Source: Chitinophaga oryzae (GTDB lineage: Bacteria; Bacteroidota; Bacteroidia; Chitinophagales; Chitinophagaceae). Taken from it: a stretch of 64,000 bases of DNA. The first letter of the stretch is position 1; the number at the start of each line of letters is the position of its first letter. The notes beneath the pieces were generated by a model. That model searched no databases and was not told the DNA's origin. It was given only the letters and a program-made list of their open reading frames with translations. The stretch covers positions 1,674,001 to 1,738,000 of the forward strand of contig NZ_CP051204.2 in assembly GCF_012516375.2 (NCBI RefSeq), written 5' to 3'. The position numbers and the translations under genes were made by a program. This document shows, in pieces, positions 1-64,000 of this stretch.

Positions 1-1
1 G

Positions 2-598
2 GAGGCAGAACTGTACAAGCTGCGGCAACAGCTGCAACCGCACTTCCTGTTCAACAGCCTCAACTCTATCAACGCGCTCATTATGCTGCGCCCTGAACAG
101 GCCCGTGAAATGGTGCTCAAACTGTCCGACTTCCTCCGGGGTTCCCTGAAACGGGAAGATGATCACTGGATCTCCCTGAAAGAAGAGCTCCAGTATCTCC
201 AGTTATATCTCGATATCGAGAAAGTGAGATTCGGACATCGTTTAACCACCAGCGTTAGTTACGACGAAGCCGCAGAAGCCATGTATATGCCGCCTATGCT
301 GCTGCAGCCGGTAGTGGAAAATGCCATTAAATTCGGGCTTTATGATACTGTAGGAGATATCACCATTACCATCAGGGCTTTTGTGGAAGAAGGAATGCTG
401 ATGCTGGAAGTGAAAAACCCTTTTGACAACGAACTGCAGCAGCCCAATAAAGGCACCGGTTTCGGGCTTACCTCCATCAGAAGAAGGCTGTATCTGCTGT
501 TCGCAAGGCAGGACCTTATGGAGACGGGCGCTCAGGAGAATATTTATACCACGCTGATTAAAGTACCACAAACACATGATAAAAGCAGTAATAATTGA
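2..598 (+). CDS. LytS/YpdA-type sensor histidine kinase, C-terminal part (5' end outside window)
   Basis: The reading frame is open from the first bases of the window, so the gene starts upstream and only about 198 residues are seen. The frame begins with the phosphoacceptor region LQPHFLFNSLNSI of the His_kinase (LytS) family, followed by an HATPase_c domain with the N-box QPVVENAIKFGL and the G-box GTGFGLTSIRRRL. In this family the kinase autophosphorylates on the His of QPHFLFN and passes phosphate to a LytTR regulator. The next gene is exactly such a regulator and overlaps the 3' end by 23 bases, so the two are translationally coupled. The input domain, normally membrane segments in this family, lies outside the window and the stimulus is unknown. 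Confidence 0.93.
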   Translation, partial: EAELYKLRQQLQPHFLFNSLNSINALIMLRPEQAREMVLKLSDFLRGSLKREDDHWISLKEELQYLQLYLDIEKVRFGHRLTTSVSYDEAAEAMYMPPMLLQPVVENAIKFGLYDTVGDITITIRAFVEEGMLMLEVKNPFDNELQQPNKGTGFGLTSIRRRLYLLFARQDLMETGAQENIYTTLIKVPQTHDKSSNN

Positions 599-1313
599 TG
601 ATGAACCTCTGGCACGTGAAGTGGTAAAGGAGTTCCTGGCAGCCTATCCGCAGGTGCAACTGATGCAGGAATGCAACGATGGTTTCGAAGGACTGAAAGC
701 CATTCAGCAACATCAGCCGGATATCATCTTCCTCGATATCCAGATGCCGAAAATCACCGGTTTTGAAATGCTGGAGCTGGTGGAAAATATGCCGGCCGTT
801 ATATTCACCACCGCTTTTGAAGAACACGCCCTCCGCGCTTTCGAAGTACATGCGGTGGATTACCTGCTGAAACCTTTCTCCCGCGATCGTTTTGACAAAG
901 CCTTTCAGAAATGGATGGAGCAACATAATAACAATGCCGCCGCTACGGCTGCATTACTGGACACAGCCGCCGCTACGCCCCTGCAAAACAACCGGGTGGT
1001 GATCAAGATCAACGGCAAAATCAAAATCATCCCGGTACAGGACATTCACTACCTGGAAGCCGCAGATGATTATGTAAAGATTGTGACGCAGGAAGGCAGT
1101 TTCCTGAAGAACAAAACCATGTCGTTTTTTGAGCAGACGCTGGACCCGCAGCAGTTCACCCGGGTGCACCGTTCATTTATCCTGAACGTTAACCAGGTGA
1201 CCCGCATCGATCCTTATGAGAAAGAGAACCACCTGGCCATTCTGCGCAGCGGAGCCAGGGTGCTGGTAAGCAAAACCGGTTATCCCCGCCTGAAAGCCGC
1301 GCTGGGGCTATAA
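576..1313 (+). CDS. LytTR-family response regulator
   Basis: The 245-residue protein has an N-terminal receiver domain (about 1-120) and a C-terminal LytTR DNA-binding domain (about 145-243). The receiver shows the acidic pair IIDDE, the phosphoacceptor Asp54 in FLDIQMP, the Thr of FTTAFEEHA and the Lys of YLLKPF. The LytTR part contains the typical YLEAADDYVKI and FTRVHRSFILN segments. The start codon lies inside the upstream kinase gene, so the pair forms a two-component operon. It presumably binds direct repeats at its target promoters; targets cannot be deduced here. The thioesterase gene converges on it and overlaps its stop by 6 bases. Confidence 0.95.
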   Translation: MIKAVIIDDEPLAREVVKEFLAAYPQVQLMQECNDGFEGLKAIQQHQPDIIFLDIQMPKITGFEMLELVENMPAVIFTTAFEEHALRAFEVHAVDYLLKPFSRDRFDKAFQKWMEQHNNNAAATAALLDTAAATPLQNNRVVIKINGKIKIIPVQDIHYLEAADDYVKIVTQEGSFLKNKTMSFFEQTLDPQQFTRVHRSFILNVNQVTRIDPYEKENHLAILRSGARVLVSKTGYPRLKAALGL

Positions 1314-1697
1314 GGCAGCAAAACGCCGCTCCAGTTTTTCTTTCGGCAGTATTTTCTGTGCTTGTGTGCCCCGGGCAATGAGCCGGCTGCCACAATACGC
1401 TTCATAACTGCAGATAATTTCATTTCCCTGCAAGGCGGTGATGGTGGCGGTAAAATGTACCTCGCTGCCTTGCAGGGCCGGTGAAAGATGTTCTACGGTC
1501 AGCATCGTGCCGATACCTTCCTCTTCCGCTGTTTTCATTTCCAGCACAAACAACCGGCAGCACCATTCGGCGTCGCGGCCCAGCGCGAAGGTGGCGTACA
1601 CCGGATGCACCGTGCCGCTGTCAAAAGACGCACAATCTTCAGCCCGCACATGACGGGTAAAGTGTTTCACATCGCCGGGCTGAAAAATGGCTCGCAT
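1308..1697 (-). CDS. FlK-like hotdog thioesterase
   Basis: A 129-residue single-domain protein resembling the fluoroacetyl-CoA thioesterase (FlK) group of hotdog enzymes, which hydrolyse acyl-CoA thioesters in the cytoplasm. From memory FlK uses Thr42, Glu50 and His76. This protein has Thr36 (in PVYAT), Glu44 (in RDAEW) and His70 (in TVEHL), with the same spacing of 8 and 34 residues, so the catalytic residues look conserved. The substrate is unlikely to be fluoroacetate; related proteins are usually annotated as generic thioesterases. It runs convergently to the response regulator, overlapping its stop by 6 bases, and is divergent from the MarR gene. The ATG at 1697 gives the natural N-terminus. 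Confidence 0.8.
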   Translation of the reverse strand: MRAIFQPGDVKHFTRHVRAEDCASFDSGTVHPVYATFALGRDAEWCCRLFVLEMKTAEEEGIGTMLTVEHLSPALQGSEVHFTATITALQGNEIICSYEAYCGSRLIARGTQAQKILPKEKLERRFAAL

Positions 1698-1787
1698 ATT
1701 TCACTTTTTTGATCTGACCTAAGTTAAGGTATTAATCGTTCAGGAACAGGATGACGCCTGTGTCTGTTCAGATCAGGAAAAAATCAT

Positions 1788-1820
1788 TTAGTTGAATATG
1801 CAACTAATTTTGTACCTTTG
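1788..1820 (+). promoter_or_regulatory. marR promoter with overlapping palindromic operator
   Basis: A Bacteroidota-type promoter is visible: TTG at 1792-1794, an 18-base spacer and TACCTTTG at 1813-1820, ending 21 bases before the marR start. The -33 element sits inside the perfect palindrome TTAGTTG-N6-CAACTAA (1788-1807). The same half-sites recur at 2282-2301 before the transporter gene, so this is probably the site through which the MarR protein represses itself. Confidence 0.75.
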
Positions 1821-1841
1821 TAAAATCAATAAAACAGCTTC

Positions 1842-2267
1842 ATGGACCAGTCACCACGGATCAGCTTATTAATCTCCCAGGCGCTGGGGCTTTACCGCCA
1901 GCGTATCAATGCCCTGCTGGCGCAGCACCACATTGACCTTACGTCTGAAATGGTAACGGTGCTGCGGATACTGTGGCACCGGGAAGGCCGTAAACAGCAG
2001 GAGATAGCCGACGTATTGCATAAAGACAAAGCCAGTATCACCAAAGTTATCCACAATATGGAAAAACGTGGACTGGTGGCACGCATGGCGGATGAAACCG
2101 ATGCCCGTAACAAAAAAATTATGCTCACTGCTGAAGGCCTGTCGCTCAAAGAAAAGGTGCTGCCCGTGCTGGACCCGTTCCTGGACAGCGTTACCGCTGG
2201 TTTCGATGAAAAAGAACTGGCTGCTGCCCGGGGGGTGCTGTCTGCCATTATCCGCCAGCTGCAATAA
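1842..2267 (+). CDS. MarR-family transcriptional regulator
   Basis: A 141-residue winged-helix regulator. The recognition region has the usual MarR order: EIADVLHKDKASITKVIHNMEKRGLV followed by the wing RMADETDARNKKIMLTAEG, framed by N- and C-terminal dimerisation helices. MarR proteins bind palindromes as dimers and let go when a ligand binds. The gene is followed after 36 bases by a drug-efflux-type transporter in the same direction, the classic MarR-pump arrangement. A perfect palindrome overlaps its own promoter and a second copy lies between the two genes, so autoregulation and control of the pump are the likely roles. The ligand cannot be inferred. Confidence 0.94.
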   Translation: MDQSPRISLLISQALGLYRQRINALLAQHHIDLTSEMVTVLRILWHREGRKQQEIADVLHKDKASITKVIHNMEKRGLVARMADETDARNKKIMLTAEGLSLKEKVLPVLDPFLDSVTAGFDEKELAAARGVLSAIIRQLQ

Positions 2268-2281
2268 AAAATTTTACTTAA

Positions 2282-2301
2282 ATAGTTGCATGTTCAACTA
2301 T
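2282..2301 (+). promoter_or_regulatory. second MarR-type palindrome, in front of the efflux gene
   Basis: ATAGTTG-N6-CAACTAT is a perfect palindrome with 7-base arms, ending two bases before the transporter's ATG (2304). It shares the core TAGTTG-N6-CAACTA with the operator upstream of marR, and the spacer length is the same. Its place between the genes suggests separate control of the pump, for instance by blocking an internal promoter or elongation. Confidence 0.7.
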
Positions 2302-2303
2302 AA

Positions 2304-3908
2304 ATGAATTATTTCATGGCTTATGCGTTATCACCTTACCGGTCTTTTGTACCCCGGACCGTAAAAGGGCCGGTCATTATCGTGCTGATCATCCTGCAGT
2401 CTTTTGTACTGGGCATCACCAGCGCCACCGCTTCGCGGCTGGCAGCGTTTTACGGCATAGCGCCGGAAACGGTCACCTGGTTTTCGCAGGCCGGCGCCAT
2501 TGGCATGGTGGCCATTATACCGGTCTACTACCGTTTGCGGATGTACTTTCAGAAATCAGACCTGCTGCAGCTGGCGTTGGGGTTACAGGTGGTGTTGTCA
2601 TTGCTGTGTTTCACCGTTAACGATGCACCGCTGTTGCTGACCGGCAACTTTTTCATCGGTATGCTGAAGCTGGCCTGCCTGCTGGATTTTATCTCGCTGC
2701 TAACGAACGAATATCCTGTCATGCGCCACCGGGCGCTGTTTTACGGTATCTATTATACTATTGCGCGATTCGGGGGAGAGCTGGCCAATATCCTGGTGAA
2801 CCCTGTGCTGGAGGCAGACGACTGGCGGGATATCTACCTTATTTCCGCTGCAGCGGCAGCTATCTGTATGGTGTTATGCGTGTGTTTGTTCCACCGTCAG
2901 CGGATGCAGCGGCGCGTGCCTTTGTACCAGGTGGACTGGCTCAGCATGTTATTGTTTGTGGCCGCCGCTTTCCTTTTCGCGTATATCCTTACCTATGGAA
3001 AAACGCTGGACTGGTTTGAGGAGGATACGATGGTATATGCATTGGTTGGCTGTATGATCAGTACAGCGTTGTTTATATACCGGCAGTTTCAGGTGAGGCG
3101 GCCTTTCTGGAACCTGCGGGTGTTCCGGCTGTACCGCCAGGTACCGCTGGGAATTGCCTTTATGCTGGTGTTGTATGTGTTTTATAGTACCAACCTGTTA
3201 TTTAACTATTATGCCGGGTATAACTTCCGGGGAGAAGAAAATTATCTTTCACAGGTGGCTGTTGTTACGCTGTGCGCTTACCTGGTCAGTTTTCCGTTGA
3301 CCGGCTGGCTGCTCTATAAAGGGGCGCAGCGCCGGGTGATGCTGAGCCTTGGTTTTCTTTTGTATGGTGGTTCGTTATATCTTTTCTGCAACAACATACA
3401 AACTGCTGCCTCCCTTGATGCGCTGGTGGTCCCGTTTCTGCTGCAGGGCATGGCTTATGGCCTGGTGCTCACCACACTCTCCACGTTTGCCGCTACCAAT
3501 GTGCCGCGGCATATGAACGGGGACAGGGTGATGGGCAGCCTGTCTTTCCGCTACATCATCGGTTCCTTTGCCGGTTACTCGCTGTACAGCAACTGGTTGT
3601 TCAGGGGTACGGCCGCGCATGCAGCATCGCTGTCTGAGCGCCTTACTGCCGGCAACCCGCTGTACAGCAGGGAACTGGGCAGTTTCACTGCTTTGTACCA
3701 GTCCCGCGGCATGGACCTGCAGCATGCCACGCTCGCGGCGCAGGCTGTGATCCAAAAGAAACTGCAGTTGCAGGCCATGCTGGTGTCCCTGCGCGACATC
3801 GCGATGTATGTGGCCGTCATAGCGGTGATAGCGGCTGTACTGGTATTGCTGGTACGCCGGTTTGAAATGCACGAAATAGCGGCGAAAAACAAATACAAAA
3901 TCGTGTAA
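2304..3908 (+). CDS. DHA2-type MFS efflux transporter
   Basis: A 534-residue integral membrane protein with roughly 14 hydrophobic segments, the size and layout of the DHA2 (EmrB-like) drug:H+ antiporters. It would export a toxic compound or metabolite across the inner membrane using the proton gradient. It lies 36 bases behind a MarR regulator in the same direction, with a palindromic operator directly before the start, so expression is probably derepressed by the exported substrate. No membrane-fusion protein or outer-membrane channel gene is next to it. The C-terminus is basic and cytoplasmic. A second in-frame ATG at 2316 is an alternative start. It converges on the mntH gene with only 9 bases between stops. 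Confidence 0.85.
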   Translation: MNYFMAYALSPYRSFVPRTVKGPVIIVLIILQSFVLGITSATASRLAAFYGIAPETVTWFSQAGAIGMVAIIPVYYRLRMYFQKSDLLQLALGLQVVLSLLCFTVNDAPLLLTGNFFIGMLKLACLLDFISLLTNEYPVMRHRALFYGIYYTIARFGGELANILVNPVLEADDWRDIYLISAAAAAICMVLCVCLFHRQRMQRRVPLYQVDWLSMLLFVAAAFLFAYILTYGKTLDWFEEDTMVYALVGCMISTALFIYRQFQVRRPFWNLRVFRLYRQVPLGIAFMLVLYVFYSTNLLFNYYAGYNFRGEENYLSQVAVVTLCAYLVSFPLTGWLLYKGAQRRVMLSLGFLLYGGSLYLFCNNIQTAASLDALVVPFLLQGMAYGLVLTTLSTFAATNVPRHMNGDRVMGSLSFRYIIGSFAGYSLYSNWLFRGTAAHAASLSERLTAGNPLYSRELGSFTALYQSRGMDLQHATLAAQAVIQKKLQLQAMLVSLRDIAMYVAVIAVIAAVLVLLVRRFEMHEIAAKNKYKIV

Positions 3909-3917
3909 TCGTTCCCG

Positions 3918-5789
3918 TTATTGCACCACGAGTACGGGGACTTTTACAAAATGACGTACCTGGTTGGCGGTTTCCCCGTAAATCCAGTCCTTGATGCCTT
4001 TGTGGCCGTGGCCGCCGAGTACGAGGAAGTCCGCTTTCTCATGGTTAACGATGCGGGCGATCTCTTTGGCGCGGTGACGGAAGCCCAGCATACCCCTGGC
4101 TTTGATGCCGCGGCTGTTCAGCAGCGCCAGGTAGGTGTCCAGCTGTTCCTGGTCCTTCCGCGTTTCAAAGTCATCCGAATCTTTCCCGAAGTATTTGGCA
4201 GAAGCGCTTTCCACGATGTGTATCAACAGGTATTCCGTATGCTCGTTACCGTGAGCGATGGCGTTGGAGATGATCTGTTCGTCTTTTTTGCTGAATTCCA
4301 GCGCCATGGCGATGCGTTTGTATTCCGGCTTTTCCAGTTCACCGAGGGAGACCTGCGGGGTGTGGATACCGCCGGATGTTTCCTGGCGGTAGCGGCTCAC
4401 GAGCGGATATACCACCGTGATGATCAGCAGCGCCACAAAGCCAAGGGAGGCCACGATGATGATGCCGTCCACGAAGACGTTACCGTTGCCGGAAATGTAG
4501 CCCATCGCTTCTGTGTACACCATACGCATATTCAAATATACCAACAAAGCGGTGATAGCCCAGCTAAGCACTTTGGTGGCGGGTTTGATGGCAAATTTGC
4601 CCATGGTGTGTTTATCGCTCACGAAATGGATCAGCGGGATGATGGCGAAGCCCAGCTGCATGCTCAGCAGTACCTGGCTGAAGACCAGCAGGGCGCCCAC
4701 TTCATTTTCTCCGGCGATGAGGATCACAAGGAACGCCGGTACAATGGCGAGCAGGCGGGTCAGTAACCGCCGCAGCCATGGGTTGATACGCAGGTGCAGA
4801 TACCCCTCCATGATGATCTGTCCGGCGAGGGTGCCGGTCACGGTACTGCTCTGTCCTGCCGCGATCAGCGCCACGGCAAAGAGGATGGGCGCGAGCTTGC
4901 TGCTGAGCAGCTGCTCCAGCAGCTGGTGTGCATCCTGTATTTCAGCGACGTCTGTACGGCCTGTTTTGAAGAACACGGCAGCGGCCAGGATCAGGATAGC
5001 GGCATTGACCAGGAAAGCGAGGTTGAGTGCAATGGTGCTGTCCACAAAATTGAGTTTCAGCGCCTGTTTGATACCGGCATCGTCTCTTTTGATTTTACGG
5101 GTCTGTACCAGTGCGGAGTGAAGGTAGAGGTTGTGCGGCATCACTGTCGCCCCGATAATGCCGATAGCGATGTACAGCGCGGTATTATCCGGGATGGAGG
5201 GAATGAAACCCTGTGCCACTTCCCGCATATCGGGTTTGGCCATGACGAGCTGCACGAGAAAGGAAACGCCTACCACAGCAACGAGCGCCACAATAAAAGC
5301 TTCCATTTTGCGGATACCGTACCGCTGCAATATCAGCAGCAGGAAGGTGTCCAGCACGGTGAGGCTCACGCCCCATATGAGCGGCAGGCCGGTCAGCAGT
5401 TGCAGCCCGATGGCCATGCCCAGCACTTCGGCGAGGTCGGTGGCGGCGATGGCCACCTCCGCCAGCAGGTACAGGACGAAGTTAACGCTGCGTGGATAAG
5501 TCTCCCTGTTGGCCTGCGCCAGGTCGCGGCCCCGCACAATGCCCAGCCGGGCGCTGAGGCTCTGCAGCAGCAGGGCCATCAGGTTGCTCATCAGCAGCAC
5601 CCATATCAGCTTATAGCCGTACTGGCTGCCGCCGGCCAGGTCGGTGGCCCAGTTGCCGGGGTCCATATATCCTACAGAAACGAGGTAAGCCGGCCCGAAA
5701 AAGGCGAATAGTTTCCTCCACTTTGATTTGTTGCTTGTATCAATACTCTGATGTACCTCACTCAGCGACGTTGCGTGATTGTAGTCCAT
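3918..5789 (-). CDS. mntH: Nramp divalent metal transporter fused to a universal stress protein domain
   Basis: A 623-residue protein. Residues about 25-460 form an Nramp transporter with the metal-binding motifs DPGNWATD in the first core helix and MPHNLYLH in helix 6, so it should take up Mn2+ or Fe2+ with protons across the inner membrane. Residues about 489-623 are a UspA domain with the nucleotide-binding signature GGHGHKG-x9-GETAN, suggesting ATP or nucleotide sensing in the cytoplasm. Typical MntH proteins are about 410-450 residues, so the tail is an added regulatory domain; such fusions are known in Bacteroidota. It lies downstream of mntR on the same strand, separated by a palindromic repeat. 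Confidence 0.93.
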   Translation of the reverse strand: MDYNHATSLSEVHQSIDTSNKSKWRKLFAFFGPAYLVSVGYMDPGNWATDLAGGSQYGYKLIWVLLMSNLMALLLQSLSARLGIVRGRDLAQANRETYPRSVNFVLYLLAEVAIAATDLAEVLGMAIGLQLLTGLPLIWGVSLTVLDTFLLLILQRYGIRKMEAFIVALVAVVGVSFLVQLVMAKPDMREVAQGFIPSIPDNTALYIAIGIIGATVMPHNLYLHSALVQTRKIKRDDAGIKQALKLNFVDSTIALNLAFLVNAAILILAAAVFFKTGRTDVAEIQDAHQLLEQLLSSKLAPILFAVALIAAGQSSTVTGTLAGQIIMEGYLHLRINPWLRRLLTRLLAIVPAFLVILIAGENEVGALLVFSQVLLSMQLGFAIIPLIHFVSDKHTMGKFAIKPATKVLSWAITALLVYLNMRMVYTEAMGYISGNGNVFVDGIIIVASLGFVALLIITVVYPLVSRYRQETSGGIHTPQVSLGELEKPEYKRIAMALEFSKKDEQIISNAIAHGNEHTEYLLIHIVESASAKYFGKDSDDFETRKDQEQLDTYLALLNSRGIKARGMLGFRHRAKEIARIVNHEKADFLVLGGHGHKGIKDWIYGETANQVRHFVKVPVLVVQ

Positions 5790-5797
5790 AATAAATT

Positions 5798-5882
5798 CAA
5801 TTACGAATTACGAATTACGAATTACGAATTACGGCTGACGAAGGAGTCCGCATTCGTAATTCGTAATTCGTAATTCGTAATT
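5798..5882. repeat. palindromic ATTACGA array (family 1), mntR-mntH spacer
   Basis: Four tandem 7-base units of ATTACGA type (from about 5800) face four units of the complementary TTCGTAAT type (to about 5882), giving two perfect 27-base arms around a spacer of about 20 bases. It fills almost the whole gap between mntR and mntH and would form a strong hairpin in mRNA. Related arrays occur at 22922, 24140 and 39124. Confidence 0.9.
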
Positions 5883-5885
5883 TTT

Positions 5886-6545
5886 TTAAACAGGTCTTAC
5901 CATGATATTTTTAGCTACCTGCTCACTGATGGTGAGGGCAGGCAGGTGTTTCATTTTGATTTCGATGGAATTGTCATACTCGTAATGGGCGACGATCTCC
6001 AGCTGGGTGCCGAGGCGGATGCCTTTGGCGTTGAGGAAAGCCAGCAGGGCGACCGACTGGTCCGTGACGGCCGTTACCACCAGCCTTTTGGCGTTGGCCT
6101 GGTCCAGCGATGTCTGCGGGCGCGGTTTGGCCATTCTGCCGTGAGCGTCGGGGATAGGGTCGCCGTGCGGGTCTACGGTCGGATTACCGAGGTAGTCGCT
6201 CAGGCGGTCAGTCAGCTTTTCGCTGCGCACATGCTCCAGCTCTTCGGCCAGCTCATGCACCTCCTCCCAGCTGAAAGCCAGCTTGTCTACCAGGAAACAT
6301 TCCCACAGCCGGTGGCGGCGCACAATCTGCAGCGCCGTTTTACGGCCCTCCGCAGTGAGGGTGATGCCTTTGTATTTTTCATAATCTATCAGTTGCTTTT
6401 CTTTTAGTTTCTTGGCCATATCCGTTACAGAAGCCGGTTTGGTATCCAGTTCATACGCCAGTCCGTTGGTGGTAACCGCCGTATCCCCTTCCTGGAGCTT
6501 GTAAATGGCTTTCACGTAGTTCTCTTCTGCAATAGATAAGTTCAT
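5886..6545 (-). CDS. mntR: DtxR/MntR-family metal-dependent repressor
   Basis: A 219-residue iron/manganese-dependent repressor. Residues 1-65 form the winged helix (ENYVKAIYKLQEG ... LAYELDTKPASVTDMAKKL). Residues 65-140 carry the metal-binding and dimerisation helices with RRHRLWECFLVDKL, EEVHELAEELEH and the NPTVDPHGDPIP segment. The C-terminal part is an SH3-like FeoA domain. With bound Mn2+ or Fe2+ such proteins repress uptake genes; mntH directly downstream is the obvious target. Overlapping palindromes sit 4-33 bases upstream of the start, consistent with autorepression. The ATG at 6545 matches the usual family N-terminus. Confidence 0.93.
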   Translation of the reverse strand: MNLSIAEENYVKAIYKLQEGDTAVTTNGLAYELDTKPASVTDMAKKLKEKQLIDYEKYKGITLTAEGRKTALQIVRRHRLWECFLVDKLAFSWEEVHELAEELEHVRSEKLTDRLSDYLGNPTVDPHGDPIPDAHGRMAKPRPQTSLDQANAKRLVVTAVTDQSVALLAFLNAKGIRLGTQLEIVAHYEYDNSIEIKMKHLPALTISEQVAKNIMVRPV

Positions 6546-6548
6546 ATC

Positions 6549-6578
6549 GTCTAAAATATTATTTAGACAAATCTAAAT
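6549..6578 (-). promoter_or_regulatory. overlapping MntR-type operators in the mntR promoter
   Basis: Two overlapping palindromes share a half-site: GTCTAAA-N6-TTTAGAC (6549-6568) and ATTTAGA-CAAA-TCTAAAT (6561-6578). On the minus strand the sequence also contains TAGATTTG (6575-6568), a match to the Bacteroidota -7 box. An operator over the -7 of mntR suits metal-dependent autorepression by the DtxR-family product; binding is inferred. Confidence 0.7.
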
Positions 6579-6674
6579 AATTTTGTTGAACTTTTCCTCA
6601 TCCGGTATGTTTTTTGATTTTAGCTGCGCACATATAAAAATTATATCTAACTTTTCGCCCTGAATCAACTTTGC

Positions 6675-7652
6675 ATGAAGCGTTACCTGTTATTATTATT
6701 GACAATTGGTGCACTGGCAGCCTGTAAATCCAACAAGAAACCTGGCAAAGGCGCTAATGAGCCGATGACATTTGAAGACTTCCAGGAACTGTTTACACCC
6801 GGAACATTACCGTATAAACTGAATGCAGACTCCCTGCAGCTGAAAATGGCCGACTCGCTTGCGGTGGGAGCTGCTGACGTGAGCCGCTTTCTCACCGACA
6901 CCCTCACCCAGGGAGATTATGGCAAAACGGAAAAAGTAAAGCTGTTCCCGCTCACCCGCATCCCGGGAAACGTGACCAACTACATGGTCATGAAAGCGGT
7001 AGGCCGCACACAGACAACCGGTTATCTTTGCATACTCGACAAAAAAGGAAAATACCTGAACCGCTTGCGTATAGCCAACACCGGTAGTGCCGACGGTACA
7101 GTTATTTCCACTTCCATCGATACTAAAAATGTGATCAAAATCAGCTCGGAAAAAAAACTGAGCAGCAGCAGCACTGCCCTGAGAGAGGATTTTTATGCCG
7201 TGGGTAAAGATGGTATGGTGCAGCTGATCATGACCAACTCCAATGGTCCCACCACGCCCGGACAAATCTTCAACCCTATTGATACACTGCCGCGCAAGCA
7301 TAAGTTCTCCGGCGATTACACTTCCGGCGACATGAGCCTGATCTCCATCCGTGACGGGGAAGACGCTAAAACTTTCCAGTTCTTCATCACCTTCTCTAAA
7401 AATAATGGTAGCTGTAAAGGTGAACTGAGCGGAAGAGGACATTACATTGCAGGTAACAGAGGCGAGTTTAAAGACAAGGAATCTTCCTGTGGCATCGCCT
7501 TCCAGTTTTCCGCCGGCAAGGTAACTATCCGCGAGATAGGCGGTTGTGGCGCTTACCGTGGCATCAAGTGTTTCTTCGAAGGAAACTATGTGAAAAAAGC
7601 AGAGAAGGGTTCCCGCAAAGGCGCCAAGCAGCAAAGCTCTCAAAGATTATAA
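6675..7652 (+). CDS. predicted lipoprotein of unknown function; C-terminus encoded by a repeat
   Basis: The 325-residue product begins with a lipoprotein signal peptide ending LAACKS, so it is expected to be lipid-anchored in the envelope. No catalytic motif or family is recognised. The middle contains several Cys residues (GSCKGEL, ESSCGIAF, GGCGAYRGIKC) that could form disulfides in the periplasm. The last 18 or so residues, from about KAEKGSRKGAKQ to the stop, are encoded by a dispersed palindromic repeat beginning near 7609, so the natural end of the protein has probably been replaced by repeat-encoded sequence. The gene is divergent from mntR but has no obvious functional link to it. Confidence 0.75.
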   Translation: MKRYLLLLLTIGALAACKSNKKPGKGANEPMTFEDFQELFTPGTLPYKLNADSLQLKMADSLAVGAADVSRFLTDTLTQGDYGKTEKVKLFPLTRIPGNVTNYMVMKAVGRTQTTGYLCILDKKGKYLNRLRIANTGSADGTVISTSIDTKNVIKISSEKKLSSSSTALREDFYAVGKDGMVQLIMTNSNGPTTPGQIFNPIDTLPRKHKFSGDYTSGDMSLISIRDGEDAKTFQFFITFSKNNGSCKGELSGRGHYIAGNRGEFKDKESSCGIAFQFSAGKVTIREIGGCGAYRGIKCFFEGNYVKKAEKGSRKGAKQQSSQRL

Positions 7653-7790
7653 CAAGCGGGCAAAGAAAGCAAAGGAGCGGAGATCAATTCGATTTGATCT
7701 CCGCTCCTTTGCTTTCTTATTTAAACTTAAAAAAATCTTTGCGCTCTTTGTTGCTTTGCGCCTTTGCAGGAACCCCACGCGCCTGCGGGA
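7609..7790. repeat. GCAAAGG palindromic element (family 2), copy 1
   Basis: The centre is a perfect 24-base hairpin (7664-7687 and 7694-7717, left arm beginning AGAAAGCAAAGGAGCG) with loop TTCGAT. It is flanked by imperfect outer arms rich in GCAAAGGCGC on the left and GCGCCTTTGC on the right. A nearly identical element, with the same loop, lies at 30640-30800. It overlaps the 3' end of the lipoprotein gene and lies between convergent genes. Confidence 0.9.
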
Positions 7791-7794
7791 TACT

Positions 7795-8730
7795 TCACAT
7801 AACCCCAAACTGCTCCAGTATTTCTTTTACCACTCCGGGGGTGGACTGTACATTCAGGAACCGGTAATAGGAGGCACGGGTAACGGGCTTAAACGCCGTG
7901 GCATATCTGGCTTCCGTCCATCCGGCTTTGATGGCATCGAAGGCGGCTGGCTGTTGCTGATGTAATTGCAGCAGCGCACGGACCACCTGCGTTTTATGTT
8001 TTTGTTTCATATCAGCACGCAGCAATACCGGGCCCAGCGGAATTTCGGCTGACGACCAGAGTACTTTGACAGCAGCTGCTGCGGCCGGATTGTCTTTGCG
8101 CAGGGTGGCATATTCTTCTTTACCCAAAGCGGCAAACTGGTATTGCCCGTTGATCACGCCTTCCAGCGCGCTTTTGTGATTGCCGGTATAAACGATGTCG
8201 GAAAAAACAGCTTCCGGGCTGGAGATACCGGCGCCGCTAAGTGCGAGGCGGGGGATGAGATTGCCGGAAGTGGAACCTTTGTTGACAAAGGCGAACGTAT
8301 TTTTTCCTTTTACCGCTTGCAGCGAGCGGATATCGGTGCCGGCAAAGTCGTGCCGGGCCACGATGCAGGACTTGTAGTGGTCGCTGGCCGTGTCCGGTGG
8401 AAACTGCAGGGATACGGTGGGTGTATAGTGTTTTTGTGATTGCTGGTCATACAACAGGTAGCCCATGGTGCTGATAAAAGCGATGTCCACTTCCTGTTTG
8501 GAAAGGCCGGTTATCAGTTGTTGAACTGAAGGGTAGCTCATTACCTTGACAGGGTTGCCCAGCTGTTGCTGCAGTGTGAGGGCCAGTGGTTGCAGGTTGG
8601 CGGTCCTGGTGTTGGTGCTGTACTGGTAGGTGGCCAGTACCAGTGTATCGCGGGATGGCTGTCCTGCGGCAACGGTGGAATGGAAGCTGCCGGTGATCAG
8701 CAGTGCTGTCAGCCACATAAGCTGTTTCAT
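7795..8730 (-). CDS. PhnD-like phosphate/phosphonate periplasmic binding protein, orphan
   Basis: A 311-residue exported protein with a cleavable signal peptide (to about VAAGQ). The fold matches the PhnD/PtxB type of solute-binding protein (PF12974): an N-terminal strand LVLATYQYS, the segment VDIAFISTMGYLLY, the hinge region FVNKGSTSGNLIPR and a C-terminal lobe. Family members bind phosphonate, phosphite or related anions and hand them to an ABC permease. No permease or ATPase gene lies beside it, so it either serves a distant transporter or acts as a sensor. The stop codon is at the edge of the palindromic element. Assignment to the family is firm; the ligand is unknown. Confidence 0.82.
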   Translation of the reverse strand: MKQLMWLTALLITGSFHSTVAAGQPSRDTLVLATYQYSTNTRTANLQPLALTLQQQLGNPVKVMSYPSVQQLITGLSKQEVDIAFISTMGYLLYDQQSQKHYTPTVSLQFPPDTASDHYKSCIVARHDFAGTDIRSLQAVKGKNTFAFVNKGSTSGNLIPRLALSGAGISSPEAVFSDIVYTGNHKSALEGVINGQYQFAALGKEEYATLRKDNPAAAAAVKVLWSSAEIPLGPVLLRADMKQKHKTQVVRALLQLHQQQPAAFDAIKAGWTEARYATAFKPVTRASYYRFLNVQSTPGVVKEILEQFGVM

Positions 8731-8781
8731 ATGTACTTATTTATAAGTGGGGATGTGTGTGGCGAAGGTAGGTATTAAAAC

Positions 8782-8815
8782 AAAAAAGCCAGTCAGTAGA
8801 ACTACTGAATGGCTT
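8782..8815 (-). terminator. rho-independent terminator of the tRNA-Val array
   Basis: Read on the minus strand, a 14-base stem (AAGCCATTCAGTAG against CTACTGACTGGCTT, one mismatch) is followed by a run of T. It lies just downstream of the last tRNA-Val gene and upstream of the phnD-like gene, so it ends the tRNA transcript. Confidence 0.8.
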
Positions 8816-8819
8816 TGTG

Positions 8820-8894
8820 TGGGAGCTACTGGATTCGAACCAGTGACCCTCTGCTTGTAAGGCAGATGCTCTGAACCAGCTGAGCTAAGCTCCC
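8820..8894 (-). tRNA. tRNA-Val (anticodon UAC), third in the array
   Basis: The reverse complement folds as a standard cloverleaf: 7-base acceptor stem GGGAGCT/AGCTCCC, D-arm with AGCTGGTTCAGAGC, anticodon loop CTTACAA (anticodon TAC) and T-arm with GGTTCGAATCC. The discriminator base is A and CCA is not encoded. The mature region is identical to the two copies at 8927 and 9038. Confidence 0.97.
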
Positions 8895-8926
8895 GGGAAA
8901 AAGATCTTTTAAATAACGATGAAGTG

Positions 8927-9001
8927 TGGGAGCTACTGGATTCGAACCAGTGACCCTCTGCTTGTAAGGCAGATGCTCTGAACCAGCTGAGCTAAGCTCC
9001 C
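8927..9001 (-). tRNA. tRNA-Val (anticodon UAC), second in the array
   Basis: Identical in the mature region to the neighbours, with the same acceptor stem, TAC anticodon and T-arm. The spacers on either side (about 32 and 36 bases) differ in sequence, which argues against a simple assembly stutter. Confidence 0.97.
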
Positions 9002-9037
9002 TAAAAAAGATCCTTTCAATAATTCAAAAAACGGAAG

Positions 9038-9112
9038 TGGGAGCTACTGGATTCGAACCAGTGACCCTCTGCTTGTAAGGCAGATGCTCTGAACCAGCTG
9101 AGCTAAGCTCCC
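9038..9112 (-). tRNA. tRNA-Val (anticodon UAC), first in the array
   Basis: Promoter-proximal copy of three tandem identical tRNA-Val genes. The cloverleaf is complete and CCA is not encoded. A canonical Bacteroidota promoter lies about 45 bases upstream (9155-9184, minus strand). Confidence 0.97.
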
Positions 9113-9154
9113 TTCTTTTTTGTTTACCACCGAGCCTTTCGTTCGATGGGATTG

Positions 9155-9184
9155 CAAAGGTATAAACTATTTTTATTCTACCAA
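9155..9184 (-). promoter_or_regulatory. promoter of the tRNA-Val array
   Basis: On the minus strand, TTG (9184-9182), a 19-base spacer and TACCTTTG (9162-9155) match the Bacteroidota sigma consensus closely. Initiation would fall near 9148, about 35 bases before the first tRNA. Confidence 0.75.
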
Positions 9185-9214
9185 ATATTTTTTCAAATAT
9201 TAGGAAGGAGGATG

Positions 9215-9245
9215 CTTCAAACCCTTTGTATTAAAGGGTTTGAAG
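9215..9245 (-). terminator. perfect hairpin between the antiporter and the tRNA array
   Basis: A 13-base perfect stem (CTTCAAACCCTTT / AAAGGGTTTGAAG) with a 5-base loop lies 60 bases after the antiporter stop. No clear T-run follows on the minus strand, so it may be an RNA-stabilising or factor-dependent end rather than a classical intrinsic terminator. Confidence 0.5.
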
Positions 9246-9304
9246 CGGGTGAAAAATATTTATCGTTCCTGATATGAATGATGAATTGTATACATAATGT
9301 ACGA

Positions 9305-11443
9305 TTATGACCCTTTGTTTTTGGGCCCTTTGAAGATGCGTTTGAAGGCTTTTCCGAGTTTGTTCAGATTGGCCAGTTGTTCCTGTATCGGCGCGAGGGT
9401 AAGGTCGTCTGGCTGCAGTCCGGCTTCGAGGTAATCAATTTCCGTTTGTTCCGGATACAACAGGATAACATTATTGTCTTTAAAATGACGGCTTACTTTC
9501 GCCGGTATATTCTCCAGGTACGCATGATAGGAGAGGGTGCCTTTGCGGGCCGTCACCACTACCACCAGGTCGTCGCGGGTCACTTCACGGGAGAGGATAA
9601 GGAAGTCTTCGATGGTGTCGAAGGGTTTGAAAGTGACTTCCACGCTTAGTTTGGACTGGGTGATGAAAGCTTCCGTGACCGACTTCGTCCGGGTGTTGGA
9701 AAACACCAGCAGTTTGGCGCCGGCCTGTTTGGCCAGCAGGAACATTTTCTGCAGGTAGTGCAGGAAGCCCAGTTCATATTCGGTATTAGGCGGCAGTACG
9801 AGCACCATTTTTTTGGTGGTGCTGAGCGGGTGCAGGAAGTTGCACACATATACGGTTTCCCATACGCTCTGCAATACGTTGTCCATGGTGGTACCGAAGA
9901 TATTTCCGAAGAGGCGGTCGGTGGTGCTGGTTTTGTCTGTCCAGCCCAGGATCACGTCGCTGATCATCAGTTCTTTGGCGGCGCGGGCGATGCCATCGGA
10001 CACGTTGAGGTCGATGCGGGTGACTACCTGCACATTGCTTTCTGTGGCGGCTGCATGGATTACGGCTTTTTCCATCATTTTGTTGGTGAGATGGATTTTG
10101 TCGCGCGCTTCTTCGTTGTCCTGCACCACGGCCAGCGGATAGATGGGCGTAGGCACCTTTGCGTCTTTGATCATGACGGCGAAGTCCAGCAGCGCTTCAA
10201 TCTTTTCCGGGTTGGAGACGGGCACCAGTATACGTTCCGGCTGGTCCGGCAGTTCAGGCTTCTGTTCTGCTTCCTGGAGGGCCAGGCGGCGGCCGGCGTT
10301 TTCGGTCACGAAAGAGCCTACCAGGCAGGTAATGAGGATGAGCACTACGGTGCCGTTGAGCACGTGTTCATCTACGATGCCCATATTAAAACCGATGAGG
10401 ATCACGGCGATGGTGGCGGCAGCGTGGGCGCTGCTGAGGCCGAAGATCACGTTCCGTTGGGTAGGGCTGTATTTAAAGATCAGCTGCGTAAAGAATGCGG
10501 CGAACCATTTGCTGCTGAGGGCCATGATGGTGAGGGCGCCGGCAATGATGAGCGCTTCAGGCCCTTTCAGCAATACGCGGAGGTCTACCAGCATGCCCAC
10601 GCTGATGAGGAAGAACGGGATAAAGAGGGCGTTGCCCACAAATTCGATACGGTTCATCAGCGGCGAAGTATGCGGGATCAGCTGGTTGAGGGCCAGGCCG
10701 GCGAGGAATGCGCCGATAATGCCTTCCACGCCTGCCAGTTCCGCAAGGAAGGCAGCGGCGAACACGAGGGCCAGTACAAAGATGAAGTGGGAGGTTTTAT
10801 CGTCCTTGATCTTCTTAAAAAACCAGCGGCCCAGCATGGGCATCAGCCAGAGGATGATGAGCGCGAATATCGTCAGTGAAATGCCCAGTTTCACCCAGAA
10901 ATACGTATTGAGGTTGCCTGCCTGCGCCCCGGTAATAATGGCCAGGATCAGCAGCACGGCGGTATCGGTAATGATGGTGCCGCCCACGGCCACGGTCACG
11001 GCTTCGTTTTTGGTGATACCGAGCCTGCTGGCGAGCGGATAGGCTACCAGCGTATGTGTGGCGAACATGCTGGATACCAGCAGCGTGGCCTTGAAGTTAA
11101 AATGCAGCACATAGGTGCACACCACAAACCCCAGCGCCAGGGGAATAAAAAAGGTCAGGCCTCCAAACACCATACTGCGGTACCGGTTCTTGCGGAACTC
11201 CGTCATATCCAGCTCCAGGCCGGCGAGAAACATGATGTACAGTAAGCCCGCCTTGCCAAAAAGATCGATACTGCCTTTTTCAATCACGCCAAACCCATGC
11301 TCGCCGATAGCCATACCGGCGAGTATCAGCCCGATAATACTGGGGATACGGAACTTGCGGAGAATAATCGGGGCCAGCAGAATAATGAACAGTACCAGCG
11401 AGAAAATGGGTACCGGATCTTTCAGCGGCAGATGGGTATCCAT
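9305..11443 (-). CDS. CPA2-family Na+(K+)/H+ antiporter with universal-stress-like C-terminal region
   Basis: About 712 residues from the ATG at 11443; the frame is open to 11536 but the N-terminus MDTHLPLKDPVPIF starts just before the first membrane helix and is the more natural start. Residues about 12-410 are a Na_H_Exchanger domain with 12 or so helices, including GLILAGMAIGEHGFG and AFLAGLALNQLIP. It would exchange monovalent cations for protons at the inner membrane. The C-terminal 280 residues form two UspA-like alpha/beta units (ERILVPVSNPEKI ..., KKMVLVLPPN ...) in the cytoplasm; there is no clear TrkA-N domain, unlike KefB/KefC. It is a single gene with tRNAs downstream. Confidence 0.85.
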   Translation of the reverse strand: MDTHLPLKDPVPIFSLVLFIILLAPIILRKFRIPSIIGLILAGMAIGEHGFGVIEKGSIDLFGKAGLLYIMFLAGLELDMTEFRKNRYRSMVFGGLTFFIPLALGFVVCTYVLHFNFKATLLVSSMFATHTLVAYPLASRLGITKNEAVTVAVGGTIITDTAVLLILAIITGAQAGNLNTYFWVKLGISLTIFALIILWLMPMLGRWFFKKIKDDKTSHFIFVLALVFAAAFLAELAGVEGIIGAFLAGLALNQLIPHTSPLMNRIEFVGNALFIPFFLISVGMLVDLRVLLKGPEALIIAGALTIMALSSKWFAAFFTQLIFKYSPTQRNVIFGLSSAHAAATIAVILIGFNMGIVDEHVLNGTVVLILITCLVGSFVTENAGRRLALQEAEQKPELPDQPERILVPVSNPEKIEALLDFAVMIKDAKVPTPIYPLAVVQDNEEARDKIHLTNKMMEKAVIHAAATESNVQVVTRIDLNVSDGIARAAKELMISDVILGWTDKTSTTDRLFGNIFGTTMDNVLQSVWETVYVCNFLHPLSTTKKMVLVLPPNTEYELGFLHYLQKMFLLAKQAGAKLLVFSNTRTKSVTEAFITQSKLSVEVTFKPFDTIEDFLILSREVTRDDLVVVVTARKGTLSYHAYLENIPAKVSRHFKDNNVILLYPEQTEIDYLEAGLQPDDLTLAPIQEQLANLNKLGKAFKRIFKGPKNKGS

Positions 11444-11635
11444 CAATAAAACCAAGCTATGGACCATATAACACATTGTTATTTTGTTTATTATCTGGTT
11501 ACCATTCCGGCGCCAAACAGCGGGGTGAAACAGCAAATATGAAAATAAACAAATCTTAAATAATCATTTCTCTGGGTCAAATATGAATAAATTAACGAAT
11601 AATCCATGTAATTTTGCGTAAAGCTTTATTTAAAA

Positions 11636-11944
11636 ATGAGCGAAAGAACTAATACACAGGTATTTACGGAAGAACTGGAGGACGTGCTCGTAGCAGAAGA
11701 CGAGCAGTTTCCCTTCAGCCTGGTCGTGTGGAATGATGATGTTAATACCTTCGATTGGGTGATCGCTTCCCTGATCGAAGTATGCGGCCATACCCACCAG
11801 CAGGCGGAGCAATGCGCCCTTATTATTCATCATAACGGTAAATATGCTGTAAAGGAAGGGGAATACACCAAGCTGCGCCCAATGTGGGAAGCGCTGGTAG
11901 AAAGAGGTATCAGCGCCACTATCGAAGAGATGGCGGACAGCTAA
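11636..11944 (+). CDS. clpS: ClpS, ATP-dependent Clp protease adaptor
   Basis: A 102-residue protein with a flexible acidic N-terminus and the ClpS core: VVWNDDVNTFDWVI, HQQAEQCALIIHHNGKYAV. The conserved Asn-Asp of WNDDVNT and the His of IIHHNG are parts of the pocket that binds N-terminal Leu, Phe, Trp and Tyr of substrates. It hands N-degron proteins to ClpAP. The next gene, 15 bases downstream, is aat, which attaches those destabilising residues, so the pair forms an N-degron operon. A -7-like TAATTTTG (11609-11616) lies upstream without a clear -33 box. Confidence 0.96.
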   Translation: MSERTNTQVFTEELEDVLVAEDEQFPFSLVVWNDDVNTFDWVIASLIEVCGHTHQQAEQCALIIHHNGKYAVKEGEYTKLRPMWEALVERGISATIEEMADS

Positions 11945-11959
11945 CCGATTTTATTTTCC

Positions 11960-12601
11960 ATGCCCGTTTTCCGTCTCAATAAAAAACAACTGCTTTTCCC
12001 TCCGGTACATCTCGCTGAGCCGGATGGCCTGCTGGCCGTGGGCGGCGACCTTTCCGCGGAGAGACTGCTGCTGGCATACCGCTCCGGTATTTTCCCCTGG
12101 TTCGACGAACGTCCTATTCTCTGGTGGAGCCCCGATCCCCGTTTCGTATTGTTTCCGGCCGACCTGAAAGTGTCTTCCAGCATGAAACAGGTGCTGCGCC
12201 GCAACCAGTTCCGTATTACCTACAATGCCGATTTTCCCGCTGTCATCGCCCGATGCAGCCGTATTCCCCGCCCCGGGCAGGACAGCACCTGGATCACCGA
12301 TGAGATGCAGGAAGCCTATATCCGCCTGCATCAGGCAGGATACGCCATGTCCGTGGAAAGCTGGATGGATGACGAGCTCGTAGGCGGCCTCTATGGCGTC
12401 AAAATAGGAGACTGCTTCTTCGGTGAGTCCATGTTCTCTGATGTGAGCAACGCTTCCAAAGCGGCTTTTATCACTTTTGTACAGGCATACGCACATGAAT
12501 TGAAGCTGATCGACTGCCAGGTGGAAACGGAACATCTCGCCTCGCTGGGAGCAGGTTTCATCCCGCGCGATACTTTCCTGGAACTGATACAAGTGCCCTG
12601 A
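11960..12601 (+). CDS. aat: leucyl/phenylalanyl-tRNA-protein transferase
   Basis: A 213-residue enzyme of normal family length. It transfers Leu or Phe from aminoacyl-tRNA to proteins with N-terminal Lys or Arg in the cytoplasm, creating N-degrons recognised by ClpS. Family landmarks are near the N-terminus (EPDGLLAVGGDLSAERLLLAYRSGIFPWF, WWSPDPRFVLFP) and in the GNAT-like C-terminal half (SVESWMDDELVGGLYGVKIGDCFFGESMFS). The gene sits 15 bases after clpS in the same direction, so both steps of recognition are co-expressed. Confidence 0.96.
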   Translation: MPVFRLNKKQLLFPPVHLAEPDGLLAVGGDLSAERLLLAYRSGIFPWFDERPILWWSPDPRFVLFPADLKVSSSMKQVLRRNQFRITYNADFPAVIARCSRIPRPGQDSTWITDEMQEAYIRLHQAGYAMSVESWMDDELVGGLYGVKIGDCFFGESMFSDVSNASKAAFITFVQAYAHELKLIDCQVETEHLASLGAGFIPRDTFLELIQVP

Positions 12602-12657
12602 TTTTTGTAGCTTTGTGGTGGCTTACCGACCCCATTTCTCCACCTAAACTTACTGCT

Positions 12658-13266
12658 ATGAAAAAAGTGCTTTTATCTTTGGCCGTAGTACTGTTTTCGG
12701 GTTTTATCCTCCCGCCGCTGCATCCCGCAAAACATGAAGACAAATCCCTGTTGATCCAGCAACTCAAAGACTCTAAAGACCAGCTGCTGAAGAGCATCGC
12801 AGGGCTGACAGACGCCCAGCTGGAATTCAAACCGGCGCCCGACCGGTGGTCTGTCATCGATTGTGTGGAACATCTTACCATCATCGAAAAACTGATGATG
12901 GACGCGGAAAAAAAACTGGTGACCCAGCCTGCCAATCCCCAGCGTAAGAAAGACCTGAAATTTACCGATGAGAAATTGCTGCAGATGATTGAAGACCGCA
13001 GCCAGAAACAACAAACACCACCCATGGGCATGCCCAAACACAGTTATGCCGCGCCGGCGGACGCCATCAACGCTTTTGTGGCACAGCGTGACCAGCTGAC
13101 AGACTACGTCACCAACACCAACGATCAGCTGCGGGAGCATATTACAGACGATCCCAACCTCGGTACAGTGGATGCCTACCAGCTGTTACTGTTTAATGCC
13201 GCCCATACGATGAGGCATATCAAACAGATCGACGAAGTGAAGGCTGACCCGGGTTTCCCTAAATAG
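12658..13266 (+). CDS. DinB-superfamily protein, exported
   Basis: About 202 residues from the ATG at 12658; the frame opens earlier at 12613 but the later start gives a clean signal peptide (MKKVLLSLAVVLFSGFILPP). The mature part is a DinB_2 four-helix bundle with three His residues placed for metal binding: DCVEHLTIIE, GMPKHSY and NAAHTMRHIKQI. Cytoplasmic relatives are thiol transferases or of unknown function; this one appears to be exported. A -7-like TAGCTTTG overlaps the aat 3' end (12608-12615), so it may have its own promoter. The specific role is unknown. Confidence 0.8.
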   Translation: MKKVLLSLAVVLFSGFILPPLHPAKHEDKSLLIQQLKDSKDQLLKSIAGLTDAQLEFKPAPDRWSVIDCVEHLTIIEKLMMDAEKKLVTQPANPQRKKDLKFTDEKLLQMIEDRSQKQQTPPMGMPKHSYAAPADAINAFVAQRDQLTDYVTNTNDQLREHITDDPNLGTVDAYQLLLFNAAHTMRHIKQIDEVKADPGFPK

Positions 13267-13335
13267 GGAAGCCCCTCAGGCCGGTGTATGTGGCATTATC
13301 ATTGAACCCTCTCTGTATCTTTTTTCAACAGCATT

Positions 13336-14799
13336 ATGTGGAAACCTGTTGCAAAGCTCACTGAGCAGGATACGGAGAGGGGCATGAAACTCGTTATCGG
13401 CGACGGCCTTGCGGCCGAAGTGATGACAACGCTTACCAGCGGCGCCTTCCTGGTCGCTATGGCCCTGATGTTAGGGGCCAGTAATCTACAAATCGGGGTG
13501 TTGTCGGCGTTGCCTACTTTCACCAATATTTTTCAGCTGATATCTATCTGGCTGGTAAGGCGCTCGAATAATCGTAGGGCCGTGACCGTTATCTGTACCA
13601 TCGTGGCGAGGATACCGCTGGTGGTGATCGGGGTGATACCGCTGCTTTTTCCCGGCGCTGCCAGTATACATTTCCTGATCGTTTTCCTGTCGTGCTTTTA
13701 TTTTTTCGGTTCGCTGGCCGGCCCCGCCTGGAACGCGTGGATAAAAGACCTGGTGCCGGAATCCATGCTGGGCAGTTATTTTTCGAGGAGGGGCAGTTAT
13801 ACCCAGACACTGAACGTGGTGCTGAGCCTGGCGGCGGCCCTGGGCGTGGATTATATCCGCAGGCAGTATCCGCAGTACGAGCTGGATACATATTATTTCC
13901 TGTTTTTGCTGGCCGGCGCTGCCGGTCTGACAGGGGCGGCCATCCTTTCCCGCGCGCCGGAGCCGCAGATGTATATGGACAAGGAGAATGTGTTCCGGCT
14001 GTTGAAGCGCCCGTTGTCAGACCTGAATTTTGTACGCCTCCTGGTATTCAACTCTGCCTGGGTGTTTGCCATGAATATCGCGCAGCCGTTTTTTACGGTA
14101 TATATGATGAAGGGGATGGGGCTTTCGTTGTCTTCCATTACGGTGCTGACGATCATCAGCCAGCTGTTCGGTATTTTTACGATCCGTATCTGGGGCAAGT
14201 TTGCAGACCGTTACAGCAACAAGACCATTATCGCCATCAGTGCGCCGTTGTATATCATCAGCCTGATCCTATGGTGTTTTGTGGGCATTTATACAAAGCT
14301 ATATGCCAATATCATCCTGCTGGTGATCGTGCATATGCTGATGGGTATTGCCAATGCAGGCATCAACCTGTCTATTACCAATATCGGTTTAAAGCTGGCA
14401 CCTTCCAAAGACGCCATCGTTTACCTGTCTGCCAAAAATATTATTACTGCCGTGTTTTCTGCCCTGGGGCCGATAGCGGGCGGGGTGCTGGCGGACTTCT
14501 TCGAACATAAGTCACTTCGTATAGATGCGCAGTGGCAGGGGGAAAAGAGCAGCCTGTTGCTGCACCTGGTGGCGTTGCATGAATGGAACTTCCTGTTCCT
14601 CATAGCGGCAGTGATAGCGCTTATCTCGCTGGAGATGCTGATGGTGGTAAACGAGACCGGCGAGGTGGAAAAGAATGTAGTGGTGCGCATTATGCGCAGC
14701 AGCATCAAAAACAACCTGAAAGATTACTACCTGATAGGCAATCTCGTTACCCTGCACGACCGTTTCTGGGGATATATATTACGCCGTAAGCCGTCCTGA
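13336..14799 (+). CDS. MFS transporter
   Basis: A 487-residue polytopic membrane protein with about 12 hydrophobic segments and a short basic cytoplasmic tail. MFS hallmarks include the loop LVRRSNNRRAV after helix 2 and GKFADRYSNKTI near the middle. It would move a small solute across the inner membrane by a proton- or gradient-driven mechanism. Substrate cannot be predicted: neighbours (DinB-like protein, mtaB) give no hint. Its stop lies 8 bases from the convergent mtaB stop. Confidence 0.8.
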   Translation: MWKPVAKLTEQDTERGMKLVIGDGLAAEVMTTLTSGAFLVAMALMLGASNLQIGVLSALPTFTNIFQLISIWLVRRSNNRRAVTVICTIVARIPLVVIGVIPLLFPGAASIHFLIVFLSCFYFFGSLAGPAWNAWIKDLVPESMLGSYFSRRGSYTQTLNVVLSLAAALGVDYIRRQYPQYELDTYYFLFLLAGAAGLTGAAILSRAPEPQMYMDKENVFRLLKRPLSDLNFVRLLVFNSAWVFAMNIAQPFFTVYMMKGMGLSLSSITVLTIISQLFGIFTIRIWGKFADRYSNKTIIAISAPLYIISLILWCFVGIYTKLYANIILLVIVHMLMGIANAGINLSITNIGLKLAPSKDAIVYLSAKNIITAVFSALGPIAGGVLADFFEHKSLRIDAQWQGEKSSLLLHLVALHEWNFLFLIAAVIALISLEMLMVVNETGEVEKNVVVRIMRSSIKNNLKDYYLIGNLVTLHDRFWGYILRRKPS

Positions 14800-14807
14800 C
14801 AGCTGAT

Positions 14808-16085
14808 TTACCGCAGCTCCCAGTCCACCAGCTGGTTTACCCATTCTTCGCGGAAGTGGGTAGTTACCCGGATATAGTTATCGGTATAACCTTCCATCAT
14901 GCCGTCTTTGCTGTGGCTTTCGAACAGCACCTTGCGGGTTTCGCTGAGATGTTGTTCCTGGAAGAACTGTTGTTTTTTGTGGCTGAGGTTACGCAGTTGT
15001 TTGTTGCGTTCATGGCGTACATTGACCGGCACTACGGGTTTGATGTCGAGTGCGGGCGTGTTGGCGCGTTCAGAGTAAGTGAATACGTGCAGGTAAGACA
15101 CGTCGAGACTGTGGAGGAAGTCGCAGGTGTCCTGGAAATGGGCGTCGCTTTCGGAGGGGAAGCCTACGATGACGTCTACGCCGATGGCGCAGTGTGGCAT
15201 GAACTGTTTGATCAGCGCCACTTTTTCCGCATACAGTTCGCGGCGGTAGCGGCGGCGCATGAGGCCCAGTATCTCGTTATTGCCGCTCTGCAGCGGTATA
15301 TGGAAATGAGGCATGAACCGGCGGCTGTTGGCCACAAATTCAATGATCTCATTGGTGAGCAGGTTGGGCTCGATGGAGGAGATGCGGTAACGCTCAATAC
15401 CTTCCACCTTATCCAGTTCCTGTATCAGTTCGTAAAAAGTTTCTTCTCTTTTTTTGCCGCCGGTGAAGCCTTTGCCGAAGTCGCCGAGGTTCACGCCGGT
15501 AAGCACTATCTCCTTCACGCCGCTGGCCGCCAGCTGGATGGCGTTGTCCACCACGCTGGCAACACTGTCGCTGCGGCTTTTGCCTCTGGCCATGGGGATG
15601 GTGCAGAAAGTGCAGCTGTAATCGCAGCCGTCCTGTACTTTCAGGAAGGTGCGGGTACGGTCGTTGACAGAATAGGAGGAATGGAAAGTATTGACATCTT
15701 CGATGTCGCAGGAGCAGATCTTAGCGCTGTTGCCTTTGGTGAGTGATTTCAGGTGCTCGGTGATATTGAATTTCTCCGCGGCGCCCAGTACCAGGTCCAC
15801 CCCTTCTATAGAAGCGATTTCCTCCGGTTTGAGCTGAGCGTAACAGCCGGTGATCACCACCATGCTCTCCGGCGCGCGGCGCTGAATACGGCGTACCAGC
15901 TGCCGGCATTCTTTATCCGCATTATCGGTCACAGAGCAGGTATTGATCACATACACGTCTGCTGTATTCTCAAAATCCGTCTTGACAAACCCATCCTGTT
16001 CCAGTAACCTGCTCAAAGTAGAGGTTTCTGAAAAATTCAGCTTACAGCCGAGTGTATGAAATGCTACTGTTTTAACCTGTTCCAT
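14808..16085 (-). CDS. mtaB: MtaB, tRNA t6A37 methylthiotransferase
   Basis: About 425 residues. Order: UPF0004 N-terminal domain with three Cys (TLGCKLN, INTCSVT, ITGCYAQ) for the auxiliary cluster, the radical SAM domain with CxxxCxxC (GCDYSCTFCTIP), then a TRAM domain. It adds a methylthio group to t6A37 of tRNAs reading ANN codons. The frame opens at 16097, but the ATG at 16085 is preferred because a TACCTTTG -7 box lies at 16102-16095, leaving almost no leader. The short N-terminus MEQVKTVAFHTLGCK is typical of the family. Confidence 0.95.
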   Translation of the reverse strand: MEQVKTVAFHTLGCKLNFSETSTLSRLLEQDGFVKTDFENTADVYVINTCSVTDNADKECRQLVRRIQRRAPESMVVITGCYAQLKPEEIASIEGVDLVLGAAEKFNITEHLKSLTKGNSAKICSCDIEDVNTFHSSYSVNDRTRTFLKVQDGCDYSCTFCTIPMARGKSRSDSVASVVDNAIQLAASGVKEIVLTGVNLGDFGKGFTGGKKREETFYELIQELDKVEGIERYRISSIEPNLLTNEIIEFVANSRRFMPHFHIPLQSGNNEILGLMRRRYRRELYAEKVALIKQFMPHCAIGVDVIVGFPSESDAHFQDTCDFLHSLDVSYLHVFTYSERANTPALDIKPVVPVNVRHERNKQLRNLSHKKQQFFQEQHLSETRKVLFESHSKDGMMEGYTDNYIRVTTHFREEWVNQLVDWELR

Positions 16086-16186
16086 AAAGGATGGCAAAGG
16101 TAGGAACTTTTTATGTCATAGTTAGGTAAGTAATTTTAAGTAATTTAGGGCCGCTTTTCTTAAAAGGTGAGTCCCGTTTATTGAAT

Positions 16187-16636
16187 ATGAGATCATTGCA
16201 AAAGTACCTGCCCGTTATATTACTGGGAATATTATTGTTTGCCGGATGGCATCAGGAATGGTGGAAAGGAAGTGATAAAAAGGCTTCCGCACCCATTACA
16301 GACAAGCCTGTGGTAACACCTTCCGGCAGAATGGCTGCCAGTGTATCGGAAGGACTGCTGAACCGCCAGGCGCGTCTGGAATATACTAAACATGCCATTT
16401 GTCGGATGGATTGCCGCCATGTGACCCGGGAGGAGGTACAGGAAATCCTGTCCACCGGCAGGATCAACCCGGAAAAATCCAATCCTAATGACCAGCCATG
16501 CCCCACCTATGCCCTGGAAGGTTATTCCCATGAAGGGCAGCATCTGCGTATTGTATTTGCTCCCTGTGATCCTCAGCACGCTAAGGTGATCACCTGTATT
16601 GACCTGGAGAAAGACTGGAGCTGCAGCTGCGATTAA
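16187..16636 (+). CDS. DUF4258 domain protein with N-terminal membrane anchor
   Basis: The 149-residue product from the ATG at 16187 (a TTG two codons earlier is possible) has one hydrophobic helix near the N-terminus (LPVILLGILLFAGW), then a DUF4258 domain: YTKHAICRMDCRHVTREEVQEIL and the closing strand HAKVITCIDLEKDW. The His and Arg of the first motif resemble the active-site layout of BECR/RelE-like folds, but no partner antitoxin gene is adjacent. Many Cys residues (including the CSCD end) suggest an oxidising compartment or metal binding. Function is unknown. Confidence 0.75.
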   Translation: MRSLQKYLPVILLGILLFAGWHQEWWKGSDKKASAPITDKPVVTPSGRMAASVSEGLLNRQARLEYTKHAICRMDCRHVTREEVQEILSTGRINPEKSNPNDQPCPTYALEGYSHEGQHLRIVFAPCDPQHAKVITCIDLEKDWSCSCD

Positions 16637-16660
16637 GGCACGCTCAAGTCTCGCTTAAGT

Positions 16661-17000
16661 CTCGCAAAGGTGACATAAGACCTGTGTTCTGTTTTTAAGC
16701 TCGCAAAGAACCCACCTTATGTTTTATTATCTACTTATTTTATTATTTACTTATTTTTCTTATTTTATAATAGTCAAATAAATAAAATAATAAATAAATG
16801 AAATAATAGTCCGCTTAAAGCTCCGCTCCTTTGCGAGCTTAAAAGCAAAACACAGGTCTTATGTCACCTTTGCGAGCTTAAAAGCAAAACACAAGTCTTA
16901 TGTCTCCTTTGCGAGCTTAAAAACAGAACACAGGTCTTATGTCACCTTTGCGAGACATAAAAGCAAAACGCAGGTATTAAGTCTTCTTTGCGAGCCTTAT
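16661..17000. repeat. tandem 39-base repeats with an inverted copy, AT-rich centre
   Basis: Four units of about 39 bases, each starting CCTTTGCGAG or close to it, begin at 16828, 16867, 16906 and 16945, with a degenerate fifth near 16985. An inverted copy lies at 16661-16708. Between them is about 95 bases of nearly pure A/T built on TTATTT and AAATAA, itself partly self-complementary. No gene is seen in 16637-17061. There are no spacers, so it is not a CRISPR array. The unit shares CTCCGCTCCTTTGC-type sequence with family 2. Confidence 0.9.
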
Positions 17001-17061
17001 GCTCCGTTGCGGGAAAAAAGTCGTAGTTTTCCGCCATCATTCACATTTCTACAAGGCGTTT

Positions 17062-17835
17062 ATGAATTTTCTATTGAAACCGTTGCGTGTAATTTATGTT
17101 GTGTACGCCGCTATCGTTTTCTTGTCCATCATGTTCCTGATCCTGCCGCCAATTTTCCTGGCGTCTTTGCTAGGAAAGGAAAAAGGTGGAAATATCATCT
17201 TTTATTTTCTCCGCTTCTGGGCCCATGTGTGGTTTCCGGCGGTGGGAATGCGGGTTACCCGTAAATATGACGGTGGAAAAGAAAAAGATAAAGAGCCGTG
17301 TATCTATGTGGTGAATCACCGCTCCTACCTGGATGCGGCCATCGCGGTGAAAGTGATGCGGTTGCCTTTCCGGCCGCTGGGAAAAGTGGAAATGGCCAAA
17401 ATTCCGGCTTTCGGTTTTATTTACAAAAACTCTGTGGTGTCCGTGGACCGTTCCAACGCGGCAGCCCGCGCCCGCAGCGTACGCGAGATGATGAGCGCCC
17501 TCAAAGCCGGCATCTCCATCCTCGTGTTCCCGGAAGGCACCACCAACGAGTCCAATCAGCCCCTGCGCCCGTTCCACAACGGCGCTTTCCGGATGGCTAT
17601 TGAAATGCAGATACCTATTAAACCTGTTTTATACGTAGACGCCGGCGACCGGCTGCCGCATACCGGCCCGATGCATCTGAACCCCGGCAAATGCCGTGTG
17701 GTATTTCTGCCCGCCATCCCGGTGGCAGGGCTCACCCTCGATGATATCAACACCCTGAAACAACAGACCTATGATATCATGGACAGGGAGCTCAGGAAAT
17801 ACCGCCATTACCCAACATTGCAACCCGTAGGATGA
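17062..17835 (+). CDS. 1-acyl-sn-glycerol-3-phosphate acyltransferase (PlsC-like)
   Basis: About 257 residues from the ATG at 17062; the frame extends back to 16999 into the repeat region, but MNFLLKPLRV directly before the first membrane helix is the natural start. Acyltransferase motifs are present: NHRSYLD (the HX4D catalytic pair), the FPEGTTNES block and IPIKPVLYVDAG. It would acylate lysophosphatidate, or a related lysolipid, at the inner membrane. The stop overlaps the priA start by 4 bases (ATGA), so the two are coupled. Confidence 0.88.
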   Translation: MNFLLKPLRVIYVVYAAIVFLSIMFLILPPIFLASLLGKEKGGNIIFYFLRFWAHVWFPAVGMRVTRKYDGGKEKDKEPCIYVVNHRSYLDAAIAVKVMRLPFRPLGKVEMAKIPAFGFIYKNSVVSVDRSNAAARARSVREMMSALKAGISILVFPEGTTNESNQPLRPFHNGAFRMAIEMQIPIKPVLYVDAGDRLPHTGPMHLNPGKCRVVFLPAIPVAGLTLDDINTLKQQTYDIMDRELRKYRHYPTLQPVG

Positions 17836-20273
17836 AGTACGCTGATGTAATACTGCCGCTGGCCCTTCCTAAAAATTACACTTATGCAGTCCCTGAAAGC
17901 ATGGAAAATGCTTTACAGCCGGGAAGCCGCGTGGCAGTACAGCTGGGAAAACAAAAAAAATATGCAGGTATCGTAAAAGCGGTACACGAACAGGCGCCTG
18001 CCTATAAGACCAAGCCACTGCTGGATATGCTGGACAAAGATCCGGTCGTATATCCCACACAGTTAGCCTTCTGGTCATGGATAGCCAGCTACTATATGTG
18101 CAGCGAAGGAGAAGTACTCAATGCAGCCCTTCCCGCCCATCTGAAGCTGTCCAGCGAAACACTGCTGTTATATAATGACGCCTACGGCGAAGATTTTACC
18201 GCACTCGATGACGATGAATACCTCATCGCAGAAGCATTGCATATCCGCAAAGAGTTGCGCATCGAAGAAGTGCAGCTCATCCTCGATAAGTCGGAAGTAT
18301 ATTCCGTGATCAAAAAACTGATCGAGAAAAAAGTCTGCCTGATCTATGAAGAGCTGAAAGAAGTATACCGCGAAAAAAAGGAAAACTTCGTGCAGCTGCA
18401 TGCAGACTACCATAACGAAGAACAGCTGGCGGCGCTTTTCAATGACATGGGCCGCGCCCCCAAACAAATGGAGCTGTTGCTGGCCTACCTCCACCTGCAG
18501 AAAACGGAAGGCAACGTAAAACAGAACGATCTGCTGAAAAAGTCCGGCGCTACTACTGCGCAACTGAAAGGGCTGGTAGACAAAAATATTCTCTGGATTG
18601 AGAAAAGGACGGTCGACAGGATCCGTACCAGTAAAGTAGACGCGCAGATCGACTTCAGCCTGAGTCCTTCGCAGGAAGTGGCTTTGCAGGCTATCCGCCG
18701 GCATTTTGAAGAAAAACAGGTCACCCTGTTGCATGGCGTAACCTCCAGCGGCAAAACACAGATATATGTGAAGATGATGGAAGAATGCCTGGCCTCCGGC
18801 CGGCAGGTGCTGTATCTGTTGCCTGAAATAGCGCTTACCGCGCAGATCATCACCCGGCTGCAGAAACATTTCGGCAGCAGCATCGCCATCTACCACTCCC
18901 GCTTCAGCAACAACGAACGGGTGGAGATATGGAACAAGGTAAAGAACGGTGAAGTACAGATCGTGCTGGGCGCCCGTTCCAGCCTGTTGCTGCCTTTCCG
19001 CGATCTCGGGCTGGTCATCCTCGATGAAGAACACGACGCTTCCTATAAACAACAGGACCCTGCGCCCCGCTATCACGCGCGCGATGCGGCCATCTATTAC
19101 GCCAGCCTCTTTAAAGCCAAAGTGCTGCTGGGCTCCGCCACACCTGCGCTGGAATCCTATTTCAACGCCCAACAGGGCAAATACGGGCTGGTAGAGCTCA
19201 ACGAACGTTTTGGCGGTATACAGATGCCTGCCATAGAAGTGGTGGACATCAAACAGGAGATGGCTGAAAAAACCATGGACGGCAATTTCACCCAGGCGCT
19301 AAAAACAGCGATCACCCGGAGCCTCGCGGAGAAAAAGCAGGTGATCCTGTTCCAGAACCGCCGCGGATATGCGCCTTTCCTGCTGTGTACCACCTGCGGC
19401 TGGATACCGCATTGCAAACAATGTGATGTATCGCTGACCTATCACCGTAACCAGGACAAGCTGCATTGCCACTATTGCGGCACCCGTTACCCTTACGTGT
19501 ATACCTGCGAAGCCTGCGGTTCCCAATCGCTCATTCCGAAAAGTTTTGGTACCGAAAAAATAGAAGACGATCTGCAACAGCTGTTTCCCGAAGCGCGTAT
19601 CGCCCGTATGGACGTGGATTCTATCCGCAACAAGGACAGCCATAATAAAATGATCCGGCTGCTGGAAGAGCAGGAGATCGATATCCTGGTAGGCACCCAG
19701 ATGGTGGTGAAAGGACTGGATTTCGACAATGTGAACCTGGTGGGCATCCTCAGTGCCGATAGTTTATTGAGTTATCCGGATTTCCGGGTGAATGAGAGAG
19801 CTTTTCAGCTGATGGAGCAGGTGAGTGGCCGCGCCGGCCGTAAACACGGCATGGGCAAGGTATTGATACAGGCAAGCAATACAAGGCATCCTGTCCTGCA
19901 TTTTGTAAAAGAGCACGACTATAAAAGCATGTACGAAGCGGAAATCGCCGAGCGGCAACAGTTTGGCTATCCGCCGTTTTTCCGGGTACTGAAACTGACG
20001 TTGCGCCACAAGAACCAGCAGGTAGTAGAGCAGGCGGCGCAGATACTGGCCGGCTGGCTGCAACCGCATCTCGGGGCGCAACTGGTAGGACCGGCCGCCC
20101 CGCTGGTGGCCAGGGTCCGGAACAATTACCTGCAGGAGATGCTCATTAAGCTGCCGCGCGACGCTAAAGTGATCGCTCACGTGAAAAATGTGCTGCGCGA
20201 GTTTTTCGTACACCTGCTGGCGGAGAAACGTTTCCGTTCGGTGGTCATTGTGCCGGACGTGGATTGCGTATAA
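17832..20273 (+). CDS. priA: PriA, primosomal replication restart helicase
   Basis: An 813-residue protein. The N-terminal DNA-binding region is followed by a DEAD-like helicase domain with Walker A GVTSSGKTQIY and the family's DEEH box (LDEEHDASYKQ). The zinc-binding insertion has four Cys pairs (CTTCGW, CKQC, CHYC, CEAC) at about residues 518-560. The C-terminal helicase lobe has motif VSGRAGRKHGMG. It reloads the replisome at stalled forks. It starts within the last codon of plsC. Its stop is immediately followed by the stop codon of the convergent DUF3857 gene, with no spacing. Confidence 0.97.
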   Translation: MKYADVILPLALPKNYTYAVPESMENALQPGSRVAVQLGKQKKYAGIVKAVHEQAPAYKTKPLLDMLDKDPVVYPTQLAFWSWIASYYMCSEGEVLNAALPAHLKLSSETLLLYNDAYGEDFTALDDDEYLIAEALHIRKELRIEEVQLILDKSEVYSVIKKLIEKKVCLIYEELKEVYREKKENFVQLHADYHNEEQLAALFNDMGRAPKQMELLLAYLHLQKTEGNVKQNDLLKKSGATTAQLKGLVDKNILWIEKRTVDRIRTSKVDAQIDFSLSPSQEVALQAIRRHFEEKQVTLLHGVTSSGKTQIYVKMMEECLASGRQVLYLLPEIALTAQIITRLQKHFGSSIAIYHSRFSNNERVEIWNKVKNGEVQIVLGARSSLLLPFRDLGLVILDEEHDASYKQQDPAPRYHARDAAIYYASLFKAKVLLGSATPALESYFNAQQGKYGLVELNERFGGIQMPAIEVVDIKQEMAEKTMDGNFTQALKTAITRSLAEKKQVILFQNRRGYAPFLLCTTCGWIPHCKQCDVSLTYHRNQDKLHCHYCGTRYPYVYTCEACGSQSLIPKSFGTEKIEDDLQQLFPEARIARMDVDSIRNKDSHNKMIRLLEEQEIDILVGTQMVVKGLDFDNVNLVGILSADSLLSYPDFRVNERAFQLMEQVSGRAGRKHGMGKVLIQASNTRHPVLHFVKEHDYKSMYEAEIAERQQFGYPPFFRVLKLTLRHKNQQVVEQAAQILAGWLQPHLGAQLVGPAAPLVARVRNNYLQEMLIKLPRDAKVIAHVKNVLREFFVHLLAEKRFRSVVIVPDVDCV

Positions 20274-22247
20274 CTATTGTTTCTTCACCAGTGTCAGCTG
20301 CTGTTGCTGTAATTTTTTGAGCCGGTCCAGTATATTTCCCAGCGTTTTTTTGTCTTCCCCTTTCAACTCGCTCTGGCTGTACCATTCAATAATAAAAATG
20401 TGCAGCCGGCTATTTTCTTCCTCACATCTCATTTTGAGGCCCAGTATATTGTTATGGGAGATGTCTGCGGTAAAAGCAGACTTGTCTGCCAGGGTGTACC
20501 CTGCCGGCAGGTCAATGTGTACCCGCTTTTCCTGGTAATAGGGAAATGCCAGTTGTACGGCGAGGTCGCCTTCCGGCAGCGTGTACTGGTAGTTCTGCAG
20601 GCCGGCCAGCAGCTGCCCGATGCTGAGCATGTAGCGGTCGCCGTCCTGGACAATAAGTCCGGGTGTTTCCAGTGTACTGTTGACTATTACGGGTTTGTCG
20701 AGCGGCGCGTTGGTAAATTTCTCATTCTGTGCTTCTACAGACACGACGGTGCGGACGGCCGGCATGAAAGGCAGCAGCGCGTTGAAGATATTGTTTCGTA
20801 GTTCCGTAGTGGTGGCCTGCAGGAACGCGTTTTTGGCATTGCTGCCGCCATAGCCGCCGAAAGACTGGCTGATTTTCCACACGGGATGGGTAACGGAACT
20901 GAGGCTGGCTTCCAGGGTGCTGTTGCTGAAAGTGTAGGCTGGTTGCGGCGTTACGATAAAGTCGGTGAGTACTTTATTTTCTGCCCCTATCAGTGTGTCG
21001 CGGCAGCGGAGCGCCAGGGTATTGCCCCACAGTGGCGGATAGCATGGATAACGTGTATTCATTTCCGTAGGCGCCAGTGCCTGCTGTTGTGCAGGAAAAT
21101 ACAACAGGATATTATTGGCCGAGGCACGGTTGACCAGCGCTTTCTGTAAGGGAATGGTGTCCCGCGAAGCGGTCACCAGCAGCTGTACGGGAATGTTGAG
21201 CGTGTAATACGCCGCCATCATTAGTTTGATCATCCCGTTCCGGTCTGTTTGTTTGCTGCGGATGATGGTACCCAGGTCAGGCGCCTCGAAGAAGTCGCTG
21301 GACGGCCGGAGGCTGTAGTTCGATTTAATATGTTGTTCCACCAGATAAATCAGCTGCGGAACGGGCAGCCGGTATTTCAGGAAGGGCCAGCGGTCCAGCT
21401 CTTTTACCAATTGTTTCTGTTCGTTTTTATCTACGGAAACGTAAGGGATATAAATATCCTGTCCGAACTGCTGCCAGGTGAGGCGGGTGGTATCCCTTCC
21501 TTCCACGGCGGTGCTCAGCGCAAAATCGATGCGTTGCAGCTGGGGCAGGAAGTAATAGAAGTCGTTGTTTTTCAGTGCCGGCACATCCTGCACCATTACC
21601 CCGTGGTAGTGATTATTGCCCGCGATGCTGTCGGTAATGCCGGGAACACCGTTGGCCGCATGGAAGTTGAACTGCAGGTTGCGGGGCGCCACCAGCATAA
21701 ACCGGATCTGGCCGCTGGCGATGCCGGACTGGAGGTAATCGGCGCCGGCATAATCGAACATCACTTTGAGGCTGAGTTCATATTCCAGTTCCCCGCCGGA
21801 CTGCACCCGGATGTTATTGACTACCACGGCGGTGCGGCCGTCGCTGAGTTTGAGGGACCTTGTCTGATCGGTCAGGTTGATCATTTTGCCGTCGGGGAGG
21901 AGCGAGCGGATACGGAAGCCCCGCAGCAGTTCCCCGTTTTCCAGCGTCAGCGCCAGCTGGGTGAGGCTGTCGGCCGCCGCGGCGGAGTTAATGTGTATTC
22001 TTTTGTAAACCGTTTTATAATGGGTGACCGCTTCTGCTTTATCGCGATTGGTGATATTGAAGTCGCGCGCTATCTTATAGCTGGAGATGTAATAAGGTGC
22101 TTCCGCTGCCGCGCCGCTAAGGGCCGGTGTTTCGGGCATGGCATTTTCTTTCCAGGTATCAGGATAGTAGTTGTTGATCTGGGCGGATGCGAATACTGGA
22201 AAGCCGGCAATGTATATAACGGAGAGGAAGAATATAAGTCGTTTCAT
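20274..22247 (-). CDS. DUF3857/transglutaminase-like exported protein
   Basis: A 657-residue protein with a signal peptide ending FASAQ. Residues about 50-220 resemble DUF3857 (PDTWKENAM, ITNRDKAEAVTHYKTVYKRIHINS, GGELEYELSLKVMF). A central region (about 290-400) matches the position of a transglutaminase core but a clear Cys-His-Asp triad is not visible: RSKQTDRNGMIKLMMAAYY has Asn-Gly where the Cys would be expected, so it may be inactive. The C-terminal part is beta-rich (DUF3858-like). Such proteins are common in the Bacteroidota periplasm and their role is unknown. The stop codon abuts that of priA. Confidence 0.75.
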   Translation of the reverse strand: MKRLIFFLSVIYIAGFPVFASAQINNYYPDTWKENAMPETPALSGAAAEAPYYISSYKIARDFNITNRDKAEAVTHYKTVYKRIHINSAAAADSLTQLALTLENGELLRGFRIRSLLPDGKMINLTDQTRSLKLSDGRTAVVVNNIRVQSGGELEYELSLKVMFDYAGADYLQSGIASGQIRFMLVAPRNLQFNFHAANGVPGITDSIAGNNHYHGVMVQDVPALKNNDFYYFLPQLQRIDFALSTAVEGRDTTRLTWQQFGQDIYIPYVSVDKNEQKQLVKELDRWPFLKYRLPVPQLIYLVEQHIKSNYSLRPSSDFFEAPDLGTIIRSKQTDRNGMIKLMMAAYYTLNIPVQLLVTASRDTIPLQKALVNRASANNILLYFPAQQQALAPTEMNTRYPCYPPLWGNTLALRCRDTLIGAENKVLTDFIVTPQPAYTFSNSTLEASLSSVTHPVWKISQSFGGYGGSNAKNAFLQATTTELRNNIFNALLPFMPAVRTVVSVEAQNEKFTNAPLDKPVIVNSTLETPGLIVQDGDRYMLSIGQLLAGLQNYQYTLPEGDLAVQLAFPYYQEKRVHIDLPAGYTLADKSAFTADISHNNILGLKMRCEEENSRLHIFIIEWYSQSELKGEDKKTLGNILDRLKKLQQQQLTLVKKQ

Positions 22248-22261
22248 GATAGCGAAGGTAT

Positions 22262-22918
22262 CTAAATTCCTAAATTTTGTATGGCATCTGATTCAAAGAT
22301 GTGAATGCCGGGATCGAACTGTTTGGCGACCCTGACCATGGCATGGGCTACGGTAGCGGCTTTGATGCCCCTGTATTTTTTCCAGCGGCCCTGCAGCAGG
22401 AAGTAGAACAACTGGATAAGATACTTACCCAGCCACTCACCGAAGCGGAACTCGTTGCGCTGGCCGATGAGGAAGGAGGGGCGGAAAATATAGGTGCCGA
22501 CAAATTCCATGGCCAGTATGGCTTCTTCCGTTTGTCCTTTGGTGCGCAGGTAGAAATTGGAAGATTTGGGATTGGCGCCGATGGAAGAGATCATGAGGAA
22601 CTGCGGGATGTCTTTGCGGCGGGCGATAGCGGCGCACCGGGTGGTGATGCCGTAGTCCACAGCGCGGAAGTTTTCCTGGGTGCCGGCTTTTTTGATGGTG
22701 GTGCCGATACAGGAAAAAAACACATCTCCTTCTATGGCGGCTGACAGGCTTTGCTCGTCATCGAAGTCAACGATAATGCTTTCCAGCCCCGCGTGCTGAT
22801 GGGCCCAGGGCTGCCGTACCAGCACCTTTACCTTACTGAAATAGTGGTCCTGCAACAGCGCAGCTACGAGGTGAGTACCGGTAAGTCCTGTTGCACCGAT
22901 GACGATAGCAGTTTTCAT
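22262..22918 (-). CDS. NAD(P)-binding oxidoreductase, HTATIP2-like short-chain dehydrogenase family
   Basis: A 218-residue atypical SDR. The N-terminal Rossmann motif is VIGATGLTGTHLV; VFFSCIGTTIKKAGTQENFRAVDYG and FLMISSIGANPKSSNFYLRTKGQTEE give the later cofactor-site segments, with a YLRTKG motif similar to YxxxK. Relatives are oxidoreductase HTATIP2/TIP30-like and nucleoside-sugar epimerase-like proteins; substrate is unknown. It is 14 bases from the DUF3857 gene on the same strand. The ATG at 22918 is chosen over a TTG two codons earlier. A family 1 palindrome begins 4 bases before its start. Confidence 0.8.
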   Translation of the reverse strand: MKTAIVIGATGLTGTHLVAALLQDHYFSKVKVLVRQPWAHQHAGLESIIVDFDDEQSLSAAIEGDVFFSCIGTTIKKAGTQENFRAVDYGITTRCAAIARRKDIPQFLMISSIGANPKSSNFYLRTKGQTEEAILAMEFVGTYIFRPSFLIGQRNEFRFGEWLGKYLIQLFYFLLQGRWKKYRGIKAATVAHAMVRVAKQFDPGIHIFESDAIQNLGI

Positions 22919-22921
22919 AAT

Positions 22922-23108
22922 CAATTACGAATTACGAATTACGAATTACGATTCCGGAGCGAACGATAAATTACGATTCGGGCGCTAATTACGATTATAA
23001 TTCCGGCGCGAATTATGGATTACGAATGGGCGAATCACAAATTACAATAGGAGAATAAGCCCATGTTTGGGTTCCCAATTCGTAATTCGTAATTCGTAAT
23101 TCGTAATT
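22922..23108. repeat. palindromic ATTACGA array (family 1) with degenerate interior
   Basis: The left arm (22922-22950, tandem ATTACGA) and right arm (23078-23108, tandem TTCGTAAT) are complementary. The roughly 125 bases between contain decayed partial copies (ATTACGATT, GGATTACGAAT). It fills the gap between the oxidoreductase and murB, which are divergent, so it is not limited to 3' ends. Confidence 0.85.
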
Positions 23109-23128
23109 TCGTATAAAGTTAAGCTATT

Positions 23129-24142
23129 ATGGTATCAGAAAACGTGTTACTGCAACCCTATAATACATTTGGTATTCCGGCGAGGAGCCGTTACTTCGCT
23201 TCATTTGACAGCGAGGCGGCGCTGCTGGCATTGCTGGACGAGCCGCGGGCCAAGGGGCTGCCCCGGATGATCCTCGGCGGCGGCAGTAACATCCTGTTTA
23301 CAAAAGATTTCGACGGGCTTATGCTCAAAAACGACATCAGGGGGATGAAGGTGGTGAACGAAGATAAGGACCACGTATATGTGAAAGCCGGCGCCGGCGA
23401 GAACTGGCATGGACTGGTGCAGTACTGCCTCGCCGCTGATATGGCCGGGCTGGAAAACCTGTCGCTGATACCGGGCAATGTGGGCGCCAGTCCCATGCAG
23501 AACATCGGCGCCTATGGCGTGGAAATAAAAGATACGTTTCATTCACTGGAGGCCCTGCACCTGGAAGATCGCAGGGTGGTCACGTTTTCGAACAATGACT
23601 GTGCTTTCGGGTACAGGGAAAGCGTCTTCAAAAAACAATACCGTAACCAGTTTGCTATCCTGAATGTTACTTACAGGCTCAACAAAGTGCCGCGTTTTAA
23701 TACCAGCTACGGCGCTATCAACGAAGAGCTGGAACGCATGGGGGTAAAAGAGCTGTCGATACAGGCGATCAGCCAGGCGGTGATCAATATCCGTACGTCT
23801 AAACTGCCGGACCCGGCTAAGATCGGGAATGCAGGCAGTTTCTTCAAAAATCCGTCGGTAGATGCGGCGCAATATGAAAAGCTGAAAGCCGCTTTCCCGC
23901 AGGTGGTAGCGTATCCGTTGGCCGACGGTCATTTTAAGCTGGCGGCGGGCTGGCTGATTGAACAATGCGGCTGGAAAGGCTACCGCGAGGGCGATGCCGG
24001 CGTACATGCCAAACAGGCGCTGGTATTGGTCAACTACGGCCATGCCAAAGGCAGCGAGATCTACGCGTTGTCCCAAAAAGTGGTAGACAGCGTGAAGGAG
24101 AAGTTCGGGGTGGAGCTGGAACGGGAAGTAAATATTTTATAA
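23129..24142 (+). CDS. murB: UDP-N-acetylenolpyruvoylglucosamine reductase
   Basis: A 337-residue MurB of the longer, E. coli-like type. FAD-binding segments are LGGGSNILFTKDF and LIPGNVGASPMQNIGAYGVE. The catalytic region contains CAFGYRESVFK, the Ser-containing NAGSFFKNP and AAGWLIEQCGWKGYREGDAGVH. It reduces the enolpyruvyl group of UDP-GlcNAc-enolpyruvate to make UDP-MurNAc for peptidoglycan, using NADPH. The stop codon lies at the left edge of another family 1 palindrome. Confidence 0.97.
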   Translation: MVSENVLLQPYNTFGIPARSRYFASFDSEAALLALLDEPRAKGLPRMILGGGSNILFTKDFDGLMLKNDIRGMKVVNEDKDHVYVKAGAGENWHGLVQYCLAADMAGLENLSLIPGNVGASPMQNIGAYGVEIKDTFHSLEALHLEDRRVVTFSNNDCAFGYRESVFKKQYRNQFAILNVTYRLNKVPRFNTSYGAINEELERMGVKELSIQAISQAVINIRTSKLPDPAKIGNAGSFFKNPSVDAAQYEKLKAAFPQVVAYPLADGHFKLAAGWLIEQCGWKGYREGDAGVHAKQALVLVNYGHAKGSEIYALSQKVVDSVKEKFGVELEREVNIL

Positions 24143-24244
24143 TTACGAATTACGAATTACGAATTGAGGGCTGTCTTTTGGAAAGGTTACTAAATAACCG
24201 CTCTGTAAGACAGCCCTCAATTCGTAATTCGTAATTCGTAATTA
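24140..24244. repeat. palindromic ATTACGA array (family 1) between murB and ypdA
   Basis: Three ATTACGA units on each side are extended by GAGGGCTGTCTT / AAGACAGCCCTC and an inner GGTTA/TAACC stem, so about 100 bases fold into one long hairpin. It overlaps both flanking stop codons of the convergent genes murB and ypdA. It could act as a bidirectional transcription end. Confidence 0.92.
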
Positions 24245-25204
24245 TTTCTGAATGGAGTGAATAATTTTTTCTGCGTGATCGCGGGAGTTTTCGATGAACC
24301 ACACATGGGTGTCCATGCCGCCGCACACTACGCCGGCGAGATAGATATGTGGCATGTTGGTCTCCATGGTCAGCGGATTGTATACCGGTAGTTTTTTGGC
24401 GTCGTCGGAGAGTTGGACGCCGGCTTTCTGCAGCAGCCCGAAGTCGGGCTGGTAGCCGGTCATGGCGATCACAAAATCATTGGCGAAAGTGACTTCCCCT
24501 TCCGGTGTGGTGATGGTCACTGTAGTTTCGTCGATGCTTTTGACGGACGAATGGAAATACGCTTTGATGGAGCCTTCTTTGATCCTGTTTTCGATATCCG
24601 GTTTTACCCAGTATTTCACACGTTTGCCGATTTCACCTTCGCGGATGACCATGGTGACCTGTGCGCCTTTGCGATAGGTTTCCAGGGCCGCGTCCACGGC
24701 TGAGTTGTGGGCGCCTACCACCACCACTTTACGGGTAGCGTAGTAGTGCGGGTCTTTATAGTAGTGGGTGACTTTCGGCAGGTTTTCCCCTGGTACGTCC
24801 AGCATGTTGGGAATATCATAGAAGCCGGTGGCGATGATGACGTGCCGGGCATGATAGGCCGTTTGGGTGGTGGTGATGAAGTACTCGCTGCCATTGGGCT
24901 GTAGCTCCCTTACTTCTTCAAACAGGTTGATGTTGAGGGCTTCCGAAGTAGTCACGCGGCGGTAGTATTCCAGCGCTTCCGGCCGGGAGGGCTTGGGATT
25001 GATGGATACAAAAGGGATACCGCCTATTTCCAGTCTTTCAGAAGTAGAGAAGAAGGTCATGTACAGCGGGTAGTTATAGAGGGAGTTGACAAGGCAACCT
25101 TTTTCGATGATGACATAGCTGAGCCCTGCTCTTTTTGCGGCCAGTCCGCAGGCTATTCCGATGGGTCCTCCTCCTATTATCAATACGTCGTAAGCAGCGA
25201 TCAT
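24242..25204 (-). CDS. ypdA: YpdA-type NAD(P)H:bacillithiol disulfide reductase family flavoprotein
   Basis: A 320-residue FAD protein with two Rossmann motifs: IIGGGPIGIACGLAA at the N-terminus for FAD and VVGAHNSAVDAALE at about 168 for NAD(P)H. There is no CxxC redox motif, which separates it from thioredoxin reductase. The end (YLAGVVCGGMDTHVWFIENSRDHA) is typical of YpdA. In bacillithiol-using bacteria, including many Bacteroidota, it reduces the oxidised thiol. It is 13 bases downstream of a glutamine amidotransferase-like gene in an apparent operon. The stop codon touches the palindromic repeat. The exact thiol substrate is inferred from the family. Confidence 0.85.
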   Translation of the reverse strand: MIAAYDVLIIGGGPIGIACGLAAKRAGLSYVIIEKGCLVNSLYNYPLYMTFFSTSERLEIGGIPFVSINPKPSRPEALEYYRRVTTSEALNINLFEEVRELQPNGSEYFITTTQTAYHARHVIIATGFYDIPNMLDVPGENLPKVTHYYKDPHYYATRKVVVVGAHNSAVDAALETYRKGAQVTMVIREGEIGKRVKYWVKPDIENRIKEGSIKAYFHSSVKSIDETTVTITTPEGEVTFANDFVIAMTGYQPDFGLLQKAGVQLSDDAKKLPVYNPLTMETNMPHIYLAGVVCGGMDTHVWFIENSRDHAEKIIHSIQK

Positions 25205-25217
25205 AATGTCTTTCGTT

Positions 25218-25916
25218 TTATAGTCCGGCCAGGTAGTCCAGCAGCCGGAACATGGTTTGATTGTTTTCGTTGGCCAGGTGCAGGTACTGTTCTATTTTCT
25301 CCGGGCTCTGCACAAAGGGGGCGCTGTGTTCAAAGGCGGCGCCGCTGCAGCGTAGTATCTCCAGTATGGCAGCGCTGTTCATTTCCATATGAAACTGCAG
25401 TCCGATGATACGGTCGCCGTAGATAAACGCCTGGTTGCTGCAGGCGGCGGAAGCCGCGAAGCGGGTGGCGCCGGCGGGCACATCGAAGGTGTCGCCATGG
25501 AAATGGAAGGTGTTGAGGCGGTGCGGCAGCACATTTTCGAGTGGTGCGGCTTGTCCCTGGAAAGTGAAGTCTATGGGAAACCACCCTATTTCCGGTTGCG
25601 TATGCGGATATACGTTGGCGCCGAGGGCATGGGCCAGCAGCTGGGAGCCGAGGCAGATGCCCAGTATTTTCTGTCCGCGGGCGATGGCTTCCCGGATAAG
25701 GTTTATCTCGGTGAGCATCCACGGATGAATATCCTGTTCATATACGCCCATGGTGCCGCCCATGATGATGAGCAGTTCCGCATCTTTCAGGCCGGTGGTA
25801 TCGGGAGCTTCATCATACCAGCGGGTATGGCTGGTGGGATGTTCTCCCTGTGCGATCCAGTCGGCTATGCTGGCAAGGCCTTCAAAAGGCACGTGTTGAA
25901 AATAGTGGATATGCAT
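25218..25916 (-). CDS. class I glutamine amidotransferase-like protein
   Basis: A 232-residue stand-alone GATase1 domain of the GMP synthase-like group. The nucleophile elbow is ILGICLGSQLLAHALG, and the His-x-Glu pair is GLQFHMEMNS. Such proteins hydrolyse glutamine or gamma-glutamyl compounds in the cytoplasm; no synthetase partner is adjacent. It is directly upstream of ypdA, so a gamma-glutamyl or thiol-metabolite role is conceivable but unproven. The ATG at 25916 starts with MHIHYFQH. Confidence 0.83.
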   Translation of the reverse strand: MHIHYFQHVPFEGLASIADWIAQGEHPTSHTRWYDEAPDTTGLKDAELLIIMGGTMGVYEQDIHPWMLTEINLIREAIARGQKILGICLGSQLLAHALGANVYPHTQPEIGWFPIDFTFQGQAAPLENVLPHRLNTFHFHGDTFDVPAGATRFAASAACSNQAFIYGDRIIGLQFHMEMNSAAILEILRCSGAAFEHSAPFVQSPEKIEQYLHLANENNQTMFRLLDYLAGL

Positions 25917-25998
25917 GGTCTGTCCTGGTAAATGGTTATCCGAAGATACGTTGCAATCCTGAAGATTGATAACCCGAATTTACCGGCAGGGGGTATGG

Positions 25999-26886
25999 TT
26001 ATTTCAGTTCGCTTTTCACTACGCGGAAGTATTCATAGCCTTTCATTTTGCGGCTTTTCTCCCCGAAATATTGCTGGCGGTATTTATCGGCGCCGCCGTC
26101 ATAACGGACGATCATATTACGTTCATGCATAAACGCGGTGATGTTCCTGGGATCGAGGCCGTAATCCCAGTTTTCACCGGCACGGCGCAGGGTGCTGTTG
26201 ATCCGGGAGAAACCGCGGAATTGATGCGGGTTTTCCAGCACTGCTTTGTCCGGGTAGGTGACGATGACCTGTGTGCCGGGCGGGAAGCTGCGGATGAAGC
26301 CGAACATGGCTTCTGCGTGGCGGGCTTCCAGGTGTGTGGTGAGGTTTTCCCAGAGAAAGAGTGTTTTGTTGTAATGGCGTTGCTGGACGAAATAAGGGGA
26401 GATGACATCAGCGAGGTATTGTTGGTTCATGTCCAGTTTCACATAATCCAGGTGTACTGCAGGTGATTTAATCAGTTCCCAGAGACGGCTTTGTTTGAAA
26501 TGCTGGGTGTCCGGATGATCCACCTCTACAAAGCTGACCGGTTTGCCCACATCGAGGCGATGGGCCCTGGTATCGAAGGTGGCGCTGAGGATGATGATCT
26601 GGTTGATGTCATCTTCGCGGACCGCCTGTACCACCATGTCATCAATCAGTTTGGTGCGGGCGATGGCGGCAGTGTGCGTGCCGGGCCATCGAAGCTGAAT
26701 ATAGGCTGCCAGCATTTTTCTGAAAAAAGGAACCCTGCAGCCGGAGATCAGCGTTTGATGGTAACCCGATAAAAAGGCTGCTGCGTACGGATCATGAAAT
26801 AGCCGCTCTTCAGCTGGTTTGGTACTTTCAATGGCCCGGAACAAAGCCATATAGGTCCCGGACTTGGTTGATGGCGCCTTACTCAT
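25999..26886 (-). CDS. SAM-dependent methyltransferase, leucine carboxyl methyltransferase (PF04072) family
   Basis: A 295-residue protein of the LCMT/TIGR00027-type family. Conserved blocks are the substrate-side ARTKLIDDMVVQAV, the SAM-binding strand IIILSATFDTRAHRLD followed by FVEVDHPDTQHFKQ, and LFLWENLTTHLE. Bacterial members are mostly uncharacterised or act on polyketide-like substrates. The gene stands apart, 82 bases upstream of the amidotransferase gene on the same strand. Family assignment is firm, substrate unknown. Confidence 0.85.
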   Translation of the reverse strand: MSKAPSTKSGTYMALFRAIESTKPAEERLFHDPYAAAFLSGYHQTLISGCRVPFFRKMLAAYIQLRWPGTHTAAIARTKLIDDMVVQAVREDDINQIIILSATFDTRAHRLDVGKPVSFVEVDHPDTQHFKQSRLWELIKSPAVHLDYVKLDMNQQYLADVISPYFVQQRHYNKTLFLWENLTTHLEARHAEAMFGFIRSFPPGTQVIVTYPDKAVLENPHQFRGFSRINSTLRRAGENWDYGLDPRNITAFMHERNMIVRYDGGADKYRQQYFGEKSRKMKGYEYFRVVKSELK

Positions 26887-27026
26887 AAGGACTTTAACTT
26901 GGTGGTTGTGTGGTGAATAGTTTCTTCGGGGGAAGATTCGGTCGTCTATTGGTTATTTTTCACTTGACTTGAATATCAAATATATCGTAAAATAATCAAT
27001 CTGAGTCCGGGAAAATCACCCTCCTG

Positions 27027-27986
27027 TTATCTTATCAGTTGTAAGATGGCCACCAGGGCGCCGATGCTGATACATACCCACAGCAGGACGCCCTGCAACA
27101 GCGGCTGCCAGCCGATGCCCCTGAAGGCCTGCCGGGTGAGGCCGGCACCGATCAGGAAGAGGGTGAGGGAGAGGGCTGTTTTAGCGCTGTGTACGAGCAG
27201 CGGCCCGACGGTGCTGACGGCAGGCACCCAGGTATTGAGCACCATGGCGAGCAGAAAGAGGCCGATGAACCAGGGGACTTTTATTTTACCGTTGCTGTTA
27301 CGGAAAAGCAGGGTGGTGATAAACGCCACGGGCATAATCCAGAGTGCGCGGGACAATTTTACGGTGGTGGCCACCTGCAACGCTGTTTCGCCATATTTAT
27401 TGGCGGCGCCCACTACGGAGCTGGTATCGTGGATGGCGATGGCGCTCCATAGTCCGAACTGTTGCTGGGAAAGGCCCAGCCAGTGGCCTACCGCGGGGAA
27501 TATAAACAAGGCGAGGGAATTGAGCAGGAACACGATGCCCAGCGCTACGGAGATTTGTTTTTCCCCTGCTTTGATCACGGGGGAAATGGCCGCGATAGCG
27601 CTGCCGCCGCAGATGGCGGTGCCGCAGGCGATCAGGTGGGAGGTTTGTTTTTCTATTTTCAGCAGCCTGCCGGTGACGAGGCCCAGCAGGAGCGTGCCGG
27701 CAATAGAGACGATGGTGAACAGGAAGCCGGCTTTGCCGGCCTGCAGGGCGGCATGGGCGTTCATGCCGAAGCCCAGTCCTATGACGGACAGTTGCAGCAG
27801 CCAGTGCGTTATTTTGGGCGTGATGTGTGCAAAAGGATTGCCGGTTGTTTGCGCCAGCGCCAGCCCGAGCAGCAAGGCTACGGGTGGTTGCACCACCGGC
27901 AGCAGCGTGGCGGCTGCCGCGGCGATAAAAACTACTTTAGGTAAATGAAGTGCTTCCCTTCTCTGTCCGGTCTTTTGTAATTGCAT
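27027..27986 (-). CDS. YeiH/UPF0324-family putative anion (sulfate) exporter
   Basis: A 319-residue membrane protein with about 9-10 hydrophobic segments. It matches the Cons_hypoth698 (PF03601) family: GNPFAHITPKITHWLLQLSVIGLGFGMN near the N-terminus, CGTAICGGSAIAAISPVI in the middle and SAIAIHDTSSVVGAA later. Members are annotated as putative sulfate exporters on limited evidence. No LysR regulator, often paired with yeiH in other bacteria, is next to it. Confidence 0.85.
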   Translation of the reverse strand: MQLQKTGQRREALHLPKVVFIAAAAATLLPVVQPPVALLLGLALAQTTGNPFAHITPKITHWLLQLSVIGLGFGMNAHAALQAGKAGFLFTIVSIAGTLLLGLVTGRLLKIEKQTSHLIACGTAICGGSAIAAISPVIKAGEKQISVALGIVFLLNSLALFIFPAVGHWLGLSQQQFGLWSAIAIHDTSSVVGAANKYGETALQVATTVKLSRALWIMPVAFITTLLFRNSNGKIKVPWFIGLFLLAMVLNTWVPAVSTVGPLLVHSAKTALSLTLFLIGAGLTRQAFRGIGWQPLLQGVLLWVCISIGALVAILQLIR

Positions 27987-28082
27987 AGCAGCATTGATTT
28001 TTCAGACACAAAGGTCTGTTCATTTGCTGCCGGAGTCAAATGGTCAAAAGTGATCTTCCATAACTAATGGTTATGACCTTCA

Positions 28083-28925
28083 TTAATCCACGGACACGAT
28101 AAACTTATTGAATTTACCCGCAAAGTCTTCCTGTAGGCTCTTTTCGATGCCATTAAAATAGTGGATGGTAAAGTTGCGTTGCAGTCTCCGGGTGGTGGCG
28201 CCGGGAAGTTGCAGCGGGCGGGAATGAACCACGCCGATCAGCTGTTTTCCCTGGCATACCAGCACGATGCGGTACAGCGGACTGGGATCGTCGATACCGC
28301 TTTCGTAATTGAAATAGAGGGTGTAAGGGCGCAGGGTTTTATCTTCTTCCAGTTTAAAATTGCTGATAAATGCCTGCATATCTTCCTCGCGGTGTTCCTT
28401 ATGTTCCCGGAGATAGTTGACCAGCGCCGTTTCTATTACGGTGCCGCCGCGGATGTTTTTCTTTTCCGTATAGCCGCTGAGGTTAGCCCACATTTTTTCG
28501 CCGTTGGTGGCTACGGGGAGGCGTATATCTTTTTCCAGCACGCCGGCGTCCACGCCGTTGACCTTAAATTTGCGGCCTTTGCGGAACAGTGGTTTGGTAT
28601 ACTCTGCGGCACTGATGTCGATATCTACACTGACAGGGCACCAGCCGTCTTTCGCCGGGGCGCAGTGGACGGGAATATAATCGGCGAGGGTGGCGATGAC
28701 ATCGCCTTTGGGACCGGAGCGGATCACCGTACCGGGGGATACCCGTTCTCCGATAATGGCAGCTCCCACGCTGGCAGCGACTTTTTTGCCTGCAGGTTTC
28801 TTTTTGGTTTTGTTGGCAGTGCCGGTGCTGGTTTCGGTTTCTGTTTCATTGCCAAACCGGCTGTGTTTATCTGAATGGCAGGCAAACAATACCATCGCCA
28901 GGGCCAAATAACAAAAATTCTTCAT
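28083..28925 (-). CDS. predicted lipoprotein with SH3-like segment
   Basis: About 280 residues from the ATG at 28925; the signal peptide ends VLFACHS with a lipobox Cys. A Thr/Lys-rich linker (residues about 25-45) follows, then a bacterial SH3-like stretch at 60-100 (GTVIRSGPKGDVIATLADYIPVH), often used to bind cell wall. The remainder (MWANLSGYTEKK ..., LYRIVLVCQGKQLIG) has no recognised family. It is 122 bases upstream of another small unknown gene's position on the same strand, without functional hints. Confidence 0.65.
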   Translation of the reverse strand: MKNFCYLALAMVLFACHSDKHSRFGNETETETSTGTANKTKKKPAGKKVAASVGAAIIGERVSPGTVIRSGPKGDVIATLADYIPVHCAPAKDGWCPVSVDIDISAAEYTKPLFRKGRKFKVNGVDAGVLEKDIRLPVATNGEKMWANLSGYTEKKNIRGGTVIETALVNYLREHKEHREEDMQAFISNFKLEEDKTLRPYTLYFNYESGIDDPSPLYRIVLVCQGKQLIGVVHSRPLQLPGATTRRLQRNFTIHYFNGIEKSLQEDFAGKFNKFIVSVD

Positions 28926-29062
28926 AATTGATTGGTACACAGAATGTAAGATAGCTAAAATTATCCAATCGGCGGCTGGCGGCCGTGATAGATGGCATAG
29001 GATATGCCGGCGGGCATCATTGTTCCCGTTGTGCTACCCGCTTTTCCGTGTACCTGTCCATG

Positions 29063-29440
29063 TCAGTAGTCGGAGAAGATAACGGTATCGCCTATCTGAA
29101 GGCGGCGGATTTCTTTCATGCTGGAGAACGGGTCGAGGGGCGACCATGCGTCGGCGGTGAACAGTTGCACCGGGCGTCCCTGCAGCTGTCGGGAGAGGCT
29201 GGTAGTGGTGGCTGATGGGAAGGCGGCCGGTTTGATATAATAAATCCGGGGATCGTCTTTCAGATGGACTACGTAGCCGGGCGTGCTTTTGGTGACTTCT
29301 GCTACCTGGCCGGTGACGGGCTTGCAGCTGGTTTTACTGATCCGGCGTGTGGAGGGGATGCCTGAAATAAGCAGTATCAGCAGGAGGCTGGCTACAATCA
29401 ACAGCGTAGCCGGGCCTTTGTTGTTGGCTTTGTTTTTCAT
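29063..29440 (-). CDS. small single-pass membrane protein, unknown function
   Basis: 125 residues: a basic start (MKNKANNKGP), one strong hydrophobic helix (ATLLIVASLLLILLISGI) and an extracytoplasmic part of about 95 residues with beta-strand character (SKTSCKPVTGQVAEVTKS, PGYVVHLKDDPRIYYIKP). No family recognised. It is on the same strand as its neighbours and lies between the SH3-like lipoprotein gene and a terminator of the next operon. Confidence 0.6.
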   Translation of the reverse strand: MKNKANNKGPATLLIVASLLLILLISGIPSTRRISKTSCKPVTGQVAEVTKSTPGYVVHLKDDPRIYYIKPAAFPSATTTSLSRQLQGRPVQLFTADAWSPLDPFSSMKEIRRLQIGDTVIFSDY

Positions 29441-29498
29441 GGTCAGTTGGCAGTTGTGGTAGTACAGGTAATGCCCGAATGTACGAAAATATATGAAT

Positions 29499-29524
29499 AA
29501 AAAAAGCAGGCTGTAAGCCTGCTC
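29499..29524 (-). terminator. rho-independent terminator after the acidic-tail protein gene
   Basis: On the minus strand GCAGGCTTACAGCCTGC is followed by seven T. It lies 18 bases beyond the stop of the gene at 29542, so it ends the HD hydrolase/acidic-protein transcript. Confidence 0.85.
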
Positions 29525-29541
29525 AGTATCAATAGGTTGTT

Positions 29542-30111
29542 TTATTTTCTTTTCGTGTCGGTGTCATCTTCCCACTCTTCGCTTTCGTCCCAGTCTTCAT
29601 CTTCATCCCAGTCGTCTTCCTCTTCTTCGATCAGGAGGCTTTCATCGGAGCCGGGTTCGATATTGTTAGCGCGCCAGTGGGCCACTATTTCATCGTTTTT
29701 TTTCTGTACGGCGTCGAAGCTGTCGATCTTTTTTTCATCAAAGCGGACTTCCACATCGGGGAGTGCTTTGATGGCGTTAAAGCAGGCTTCCAGCAGGCTG
29801 ATGTTGGCGGGTGCATTACGCAGCGCGCTATACGAAAGCCGGATGGCATCGAAAGGGCCGCTGTTATGAAATACTTCCTCGCCGTTGAGCATCGGGAAAA
29901 GCCAGATCAGTACGTCGTCTCCGGCTTCTTCATCATTCAGGATGCCAAAAAAATCATCGAGTTGTTCAAATCCAAGCGGCGCCAGCTGCATAAAGGTCTG
30001 GCTCCGGGGCGGGAATTTAGGATGTTCTTCCCCCGTGATCAGGAACAATTCGCCGAAACGGGGTTTATCTTTGGCAACAAACCGGAAGTCAATGAGGATA
30101 TCGTTTTCCAT
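29542..30111 (-). CDS. conserved hypothetical protein with strongly acidic C-terminal tail
   Basis: About 189 residues from the ATG at 30111; the frame opens at a TTG at 30165. The first 150 residues look like a compact globular domain (DILIDFRFVAKDKPRFGELFL, VLIWLFPMLNGEEVFHNSG). The last 35 are almost only Glu, Asp and Trp (IEEEEDDWDEDEDWDE) before a KRK end, resembling low-complexity tails seen on many Bacteroidota proteins. No family recognised. It is 55 bases downstream of the HD hydrolase and probably cotranscribed. Confidence 0.65.
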   Translation of the reverse strand: MENDILIDFRFVAKDKPRFGELFLITGEEHPKFPPRSQTFMQLAPLGFEQLDDFFGILNDEEAGDDVLIWLFPMLNGEEVFHNSGPFDAIRLSYSALRNAPANISLLEACFNAIKALPDVEVRFDEKKIDSFDAVQKKNDEIVAHWRANNIEPGSDESLLIEEEEDDWDEDEDWDESEEWEDDTDTKRK

Positions 30112-30166
30112 TGATGGCTTTTCGTTTATACTGTAATTTAATGGTTTAATCGGAAAGGTATTCAAA

Positions 30167-30604
30167 TTATTTGTCCTGGATAAGTGCGGCAGCGATCTTC
30201 CGGTAAGCGTTCAGGTACTTGTTCAGACGGGTCACATCTTTCTCCTGCACGGTGGTCATACGGCGGATGTCCATGTTGTCTGTCAGATCGTTGAGCTTAA
30301 CGGTAGCGGCCAAACGGTTTTGCAGGGTGCGGTTTACAAAATGTTCGTAGTCCTCTTCTTCTGATTGTTTGGTGACGCAGCGGAGGGCTTCCAGCAGGTG
30401 TGGCGCCAGCCCTTCGCGGGCGAGGTCTTCAAAGGTCCAGCGGCTGTCTTCCACTACGTCATGCAGTACGCCTACGATTTTTTCATCGGTAGTACGGCCC
30501 ATCTGCATTACGCGGAGCACGTGGGTAATGTAAGGCTGGCCATATTTATCCACCTGGCCCTGGTGGGCCTCAGTGGCAATAGTGATTGCACGGGTTAGAT
30601 CCAT
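30167..30604 (-). CDS. HD-domain phosphohydrolase, small RelA/SpoT-hydrolase-like
   Basis: About 145 residues from the ATG at 30604. The HD superfamily residues are visible: His in THVLRV, the His-Asp pair in GVLHDVVED and a later Asp in VKLNDLTDNM, the last resembling the LADRLHN motif of ppGpp hydrolases. Single-domain relatives (MESH1-like) hydrolyse (p)ppGpp or NADPH; this one could adjust alarmone levels, but substrate is inferred. Upstream is the family 2 palindrome that separates it from nagB. Confidence 0.8.
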   Translation of the reverse strand: MDLTRAITIATEAHQGQVDKYGQPYITHVLRVMQMGRTTDEKIVGVLHDVVEDSRWTFEDLAREGLAPHLLEALRCVTKQSEEEDYEHFVNRTLQNRLAATVKLNDLTDNMDIRRMTTVQEKDVTRLNKYLNAYRKIAAALIQDK

Positions 30605-30639
30605 GGGGTAAATGTAGTATTTTTCACGCAAAGGGGGCA

Positions 30640-30800
30640 GGTTCTCGCAAAGGCGCTAAGCAGCAAAGGGCGCAAAGTTTTTATAAGGTTAATAAGAAAG
30701 CAAAGGAGCGAAGACCAATTCGATTTGATCTTCGCTCCTTTGCTTTCTTTGTTTCTTATTTATTCTCTTTGCGTTCTTTGCTGCTTAGCGCCTTTGCGTG
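30640..30800. repeat. GCAAAGG palindromic element (family 2), copy 2
   Basis: Central hairpin 30695-30718 / 30725-30748 with the loop TTCGAT, identical to copy 1 at 7664 except for two positions per arm or fewer; one mismatch breaks the 24-base stem. The outer arms GCAAAGGCGCTAAGCAGC and GCTGCTTAGCGCCTTTGC are perfect complements here. It lies between nagB and the HD hydrolase gene. Confidence 0.92.
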
Positions 30801-30802
30801 AA

Positions 30803-32728
30803 CTACATGAAGTGGTAACGCACAAACGCTTCCATCGCGGAGTATTTCTGCAGGCCGAGCTGGTCGTACAGGTTAGCGGTGTTGGCGTTGCGGTCTTCCG
30901 CACGTTGCCAGAATTCGCGCAGGTCGGTACCCTGGAAAGGCACCACGTCTTTCTGGCTCTGGTGGATGAAGATACCGAGGCGTTTCTGGAGCACCTGGTC
31001 GGGGCTCATGGGTACCGCCATTTCGATTTCATGGATATCCCATTCCTGCCATGCGCCTTTGTAGAGCCATACCCAGCAGTCTTTCATCCATTCTTCGTGT
31101 TTCAGTCTATCGAGGGCTGCGAAGATAATGTCCAGACATACTTTGTGGGTACCATGCGGATCGGCGAGGTCGCCGGCGCAATAGATCTGCTGTGGTTTTA
31201 TTTTGCGGATCAGGTCTACTGTCAGCTGTACATCTTCTTCGCCCATTGGTTTCTTTTCCACGAGACCTGTTTCGTAGAACGGCAGGTTCTGGAAGTGAGC
31301 GTTTTCTTCGGGGATGCCTACATAGCGGCAGGTGGCTTTCGCTTCGCAGCGACGGATCAGGCCTTTGATAGCGCGGTTTTCCGGCGTATCCTTCTGGCTT
31401 GGTTTTTTACCGCGGATAAAGGCTTTGGCTTCTTCCAGGATCTGGGAGCTTTTGCTTTTATCGATATCGAACATACCTTCGAAGCCTACGGCGAAGTCGA
31501 TGAAACGCAGCAGGAACTCGTCGGTAACAGCGATGTTGCCGGAAGTCTGGTAAGCAACGTGTACGTCGTGGCCTTGCTCGTGCAGACGGATAAAGGTGCC
31601 GCCCATGGAGATGATGTCGTCATCGGGGTGCGGAGAGAAGATCAGCACGGTTTTTTTGGCAGGCTCGGAACGTTCCGGATGGTTAGGCAGCTGCGGACCG
31701 GGCTTACCGCCAGGCCAGCCGGTAATGGTATCGCGGATAGCGTTGAATTCTTTGATGTTGAGCTCATAGGCAGAACCGTACTGTACGATCAGGTCGTTGA
31801 GACCGTTTTCGTTGTAGTCTTTATCTGTGAGCATCAGGATGGGCTTATTCAGCTTCAGGGCCAGGCTGGTCACGGCTTTGCGGATCAGGCCGGGAGTCCA
31901 TTCGCAGTCGCCGGTAAGCCAGGGTTCTTTAAAGCGGGTGAGCTCAGCAGAAGCCTGTTCGTCGATCACAAATTTGCAGTTAGGATGCTGTTGCAGCAGG
32001 GACGCAGGCACCTGGTCAGTGCTCTGGCCTTCTACAGAACGGCAAACGATTTTCGCTTTATGGGAGCCCCATGCCATCAGGATCACCTTTTTGGCTTTGA
32101 AGATGGTGCTCAGGCCCATAGTGATGGCCAGACGAGGCACCTGGCTCATATTGGGGAACTCGTAGGCGTTAGCCAGACGGGTGCTGTTGTCCAGCGTTAC
32201 CAGGCGGGTATGTGAGTTGATGTTGGAGCCTGGCTCGTTGAAGCCAATATGGCCGTTGTTGCCGATACCCAGGATCTGGATGTCGATACCGCCGGCTTCT
32301 TCAATACGTCTGTCGTAATCAGCGCAATATTGTTTGATCTGATCTTTCGGGATGGTGCCATCAGGAATATGGTACTGTCCTTCCGGGATATCGATGTGGT
32401 TGAAGAGGTGTTCTTTCATAAAGCGGTTGTAGCTCTGCAGCGCATCCGGCTCTATGGGGTAATATTCGTCGAGGTTAAAGGTGATCACATTTTTGAAGCT
32501 CAGTCCTTCCTCTTTGTGCAGACGAACCAATTCGGCGTAGAGATATTTAGGGGTAGAGCCTGTGGCCATGCCCAGCACGCATTTTTGATTGGCGGCTGCT
32601 TTTTCGCGAATCAATGCAGCTATTTCATGGGCTGCTGCTTTGGAACCCTCTTTGGCAGAGGGATGTATTTCCACAGCAATTTGCTCAAAGCTGTCAATCA
32701 GTTCGATTTCCTGATGATTAATCGTCAT
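30803..32728 (-). CDS. nagB: glucosamine-6-phosphate deaminase fused to a PIG-L-type deacetylase domain
   Basis: A 641-residue protein. Residues about 20-275 are NagB with MATGSTPKYLY, FNLDEYYP and GIGNNGHIGFNEPG, the sugar-phosphate and catalytic loops; it converts GlcN6P to Fru6P and ammonia. Residues about 365-620 resemble PIG-L/LmbE deacetylases, with the metal motif SPHPDDD and the later DPHGTHK. Since no nagA gene is in the window, the tail may deacetylate GlcNAc6P, which is inference; this long NagB form is common in Bacteroidota. It belongs to the amino-sugar region but is separated from the GH20 operon by a terminator. The upstream gap (32729-32952) is AT-rich with no gene. Confidence 0.92.
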   Translation of the reverse strand: MTINHQEIELIDSFEQIAVEIHPSAKEGSKAAAHEIAALIREKAAANQKCVLGMATGSTPKYLYAELVRLHKEEGLSFKNVITFNLDEYYPIEPDALQSYNRFMKEHLFNHIDIPEGQYHIPDGTIPKDQIKQYCADYDRRIEEAGGIDIQILGIGNNGHIGFNEPGSNINSHTRLVTLDNSTRLANAYEFPNMSQVPRLAITMGLSTIFKAKKVILMAWGSHKAKIVCRSVEGQSTDQVPASLLQQHPNCKFVIDEQASAELTRFKEPWLTGDCEWTPGLIRKAVTSLALKLNKPILMLTDKDYNENGLNDLIVQYGSAYELNIKEFNAIRDTITGWPGGKPGPQLPNHPERSEPAKKTVLIFSPHPDDDIISMGGTFIRLHEQGHDVHVAYQTSGNIAVTDEFLLRFIDFAVGFEGMFDIDKSKSSQILEEAKAFIRGKKPSQKDTPENRAIKGLIRRCEAKATCRYVGIPEENAHFQNLPFYETGLVEKKPMGEEDVQLTVDLIRKIKPQQIYCAGDLADPHGTHKVCLDIIFAALDRLKHEEWMKDCWVWLYKGAWQEWDIHEIEMAVPMSPDQVLQKRLGIFIHQSQKDVVPFQGTDLREFWQRAEDRNANTANLYDQLGLQKYSAMEAFVRYHFM

Positions 32729-32952
32729 TTGTAAACGTTTTTGATTAGATGCGGTTTAAAAACGAGCCGGAAAATTAAAAAAAATACTGCTAATCTCTGC
32801 TAAATTTTAGCTCTTATTTAATTTAAATTTATTTTAACTTAATAAGAACGTTTTTTATATTGTAATACATTCTTATCCGGCACTGTTCCCCAGGACTGAA
32901 CCCGGACTGCGATGTGATGAATATTAATTTGGTGTAGGAGTCATTCATAAAT

Positions 32953-32984
32953 GGAACCGCCCGGCCTGTAAGCCGGGCGGTTCC
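32953..32984 (-). terminator. strong terminator after the GH20 operon
   Basis: A perfect 13-base stem GGAACCGCCCGGC/GCCGGGCGGTTCC with a six-base loop lies 5 bases beyond the GH20 stop. A T-rich but not pure T stretch follows on both strands. Confidence 0.8.
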
Positions 32985-32989
32985 ATTAT

Positions 32990-35278
32990 TTATTGTATGA
33001 TCATTTCATCTACGAAGAGCCAGGCGGGATTACCGGCGCCTTCGCCTCCTGCGGGGATGGTCCCGAAATTGGTGGCGTTGAGCTTCACAAAACGTCCGCG
33101 GGCTTCCACCTTGCCCCGTACCTGGTTGATACCGGTTTGGTTGAAGGCGGCCTGTTTATAGACCTCTTTATACGTCTTACCGTCTTCTGATACGGAGAAA
33201 GTCACCTGTTTGGGAGGATATATCCAGTTGGGCCGCAGGTTCAGCGTATTCAGGCCTACCACGCGGATATCCTGTACGCTGTCCAGTTCCACTACGGCTT
33301 CCATGTTTTTGCCGTTGTAGCCGAACCACTGCCCGTCGTTATAGGAGGCGATGCCTTCGATCCCGTTTACCAGTGCGAAGCTGCTGCCGGGATCGTAGTC
33401 TTTGGAGGGAGGGGCGGCGAGGGTCACCTTTTTGCCCAGCCCTTTGTGGAACAGGAAATGCTGGCTGTACTCGTTGCCGAAAGGTTTATCGCCCTCAAAT
33501 ACCTGCGCCCGCAGGGTGCCGGACTGTTGTATCTGTACGGGGCCGCTATAGGCGTTGGACTGCAGGGAGGGAGCGGTGCTGTCGAGGGTGTATACGATTT
33601 TGCCGCCATCCAGTTTGCTGCCGAGTTTTACTTCCACGCCGCCTTTTTTATTGTCGGTCACGGCGCCGGTCACTTCAAACACGTGTTTGGCGTAGTTGAC
33701 CTTCTTCTGGTCGAGGCGTTTTACATGTATTTTCAGCCTGTCCACGAAGTTATCGTAGTTGCGTTTGTCAGCTGGCGACCACAGTACTTCTGCCAGTGCG
33801 GAGGCGCGGGGATACACCATGTATTCGAGATAGTCGGTGTTGGCGATGTATTCGGTCCACAGGTTGGCCTGTGCGCCTTTTATATATTTGGCTTCGTCTT
33901 TGGTCAGCCCGGTGGGTATGGGTTCATAGCTGTACACTTTGCTGACAGGGGTATAGCCGCCGATGGCCAGCGGTTCGTTGTGGCCCTGTGACTGGTAGTG
34001 GTCAAAGTAGCAGAAGCTGCCCGGCGTCATGATCACATCATGATGCTGTTTTGCGGCGGCGATACCGCCTTCGATGCCGCGCCAGCTCATCACGGTGGCA
34101 TTAGGGGCGAGGCCTCCTTCGAGGATTTCGTCCCAGCCGATGATCTGACGGCCTTTGCTGTTCAGGTATTTTTCCATGCGCTGTATGAAGTAGCTCTGCA
34201 GGGCATGGGCGTCTTTAAGACCTTCCTGTTTCATGCGGGCCTGGCATTTGGGGCATTTCTCCCAGCGCACTTTGGGACATTCGTCGCCTCCGATGTGGAT
34301 GTATTTGCTGGGGAACAGCGGCAGTACTTCATCCAGCACGTCCTGGAGGAAGGCGAACACGCTGTCGTTGCCGGCGCAGAACACATCGTCATACACGCCC
34401 CAGCGGGTGCCTACTTCGTAGGGGCCGCCGGTGCAGCCCAGGTTGGGATAGGCAGTGAGAGCGGCCAGCCCGTGGCCTGGCATCTCTATTTCAGGGATGA
34501 CGGTCACAAAATGATCGGTCGCATATTTCACCACTTCTTTTACCTGTTCCTGTGTATAGAAGCCGCCATAGGGCTTTCCGTCGAATTTATTATCGGCATA
34601 ACGGCCGGCCATGGTTTCTTTGCGTTTGGAGGCCACTTCCTGCAGGCGCGGATATTTTTTGATTTCGATGCGCCAGCCCTGGTCTTCCGTGAGGTGCCAG
34701 TGGAAGGTGTTGTATTTGTGCATGGCCAGCAGATCGATGTATTTCTTGATGAATTCCACCGGGAAGAAGTGACGGCCTACGTCGAGGTGAAGGCCGCGAT
34801 AGGCGAAGCGGGGAGCGTCGGTGATGCTGACGCCGGGGATGTACATGGCTTCGGCCTTTTGTACGGGCAGCAGCTGGATGAGCGACTGTATGCCGTAGAA
34901 GGTGCCGGCGCCGCTGTTTCCATTGATGACAACGCCTTTGTTGTCCACGTTCAGCGTATAGCCTTCGGCGTTGGTAGTATCGTTACCGGTGTGCAGGGTG
35001 ATGGCGTTTCTGTCGCCCTGTTCTTTAATATCCAGTTCATAGCCGGTCAGTTCTTTCAGCCAGGCGTTGAAGAGGGCCGCTGTTTTGCGGTCGGCTTCGC
35101 CGGTGGCGACGATCACGGTGTGTTTGTCGAGCAGGAACGAATCCTGTTTTTCCGTGATGCTGGCCGGCATCGGGATGATGCTTACTTTCCCTTTGGGCGC
35201 GTCTGCATGGCGCGAGCCGGAGCAGCTGCCCAGGGCGGCGGCGCCACCCAGGAGGCACAGGTAGAATAATTTTTTCAT
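32990..35278 (-). CDS. beta-N-acetylhexosaminidase, GH20, lipoprotein
   Basis: About 762 residues from the ATG at 35278; the signal peptide ends ALGSCSG with a lipobox Cys, so it is probably anchored in the envelope. Order: GH20b domain (40-150), GH20 catalytic barrel (about 160-510) with the Asp-Glu pair in HIGGDECPKVRW, a chitobiase-C-like segment (KIVYTLDSTAPSLQSNAYSG) and an F5/8-type carbohydrate-binding domain at the end. It removes terminal GlcNAc or GalNAc from chitooligosaccharides or glycoproteins. It follows the EEP gene by 29 bases and is the last gene of the operon that starts with an amino-sugar transporter. Confidence 0.96.
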   Translation of the reverse strand: MKKLFYLCLLGGAAALGSCSGSRHADAPKGKVSIIPMPASITEKQDSFLLDKHTVIVATGEADRKTAALFNAWLKELTGYELDIKEQGDRNAITLHTGNDTTNAEGYTLNVDNKGVVINGNSGAGTFYGIQSLIQLLPVQKAEAMYIPGVSITDAPRFAYRGLHLDVGRHFFPVEFIKKYIDLLAMHKYNTFHWHLTEDQGWRIEIKKYPRLQEVASKRKETMAGRYADNKFDGKPYGGFYTQEQVKEVVKYATDHFVTVIPEIEMPGHGLAALTAYPNLGCTGGPYEVGTRWGVYDDVFCAGNDSVFAFLQDVLDEVLPLFPSKYIHIGGDECPKVRWEKCPKCQARMKQEGLKDAHALQSYFIQRMEKYLNSKGRQIIGWDEILEGGLAPNATVMSWRGIEGGIAAAKQHHDVIMTPGSFCYFDHYQSQGHNEPLAIGGYTPVSKVYSYEPIPTGLTKDEAKYIKGAQANLWTEYIANTDYLEYMVYPRASALAEVLWSPADKRNYDNFVDRLKIHVKRLDQKKVNYAKHVFEVTGAVTDNKKGGVEVKLGSKLDGGKIVYTLDSTAPSLQSNAYSGPVQIQQSGTLRAQVFEGDKPFGNEYSQHFLFHKGLGKKVTLAAPPSKDYDPGSSFALVNGIEGIASYNDGQWFGYNGKNMEAVVELDSVQDIRVVGLNTLNLRPNWIYPPKQVTFSVSEDGKTYKEVYKQAAFNQTGINQVRGKVEARGRFVKLNATNFGTIPAGGEGAGNPAWLFVDEMIIQ

Positions 35279-35307
35279 TGACACTTTTAGCATTTCGATG
35301 ATGAGAA

Positions 35308-36084
35308 TTATTTCAGTTCCAGTTCACTGAGCAGCGGGCGGTGGTCGGAAGCTACGGCTTCTTCGATGATCCTTGCTCCTGTTACGTTCCAGCGGTTTTG
35401 CGGGTGGACCATGATATAGTCCAGTTTCACCTTCGGCGAGTCGGCCGGGAAGGTGGGGCCCATCTGCTGGGTAGCGTCAGCGAATAATTTTTTGAGTGTG
35501 TGTATTTCTTTGCTGGCGGGGATGGCGTTGAAATCGCCGGCGAGGATCACCGGTGTTTTGGTTTCCTTAAAGTAGGCCACCAGCTGGCTGGCCTGCGCGA
35601 TACGGTTGGCCGCCGGCTTTTCCGCATCGAGGTGGGCGCTGATGAACTGCAGCAGGCTGTCGCCCGGCAGTTTCACGGTAACGATACCGGCAACGCGGGG
35701 TTCCACTTCGTTTTTAGAGACGGAGGGGAGAGACAGGGTGCTGGCTTCCGTGATGGGGAAGCGGGAAAGGATACCGGTGCCATAGCCACCGCCATCGAAG
35801 TTCATGGCTTTGGCAAAATAAGTGTACATGCCGGTGATCGCTGCCAGTTCTTTGAGCTGGTCGGTGTTTTGCGTACGCTGGGTAACGCTGTCGACTTCCT
35901 GCAGGGCTACCAGGTCCGGATTGGTAGCGAGGATCACATTGGCGATCCCCTGGATATCGAGCAGGCCTTTCATGTTTTCACCGTGATGGATGTTGTAGGT
36001 CAGCACTTTCACTTTCTGCACCTGCTGGGCAGGGAGTGCGAGGCCTGTCAGACAAACGACGGTGATGAGCAGCAATCTTTTCAT
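35308..36084 (-). CDS. secreted endonuclease/exonuclease/phosphatase (EEP) family phosphodiesterase
   Basis: 258 residues with a signal peptide (to LALPAQ). The EEP catalytic set is complete: Asn in TYNIHHG, Glu in LQEVD, His in SAHLDAE, Asp-Asn in AGDFNAIP, Asp in KLDYIM and the final His in SDHRPLL. Members cleave phosphodiesters in nucleic acids, lipids or glycolipids. Its position inside an amino-sugar operon, 29 bases before the GH20 gene, suggests removal of phosphodiester-linked groups from glycoconjugates rather than DNA repair; that role is inference. Confidence 0.9.
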   Translation of the reverse strand: MKRLLLITVVCLTGLALPAQQVQKVKVLTYNIHHGENMKGLLDIQGIANVILATNPDLVALQEVDSVTQRTQNTDQLKELAAITGMYTYFAKAMNFDGGGYGTGILSRFPITEASTLSLPSVSKNEVEPRVAGIVTVKLPGDSLLQFISAHLDAEKPAANRIAQASQLVAYFKETKTPVILAGDFNAIPASKEIHTLKKLFADATQQMGPTFPADSPKVKLDYIMVHPQNRWNVTGARIIEEAVASDHRPLLSELELK

Positions 36085-36101
36085 AACATATATAATTTAG
36101 G

Positions 36102-36196
36102 GATTTTCGATTTTTTGATTTTCGATTTCGGGGATTTTTAAATAATAAAATCGTCGTAATAAATTCCAAAATCCGTAAATCAAAAAATCGAAAATC
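36102..36196. repeat. GATTTTTTGATTT palindrome (family 3), copy 1
   Basis: Perfect 20-base arms at 36102-36121 and 36177-36196 (left arm beginning GATTTTCGATTTTTTG) with about 55 AT-rich bases between. The right arm contains the stop codon (TGA, 36197-36195) of the phosphodiesterase gene. Copy 2 is at 37931. Confidence 0.9.
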
Positions 36197-37079
36197 ATTT
36201 AAACGCTTCTGTCACAGGTCTTCCGGTCCATACCTGCGGTGTTTTCAGGCCAAAGATCCAGGCGATGGTGGCGGCGGTGTCGTACGTAACAACACTGTTG
36301 CCAAGCTCTTTGTTTGCCTTTACGCCCGGGCCGCGGATAATCCACGGAATTTGCATTTCTTCCATGGTTTTGCCGCCGTGGCCTTTTTTGATACCGCCAT
36401 GATCGGCGGTGAGGAGGATAATAGTGTTATCCCATATGCCGGCATCTTTGACGGCTTGTAATATTTTGCCCAGCAGCTCGTCATTTTTCTTCACCTGGTC
36501 GAAGTAGGGCTGGATATTATGACCAATATTGTGCCCAACACCGTCCGGCTGGTCAAAATGTATAAAAAGGAAGTCCGGCTTTTTCTCTTTGATATATGCT
36601 ACAGACGCCTCGGTGGCCAGGCTGTCATTGTCTTTGGTGCCGAAATCCTTGTTGACCGCCGCTTTGGGGAAAAGGTATCCGATCCCTTCCCAGCTGTAGA
36701 TCACGCCTATTTCCGCGTTGGGCTTCTGTTCGCGCAGTATCGTGTAGATAGAGGGGAACATGCCGTATTGATCGAGGGTGCGGGAAGGCAGTTCCGGTTT
36801 ACGGCTGTCCCATTCGGTATAACCGTGTATCTCCGGGCCTGCGCCCATCACCATGGATGCCCAGTTGACAGCGCTGGAAGAGGGCAGAACGCTGCGTGCC
36901 TGCAGTGTCCAGGAGCCTTCTTTCATCAGCTGTTTCATGTTGGGATTGTCCACTTTCGGAAAACAATAAGCGCCGAAGCCATCCATGCCGATCAGGATGA
37001 CATGTTTTACGCCTTTGACCTGTGCCTGCGCGAATAGTCCGCCCAGCAACAGTCCGGCTGCGATGATCAGTTTTTTCAT
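36195..37079 (-). CDS. secreted alkaline-phosphatase-superfamily (nucleotide pyrophosphatase/phosphodiesterase type) enzyme
   Basis: About 294 residues from the ATG at 37079, with signal peptide to LFAQAQ. Metal and nucleophile positions of the superfamily are visible: ILIGMDGFGA, the Ser-rich PSSSAVNWASM where the nucleophile is expected, HFDQPDGVGH and LLTADHGG with GHGGKT. It hydrolyses phosphomono- or diesters in the periplasm. It lies between cutC and the EEP gene. Two different secreted phosphodiesterase folds in one glycan operon hint at a phosphorylated glycan substrate. Confidence 0.88.
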   Translation of the reverse strand: MKKLIIAAGLLLGGLFAQAQVKGVKHVILIGMDGFGAYCFPKVDNPNMKQLMKEGSWTLQARSVLPSSSAVNWASMVMGAGPEIHGYTEWDSRKPELPSRTLDQYGMFPSIYTILREQKPNAEIGVIYSWEGIGYLFPKAAVNKDFGTKDNDSLATEASVAYIKEKKPDFLFIHFDQPDGVGHNIGHNIQPYFDQVKKNDELLGKILQAVKDAGIWDNTIILLTADHGGIKKGHGGKTMEEMQIPWIIRGPGVKANKELGNSVVTYDTAATIAWIFGLKTPQVWTGRPVTEAFK

Positions 37080-37157
37080 TTCGTTGTTCACTTTTAAGGC
37101 TTGCACGGCTGTATAGGAGCCGTGCAGCAAAATACGATTGTTCCCTGCTAATATAGC

Positions 37158-37922
37158 CTACGGATTGATCTCCTGCAAGGCTTTTTCCCCTCTTTCACGA
37201 ATTAATAATACTTCCTGGCGTTGGGTCAGGGAGATACCGTATTCCGGTACGCCGGGGATACCGCCCATGCTCACGTTGGGATTACGGTATACCATACCGC
37301 TTTCTTCGTAGGCTTTGGCGGAGGTGTGGAATTCGGTGACGCCGGTGGTTTTGATCAGGTCTGCGATATTATTGGCCCTTACGCCCGAACCGGCCATGAT
37401 GGCGATGCGGTCGTTGGCGCGTTCCACGAGGTCTTTCAGCAGCGTGGCTCCTTCCACGGCGGTATTGCGGGCGCCGGAGGTAAGGATGCGTTCGCAGCCG
37501 ATCTCAATAATGGTTTCCAGCGCTTCAAACGGGTTGTCGGTCATGTCGAAAGCGCGGTGGAAGGTAACGCCCATGGGCCATGCCAGGTCTACCAGTTCCT
37601 TACAGCGTTTTTTATCTACCCGTCCGTCGGGGGTGAGGATGCCGATGACAACGCCGTTGCAGCCCAGTTGTTTACAGAGGGCGATATCTTTTTTCATTAC
37701 TTCGAATTCCAGGTCGGAATAGAGGAAGTCGCCGCCTCTTGGGCGTATGATGGGGTATAAGTCGATTTTTACTTTTTCGCGGGCTACTGCGATGGTAGCG
37801 TAACTGGGGGTGGTGCCGCCCTCCAGCAGGTTATCGCACAGTTCAATGCGATTGGCGCCGCCTTCTTCGGCTGCGATGCAGGAAGCAACAGAACCGGCGC
37901 ATATTTCGAGGACAAAAGACAT
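37158..37922 (-). CDS. cutC: CutC-family TIM-barrel protein
   Basis: About 254 residues from the ATG at 37922 (the frame runs into the upstream palindrome). Family motifs: VLEICAGSVASCIAAEEGGANRIELCDNL, PIIRPRGGDFLYSD and the His of VTFHRAFDM, with GCERILTSG later. No signal peptide, so cytoplasmic. CutC was named for copper tolerance in E. coli, but the copper link is weak. Here it sits between glycosylasparaginase and phosphodiesterase genes, so a role in sugar or glycoside metabolism is at least as likely. Confidence 0.93.
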   Translation of the reverse strand: MSFVLEICAGSVASCIAAEEGGANRIELCDNLLEGGTTPSYATIAVAREKVKIDLYPIIRPRGGDFLYSDLEFEVMKKDIALCKQLGCNGVVIGILTPDGRVDKKRCKELVDLAWPMGVTFHRAFDMTDNPFEALETIIEIGCERILTSGARNTAVEGATLLKDLVERANDRIAIMAGSGVRANNIADLIKTTGVTEFHTSAKAYEESGMVYRNPNVSMGGIPGVPEYGISLTQRQEVLLIRERGEKALQEINP

Positions 37923-37930
37923 AAGCAGTG

Positions 37931-38007
37931 GATTTACGGATTTTTTGATTTGCGGATTTTTTGATTTCGGGGATGCGGGCTCCTTCAAATCAAAAAATCC
38001 GTAAATC
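37931..38007. repeat. GATTTTTTGATTT palindrome (family 3), copy 2
   Basis: Perfect 22-base arms at 37931-37952 and 37986-38007 (left arm beginning GATTTACGGATTTTTTG) around a 33-base spacer. It fills the gap between cutC and the glycosylasparaginase gene on the same strand, and shares its core with copy 1. Confidence 0.92.
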
Positions 38008-38020
38008 AGAAAATCCCAAA

Positions 38021-39081
38021 TTAGAAATAGTGTTTCCCGTCGATCAGCGTGTTGTTCACGTCTTTGCTGAGGACGGCGTAGCTGAATCCTTTCTGGAGGC
38101 AGTAAGCGCCGTATTGTCCTTTTTTGTTGAGGGCGAGGAAGCCTACCTGTATTTCTTTCGCTTTAGAGGGACTTCTTTTCACGATGCGGTCTACTGCTTC
38201 TTTGCAGGCTTTTTCGGGGGATATCCCTGGCGCATCAGTTCCACGACGAGGTGGCTGCCGACGATTTTGATGACTTCTTCGCCGACGCCGGTGCTGGTGG
38301 CCGCGCCGATTTCGTTGTCCACATAGAGGCCTGCGCCGATGATAGGGGAGTCGCCTACGCGGCCATGGAGTTTGAAGGCCATGCCGCTGGTGGTGCAGGC
38401 GCCGGAGAGGTTGCCTTCCGCGTCCATGGCCACCATGCCGATGGTGTCGTGGTTATACACATTCCCCGGCAGCATGAGCGGGTTGAAGGCTGTAGCGCCG
38501 TTGGCGGGCGTGTATGATTTGTTTTCTATGTTGATGACGGGTTTGTATTCCGATGTTTTGAGCCATTCTTTCCAGGCTTTCTCCGCTTCCGGCGTGAGCA
38601 GGTTTTCTTTTTGGAAACCGTTGGCCAGTGCGAACTGCAGGGCGCCGTCGCCTACCAGCATGACGTGCGGTGTTTTTTCCATGACGAGGCGGGCTACGGA
38701 GATAGCGTGGGTGACATGCTCGAGTGCTGCCACGGAGCCGGCGTTGCCGTGTTCGTCCATGATGCAGGCGTCGAGGGTCACGCGGCCGTCGCGGTCAGGG
38801 AAACCGGAGTAGCCTACAGTGTGGTTGTTGGGATCGGCTTCGGGCACGCGTACGCCGGCTTCTACGGCATCGAGGGCGCGGCCGCCTTTTTTCAGTATTT
38901 CCCATGCGGCTTCATTGGCGGCGCGGCCAAAGTCCCATGTGGAGATGACGATAGGCTTCCCTTTTACCGGTGCTTTGGCTTGTGCGCGTGCAGCCGTGGC
39001 TGTTACACTGTCTAAAGAGAAAACAGCGGCACCGAGGGCCGCTGTTTTCAGAAAACTTCTTCTATTCTTATTGTTATTCAT
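38021..39081 (-). pseudogene. glycosylasparaginase (N4-GlcNAc-asparaginase), frameshifted
   Basis: The first frame (39081 to 38191) has a twin-arginine signal (RRSFLKTAALG) and the Ntn-hydrolase region with the autocleavage site HDTIGMV, where Thr becomes the nucleophile, then GDSPIIGAGLYVDNEIGA. After LVVELMRQG it runs into a stop in foreign sequence. A second frame from about 38224 continues with the expected family ending: ISPEKACKEAVDRI, QVGFLALNKKGQYGAY, GFSYAV and a stop at 38021. The net change is one missing base between the Gly codon and ATA TCC, fitting GGGG read as GGG. The enzyme would split GlcNAc-Asn outside the cytoplasm. Inactivation or a sequencing error are both possible. 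Confidence 0.85.
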
Positions 39082-39123
39082 ATCAATACTAATATGACTT
39101 AAAAATCAGTATGGTCTTATATC

Positions 39124-39166
39124 TCATTCAATTCGTAATCCGTAATCCGTAATTCGTAATTGAATG
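39124..39166. repeat. short palindrome related to family 1
   Basis: The ends CATTCAATT/AATTGAATG are complementary and the interior is four TCGTAAT/CCGTAAT units in one direction only. It lies between the ROK kinase stop and the glycosylasparaginase start. Confidence 0.8.
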
Positions 39167-39168
39167 GC

Positions 39169-40134
39169 CTAGTCTTTCATTTCCCAGGCCAGGGCGCTGG
39201 CACCGAGGATGGCGGCGTCGCTTTCCTTCAGTTCAGAGAACAGCAATTTAACTTTATTCTGGAAGATCGGGAGCAGATTTTTTTCCATGTGCTCTCTGAC
39301 CGGTTTCATGATGACATCGCCTGCCTGGGTGAGGCCACCGAAGAGGATGATGGCTTCCGGGCTGGAGAACATGACGAAGTTGGCCAGGGCGGCGCCCAGT
39401 ATCTGGCCGGTGAACTCGTACACTTCCATGGCCAGCGGATCGCCTTTCATGGCAGCTTCGTAGATCAGTTTGGAATTGATTTCCTCTTTGGTATGTTCCC
39501 GCATGATGCTGGGCACTTCCGGGCGGGTGGCGAGGAATTCGATGGCCGTGTTGGTTACGCCGGTAGCGGAAGCATAGGCTTCGAGGGAGCCGTAGGCGCC
39601 GGTGCCGGGGTGATAGCGGCCGCCGGGGATCACGATGATGTGTCCCAGTTCACCGGCAAAGCCGTCGTGACCGTAGATCAGCTGCCCGTTGGCGACAATA
39701 CCGCTGCCGACGCCGGTGCCGAGGGTGATCACGATGAAGTCTTTCATGCCGCGGGCGGCGCCGTAGATCAGTTCGCCCAGTGCGGCAGCATTGGCATCAT
39801 TGGTTAATACGGCCGGGAGCCCGAATTTTTTCTCGAGCAGGCTGGCTAAGGGAACTACGCCTTTCCAGCGCAGATTCGGAGCATATTCAATGTTACCGTT
39901 GTAATAGTTACCGTTGGGTGCGCCAACGCCGATACCTTTGATATTTTCGATGCCCCCCACCTGTGCTATCAATGTGGATAACTGTTGGTGGAGTTCGTCC
40001 AGAAAGCAGTTTACGTCTTCATGTTTATTCGTTAACATACGACCATCACACAAAATATTACCTCTGCGATCTACAATGCCGAATTTGGTATTAGTCCCTC
40101 CGATATCAATGCCCACCACTAATTGCTGACTCAT
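39169..40134 (-). CDS. ROK-family sugar kinase (probable GlcNAc or glucose kinase)
   Basis: A 321-residue ROK kinase. ATP-binding motif [15 protein letters not shown] at the N-terminus; catalytic Asp in [16 protein letters not shown] loop [12 protein letters not shown]; and the segment [28 protein letters not shown]. The usual CxCGxxGCxE zinc motif is replaced ([10 protein letters not shown]), so zinc may not be bound. Located directly after an amino-sugar-type MFS permease (29-base overlap) and before glycosylasparaginase and hexosaminidase, so phosphorylation of GlcNAc is likely, glucose possible. Confidence 0.88.
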
Positions 40135-42024
40135 AATCGATTCCTTGAGATTTTAATATGTTTTTAACTCTGAATGCAAAAAATGCAAGATAAGCAAAGC
40201 ACAGCGCCGGAATAATATAAGAGGCGTGGATGCCGATGCTTGGGATGTCTGCCAGGCCGCCCTGTACCGGAGGTACGAGGGAGCCGCCGAGGATCATCAT
40301 GATCAGGAAAGCGGAGCCCTGACCGGTGTATTTACCCAGACCGCCGATAGAGAGGGCGAAGATGCTGGGCCACATCACGGAGCAGAACAGGCCGCCGCTG
40401 ATGAAGGCGAAGGTCGCCAGGGAGCCGGTGGTGAACAGGCCTACCAGTACGGAGCCTACGCCCAGCAGTCCGAATACCATGAGGGTTTTGGCAGGTTTGT
40501 CCTGGCCGGCGAAGAAACCGATGATCTGGATCACGATGCAGATCACATACGGATACAGTCCGCTCACTTCGTTGCCTTTGATCACGTTGGCGCCGAGGAT
40601 GACGCCATAGGCCACAAACGGCACGATGACGCACAATATTTTACGGGTGGCTTTGGATACGTTGAATACGCTGATGGCGCCTGTCCAGCGGCCGATCATC
40701 ATGCTGCCCCAGAAGAGCGACACGTACGGGTCCAGTTCAGATTCCGCCAGTCCTTTCGGGTGAGGAATCCCGGGTGTTTCAGCAGTGCGCCGAGGTTGCT
40801 GGCGATGGTTACTTCCACGCCCACATAGATAAAGATGGCCAGCATGCCCAGGGTGAGCTGGGGGTATTTCATGGCGCCCCATCCTTCGCTGTTGCCGGTA
40901 GAAGCGGTTTTAGCAAAGAAGAGGATACCGATGATACCAACGATACCGGCCACGAAGAAAGGCAGTTCATATTTCAGTATCAGTCCGAGCAGTATCAGGA
41001 TGAACATGAGGGTGATGCCTATGATGGATTTGGTGGCTTTCGGAGATGTTTCAAATGTTTCGTTCTGGTCGGAGCTTTCCGGCATTTTCACAAAGGCGAA
41101 GATGGCTGCGGCCACGAGGAACAGTACGATGAGCAGGATATAGAGGGTGTTGATTTTGCTGATATCGGTGCTGACGTCGCCGCCTTTGATGTTACCGAAC
41201 AGCAGCATGCTCACGATGATGGGACCGATAGTGGTGCCGAAGGAGTTGATACCGCCGGCGAGGTTGAGACGGTGCGCGCCTTTGGCCGGGTCGCCCAGCA
41301 GGATGGCAAACGGGTTGGCGGCCGTTTGCTGCAGCGAGAAACCGAGCGCCACAATAAAGAGGGCCATCAGGATCAGGGCAAAGTAACCGAAGGTCACTGT
41401 TTGCTGGTGGTCAGCGTCGAGGGTGTTGATCACTTTTTCGAGGCTGGATTTATTGAAGATGCCTGCGTACTGGTGATGTTCTTCGTCTTTCGTGAATCCC
41501 TGCGGTATTTCAGCAAGCAGGTGCGGGTTGTTGATATATTTATCGGCCGCTTCGTTGCCGGAGATCAGCAGTGCGTAAGTGTCTTTTTCTTTTTCGCGGC
41601 GGATTTTCACCTGGCGGTCAGATGTTTGCAGTTGTTGTTCTACCTGGAAACTGCTGATGTCACTCAGGGTTTCCTTAATGGGAACGATCTTTTCCTTGTT
41701 GACACAGGGGATCATAATCGCCGATCCCAGCACGGAAATTAATAAACCGTAAATAATACCCTTTTTATATCCTATTTTATTGAGGATATCCACTTTTCTT
41801 GCTGCAGATGCCAGATACAGGATGAGGGAGCCGATGAAGTAGGCGCTGTAAAAGGAGAAGTCAATCAGCTGAGACTCAAGTTGGGTAAGGTTAAAATGAG
41901 ATTTGCAGAAAGGTATGAATATACTGTTGGATGCAGCCAGGAAACCCCAGAAAAAGAACACCAGTATAAGCACAAAGAACGACGGGTGTGTGCTTTGTGA
42001 GCCTTGCTTTGTTTGCTGAGCCAT
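40106..42024 (-). pseudogene. FucP/GlcNAc-type MFS sugar transporter, frameshifted
   Basis: A gene for about 640 residues is split in two frames. The first (42024 to about 40770) covers the N-terminal helices, a large hydrophilic insert (about 105-210: DRQVKIRREKEKDTYAL) and helices up to [19 protein letters not shown]. The second continues [27 protein letters not shown] to a stop at 40106. The net change is one missing base near 40755, explained if AAAA was read as AAA. Homologues have one continuous chain. It should import a monosaccharide such as GlcNAc and overlaps the ROK kinase start. Error or true inactivation cannot be told apart. Confidence 0.85.
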
Positions 42025-42125
42025 AAACGTGTTAAGTTACAGTGAAATTTTGCCGGATAAATGTATAATATTTTTTTAAGGAATTTCTAAAAAACCGAAT
42101 AAACCGTTGCATTTTTTTTCGATAG

Positions 42126-42137
42126 TAAAACGTTTTA
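42126..42137. promoter_or_regulatory. TAAAACGTTTTA palindrome between divergent sugar transporters
   Basis: A perfect 12-base palindrome with a central CG, the form of LacI/GalR-type operators, in the 195-base gap between two divergent MFS sugar transporter genes. Similar AACGTT cores occur upstream of nagB (near 32732 and 32848). No LacI-family gene is in the window, so the regulator would be elsewhere. Confidence 0.5.
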
Positions 42138-42219
42138 GCTAATATATTTATGAATTATAGCATAAAATATAACGGAGTTTCACTATGTTCGCGTTTATCT
42201 AAAAATCAAACAGACAGCT

Positions 42220-43542
42220 ATGTCCAACCAAACAGCAACAATGAATATACCTTCCAAACAGGCGGGGTACGGCCAGGCGATGGCAATCATCTGCATTTTG
42301 TTTTTCGTGTTCGGCTTTGTTACCTGGCTTAACGGAACGCTGATCCAGTTTTTCCAGATTGTGTGTGAACTGAATGTGTCGCAGGCGCTGCTGGTAACGA
42401 TGGCCTTTTTCATGGCTTATTTCTTCTTATCGATTCCTTCTTCTTTTATCCTGAACAAGACAGGTTTCAAAAACGGGATGGCGTTAGGGCTGCTGATCAT
42501 CGCGATCGGTTCGCTGGTATTCATTCCTGCGGCGAATGCCCGCAGCTTTGGTATGTTCCTTACCGGTCTGTTTATCCAGGGAGCGGGACTGGCCCTGCTG
42601 CAAACGGCTTCCAACCCATACGCCAGTATCATTGGCCCTAAGGAGAGTGCGGCCAAAAGAATTTCCATCCTGGGCATCTGTAACAAAACGGCGGGCGCGC
42701 TGGCGCCGCTCATCCTCGGTTCCATTATCCTGAAAGGAGCGGAGCAGCTGGAGGCTGACATCGCTGCGGCGGTAGACCCTGTACAGAAAGCAGCGCTGCT
42801 CGACAGCCTGGCTTCCCGTGTGATCAGCCCCTATATAGCTATCGCTGTTGTGCTGACCATCCTCGCTTTCCTGCTGAAACGTTCTTCCCTGCCTGAAATC
42901 GACACCGACGCAGAAGACGCTACTACCGCTGCTTCCACCAACGGAAAAACCAGCGTGTTCCAGTTCCCTCAGCTCGTGCTGGGCGTGATCTGTATTTTCA
43001 TGTACGTAGGTGTGGAAGTAATGGCCGGCGACGTGATCGGTCAGTATGGTAAAGCACTGGGCATGAGCATCGCTGATACGCGCTATTTCACCACCTTCAC
43101 ACTGGTGGCCATGCTGGCAGGTTATGTGATCGGTATCGCTACCATCCCGAAATACCTCACCGGCAAAAAAGGTCTGCAGATCTCTGCTGTACTGGGCGTG
43201 CTCTTCACTATCGGCGCTTACCTGAATACCGGCTTCTCTGCGGTAACCTTCATCGCGCTGCTGGGCCTGGCCAACGCACTGATGTGGCCCGCTATCTTCC
43301 CGATGGCGATCGACGGCCTGGGCCGCTTCACCAAAATCGGCTCTGCGCTCCTCGTAATGGGTATTGCCGGCGGTGGCGTTATCCCGCAGATCTACAGCGG
43401 TATGTTCGACCAGCACAGCATGTTCAACTTCCTCTACAGCAGCAGCATCGATTTCAGACATGCCTTCCTGTACTGCATGGTGCCTTGTTATCTCTACATC
43501 CTGTTCTACTCACTGGTAGGGGATAAGATCGGCAGAAAATAA
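42220..43542 (+). CDS. FucP-family MFS sugar permease
   Basis: A 440-residue transporter with 12 predicted helices, of the fucose/glucose/galactose:H+ symporter group. Landmarks: FGFVTWLNGTLIQFFQIVCELN in helix 1, ASNPYASIIGPKESAAKR and the second-half FMYVGVEVMAGDVIGQYG and LMWPAIFPMAIDGLGRFT. It would import fucose, galactose or another hexose across the inner membrane. It is divergent from the frameshifted relative and lies upstream of galK in the same direction, though a strong terminator separates them. Confidence 0.9.
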   Translation: MSNQTATMNIPSKQAGYGQAMAIICILFFVFGFVTWLNGTLIQFFQIVCELNVSQALLVTMAFFMAYFFLSIPSSFILNKTGFKNGMALGLLIIAIGSLVFIPAANARSFGMFLTGLFIQGAGLALLQTASNPYASIIGPKESAAKRISILGICNKTAGALAPLILGSIILKGAEQLEADIAAAVDPVQKAALLDSLASRVISPYIAIAVVLTILAFLLKRSSLPEIDTDAEDATTAASTNGKTSVFQFPQLVLGVICIFMYVGVEVMAGDVIGQYGKALGMSIADTRYFTTFTLVAMLAGYVIGIATIPKYLTGKKGLQISAVLGVLFTIGAYLNTGFSAVTFIALLGLANALMWPAIFPMAIDGLGRFTKIGSALLVMGIAGGGVIPQIYSGMFDQHSMFNFLYSSSIDFRHAFLYCMVPCYLYILFYSLVGDKIGRK

Positions 43543-43595
43543 GTATATATGCAGGGAAGATGTCCTGCATCTACCTGAAAATAAAAGACAGTTAA

Positions 43596-43659
43596 CAGCA
43601 GCGGCCTGCATAAGATCTGACATTCATTGTCACGTCGGATGCAGGCCGCTGCTGTTTTT
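43596..43659 (+). terminator. terminator after the FucP-type gene
   Basis: A perfect 16-base outer stem (43596-43611 against 43639-43654, containing AGCAGCGGCCTGCAT) is followed by TTTTT. A smaller hairpin with ATGCAGG/CCTGCAT arms lies 25-45 bases upstream. The rest of the 315-base gap up to galK (43660-43857) is AT-rich near galK with no gene; it contains a 13-base CGTAAA-A-TTTACG palindrome near 43830. Confidence 0.85.
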
Positions 43660-43857
43660 GATTGTCCGGTACAGTAGCCCGCCCGGACTATGACAATCGG
43701 TTGCGGATTGTTGGGAGGGAATGTTTAAAACAACCTGTATCCGCACGCAGGGAAAATCGCTTCCCCGAAAAAAATCTCCCCTCTGCACAAACATCCTTCG
43801 CTTTTCTTGTTTTTATTTATATTTTTAGGCGTAAAATTTACGTTTAATAATTTTCTG

Positions 43858-45033
43858 ATGATACAGCAAACAAGGGAGAAATTCATCGCGCTATTTGGAA
43901 AAGAGCCGCTGATCGTAGTTTCCCCGGGAAGAATTAACCTCATTGGCGAACATACCGACTATAACGACGGTTTTGTATTGCCTGCCGCCATCGATAAAAA
44001 AATCGTGTATGCGGTAGCATTGAACGGCACCCGTCAATGCAATGCCCACGCGGTTTTCACCAATGAAACGGTATCCTTCGACCTCAACCATGTGGTGCCT
44101 ACGTCGGGATGGATCAACTACCTGATGGGCGTGGTATATCAGCTGCAACAGGGCCACTACCCGGTAGAAGGGTTTGACTGTGTGATTGCCGGCGATATTC
44201 CGGTAGGCGCAGGCCTGTCGTCTTCCGCAGCGGTGGAAGGCGGACTTGTAGCGGCGCTGGATGAGATCTTCCGGTACGGCATGAGCCGGATGGACATGGC
44301 TTTGCTGGGCCAGCGCGCGGAGCACTCGTTTCCCGGCGTAAAGTGCGGTATCATGGACCAGTTCGCCAACCTGCATGGCAAAAAAGACCAGGTGGTACGG
44401 CTGGACTGCCGCAGCCTGGAATACGAATATTTCCCGTTCGATTTCCCTGAATACCGCATTGTATTGTGTAATTCCATGGTGCACCACTCACTCGCCTCAT
44501 CAGAATATAACGTTCGCCGTCACCAGTGCGAGGAGGGCGTGAAAGCCATCCAGGCGCAACATCCGGAGGTGTCATCGCTCCGTAACGCCACCATGCCCAT
44601 GCTGGAGGCGGTAAAAGCGCAACTGCCGGCCAAAGTATACGACCGCTGTAAATATGTGATCGAAGAAATTCAGCGGGTACAGGATGCTACCGAATTGCTG
44701 AAGAAAGGCGACCTGCAGGCTTTCGGTCAACTGATGTATGCCACCCATGAAGGGTTAAGTGTGCTCTATGAGGTAAGTTGTCCGGAGCTGGATTTCCTCG
44801 TGTCGCTGGCCAAAGAGCGGCCGGAGGTAGCCGGCGCCCGTGTGATGGGCGGTGGTTTCGGCGGCTGTACCATCAACCTGGTAAAACAGGATAAAGTGGA
44901 TGCTTTCCGCGGGTTTGTGACAGACAGGTACCAGCAGCAGTTTGGTAAAGTGCCGGAGATATATGTGACCACGATCGAGAACGGAACAACGGTGCAGAAA
45001 GTAGCTGCAGGCGCGCCCGATGCGCGGGCATAA
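43858..45033 (+). CDS. galK: galactokinase
   Basis: A 391-residue GHMP kinase from the ATG at 43858; the longer open frame begins in AT-rich leader. Motifs: the galactokinase signature GRINLIGEHTDYNDGFVLP with substrate-binding Glu-His and Asp, the ATP loop PVGAGLSSSAAVE, and the third GHMP motif GGGFGGCTINLV. It makes galactose-1-phosphate. No galT or galE is adjacent. Position beside FucP-type permease and GH109 suggests use of galactose released from glycans. Confidence 0.95.
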   Translation: MIQQTREKFIALFGKEPLIVVSPGRINLIGEHTDYNDGFVLPAAIDKKIVYAVALNGTRQCNAHAVFTNETVSFDLNHVVPTSGWINYLMGVVYQLQQGHYPVEGFDCVIAGDIPVGAGLSSSAAVEGGLVAALDEIFRYGMSRMDMALLGQRAEHSFPGVKCGIMDQFANLHGKKDQVVRLDCRSLEYEYFPFDFPEYRIVLCNSMVHHSLASSEYNVRRHQCEEGVKAIQAQHPEVSSLRNATMPMLEAVKAQLPAKVYDRCKYVIEEIQRVQDATELLKKGDLQAFGQLMYATHEGLSVLYEVSCPELDFLVSLAKERPEVAGARVMGGGFGGCTINLVKQDKVDAFRGFVTDRYQQQFGKVPEIYVTTIENGTTVQKVAAGAPDARA

Positions 45034-45074
45034 GTGTGGATAACCTGAGGTTATTGTTCATATTGTATTAAAAA

Positions 45075-45112
45075 GAAAATCGCCCATTGACTATTGTCGA
45101 TGGGCGATTTTC
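45075..45112. terminator. bidirectional terminator between galK and GH109 gene
   Basis: A perfect 13-base stem GAAAATCGCCCAT/ATGGGCGATTTTC with a 12-base loop, A-rich on the left and T-rich on the right, so it can end both convergent transcripts. Confidence 0.85.
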
Positions 45113-45127
45113 TGTTATAGTGCAATA

Positions 45128-46522
45128 CTAGTACTGATCATCCAGTCCGAAGATGGGTTTTCTGTTCATCCAGCGACCACGGGTGAAGTCAGGGATGTAT
45201 TGTACGCTGCCGCCTTCGAGAATAGATTGTTCGCTGAGCGGAGTGATAGCGTACCAGGTAGCCATATCGTATACGTCGAGCTGGTAAGGCGTGCCGCGTT
45301 TGATGCTTTCCACGAAGGAGTTGAGCACGTACCAGTCCATACCGCCGTGACCGGCGCCTTTGGCGTCAGAGGCGTAGCGTTTCCAGAGCGGGTGGTCGTA
45401 TTTACCGAAGTAGCTGTTGGCATCTTCCGGTTTACCGGTTTTTTCCCACTCGTCGAACGGGCTTTTCTTTTCGATATATATGGAGTCCTGATCATCCATC
45501 CACAGGCCGTTGGTGCCCTGAACGCGGAAGTTGAGGGAGTAGGGGCGCGGGGAGTTGGTGTCGTGGGACAGCATGATGGTTTCACCGTTGCTGGTGGTCA
45601 TCAAAGAAGAAACGATATCGCCGAGTTTGAATCTTACTTTGGCATTGGGATGGCTTTCGCTGCTGTTGTCCACAATGTATTTGTGGAGGCCGCGGGATTT
45701 GGTGGCCACGGAAGTGATGGTCATGAGGCGGTTGCCGCGGTTCATGTTGATCAGGTTACCGATGGGACCGAGGCCGTGGGACGGGTACAGGTCAGCGTTG
45801 CGGTGAACGGAGTGGTTGGTTCTCCATTTCGCTTCGGACAGCGCGTTTTCGCCGAATTCCACGCCACCACCGTAATATTGTTTGCCGTTGTTGAATTTCA
45901 CTGCGCGGAGGTCGTGCTGGTAGCCGCCCTGCAGGTGTGTGAGTTCGCCGAAGAGGCCCTGGCGCGCCATGTTCAGCACGGCCATTACGTCTCTGCGGTA
46001 GCATACGTTTTCCATACCGAAAACCTGTACGCCGGTAGCTTCGCTGGTGTTGACCAGTTCCCAGCATTCCTGGATGTCGGAGGCGCCGCATACTTCCACC
46101 GCAGGGGTTTTGCCTGCTTTCATGGCAGCGATGGCCATAATGGAATGCCATTCCCAGGGGGTGGCGATGATCACTGCGTCTACATCATCTCTTTTCAGCA
46201 GGTTCAGGTAATCTTCCGGGCCGTTGGTGTATTCAGCCACTTTTCGTTTGCCGCCGTATACCTTGGTGATCATATCTCTTGCTTTCGGAACGGTGTAAGC
46301 CGTGTCAGGGTCCGCAAAAGCTACCACGTCTACGTCGTCGCGGTGCAGGCAGAGGCTGAGGTGACTCAGGCCGCGGGCGCCCACGCCGATCAGACCAATT
46401 CTTACCTTGGGTTTCTTTTCATTGGCAAACAGTTTTGCAGAGGAGCCGAGCATAGAAAGACCTATACCTGCGGCCGCCGTGTTTTTGAGGAAACTTCTGC
46501 GATGCAGTGGTTGTTTGTTCAT
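45128..46522 (-). CDS. GH109-type Gfo/Idh/MocA protein (alpha-N-acetylgalactosaminidase-like), Tat-exported
   Basis: 464 residues with a twin-arginine signal (HRRSFLKNTAAAG). The mature protein has an NAD-binding fold (RIGLIGVGARGLSHLS) and the Gfo/Idh C-terminal domain. The segment DLYPSHGLGPIGNLINMNRGNR closely resembles the GH109 signature, and HD of GGYQHDLR fits as well. GH109 enzymes use bound NAD+ to cleave alpha-linked GalNAc by an elimination mechanism; Tat export is expected because cofactor is loaded before export. It converges on galK. An oxidoreductase of the same fold cannot be fully excluded. Confidence 0.85.
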   Translation of the reverse strand: MNKQPLHRRSFLKNTAAAGIGLSMLGSSAKLFANEKKPKVRIGLIGVGARGLSHLSLCLHRDDVDVVAFADPDTAYTVPKARDMITKVYGGKRKVAEYTNGPEDYLNLLKRDDVDAVIIATPWEWHSIMAIAAMKAGKTPAVEVCGASDIQECWELVNTSEATGVQVFGMENVCYRRDVMAVLNMARQGLFGELTHLQGGYQHDLRAVKFNNGKQYYGGGVEFGENALSEAKWRTNHSVHRNADLYPSHGLGPIGNLINMNRGNRLMTITSVATKSRGLHKYIVDNSSESHPNAKVRFKLGDIVSSLMTTSNGETIMLSHDTNSPRPYSLNFRVQGTNGLWMDDQDSIYIEKKSPFDEWEKTGKPEDANSYFGKYDHPLWKRYASDAKGAGHGGMDWYVLNSFVESIKRGTPYQLDVYDMATWYAITPLSEQSILEGGSVQYIPDFTRGRWMNRKPIFGLDDQY

Positions 46523-46781
46523 TGTTCAGTTTTTAATCGTATATGGATACGTTGTGAAGGGACTAAATTTATAAAAAATGCTGCGTGTAAACCAACCCGG
46601 ATCTCCTTTTTATTACATTTTTGTGATAAACGGCAGAATATGCAAGCGATTGTTGGTTAATATTGAATTATGAATAGAGAATACCCGATCATCTCCGGTG
46701 CGGGAGGCGGATTATCTTCGCTCAGCATGAAGCAGGGAGGATTTTTTGAGATAGTCCGTAATCCGTAATTTATCCAGTGAA

Positions 46782-48839
46782 ATGAAAAAGACAAATTTAT
46801 TATTAGCCGGATTGTTTGCCTGTGGCATGGCCTCGGCACAGAAGATCCAACCGTATGGCGCGTTGCCGTCCAAAGCGCAGGTAGCCTGGAATGACATGGA
46901 ATATTACATGTTCATCCACTTCGGGCCCAACACGTTCACCAACAAAGAGTGGGGGCATGGGGATGAAGATCCGAAGGTATTTAATCCTACCCGCCTCGAT
47001 GCCCGTCAATGGGCCCGTACCGCCAGGCAGGCCGGTATGAAAGGCATCGTGATCACCGCCAAGCACCATGACGGTTTTTGTTTATGGCCTTCCAAATACA
47101 GCACCCATACTGTCCGGGAGAGCGCGTGGAAAAACGGCAAAGGCGATGTGCTGGCAGAACTTTCGGCCGCCTGTAAGGAATACGGCCTGAAGTTCGGCGT
47201 GTACCTGTCGCCCTGGGACCGTAACCATCCCGAGTATGGCACCGCCACGTACAACAAGGTGTTCGCCAATACGCTGGAAGAAGTGCTCACCAGCTACGGC
47301 CCTGTGTTTGAGCAGTGGTTCGATGGCGCTAATGGCGGCAATATCAAACAGCCTTATGACTGGGACCTGTTCCATAAAGTAGTATACAAACATCAGCCGA
47401 ACGCCGTTATTTTCAGCGACGTAGGACCTGGCTGCCGCTGGGTGGGCAATGAAAACGGTATCGCCGGCACCACCAACTGGAGCACGCTCAACGTGAAAGG
47501 GTTTACGCCCGGCGCAGGCGGCCCCCCTACGAAGTCGCTCAACGAAGGCAACGAGGACGGTGAACAGTGGATCCCGGCCGAATGTGACGTGTCTATCCGC
47601 CCGGGATGGTTCTACAGCCCCGATACAGACGACAAGGTGAAGTCGCTCAACACGCTGCTGGACATCTACTACGGCTCCGTAGGCCGCAATGGTAACCTGA
47701 TCCTGAACGTGCCTATTGACCGCGAAGGACTGATCCACCCGAACGATTCTACCCGCCTGATGGAGCTGCGCCGTACGCTGGATGCCACCTTCAAAAATAA
47801 CCTCGCTAAAAATGCGGTAGTAACGGCAACGGATACACGTAAGAATAACCCGGAGGTAAAGGTGTCTCATCTAACAGATGGTACCAACGCTACCTATTGG
47901 GCAACGCCGGACAACGTGACTGCCACCACCGTGAAGCTGACTTTCAAAAAGCCGGTTACCTTCAACCGGGTGGTGCTGCAGGAATATATAGCGCTCGGGC
48001 AGCGGGTGAAAGCTTTCAGCGTGGAAATACTGGACAAAGGCGTGAAAAAGGAAATAGCGCGGGAGACCACCGTCGGCCACAAGCGTATCCTGCGCCTGCC
48101 GGACTATACCACCACGGAAGTGTATATTAATATATTGGATGCCAAAGCGGCGCCCGTGATCAGCGAGATACAGCTGTTCGAAGCGCCCGGCATGCTGGCC
48201 ACGCCGGAGATCCACCGGGACAAAGAAGGGAAGGTGACCATCACCGCCGCTTCCGCCGACCCGGAAATACGTTACACCACCGACGGTACCGCGCCTGCGC
48301 TGAACTCGCCGTTGTACACACCGCAGACGGAGATCAGCCTGCCGCAGGGCGGCACGGTGAAAGCCAGGGCTTTCCTGCGCAAAACGAAGGCAGCCAGCCC
48401 GGAAGTGAAAGCCAGCTTCGACGTGGCGCCTGCCAAATGGCAGGTAGTGGCCCCGGCCACAGCGGAAGCCGCCAGGGCGATCGACGGCAATCCGGCCACC
48501 GTGTGGACATCTGACAAAAAAGAGACACAATACCCGCACCAGCTGGACGTAGACCTGGGTGAAACGCTGACGCTGAAAGGCTTTACCTACACGCCTACCA
48601 CCAATGAGCATATCGGCGGCGTGATTTACGGGTATGCCTTTTATACCAGCGCCGACGGTAAAAGCTGGGGGCAACCGGCCGCCACCGGCAGTTTCGCCAA
48701 CATCAAAAACAACCCGGTAGCGCAAACCATCACCTTTGCGCCGGTGAAAGCCAGGTTCATACGCCTGGTGGCCCTCACACCAGCCACCGAAAAGGATAAC
48801 AGGGCGAGTATCGCCGAGCTGGGGATTATCACCAAATAG
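46782..48839 (+). CDS. alpha-L-fucosidase, GH29, with carbohydrate-binding modules
   Basis: 685 residues with a signal peptide (to MASAQ). The GH29 barrel spans about 25-345: FIHFGPNTFTNKEWG, GIVITAKHHDGFCLWPS, LSPWDRNHPEYG and the nucleophile Asp in EQWFDGANGG. After it come an F5/8-type domain (about 350-470), a chitobiase-C-like segment (IRYTTDGTAPALNSPLYTP) and another F5/8-type domain to the end. It removes alpha-linked fucose outside the cytoplasm. The ATG at 46782 follows a spacer with decayed family 1 repeats (TCCGTAATCCGTAAT at 46756). Confidence 0.95.
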   Translation: MKKTNLLLAGLFACGMASAQKIQPYGALPSKAQVAWNDMEYYMFIHFGPNTFTNKEWGHGDEDPKVFNPTRLDARQWARTARQAGMKGIVITAKHHDGFCLWPSKYSTHTVRESAWKNGKGDVLAELSAACKEYGLKFGVYLSPWDRNHPEYGTATYNKVFANTLEEVLTSYGPVFEQWFDGANGGNIKQPYDWDLFHKVVYKHQPNAVIFSDVGPGCRWVGNENGIAGTTNWSTLNVKGFTPGAGGPPTKSLNEGNEDGEQWIPAECDVSIRPGWFYSPDTDDKVKSLNTLLDIYYGSVGRNGNLILNVPIDREGLIHPNDSTRLMELRRTLDATFKNNLAKNAVVTATDTRKNNPEVKVSHLTDGTNATYWATPDNVTATTVKLTFKKPVTFNRVVLQEYIALGQRVKAFSVEILDKGVKKEIARETTVGHKRILRLPDYTTTEVYINILDAKAAPVISEIQLFEAPGMLATPEIHRDKEGKVTITAASADPEIRYTTDGTAPALNSPLYTPQTEISLPQGGTVKARAFLRKTKAASPEVKASFDVAPAKWQVVAPATAEAARAIDGNPATVWTSDKKETQYPHQLDVDLGETLTLKGFTYTPTTNEHIGGVIYGYAFYTSADGKSWGQPAATGSFANIKNNPVAQTITFAPVKARFIRLVALTPATEKDNRASIAELGIITK

Positions 48840-48859
48840 TATATAAATAATTAAAGTAT

Positions 48860-48903
48860 AAGGCGGCTGGATCCCGAGGAGTTGGGTTCAGCCGCCTTTT
48901 TGT
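48860..48903 (+). terminator. rho-independent terminator after the fucosidase gene
   Basis: AAGGCGGCTG (48860-48869) pairs with CAGCCGCCTT (48889-48898), with a smaller inner CCC/GGG stem, followed by TTTTT. Confidence 0.88.
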
Positions 48904-48945
48904 TAACGGTTTGAAAAAAATCGGCATTCCCCAAAAAAAATTCGA

Positions 48946-48974
48946 TTGATTAAAAAGATATTATTATAACTTTG
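48946..48974 (+). promoter_or_regulatory. arginine operon promoter
   Basis: TTG at 48946-48948, 18 bases, TAACTTTG at 48967-48974: a full match to the Bacteroidota promoter form. It is the only good match in the 415-base gap before the GNAT gene and implies a leader RNA of about 275 bases. Confidence 0.75.
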
Positions 48975-49027
48975 CGGTTAATCTAAACTAAAGACAATAT
49001 TTATAACAATTTAACGCTGAACTGAAG

Positions 49028-49144
49028 TTGGAAAAAACCGCAACTCATACCAACATCTCTGCATATCATCCCGCTTTAAATAAAGGGGTATATTCTGTTG
49101 GGTTCAATGTCTTTAGATTCCTTTCCCGACGACCCAGGATTTGA
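49028..49144 (+). CDS. candidate arginine-rich leader peptide of the arg operon
   Basis: A 38-codon ORF beginning with TTG at 49028 and ending with TGA at 49142-49144, inside the operon leader. Four of its last nine residues are Arg, ending FRFLSRRPRI, written with AGA, CGA, CGA and AGG. Its start context AGTTGGAAAA is the same ten bases as at the TTG start of the first structural gene (49255). The stop codon touches the first of two stable hairpins. This is the layout of amino-acid-operon attenuation peptides: slow decoding of Arg codons would alter folding of the RNA ahead. Translation itself is not proven, and the TTG start is an inference. Confidence 0.5.
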   Translation: MEKTATHTNISAYHPALNKGVYSVGFNVFRFLSRRPRI

Positions 49145-49194
49145 TAGCGCTTGTCATACAACCGCTATCGCACCGGATATCCCCATGTCCGGTG
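49143..49194 (+). promoter_or_regulatory. tandem hairpins in the arg leader
   Basis: Hairpin 1: GATAGCG (49143-49149) with CGCTATC (49163-49169). Hairpin 2: CACCGGA (49171-49177) with TCCGGTG (49188-49194). They follow directly after the leader ORF stop. No T-run follows, so control at translation of the GNAT gene or by another mechanism is more likely than intrinsic termination. A weaker TGGGT/ACCCA pair encloses the Arg codons. Confidence 0.5.
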
Positions 49195-49254
49195 AATGTT
49201 CCGTAATGGAAGACTTCAATGTAGTTTATTGATTCACGATTTCAATTTTAAAAG

Positions 49255-50049
49255 TTGGAAAATCAGCATATCATCGTTAGGGTAGCCACACCTGACGATA
49301 TACACTATTCAAAAACCATCACTGATGAGATGGAGGCGTCTGCTAAAGCGCGTGGGACTGGAATTGCCAAACGTTCACCGGCCTATGTGGAGCTTAAAAT
49401 GCAGGAGGGCAAAGCTGTTATTGCAGTAACCGACAAAGGGGACTGGGTAGGCTTTTGTTATATAGAAGCATGGGGGCATGGCAAATTTGTGGCCAACTCA
49501 GGGCTGATCGTGAATCCTGCCTTCCGTGGGCATGGCGTGGCCAAGTCCATCAAAAAGAAAATCTTTGAACTGTCGAGAGAAACCTACCCCGAGTCCAAGA
49601 TATTTGGTCTGACTACCGGGCTGGCAGTGATGAAGATCAACTCAGAACTGGGTTATGAGCCCGTTACCTACTCCGAGCTGACAGACGACGAAGAGTTCTG
49701 GAAAGGCTGCCGCAGCTGTGTGAACTTCGATATCCTCACCAGCAAAGAGCGGAAGAACTGCCTGTGCACTGCTATGCTGTACGATCCCGCTGAGAAGCTG
49801 AAAGAGGCGGAAGAGCGTGCCATGGCCGACGCCAAAGCCAAACAGGAAGCGGCCGCCACTGCCCTGCAGCCTGTCAACCAGCTGTCTGTGACCGCTGCCG
49901 GCCAGATCCACCACGAGAAAAGGCGCCGGAGATTTAAAGGAAACATAAAGCTGTACGAGCGCTGGTTAAGATTTAAAAGATTTGTTTTGCTCAACAGCAA
50001 AAAAGAAGGCGGCGCTACCGGCACCAGGAAAAAATTCTTCCTGTTCTGA
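49255..50049 (+). CDS. GNAT-family N-acyltransferase at the head of the arg operon (probable N-acylglutamate synthase)
   Basis: 264 residues starting at TTG 49255: an in-frame stop lies two codons upstream and the next ATG would cut off the first GNAT strand (HIIVRVATPDD). The acetyl-CoA loop is VNPAFRGHGVAKSIKKKI. The middle has a Cys-rich patch (WKGCRSCVNF, KNCLCTAM) and the C-terminus is basic. No argA or argJ is in the operon, so this GNAT most likely makes N-acetyl- or N-succinyl-glutamate, the first step of the acylated pathway; the equivalent gene heads arg operons in other Bacteroidota. The exact acyl donor is unknown. Confidence 0.8.
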   Translation: MENQHIIVRVATPDDIHYSKTITDEMEASAKARGTGIAKRSPAYVELKMQEGKAVIAVTDKGDWVGFCYIEAWGHGKFVANSGLIVNPAFRGHGVAKSIKKKIFELSRETYPESKIFGLTTGLAVMKINSELGYEPVTYSELTDDEEFWKGCRSCVNFDILTSKERKNCLCTAMLYDPAEKLKEAEERAMADAKAKQEAAATALQPVNQLSVTAAGQIHHEKRRRRFKGNIKLYERWLRFKRFVLLNSKKEGGATGTRKKFFLF

Positions 50050-50106
50050 AGCCTGCCACCCACTGTCTGACAATATAGTTTTCAATATATAAATGATGTC
50101 GTAAAA

Positions 50107-51297
50107 ATGAAAAAAGTAGTACTGGGATTTAGCGGAGGACTTGATACTTCGTATTGCGTTAAATATCTGACTGAAGAAAAAGGATATGAGGTGCATTCCG
50201 TAATCGTTAACACCGGCGGTTTTTCCGAAGAAGAACTGGTGGAAATTGAGAAACGCGCTTATAACCTGGGCGTTAAAAGTCACAAGACTGTTGACGCGGT
50301 CCGTTCCTACTACGACGGCGTTATTAAATACCTGATTTTTGGTAACGTACTGAAAAACAATACCTACCCGCTGAGCGTGAGTGCAGAACGTATGAGCCAG
50401 GCGCTGGCCATCGCCGAATATGTGAAAGAAGTGGGCGCTGACGCGGTAGCGCACGGCAGCACCGGCGCGGGTAACGACCAGGTGCGGTTTGACATGGTGT
50501 TTCATATCATGATCCCAGGTGTGGAGATCATCACCCCGATCCGTGACATGAAACTGAGCCGTGAAGCTGAAATTGACTATCTGCGTTCCAAAGGAGTGAA
50601 CATGAACTTCGAGAAAGCCATGTACTCCATCAATAAAGGCATGTGGGGCACTTCCGTAGGCGGTAAGGAAACACTGACCTCCAACGGTATGCTGCCGGAA
50701 GAAGCCTGGCCTACCCAGCTGACCAAAGAAGGAGAAGAACAGGTGAAACTGACTTTTGAGCAGGGCGAACTGGTTGGCGTGAACGACCTGAAATTCGCTC
50801 ACCCGTCTGAAGCGATCCAATACCTGCAAACCATAGCAGGGCCGTTCGCTATCGGCCGTGATATTCATGTAGGTGATACCATCATCGGTATCAAAGGCCG
50901 CGTAGGCTTTGAAGCCGCCGCTCCCATGGTGATCCTCAAAGCGCACCACGCACTGGAGAAACATGTGCTCACCAAATGGCAGCTGACCTGGAAAGACCAG
51001 CTGGCGCAGTTCTACGGCAACTGGATGCACGAAGGGCAGATCATGGACCCTGTGATGCGCGACATCGAGGCGTTCCTGCAACACACACAGGAAAATGTTT
51101 CCGGTGAAGTGTTCGTTACCCTGATGCCTTACCGCTTCCAGGTGACCGGTATCCAGTCACCCTACGACCTGATGAGCAGCAAATTCGGCAAGTACGGCGA
51201 AATGAACAGCGGCTGGTCCGGCGAAGATGTAAGAGGCTTCAGCAAAATTTTCGGTAACCAGACCATGATCTGGCATCAGGTAAAAAACTCTATCTAA
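50107..51297 (+). CDS. argG: argininosuccinate synthase
   Basis: 396 residues. ATP-pyrophosphatase loop VLGFSGGLDTSYCVKYL at the N-terminus, AHGSTGAGNDQVRFD for citrulline/aspartate binding. It joins citrulline and aspartate with ATP. Starts 57 bases after the GNAT gene and precedes argC by 15 bases. In the acylated pathway it acts after deacylation of N-acyl-citrulline by ArgE. Confidence 0.96.
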   Translation: MKKVVLGFSGGLDTSYCVKYLTEEKGYEVHSVIVNTGGFSEEELVEIEKRAYNLGVKSHKTVDAVRSYYDGVIKYLIFGNVLKNNTYPLSVSAERMSQALAIAEYVKEVGADAVAHGSTGAGNDQVRFDMVFHIMIPGVEIITPIRDMKLSREAEIDYLRSKGVNMNFEKAMYSINKGMWGTSVGGKETLTSNGMLPEEAWPTQLTKEGEEQVKLTFEQGELVGVNDLKFAHPSEAIQYLQTIAGPFAIGRDIHVGDTIIGIKGRVGFEAAAPMVILKAHHALEKHVLTKWQLTWKDQLAQFYGNWMHEGQIMDPVMRDIEAFLQHTQENVSGEVFVTLMPYRFQVTGIQSPYDLMSSKFGKYGEMNSGWSGEDVRGFSKIFGNQTMIWHQVKNSI

Positions 51298-51312
51298 ATC
51301 AGCATCGCAACC

Positions 51313-52296
51313 ATGGCAAATGATAAAAGGATAAAGGCAGGCATTGTTGGTGGGGCAGGCTATACCGGCGGAGAAATGATCCGGTTATTGCTGAACCATC
51401 CGGACGTATCCATTTCGTTTGTGCATAGCCGTAGTAATGCGGGCAATCCGTTGTACGCAGTACATGCCGACTTGCTGGGCGAGACAGAAAGGTCTTTCAC
51501 CGCCGAGCTGAGCAACGATATAGACGTAATGTTCCTCTGCCTCGGGCACGGGGAATCCAAAAAATTCCTGGAAGCAACAGACGTTGCTCCGCATGTGAAA
51601 ATAATAGACCTCAGTCAGGATTTTCGTTTAGGCGAAAGCGTTAAAGGACGGGAATTTGTGTACGGGCTGCCGGAACTGCAGCGGGAAGAAATCAAAAAGG
51701 CGAATAATATCGCCAATCCCGGTTGTTTTGCCACGGCCATACAGCTGGGCATCCTGCCGCTGGCCAAAGCCGGTCTGCTGAAAGAAGTACATACCACCGG
51801 CATCACCGGTTCCACCGGCGCCGGCCAGAGCCTGCAGGCCACTTCCCACTTTACCTGGAGGGCTAACAATATCTCCACTTATAAAGTGCTGAACCATCAG
51901 CACCTGAAAGAAATACGACGAAGCCTGGTACAGTTGCAACCCGGCTTCGCGGAAACGGTCAACTTTGTACCGGTGCGCGGTGATTTCCCCAGAGGCATCT
52001 GGGTCACCTCTTACCTGCAGAGCGACCTGACGCTGGAAGCAGCGGTGCAGTTGTACAAAGACTACTATGCCGGTCATCCTTTTACGCATGTCAGCGAAAA
52101 GCAGATCGACCTGAAGCAGGTAGTGAATACCAACAAGGTATTGCTGCAACTCGAGAAAGTGGGCGACAAACTGGTGATCCACTCCATCGAAGATAACCTG
52201 GTGAAAGGTGCTTCCGGTCAGGCTGTACAGAACATGAACCTTATGTGCGGACTGGATGAAACGGCCGGACTCAGACTGAAGTCCATCGTGTTCTAA
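51313..52296 (+). CDS. argC: N-acyl-gamma-glutamyl-phosphate reductase
   Basis: 327 residues. NADPH-binding GIVGGAGYTGGEMIRLL, catalytic Cys in IANPGCFATAIQLG, and the later His in TSHFTWRANN region with HQHLKEIRR. It reduces acylglutamyl phosphate to the semialdehyde. Sits between argG and argD with short gaps (15 and 33 bases), so cotranscribed. Confidence 0.95.
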   Translation: MANDKRIKAGIVGGAGYTGGEMIRLLLNHPDVSISFVHSRSNAGNPLYAVHADLLGETERSFTAELSNDIDVMFLCLGHGESKKFLEATDVAPHVKIIDLSQDFRLGESVKGREFVYGLPELQREEIKKANNIANPGCFATAIQLGILPLAKAGLLKEVHTTGITGSTGAGQSLQATSHFTWRANNISTYKVLNHQHLKEIRRSLVQLQPGFAETVNFVPVRGDFPRGIWVTSYLQSDLTLEAAVQLYKDYYAGHPFTHVSEKQIDLKQVVNTNKVLLQLEKVGDKLVIHSIEDNLVKGASGQAVQNMNLMCGLDETAGLRLKSIVF

Positions 52297-52329
52297 CCGT
52301 TTTTATCATTTTCAATTTTTTCCGACATC

Positions 52330-53454
52330 ATGAAACTTTTCGACGTTTATCCTGTAAACGATATCATTATAGACAAAGCCGCCGGTTCCAACGTATGGGA
52401 CGATAAAGGCACCGAATACCTGGACCTGTACGGCGGTCATGCTGTTATCTCCATCGGTCATACCCACCCGCACTATGTAAAAAGGCTGACCGACCAGCTG
52501 CATAAGGTAGGCTTCTATTCCAACTCCGTGAAGATGCCGCTGCAGGAAGAGCTGGCTGCCTTGCTGGGCAAAGTGTCCGGCAAAGCCGACTATCAGCTGT
52601 TCCTGTGCAACTCCGGCGCCGAAGCCAACGAGAACGCGCTGAAACTGGCGTCTTTCTATAACGGTAAAAAGAAAGTGATCGCTTTCCGCAAAGCATTCCA
52701 CGGACGGACTTCCCTCGCCGTGGCAGCCACCGACAACCCGAAGATCGTAGCGCCGGTGAACGAGACCGACAATGTAGTGTTCCTGCCATGGGAAGACGAA
52801 GCTGCACTGGAAGCCGCTTTTAAACAACATGAAGTATCTTCTGTTATCATTGAAGGTATCCAGGGCGTAGGCGGCATCAACGTAGCCAGCGAGTCTTTCC
52901 TGCGGAAGATCCGGAGCCTGTGCGATGCGCACAACGCCGTTTTTATCGCTGACTCCGTACAATGCGGTTATGGCAGAAGCGGTAAATTCTTCTCCCACGA
53001 TTTTGCCGGTGTGGATGCTGATATCTATTCCATGGCAAAAGGCATGGGTAACGGTTTCCCGATAGGCGGCATTATCGTCTCCCCGAAATTCAAAGCAGTA
53101 CATGGTATGCTGGGCACCACTTTTGGAGGTAACCACCTGGCCTGTGCAGCAGCCCTCGCGGTACTGGAAACGATCGAAAGCGAAAAGCTGATCGACAACG
53201 CCGCCAGCGTAGGCGCTTACCTGATGGAAGAGCTGCGGAAGTTCTCCCAGGTAAAAGAAGTAAGGGGCCGCGGTCTGATGATCGGTATCGAGATGCCGGA
53301 AGAACTGGCCCATGTAAGAAAGAACCTGCTGGGCGTTCATAAGATCTTTACCGGAGAAGCCAAGCCGAACGTGATTCGGTTGCTGCCTTCCCTGGCATTG
53401 ACCAAAGCCCATGCAGATCAGTTTTTGGAAGCGTTTAGAAAAGAAGTCAAATAG
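52330..53454 (+). CDS. argD: N-acylornithine aminotransferase
   Basis: 374 residues of class III PLP aminotransferase. PLP lysine in YSMAKGMGNGFPIGG; cofactor segments CNSGAEANENALKLA and the Asp of FIADSVQCGYGRSG. Converts acylglutamate semialdehyde to N-acylornithine with glutamate. The argF' gene begins 5 bases downstream. Confidence 0.95.
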   Translation: MKLFDVYPVNDIIIDKAAGSNVWDDKGTEYLDLYGGHAVISIGHTHPHYVKRLTDQLHKVGFYSNSVKMPLQEELAALLGKVSGKADYQLFLCNSGAEANENALKLASFYNGKKKVIAFRKAFHGRTSLAVAATDNPKIVAPVNETDNVVFLPWEDEAALEAAFKQHEVSSVIIEGIQGVGGINVASESFLRKIRSLCDAHNAVFIADSVQCGYGRSGKFFSHDFAGVDADIYSMAKGMGNGFPIGGIIVSPKFKAVHGMLGTTFGGNHLACAAALAVLETIESEKLIDNAASVGAYLMEELRKFSQVKEVRGRGLMIGIEMPEELAHVRKNLLGVHKIFTGEAKPNVIRLLPSLALTKAHADQFLEAFRKEVK

Positions 53455-53459
53455 CAATA

Positions 53460-54410
53460 ATGAAGCAATTTATTTCAACAGCAGATGTGCCCAGTGTCCC
53501 GCGGTTGGTGGACATTGCCATGAACTACAAGAAAGATCCTTTCATCGATAAGGAATTGGGAAAAAACAAAACGTTGGGAATGATCTTCCTGAATCCCAGT
53601 TTGCGAACACGCTTAAGTACACAGGTAGCTGCTAAAAACCTGGGTATGGAAGCGGTGGTGTTCAACATCGATAAAGAAGGATGGGCGCTGGAGATGAATG
53701 ACGGGGTAGTGATGAATGGTAATACCACCGAACACGTAAAAGAAGCTGCCGCCGTAATGGGACAGTACTTCGATATACTGGCTATCCGCACCTTCCCGGG
53801 GTTGAAAGATAAACAAGAAGACTATACGGAGAAATATATCAACCAGTTCATTAAATACGCAGGCGTACCGGTGGTGAGCCTGGAAAGCGCTACCCTGCAT
53901 CCTTTGCAGAGCCTGACCGATGTGATCACCATCAAGGAAAACTGGCAGCAGCCCCGCAAGCCGAAAGTGGTGATGACCTGGGCACCGCACGTAAAAGCGC
54001 TGCCGCAGGCCGTTCCCAACTCTTTCGCCCAGTGGATGAACGCATGGGGCGAAGTGGATTTTGTGATCGCTCATCCCGAAGGGTATGAGCTGGACGAAAA
54101 ATTCTCCGGCAACGCCCGTATCGAATACAACCAGGACAAAGCCCTGGAAGGCGCTGACTTCGTGTATGTGAAAAACTGGTCTTCCTACAGGGACTATGGT
54201 AAGATCACCTGCACTGACCCCAGCTGGATGGTGACCAACGATAAACTCAAACACACCAATACCGCCAAAGTAATGCACTGTCTGCCGGTGAGAAGAAATG
54301 TGGTGATTGCGGACGAAGTGCTGGACGGGCCTCAGTCCATCGTGATCCCTGAAGCGGGCAACCGTGTATGGGCTGCCCAGGCGGTATTAAGCGAAATATT
54401 GAAAGGATAA
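53460..54410 (+). CDS. argF': N-acylornithine transcarbamylase, probably succinyl-specific
   Basis: 316 residues of the AOTCase/SOTCase branch. Carbamoyl-phosphate motif NPSLRTRLSTQ, HPLQSLTD, and the family end HCLPVRRNVVIADEVLD. From memory, Glu92 in the Xanthomonas enzyme selects acetylornithine and Pro90 in the Bacteroides fragilis enzyme selects succinylornithine, with small residues also favouring succinyl. Here the equivalent position is Thr90 (NGNTTEH), so N-succinylornithine is the better guess. The operon thus makes N-acyl-citrulline before ArgE deacylates it. It overlaps nothing; argB starts 2 bases after its stop. Confidence 0.9.
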   Translation: MKQFISTADVPSVPRLVDIAMNYKKDPFIDKELGKNKTLGMIFLNPSLRTRLSTQVAAKNLGMEAVVFNIDKEGWALEMNDGVVMNGNTTEHVKEAAAVMGQYFDILAIRTFPGLKDKQEDYTEKYINQFIKYAGVPVVSLESATLHPLQSLTDVITIKENWQQPRKPKVVMTWAPHVKALPQAVPNSFAQWMNAWGEVDFVIAHPEGYELDEKFSGNARIEYNQDKALEGADFVYVKNWSSYRDYGKITCTDPSWMVTNDKLKHTNTAKVMHCLPVRRNVVIADEVLDGPQSIVIPEAGNRVWAAQAVLSEILKG

Positions 54411-54412
54411 TC

Positions 54413-55201
54413 ATGATTGACCTGTTTATTATCAAGGTAGGCGGAAACGTTATTGATAACCCGGTATTGCTGCAGGCTTTCCTGGAGAAGTTTGCCACCA
54501 TCCCCGGTAAAAAGATACTGATACACGGTGGCGGTAAAATCGCCACCCGTATCGGCGATCAGCTGGGCATCGAGTCTAAATATGTAGATGGCCGTCGTAT
54601 TACCGACGCCGCTACGATCGACGTGGTGACCATGGTATATGGCGGGCTGGTGAACAAGCAGCTGGTAGCTAAACTGCAGGCTGCGCAATGCAACGCCATC
54701 GGGCTTACCGGCGCAGACGCCAACATCATCCCGGCCACCAAAAGGCCGGTGAAAGAAATCGACTACGGTTTTGTAGGCGATGTAAAGCCGGAGATGGTGC
54801 AGACAACCGCGTTGAAAGCTTTGCTGGAAGCAGGACTCACGCCGGTATTTGCCCCGCTTACCCACGATGGTAACGGCCAGATGCTGAACACCAATGCAGA
54901 CACCATCGCCGCTTCGCTGGCTATAGCATTGTCTGCCAGCTACCAGGTGAGGCTGATCTACTGTTTCGAGAAAAAAGGCGTGCTGCATGATCCTAATGAT
55001 GACAATGCCGTCATCAACCTGATCAACAAAGATATCTACCAGCAGCTGCTGGCAGACAAGGTGCTGTCGGCCGGTATCCTGCCTAAACTGGAAAACGCCT
55101 TCTCCGCCATCAACAACGGCGTGAAGGAAGTGCTGATAGGACACGCCGACGATGTGCTGAGCAATACCACCGATACGGTAGCAGGCACTTTAATATGCTA
55201 G
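54413..55201 (+). CDS. argB: N-acylglutamate kinase
   Basis: About 262 residues from the ATG at 54413, 2 bases after argF'. Amino-acid-kinase fold with IIKVGGNVID, the phosphate loop IHGGGKIATRIGDQLG and NTNADTIAASLAIAL. It phosphorylates acylglutamate. The short N-terminus lacks the extra helix that forms arginine-sensitive hexamers in some species, so feedback inhibition by arginine may be weak; that is inference. Confidence 0.94.
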   Translation: MIDLFIIKVGGNVIDNPVLLQAFLEKFATIPGKKILIHGGGKIATRIGDQLGIESKYVDGRRITDAATIDVVTMVYGGLVNKQLVAKLQAAQCNAIGLTGADANIIPATKRPVKEIDYGFVGDVKPEMVQTTALKALLEAGLTPVFAPLTHDGNGQMLNTNADTIAASLAIALSASYQVRLIYCFEKKGVLHDPNDDNAVINLINKDIYQQLLADKVLSAGILPKLENAFSAINNGVKEVLIGHADDVLSNTTDTVAGTLIC

Positions 55202-55204
55202 TTT

Positions 55205-56269
55205 ATGTGGAACGAAAAATTATATGACGTGGCTGTGGCGCTGTTAAAACAGCTCATAGCCACGCCTTCTTTAAGCCGGGAGGAAGACGGTACCGCCCAG
55301 GTGATCAGCGACTTCCTGACCGCCATGGACATACCGCACGAACGGCATTTGAACAACGTGTGGGCGGTGAACAAACATTTTGATCCCGCCAAACGTAATA
55401 TCCTGTTGAATTCCCATCATGATACCGTGAAGCCTAATCCGCAATACACCCGCGACCCTTTTAGTCCGGATGTGGAAGACGGCAAGCTGTTCGGGCTGGG
55501 CAGTAACGACGCTGGCGGTTGCCTCGTAAGCCTGATCGCCACTTTCCTGCATTTCTATCACCGCACCGACCTGGAGTACAACTTTGTGCTGGCGGCTACT
55601 GCAGAAGAAGAGATCAGCGGCGCCAACGGTATTGAGAGTATTCTCGATAAACTGCCGGCCATCGACTTCGCCGTTGTGGGCGAGCCTACGCTGACGCAGC
55701 TGGCCATCGCCGAAAAAGGGTTGATGGTGCTGGACTGCACGGCTTACGGCAAGGCGGGCCATGCCGCACGGGAAGAAGGTGAGAATGCCTTGTATAAAGC
55801 GCTGCCGGACATTACCTGGTTCCGCGATTTCCGTTTCCCTAAAGAGTCGGAAACCTTGGGGCCGGTAAAAATGAGCGTGACGGTTATCAACACCTCCAAC
55901 AAGGCGCACAACGTAGTGCCGGCGGACTGCAGCTTCGTCGTGGACGTACGCGCTACCGACCAGTACACGCTGGAAGAGCTGCTGGAGATCATCCGTGCCA
56001 ATGTACAATGCGAGGTGAAGCCCCGTTCCATGCGGATGCGGCCTTCTTTTATTCCAATGGAGCACCCGTTTGTACAAGCGGGCATCACGCTGGGCAAGAC
56101 GTGGTACGGTTCACCCACCACATCCGACCAGGCGCTGATACCGGCGACCTCCGTGAAGATGGGGCCCGGCGATTCCGCCCGTTCACATACGGCAGATGAA
56201 TTCATCTACCTGGAAGAGATCAAAGCAGGTATCGATAGTTATATCCGGATATTGGAGATGATCCAGTAA
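55205..56269 (+). CDS. argE: M20-family deacylase (acyl-citrulline/ornithine deacylase)
   Basis: 354 residues of metallopeptidase family M20. Metal and catalytic residues: His-Asp in NSHHDTVKP, the Asp of GSNDAGGC, Glu-Glu in TAEEEISGANG, and the late His-rich segment. With argF' in the operon its natural substrate should be N-acyl-citrulline rather than N-acetylornithine. Starts 3 bases after argB. Confidence 0.9.
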   Translation: MWNEKLYDVAVALLKQLIATPSLSREEDGTAQVISDFLTAMDIPHERHLNNVWAVNKHFDPAKRNILLNSHHDTVKPNPQYTRDPFSPDVEDGKLFGLGSNDAGGCLVSLIATFLHFYHRTDLEYNFVLAATAEEEISGANGIESILDKLPAIDFAVVGEPTLTQLAIAEKGLMVLDCTAYGKAGHAAREEGENALYKALPDITWFRDFRFPKESETLGPVKMSVTVINTSNKAHNVVPADCSFVVDVRATDQYTLEELLEIIRANVQCEVKPRSMRMRPSFIPMEHPFVQAGITLGKTWYGSPTTSDQALIPATSVKMGPGDSARSHTADEFIYLEEIKAGIDSYIRILEMIQ

Positions 56270-56273
56270 TCCC

Positions 56274-56325
56274 GCGCACGCAAAGTTTTTAAGAGAGCAA
56301 AGAGCGCTAAGCAGTTGGCGTTTAC
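56274..56325. repeat. fragment related to the family 2 repeat
   Basis: Between argE and argH, CGCAAAGTTTTTAAGAG and GCGCTAAGCAG resemble parts of the family 2 element at 30640 but no hairpin partner is present, so it is a single arm or a decayed copy. Confidence 0.55.
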
Positions 56326-56340
56326 TATAAAAAATTTTTT

Positions 56341-57675
56341 ATGAAACTGTGGCAAAAAGATAAGGCATCGCTGGATGCCGTAGAGAAATTCACGGTGGGC
56401 AAAGACCGCGAAATGGATGCCTTCCTGGCGCCGTTCGATGTGCTGGGCTCTATGGCGCACATCACTATGCTGCAAAGCATCGGGCTGCTGGAAGCCGGTG
56501 AGCTGACTATCCTGAAGCAGGAGCTGAAGAAGATCTACCAGGATATCCAGGATGGTAATTTTGTGCTGGAAGAAGGCGTGGAGGATATTCACTCACAGGT
56601 GGAGCTGCTGCTGACCCGTCGCCTGGGTGAAGTAGGTAAAAAGATACACAGCGGCCGTTCCCGCAACGACCAGGTGCTGGTAGACCTGAAGCTGTTCCTC
56701 CGTCACGAGTTGCAGATGATGGTGTCTTCCGTGAAAGCGCTGTTCGACCTGTTACAACAGAAAAGCGAAGCATACAAAGATCACCTGATCCCTGGGTATA
56801 CGCACCTGCAGATCGCCATGCCTTCTTCTTTCGGATTGTGGTTTGGCGCTTATGCGGAGAGCCTCGTCGATGATCTCACCATGCTGCAGGGGGCTTATAA
56901 AGTGGTGAACAAAAATCCGCTCGGCTCCGCTGCCGGTTATGGTTCTTCGTTCCCCCTGGACCGTGAGATGACCACTCGTTTGCTTGGTTTCGACACGCTT
57001 AACTATAACGTGGTATATGCCCAGATGGGGCGCGGTAAAACTGAAAAGATCGTGTCTTTCGCGCTGGCCGGCATCGCTGCTACCATCGCCAAAATGGCCA
57101 TGGACGCGTGCCTGTTCATGAACCAGAATTTCGGCTTTATCAGCTTCCCGGATGAACTGACCACCGGTTCCAGCATCATGCCGCACAAGAAGAACCCGGA
57201 CGTATGGGAATTGATCCGCTCTCATGGCAATAAGTTGCAGGCGCTGCCCAACGAAATCGCCATGATGATCACCAACCTGCCTTCCGGTTACCACCGCGAT
57301 CTGCAATTGCTGAAAGAGAACCTGTTCCCCGCTTTCCAGACGCTGCGCGACTGCATCGATATGAGTCGCCTTATGCTGGAGAATATCCGCATCAAAGAAA
57401 ATATCCTCGATGATGACAAGTACCAGTACCTGTTCAGCGTGGAAGTGGTGAACAACCTGGTGCTGCAAGGCACGCCTTTCCGCGAGGCTTACAAGCAGGT
57501 AGGCATGGACATTGAGCATGGTACTTTCTCGCCGTCCAGGGAGGTGAAACACACCCATGCCGGCAGCATCGGTAACCTGTGCACCGCGCAGATAGCCGCG
57601 CAGATGGACGCGGTGATCAAAGGGTTTCCGTTTGAGGCGGTGGAGAAAGCGATAAGGGAATTGCTGGAGAAGTAA
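56341..57675 (+). CDS. argH: argininosuccinate lyase
   Basis: 444 residues of the fumarase/aspartase superfamily. Motifs: SGRSRNDQVLVDLKLFLR, GYTHLQIAMP with the catalytic His, and the signature GSSIMPHKKNPDVWE with the catalytic Ser. It splits argininosuccinate into arginine and fumarate, the last step. Separated from argE by 71 bases that hold a fragment of repeat; a terminator follows. Confidence 0.96.
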   Translation: MKLWQKDKASLDAVEKFTVGKDREMDAFLAPFDVLGSMAHITMLQSIGLLEAGELTILKQELKKIYQDIQDGNFVLEEGVEDIHSQVELLLTRRLGEVGKKIHSGRSRNDQVLVDLKLFLRHELQMMVSSVKALFDLLQQKSEAYKDHLIPGYTHLQIAMPSSFGLWFGAYAESLVDDLTMLQGAYKVVNKNPLGSAAGYGSSFPLDREMTTRLLGFDTLNYNVVYAQMGRGKTEKIVSFALAGIAATIAKMAMDACLFMNQNFGFISFPDELTTGSSIMPHKKNPDVWELIRSHGNKLQALPNEIAMMITNLPSGYHRDLQLLKENLFPAFQTLRDCIDMSRLMLENIRIKENILDDDKYQYLFSVEVVNNLVLQGTPFREAYKQVGMDIEHGTFSPSREVKHTHAGSIGNLCTAQIAAQMDAVIKGFPFEAVEKAIRELLEK

Positions 57676-57699
57676 AGTTGTCTTGATGGGAAAATAGTG

Positions 57700-57735
57700 A
57701 CCCTCTTCGTGATATGCGGAGAGGGTTTTTTATTT
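57700..57735 (+). terminator. terminator of the arg operon
   Basis: ACCCTCTTCG (57700-57709) pairs with CGGAGAGGGT (57717-57726) except for the central TT/GA positions, followed by a long T-rich run. Confidence 0.82.
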
Positions 57736-57757
57736 TCGGAGTGTGTTGGATTTTACC

Positions 57758-58264
57758 ATGAATACCAAATTATCATTGAATATCGGCGGTTTGCTGGCTG
57801 CACTTTCAGCCTGGGTTATTTTTGCCGATTGTTGTAAGTCGCCTTGTGAGGCATTCCTGGAAAAGTATAGTAGGGAAGATTTTTCCTCATTCAGAAATAA
57901 GTACATATTGAATCGAGGCATAGATCACAGCGATCATTCGTCGATACTGTTTGTTTATGATGAAAGGGATGATGGTCCTTATCTGGTTAAGGTTAACCGT
58001 GTATCCGGAAAAATTGTGGGGACGAGCACGCATCTGATGAAGGACGCCAGTAATCCGGACAGTGTTTTTAAACAGCAATTAGCCATGAAGTTTATTCAGT
58101 ACCATGTAGATGGTTTAGATGTGGACAGTACCGGTAATGTGTTTGTCTGGATAACACATGATCAGCCGGATTTGATAAGGGTGGCTGGGAAAATGGATAT
58201 GCCAGTTTTTGATGAAAAGCACTATCGGGAGGCGAAAGATAACTGGTATGTCAATAAAGAATAA
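57758..58264 (+). CDS. small exported protein, unknown function
   Basis: About 168 residues from the ATG at 57758. The hydrophobic N-terminus (LLAALSAWVIFADCC) is a signal peptide, possibly with a lipobox-like Cys. The rest has mixed strands (SILFVYDERDDGPYLVKVNRVSGKIVG, TGNVFVWITHDQPDLIRV), like a small beta-propeller fragment, and no family is recognised. It is the first gene of the AT-richer island and precedes the RHS gene by 168 bases in the same direction. Confidence 0.6.
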   Translation: MNTKLSLNIGGLLAALSAWVIFADCCKSPCEAFLEKYSREDFSSFRNKYILNRGIDHSDHSSILFVYDERDDGPYLVKVNRVSGKIVGTSTHLMKDASNPDSVFKQQLAMKFIQYHVDGLDVDSTGNVFVWITHDQPDLIRVAGKMDMPVFDEKHYREAKDNWYVNKE

Positions 58265-58432
58265 TCAATAATCAATCTTTGAAAAGACGTTATAAATGCA
58301 TACCTTAGATCTGTATTGTGTAACCCGAATCTGTGAAAAGACAAGACCAAAATTCAGCGATAACCCGTTTTCCAGACCTATGAGTTGTTCCCGGATATAT
58401 CGTTTTTAAAAGTGATTTTTAGAAAGTAGTTT

Positions 58433-59622
58433 ATGTTACCTATGAAGTGTTTGTTAAGAAAATGCCTGCTTGTACTGTTGTGTTTATATGTGGGTATAGA
58501 TACAAAAGCGCAGAGTGATGTTTCCCAGATCAATTCTTATGCAACGCCGCCACCTCCGAATGCTGCGGCCCTGGCACGTTATGGAGAGATCCCGGTTAAC
58601 CAGTATACAGGTATTCCTTCGATAGATATACCCTTGTTCACCGCAGGAAGCGGGCAACTAAAAATTCCTTTGTCGTTAAGTTATCATGCAGGTGGTATCC
58701 GGGTGGATGAAATAGCTTCCCGTACCGGTCTTGGCTGGACGTTGAATGCTGGCGGCTGTGTAACGAGGACTGTGCGTGGTATTGCAGATGAAAAGAGTCT
58801 CGGTTATAATAATATCCAGCAACAGGGAAAGCCATTGCCGGGTTATGGCGCAACCGAGGCTGGTGATGTTTATCTTAAAAGGATCGCCACTGGTTTGGAG
58901 GATGGAGAGGCTGATTTATATTTTTTCAATTTCAACGGCCGTGCGGGGAGATATGCCCATTTTGCCAATGGCTACCAGACCATACCCTATTCCAAATTGC
59001 AGATTAGCGATTTACCGGCTTTTTCGAAGAAGATCGTCGATGAAAACGGTTATGTCTATGAATTCACGGCAGAAGAGGTGGTGACAACTTCCTATACTTA
59101 CAGTGAAGGTGAGCAGTCATGTCCGCAAGCCTGGTATATTACTAAAATGCTTTCACCTGATGGCCGGGACTCCATTGTTTTTAGCTATGAAAAACGGCTA
59201 TACCAACTTCCAACGATGGAGGTATCAGAGACGAGGAAAATTTGTTATTCATTGGGCGGCGTACCTGACAGAACTGAGCATACTTCCTGCTATCAGTCTG
59301 TTCATGGCCAGTACCTGAATACTATCACCGGGAAGGATTTCCGCATCAGGTTCTATTACTCCGGCAGGGTGGATACAGATGATCGTAAAGTAGACTCTGT
59401 TGTCTATGTGGATAAATCCGAAAACAGGCTTCGTAAGTTTCAGTTCAACTATAATTATTATACCCGTGGTAACAAGCTGCGATTGGATTCCGTTATTGAG
59501 TACGATGGTAATGGTCGAAGCCATCCACCCTATAAACTTACCTACAATCGGGAAAATGAGTTACCGTTACTTAATTCTTCTTCACAGGATCATTGGGGAT
59601 ATTACAATGGTAAAGGAGGTTC
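58433..59622 (+). pseudogene. RHS/YD-repeat protein, N-terminal part, broken by an IS3 element
   Basis: About 397 residues before the insertion. It has a signal peptide (to DTKAQ) and the N-terminal region typical of large Bacteroidota RHS-like proteins: PNAAALARYGEIPVNQYTGIPSIDIPLFTAG, LSYHAGGIRVDEIASRTGLGWTLNAGG, SPDGRDSIVFSYEK. It ends QDHWGYYNGKGGSES at 59622 and the frame then runs 10 codons into the IS to a stop at 59651-59653. Whole proteins are usually around a thousand residues, so the central YD-repeat region is missing. Confidence 0.88.
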
Positions 59623-59684
59623 TGAAAGCTTCCCATTAAAACGTAACGGTTAAAAATATCGAATAATCGTTAAATTTAATGGGT

Positions 59685-59951
59685 ATGAAAAAATCAAAAT
59701 TTACAGAAAGCCAGATTATTGGGATTCTAAATGGCCAGGAATCAGGCAAATCGGTAGCCGACATCTGTCGTGATCATGGAATAAGCCAGGCGACATTTTA
59801 TCAGTGGAAGTCGAAATACTCCGGGCTTGAAGTCAATCAGTTAAAGAAACTGAAGGATCTGGAGTCGGAACTTGCCCAGTACAAAAAAATAGTAGCGGAA
59901 CAAGCCTTTCAGATCACCGTAATGAAAGATGTCATAGAAAAAAAGCTCTAA
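59685..59951 (+). CDS. IS A orfA, helix-turn-helix transposase subunit
   Basis: About 88 residues (a second ATG at 59679 is possible): HTH_Tnp_1 domain KKSKFTESQIIGILNGQE, HGISQATFYQWKSKYSG, then a leucine-zipper-like helix (LKKLKDLESELAQYKKI). The 3' end holds A AAA AAG (59939-59945), the classic -1 frameshift signal for making the OrfAB transposase. Confidence 0.93.
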   Translation: MKKSKFTESQIIGILNGQESGKSVADICRDHGISQATFYQWKSKYSGLEVNQLKKLKDLESELAQYKKIVAEQAFQITVMKDVIEKKL

Positions 59952-59971
59952 CGCCTGCAGATAAGCGTGAG

Positions 59972-60841
59972 TTGGTGGATTATGCCCGTGATAGCCATAA
60001 AATGAGTATCCGGCAGGCGTTAAGATTGTTTCAAATCCATCCTTCTGTTTACTATTATAAACCATTGCCAGACGGTGACGAAGATATTCGGGAGAAATTA
60101 TCTGAATTGTCGCAATTGCATAATCGCTGGGGATTCTGGATGATGCACCATTATCTGCGTAATCTGAACCACAAATGGAATCACAAGCGGGTATACAGGG
60201 TCTATACAGAGATGGGACTCAATATGAGGCGTAAGCATAAAAAACGCCTACCAGCAAGAATAATGGAGCCATTGCTACAGCCTCTCAGACCTAATATAAC
60301 CTGGTCCATGGATTTTATGCATGACACACTAAGCAATGGTGTTACTTTCAGATCATTTAATATCATCGATGACTATAACAGAGAGGCTCTAAACATCACT
60401 ATTGATACCAGCTTAACCAGCAAGCGTATTATCAGGCAGCTGGACCAATTGATTGCCTGGCGTGGACAACCGTTAAAGATCAGAGTCGATAATGGGCCGG
60501 AGTTTGTTGCTGAAGCACTCTCTCAATGGGCTGAGATCCGATGTGTCGAACTCAAATTCATCCAGAAGGGTAAACCTTTCCAGAATGGTTATATGGAGCG
60601 CTTCAATAGAAGCTACCGCGAGGAAGTATTGGATGCATTTTGTTTTACCCGCCTGGGGGAAGCTCAAATACTTTCAAACGCCTGGATGTGGGTGTACAAC
60701 AACCAAAGACCACACAAGGCACTGGGTTACAGATCGCCAATAGATTTTCTATGTCGGCATCAAAAAACCAACACATTTCCTACTCTTCAAAAAGATGAAG
60801 GATTTGAGTGGGAAACCTTAGTTGAAAACGTTACTGTCTGA
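59972..60841 (+). CDS. IS A orfB, DDE transposase
   Basis: 289 residues in the -1 frame relative to orfA; the frame is open from the slippery site, so the working product is the fusion. Catalytic triad: Asp in TWSMDFMHD, Asp in IRVDNGPEF, Glu in QNGYMERFNRSYRE (about 35 residues after the second Asp). It looks intact, so the element could still be mobile. Confidence 0.94.
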   Translation: MVDYARDSHKMSIRQALRLFQIHPSVYYYKPLPDGDEDIREKLSELSQLHNRWGFWMMHHYLRNLNHKWNHKRVYRVYTEMGLNMRRKHKKRLPARIMEPLLQPLRPNITWSMDFMHDTLSNGVTFRSFNIIDDYNREALNITIDTSLTSKRIIRQLDQLIAWRGQPLKIRVDNGPEFVAEALSQWAEIRCVELKFIQKGKPFQNGYMERFNRSYREEVLDAFCFTRLGEAQILSNAWMWVYNNQRPHKALGYRSPIDFLCRHQKTNTFPTLQKDEGFEWETLVENVTV

Positions 60842-60853
60842 GGGAAGCTTTCA

Positions 60854-61786
60854 GAAGAGACGCATTATTATCCTTTTGGGCTGACGATGGCGGGGATATC
60901 TTCTAATGCGCTGGCAGGAAGTAAGTATCAGGAGAATAGGCTGAAGTATAATGGAAAAGAGTTGCAGCGTAAGGAGTTTGGGGATGGAAGCGGGTTAGAG
61001 TGGTATGATTATGGAGCGAGGATGTATGATGCGCAGATAGGGAGATTTGGTAAGATTGACAGATATGCAAAGCTAGCGGAGGATTTTTCTCCTTATCATT
61101 ATGCTAATAATAATCCTCTTTTGTACATTGATATTAATGGTGATTCTGTAGTACCTGTTAATCAGGTTAGCTGGCCTAATTTTGATACAAAGAATAATGA
61201 AATTGGTTTAAATCCGGTCACGATTACCCCTAATTCGGGATCAGATCAATCAAGTAGTGGTACAGCAAATACTATAGCTTCTTCTTCAAGTTGGTACACG
61301 TGGGGCGGCAGAGGAAATTATATATATGGAAATACCACTTCTGTATTGGAAACGCTACCTGGTACATTTAGAATTACTAATGGAGTTCAAAGAAAATTTA
61401 GTCCTAAATATTATAATAGTGGCTGGATAGGTGGAAGTAAAGCAGGTATTAAAACGTACAAGGTTGCTAGGTGGGCGAAAGTAGGAGGAGTGTTAAGTTT
61501 GGCGATAGGAACGGCTATGGATATTAAAGCCGTCGACAATTATTATAAGAAAGGTGCTGATGATCCTAATTCAACACATCCTGCAAAAGCGGGATTGAAT
61601 TTAGGTATGGGCCTTTATGGGTTGTATTATAATCCTCTGGCAGCAGGTGTTTATTTTGGCGTGGATTCTTTTTATCCTGGTGGTTGGCCAGGTTATACGG
61701 ATAATTATGAGCAGTTGCTGAATGCTAATCAGCAGATATTGGGAGATGGGTTTATAACAGCTCCGTTCGGAGCATTAAAGCAATAA
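60854..61786 (+). pseudogene. RHS protein, C-terminal part: core end plus variable tail
   Basis: The frame is open from the IS edge: [14 protein letters not shown] leads into the RHS-associated core end ([58 protein letters not shown]). After it come about 210 residues of variable tail, the place where polymorphic toxins sit, with Ser/Thr/Gly-rich parts, a hydrophobic Gly-rich segment ([24 protein letters not shown]) and SFYPGGWPG. No known toxin motif. A short membrane-protein gene follows 17 bases downstream, as an immunity gene would. ATG at 60887 exists but is unlikely to give a functional protein. Confidence 0.82.
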
Positions 61787-61802
61787 TGGTTAATTTGAGT
61801 TT

Positions 61803-62216
61803 ATGATGTTAAAAAAAGGGTATAGTTATTTTTTTTATAAGATGTATAGATTTGCTGAAAATGCACCGTCTAGATGGTGGAGTGAGTGGAAGGCAATGTT
61901 ATCTGTAGTTGTTCTAGAAATAATGTTTCTTATGACATTGGAAGGATACTTTTCAATTATATTCAAGCATGATATTATTCCTGGATACGATAATTTAGTA
62001 ACAATTACACAAGCAGTTGTAATTACAATATTTAACTACTTTTTTTTTCTGCATAACGACAAATGGAAGTTATATATTAAAGAATTGGATAAACAATCTA
62101 AAAGACAGCAGCTTATAGGAGGTTTAGTTGTTTGGTCACTAGTATTTTTAATTTTTGCGAATTTGATTTTTATGTTTTATCTAATGAGTAAAATAGATTG
62201 GTCTTTGTATAGGTAA
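61803..62216 (+). CDS. small polytopic membrane protein, candidate immunity protein
   Basis: 137 residues with three to four hydrophobic helices (MLSVVVLEIMFLMTLEGYFSI, TITQAVVITIFNYFFFL, GGLVVWSLVFLIFANLIF). Unrecognised family. It begins 17 bases after the RHS tail and is AT-rich. A similar protein occurs after the second IS (63515-63931): aligned features are FYKMYRF/FYISFKL, the NDKWKLYIKE/NNKKLMKRFD loop and the last helix. Repeated small membrane proteins after an RHS tail resemble immunity gene arrays; function is inference. Confidence 0.6.
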   Translation: MMLKKGYSYFFYKMYRFAENAPSRWWSEWKAMLSVVVLEIMFLMTLEGYFSIIFKHDIIPGYDNLVTITQAVVITIFNYFFFLHNDKWKLYIKELDKQSKRQQLIGGLVVWSLVFLIFANLIFMFYLMSKIDWSLYR

Positions 62217-62305
62217 AGGTATTTGACCTTGTACCGAAAAATCGGGCAGTTTAAAATTAGAGAAAATGGGCAATTATTGATAACTTTAAAAAGGAGGTAA
62301 TTGCC

Positions 62306-62572
62306 ATGAAAAAATCCAAATTTACGGAGGCACAGATCGTTTTTGCGCTGAAGCAGGCAGAAACAGGGGTAGCGGTACAAGAGGTTTGTCGAAAGATGGG
62401 AGTGAGTGAAGCTACCTTCTACAACTGGAAAAAGAAGTACGGAGGGCTTGGCATCACCGAGCTTAAGAGATTGCGTCAGCTGGAGGAGGAAAACTTCAAG
62501 CTGAAACAGATTGTCGCAGATCTAAGCCTGGACAAGCAAATGTTACAGGATGTGCTAAAAAAAAGTGTTTAA
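62306..62572 (+). CDS. IS B orfA, helix-turn-helix transposase subunit
   Basis: 88 residues: [42 protein letters not shown], then [28 protein letters not shown], the IS407-group form. An AAGGAGGT Shine-Dalgarno sequence lies 8 bases before the ATG, unlike the chromosomal genes here, a sign of foreign origin. Eight A's before its stop (cta aaa aaa agt) form the -1 slippery site. Confidence 0.93.
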
Positions 62573-62622
62573 CGCGTATTCAGATAAAGAAACATGCGCA
62601 GTACCTGATATCCAGTTATAAG

Positions 62623-63408
62623 GTGGCTGTAAAGCGTGCGTGCTCGGTGGTGAAGTATGCCCGTTCGAAGTGGTATTACAAATCGAAACGGAAGAGTGAT
62701 TTGCCGGTCAGACAGCGAATCAGGGAGATTGCCGCGACCCGGGTAAGATATGGTTATAACCGGATTCATATACTGTTGCGTAGAGAAGGCTGGAAAGACA
62801 ATCGTAAGCGCGTACATCGTATCTACAAGGAAGAGGGGCTTAATCTCAGAAGTAAGCGTCCACGCAGAAGTAAAGCAGCAGCACATCGGTTGGAACGGCC
62901 TGGCTTAACTGGAATATACCAGTGCTGTTCGATGGATTTTGTGGCAGATCAGCTGTTTGACGGACGGAAATTCAGGACCTTAACTTTAGTGGATAATTTT
63001 AGTCGCGAATGCCTGACAATCGGGGTTGGGCAATCGATAAAAGGCATCGATGTGGTGAAAATTCTGGAAGATTTAAAACGTCAAAAAAATATCATTCCCC
63101 GGCGAATCCAGGTTGATAACGGGAGTGAATTTATCAGCAAAGATTTTGACAAATGGGCTTATGAAAATAACGTAACTTTGGATTTCTCCCGGCCCGGAAA
63201 GCCCACTGATAATGCTTTTATCGAATCGTTCAATGGTAGCTTCCGGGATGAGTGTCTGAATGTGAACTGGTTCTTATCCCTTGAGGATGCCCAGGAGAAA
63301 ATCGAACATTGGCGCTGGGAGTATAACAATTTTCGCCCCCACAGTTCGCTTAATAACCTAACGCCGAACGAGGTCGTTGAAAGACATAAAAACGCCCAAA
63401 ATCTCTAA
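62623..63408 (+). CDS. IS B orfB, DDE transposase
   Basis: 261 residues from the first plausible start; the frame is open back to the slippery site and is -1 to orfA. DDE residues: Asp in CSMDFVADQ, Asp in [11 protein letters not shown] and Glu in [18 protein letters not shown]_21-like region ([26 protein letters not shown]) precedes. Its stop lies in the first copy of the triplicated right end. Apparently intact. Confidence 0.93.
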
Positions 63409-63538
63409 TTTACCGTGTCCAGAATTGGGTACAAGCTCAAAACGCCCAAAATCTCTAATTTACCGTGTCCAGAATTGGGTACAAGCTCAAAACGCCCAAA
63501 ATCTCTAATTTACCGTGTCCAGGATTGGGTACAAGCTC
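63389..63538. repeat. three tandem 50-base copies of the IS B right end
   Basis: Units at 63389-63438, 63439-63488 and 63489-63538, identical except one base in the third (AGGATTGGG for AGAATTGGG). Each contains the orfB stop codon and the terminal GGGTACAAG, so there are three possible transposase right ends. Confidence 0.95.
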
Positions 63539-63931
63539 ACAATTGACCTTCTATTTTACATTTCATTTAAACTTCACCACTATTGGTCAAAAGATTCAAA
63601 TACCGCCTACCGATCGGCTGCTGGTCATTTCGTGTTATCGGTATTGTTAACATTCAACTGTCTGTATAGTTTTGTCGCTTTATTGTTTTTCAACAGAAAG
63701 TGGTGGGATAATTACTATCTGGATGCTCATCTGGCCGTGAGCTTTTTGGCCCTTGTGTTTTTTGGATTTCATTTTACTGTGGCGAATAACAAAAAACTGA
63801 TGAAGCGATTTGATCGGTGGTCACTTAAAAGAAAGAGGCAATATTCCGCGACAATCATAGTTTACCATTTATTGTTCCTTATCTCAGCGATTCTCCTACA
63901 TAAGCATATCGAGACGCTGCCGTCTCATTAA
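63515..63931 (+). pseudogene. second small membrane protein, 5' end replaced by IS B
   Basis: The frame (138 residues) starts with GTG inside the third IS-end copy (MSRIGYKL is IS-derived); native sequence starts near 63543. Three hydrophobic helices are seen (HFVLSVLLTFNCLYSFVALLF, AHLAVSFLALVFFGFHF, ATIIVYHLLFLISAILL). It resembles the protein at 61803-62216 in length, helix spacing and the KKLMKRFD loop. It was probably a complete relative before IS insertion. A terminator follows directly. Confidence 0.6.
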
Positions 63932-63935
63932 AATC

Positions 63936-63975
63936 AAACAGGCCTTCTCATTTGAGAAGGCCTGTTTAATTTTAA
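63936..63975 (+). terminator. strong terminator at the end of the island segment
   Basis: Perfect 15-base stem AAACAGGCCTTCTCA/TGAGAAGGCCTGTTT (63936-63950, 63953-63967) followed by AATTTTAAT, right after the truncated membrane-protein gene. Confidence 0.85.
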
Positions 63976-64000
63976 TGTTGTAACAGGAGCTTAAAACCCT

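Follow-up and report, generated by a model that had tools for sequence, protein, structure and literature searches.

How does a bacterium that has no arginine repressor adjust its arginine biosynthesis genes to the supply of arginine? The question is raised by an arginine operon of Chitinophaga oryzae that lies in the window, i.e., the whole 64,000-nucleotide stretch of contig NZ_CP051204.2 (positions 1,674,001 to 1,738,000) analyzed here. A preliminary description of this stretch had proposed that an Arg-codon leader controls the operon through the ribosome, and the comparison with related loci, which is one of sequences, strongly supports such a role. It had also noted that no argR is in the window. 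The absence extends to the whole host genome (8.36 Mb), in which the ArgR profile PF01316 gave no match; control matches were obtained in 9 of 14 named genomes. According to the ORF list and NCBIfam, the operon has the order GNAT, argG, argC, argD, argF', argB, argE, argH, and its 3' end is at 57675.

49255..50049, + strand: GNAT-family acetyltransferase gene, the first gene of the operon (ORF; Pfam PF00583, E 2.5e-5)
50107..57675, + strand: argG, argC, argD, argF', argB, argE, and argH (ORFs, NCBIfam)

The best NCBIfam matches of argD and argE are under the curated cut-offs, and the remaining genes from argG to argH reach one. ArgF' is of the N-acetylornithine carbamoyltransferase type (NCBIfam). 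The position of the GNAT gene in the operon suggests that its product supplies N-acetylglutamate. Among the best 80 of 208 records, the closest named GNAT loci are those of Chitinophaga eiseniae, C. varians, and C. fulva, with an identity of 96-98%. The reading frames of argF' and argB overlap as listed (54368-54410), and an argB start inside the listed frame, at 54413, is possible.

The region upstream of the GNAT gene contains the following elements.

48946..48974, + strand: putative Bacteroidota-type promoter found by reading, with TTG (-33; 48946-48948) and TAACTTTG (-7, TAnnTTTG; 48967-48974)
49007..49012, + strand: CAATTT element upstream of the leader start, at most 40 nt upstream in 46/46 Chitinophaga-type loci
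49028..49144, + strand: leader ORF, for which we propose the name argL; 38 codons, TTG start, TGA stop, C-terminus FRFLSRRPRI
49127..49132, + strand: tandem CGA-CGA codons, the proposed sensing site, marked by near-fixation of the codon
49136..49138, + strand: codon of the penultimate Arg (AGG here), an Arg in 46/46 Chitinophaga-type loci and in 79/112 leaders

The promoter was called with the Bacteroidota promoter consensus. Of 112 loci, 35 have TAnnTTTG in the 110 nt that precede the leader ORF, compared with 7.7 expected from mononucleotide shuffles. If transcription starts where this candidate promoter places it, the leader RNA would be approximately 275 nt long. The leader ORF extends from TTG 49028 to TGA 49142-49144, encodes MEKTATHTNISAYHPALNKGVYSVGFNVFRFLSRRPRI, and stops 110 nt upstream of the first gene of the operon. 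Four Arg (AGA, CGA, CGA, AGG) lie within its final nine residues. The ORF, first pointed out in the preliminary description, recurs in all 46 Chitinophaga-type loci, which include one titled [Flexibacter] and some MAGs. In each of them it is 37 or 38 codons long, begins with TTG, and ends in RRPRI. Close relatives, in which loss of the ORF or of its Arg codons had been named as the sign against the proposal, conserve both.

We compared 26 distinct 38-codon leader sequences for single-base codon differences. The nonsynonymous-to-synonymous ratio is 0.68 in the ORF's own frame versus 4.13 and 10.17 in the other frames. In the same set, the own frame is open in 100% of the sequences, the second frame in 35%, and the third in none. 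By this comparison, the leader ORF evolves as a protein-coding sequence, and the substitution pattern suggests that it is translated. The penultimate Arg is kept in all 46 loci through four codons (CGT, AGA, AGG, and CGC). Gly -19, His -25, Leu -7, and Pro -3 are likewise fixed in 46/46, each with two to four codons, and the Chitinophaga peptide is conserved beyond its Arg residues over the whole length. The expectation that an alignment of relatives would show conserved Arg codons thus held, but that of freely variable other codons did not. Two N-terminal columns hold His in 24 and 23, respectively, of 25 non-redundant RRPRI-ending leaders (by eye); these leaders, 7 of them from Chitinophaga, were chosen solely by the RRPRI end, so that their end columns are conserved by construction. 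A second leader class (HTKQxAFHAPITSGVYAVG...) aligns with the RRPRI class; its 14 members were chosen by the FH motif with redundancy retained, and the motif columns are conserved by construction.

The leader is widespread in Bacteroidota. GNAT upstream regions were taken from the best 80 of 208 named records and from further genomes. Seven second GNAT copies (L189-L195) were excluded from the enrichment count, which used 208 of 215 loci and, after a redundancy filter, 142. Most GNAT upstream regions carry a short ORF with an Arg-rich tail whose stop is located 80-140 nt before the gene. In the 142 non-redundant loci, the last 14 codons contain a mean of 3.14 Arg, compared with 0.63 in dinucleotide shuffles (z 32.7), and at least three Arg are found in 77% of the loci and 4.3% of the shuffles. 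Arg is the outlier among the 20 residues, followed by Pro (z 12.7), Phe (7.3), Val (5.9), and Ala (5.3), and Lys is depleted. Because all 46 Chitinophaga-type loci carry the ORF and the shuffle test covers 142 loci, chance can be excluded as the explanation.

A leader was assigned by rule in 112 of the 142 loci, as the ORF with the most Arg in a fixed distance window and at least three Arg in 14 codons, a rule that builds in some of the excess. Kinship is partly removed in this set, and some of the 112 (e.g., L120, L179, L180, and L182) may be chance ORFs. The median distance from leader stop to gene start is 106.5 nt (5-95% range, 84-132). Of the 112 leaders, 79 have Arg as the penultimate residue and 67 have TGA as the stop codon. 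The C-terminal types in the family of Chitinophaga are YLxRRPRI, PRPRRGC, and SRPRRRPxx. Leader tails of APLRRFRNSFRA and APSRRNRFTYRV occur in Cyclobacteriaceae genera, among them Cecembia, Indibacter, and Algoriphagus, and xRRRP and IPRRR tails occur in two further families (f5 and f24). The C-terminal sequences therefore differ across the phylum, and the common part is mainly Arg and Pro.

Thirty loci have no leader by the rule. Eleven of them have a short ORF with two Arg and a stop 83-123 nt before the gene, and six of these (L075, L076, L130, L137, L142, and L144) look leader-like by eye. L202 resembles a leader that lost its Arg, and ten loci have an open stretch that ends close before GNAT. 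The misses also include loci of one genus, g108 of f5 (L131, L140, and L152), with neither a leader candidate nor an ArgR match.

Several observations were made beside the main set. In family f5, L157, L158, and L159 have two tandem Arg-rich ORFs that end at approximately -225 (RRR) and -85 (RRP or RP), and L151 and L160 have only the upstream ORF of this tandem at the three-Arg threshold. For the second GNAT copies L189-L195, no short upstream ORF with at least three Arg is listed; L189 (G000:C1:64406-64939, minus strand), a second GNAT homolog with 60% identity, is listed without an Arg-rich leader ORF in front of it. L047, titled Beijerinckiaceae, has a Chitinophaga-like GNAT and leader and is probably a mis-binned contig. 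In G433, G402, G215, G355, and G391, the GNAT homolog lies within long open frames of 588-1082 residues, possibly enzyme fusions.

The conservation of the peptide beyond Arg within the genus would also suit a small functional protein, and a neutral upstream ORF is the other way in which the ORF could have no link to arginine. Both are very improbable, since the position of the ORF is kept relative to the arg operon and Arg is enriched in the unrelated sequences of other clades. Moreover, the leader peptides tried had no match in NCBIfam (five peptides) or Pfam (three peptides). The C-terminal pattern has one exact site in the genome and seven with 2 mismatches, i.e., 8 sites compared with 19 for a reversed control.

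The distribution of ArgR bears on what the leader may replace. The preliminary description had treated ArgR-type repressors as the usual case in Bacteroidota, a view that does not fit our sample, in which only 139 of 395 genomes have an ArgR match. GNAT was found in 158 genomes. Both were present in seven (by eye), two of which have weak ArgR matches (G222 and G244). From the 139 ArgR genomes, 27 were selected, about one per genus. An argG match was obtained in 26, and in all 26 argR is upstream of argG on the same strand. The distance from the argR HMM match to argG is 252-392 nt in 19 genomes and 835-1718 nt in 7, and GNAT lies between the two genes in each of the four inspected among these seven. 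Of 25 distinct operons, 3 have an ORF with three or more Arg in front of the argR-like gene at the distance typical of a leader. The argR-like gene is here the nearest ORF of fitting length, with a first-ATG start that may lie too far upstream in some; the ORF in L240 does not resemble ArgR, and no such ORF was obtained in two of the 31 loci. The upstream end of the cluster thus carries either argR or the Arg leader, suggesting that these genes are preceded by one or the other of two unlike regulators. Some of the loci that have no leader by the rule come from genomes with no ArgR match, a point against the leader as the arginine sensor. The best reading of this distribution is that the leader is a putative ribosome-mediated arginine sensor standing in for ArgR.

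Codon choice within the leader points to the process that may be sensed. The two CGA positions are CGA in 46/46 and 45/46 Chitinophaga-type loci (the other is AGA), and both are CGA in 19/19 RRPRI leaders outside the Chitinophaga-type loci. The codon of the later, penultimate Arg varies freely in the RRPRI class. In 68 loci, CGA accounts for 93 of 251 Arg codons in the leaders and for 55 of 780 in the GNAT genes (p 1e-27, with kinship uncorrected), and among the Arg codons of nine genes in the window it is the one used least (4/129). The anticodons of the tRNA-Arg genes are ACG (three genes), CCG, CCT, and TCT, with no TCG, among the 49 of 67 tRNA matches examined; the remainder are six matches with scores similar to that of the Lys gene L262 and twelve of greater length (82-91 nt), and four yielded no gene or no clear anticodon. 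Among the tRNA-Arg genes found in these 49 matches, only those with the ACG anticodon could read CGA. The reading of CGA by an ACG tRNA occurs through inosine and is a weak pairing. The hairpin at the leader stop, described below, does not reach the CGA codons, and their fixation therefore looks like selection on decoding.

These features fit an arrest peptide of the TnaC, SpeFL, or fungal arginine attenuator type less well. In that case, the nascent chain together with free arginine or a pathway intermediate, not tRNA charging, would halt the ribosome near the stop. We consider this rather unlikely as the whole explanation: the CGA codon itself is nearly fixed at two positions, which points to decoding, and the C-terminal sequences differ over the phylum, with mainly Arg and Pro in common. 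The residues fixed through two to four codons each in Chitinophaga (Gly -19, His -25, Leu -7, and Pro -3), the N-terminal His columns of the RRPRI leaders, and the frequency of TGA stops are the observations in its favor. Conservation beyond Arg also counts against a pure codon sensor, because it is not expected from codon sensing. A contribution of the nascent chain is therefore a serious rival to codon sensing, or its partner.

The RNA downstream of the CGA codons is predicted to contain the following structures.

49142..49170, + strand: hairpin 1, the 5' arm of which overlaps the leader stop codon (fold; pairing counts)
49171..49194, + strand: hairpin 2, variable in sequence (folds of Chitinophaga leaders)
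49199..49211, + strand: hairpin 3, short (folds of Chitinophaga leaders)
49240..49260, + strand: hairpin around the TTG start of GNAT (folds of Chitinophaga start segments)

A TGA touching the first of two adjacent hairpins had been reported; hairpin 1 indeed starts at the stop, and hairpin 2 follows it. The earlier inventory was right in these two and lacked hairpin 3. In Chitinophaga, hairpin 1 is paired in 99.6% of cells over 35 distinct rows, and four of its seven pairs are invariant. One pair shows double changes, in four cells; 134 of 500 shuffles likewise have one such pair, and the covariation score was reached by 0 of 500. Of the 46 loci, 36 entered this count; the others are L035, L037, L038, and L045, whose stem is displaced or broken, and L002, L003, L004, L009, L025, and L027, which are closely related to other loci. 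Averaged over the phylum, the 5' arm lies at approximately -8 to +7 of the leader stop and the 3' arm at approximately +20 to +39. Of the pairings compared with shuffles over the phylum, this stop-overlapping hairpin alone is enriched, with a mean z of -0.70 (SE 0.09) and values below -2 in 20.5%. Nine other pairings did not differ from shuffles (mean z -0.12 to +0.16), including those of the Arg codons with downstream RNA, the hairpin arm with downstream RNA, and the start region with the ORF (mean z -0.03); these are set-wide means, from which single clades could differ. Mutually exclusive antiterminator and terminator hairpins were rejected as a general mode, since the pairing tests are near z 0. 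Such null results count against the sensor reading, because they are unusual for attenuators. Several of the leaders L052, L055, L063, L066, L073, and L076 have a hairpin past the leader stop with a recurring CCTACGTGG-like apex (by eye). Rfam gave no match in the leader and, in the window, only three tRNAs at gathering scores, so that no T-box or catalogued riboswitch was found. In the window, three tandem tRNA-Val(TAC) genes with equal scores are located at 8820-9112 on the minus strand.

The hairpin at the GNAT start introduces a further possibility, a switch at translation initiation, in which leader ribosomes open the start hairpin or reinitiate from the leader stop across the folded hairpins. 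The 20 distinct start segments of Chitinophaga have folding energies between -6.6 and -4.4 kcal/mol (mean dG -5.4; mean z -1.38), and the hairpin is absent from some whole-leader folds. In addition, the ten bases AGTTGGAAAA that the preliminary description had noticed at both starts are not there by chance. CAATTT-N(2-20)-AGTTGGAAAA has exactly two sites in the 8.36 Mb genome, 49007-49035 at the leader start and 49243-49262 at the GNAT start, and this module is common to both starts and found nowhere else. Translation initiation in Bacteroidota leans little on Shine-Dalgarno pairing. With two genomic sites only, CAATTT plus AGTTGGAAAA was ruled out as a general initiation element.

Even so, a switch at initiation is improbable. 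On average, the start hairpin has no counterpart in 105 other leaders (mean z 0.05), and the GNAT start has a predicted pairing of 0.70 in all three modeled states: no leader ribosome, a ribosome on the CGA codons, and a ribosome at the stop. The start region and the ORF do not pair above shuffles, as given above, and the distance from stop to start appears long for reinitiation. The suggestion that control could act at translation initiation of the first gene is accordingly not upheld as the general output. Two specific forms were also rejected: start sequestration released by leader stalling (ermC type), because the modeled ribosome positions leave the pairing unchanged, and a distant pairing between the leader CAATTT and the GNAT start, suggested by RNAalifold for the whole Chitinophaga leader, because the local hairpin is stronger (mean duplex -6.36 vs -3.88).

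Intrinsic termination was considered next to these folds. The T-run reported as missing is missing: a scan of 48780-49320 for loops of 3-8 found no terminator-like site, a loop limit that misses a long-looped stem at approximately 48860-48901. That stem, followed by a T-run (by eye), comes after the end of the preceding gene at 48839, and the organism thus seems to use such terminators. Terminator-like sites are present in 9 of 112 leaders, compared with 2.7 expected; they are rare yet above expectation, suggesting that some clades may use intrinsic termination. As a general mode it was rejected, given the 9/112 leaders and the lack of a site between leader and GNAT.

We propose the following pathway for the control of the operon. 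The short leader peptide is probably one whose translation gauges arginine supply, as far as can be judged from sequence comparison. When charged tRNA-Arg is scarce, ribosomes would halt at CGA-CGA and the adjoining Arg codons, and the operon would be expressed. When arginine is ample, ribosomes would complete the leader and leave at the stop, and the stop hairpin would fold. The approximately 100 nt of untranslated, G-poor RNA before the first gene would then let expression be shut off. Judged by the size of its footprint, a ribosome that waits at the first CGA would leave hairpin 1 free. Once the penultimate Arg codon occupies the A site, both the stop codon and the 5' arm of this hairpin would be covered by the waiting ribosome. 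The off-step, the least certain part of the mechanism, would most likely be Rho-dependent premature termination, because most leaders have no terminator or alternative fold and sequestration is unsupported as a general mode. Rho is encoded in the host genome. From 40 nt past the stop to the gene, C makes up 23% and G 12.7%, and C is above G in 89% of leaders. The excess of C over G does not differ significantly from that of 37 leaderless upstream regions (p 0.059), and the case for Rho therefore rests on elimination.

A more specific version of this pathway joins the two kinds of evidence, and we offer it tentatively, as a possibility. The slow CGA-CGA pair, read only by an inosine-bearing tRNA-Arg, and the conserved nascent chain would together pause the ribosome before the stop, with Rho as the output, across the phylum and in the stead of ArgR. 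In one family, such a leader may exist as two tandem leaders. If this version is true, a bacterial arginine leader would unite the sensing of codon starvation with the behavior of an arrest peptide. Because many natural leaders differ in sequence and share the same apparent task, the question of codon versus nascent chain is testable with them.

The trpL, hisL, and leuL leaders represent classical amino-acid attenuation. The leader described here is likewise a short ORF, rich in cognate codons, directly before the cognate biosynthesis operon. In trp-like attenuators, the cognate codons are further from the stop and two hairpins compete. In contrast, most leaders here have no intrinsic terminator or competing hairpin, the Arg codons reach the penultimate codon, and the peptide is conserved in one family. 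Our data point to leader control without intrinsic terminators in Bacteroidota.

In the literature searched, with subscription papers mostly outside it, we found no description of an arginine leader of Bacteroidota. The nearest case in the same phylum is Flavobacterium psychrophilum, for which there are clues to leader-peptide attenuation before amino-acid biosynthesis operons, with arginine unnamed there (PMC9723704); the main text of that paper has no argG and mentions arginine once in another context, and an overlap through its supplement is possible. Leader distances are discussed in PMC4833913. In Staphylococcus aureus, the leader peptide rbfL has rare Arg codons and senses arginine limitation by ribosome pausing (PMC13009471). 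The rbfL ORF overlaps the site at which a biofilm regulator binds, and its effect under limitation is repression, whereas derepression would be expected of the Chitinophaga leader. TnaC, SpeFL, and the fungal arginine attenuator peptide are compared in PMC8429421. SpeFL and TnaC are likewise short nascent peptides before a related metabolic gene or operon, with residues conserved along the chain. The present leaders, however, differ in sequence from clade to clade and are enriched in cognate codons, and any ligand-dependent arrest would be hypothetical. In other Bacteroidota, the regulator ArgR likewise has its gene ahead of the other genes of this cluster. The leader differs in that it does without a dedicated regulatory protein, and the host genome is without ArgR. 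The comparison suggests how many Bacteroidota that lack ArgR may regulate arginine synthesis.
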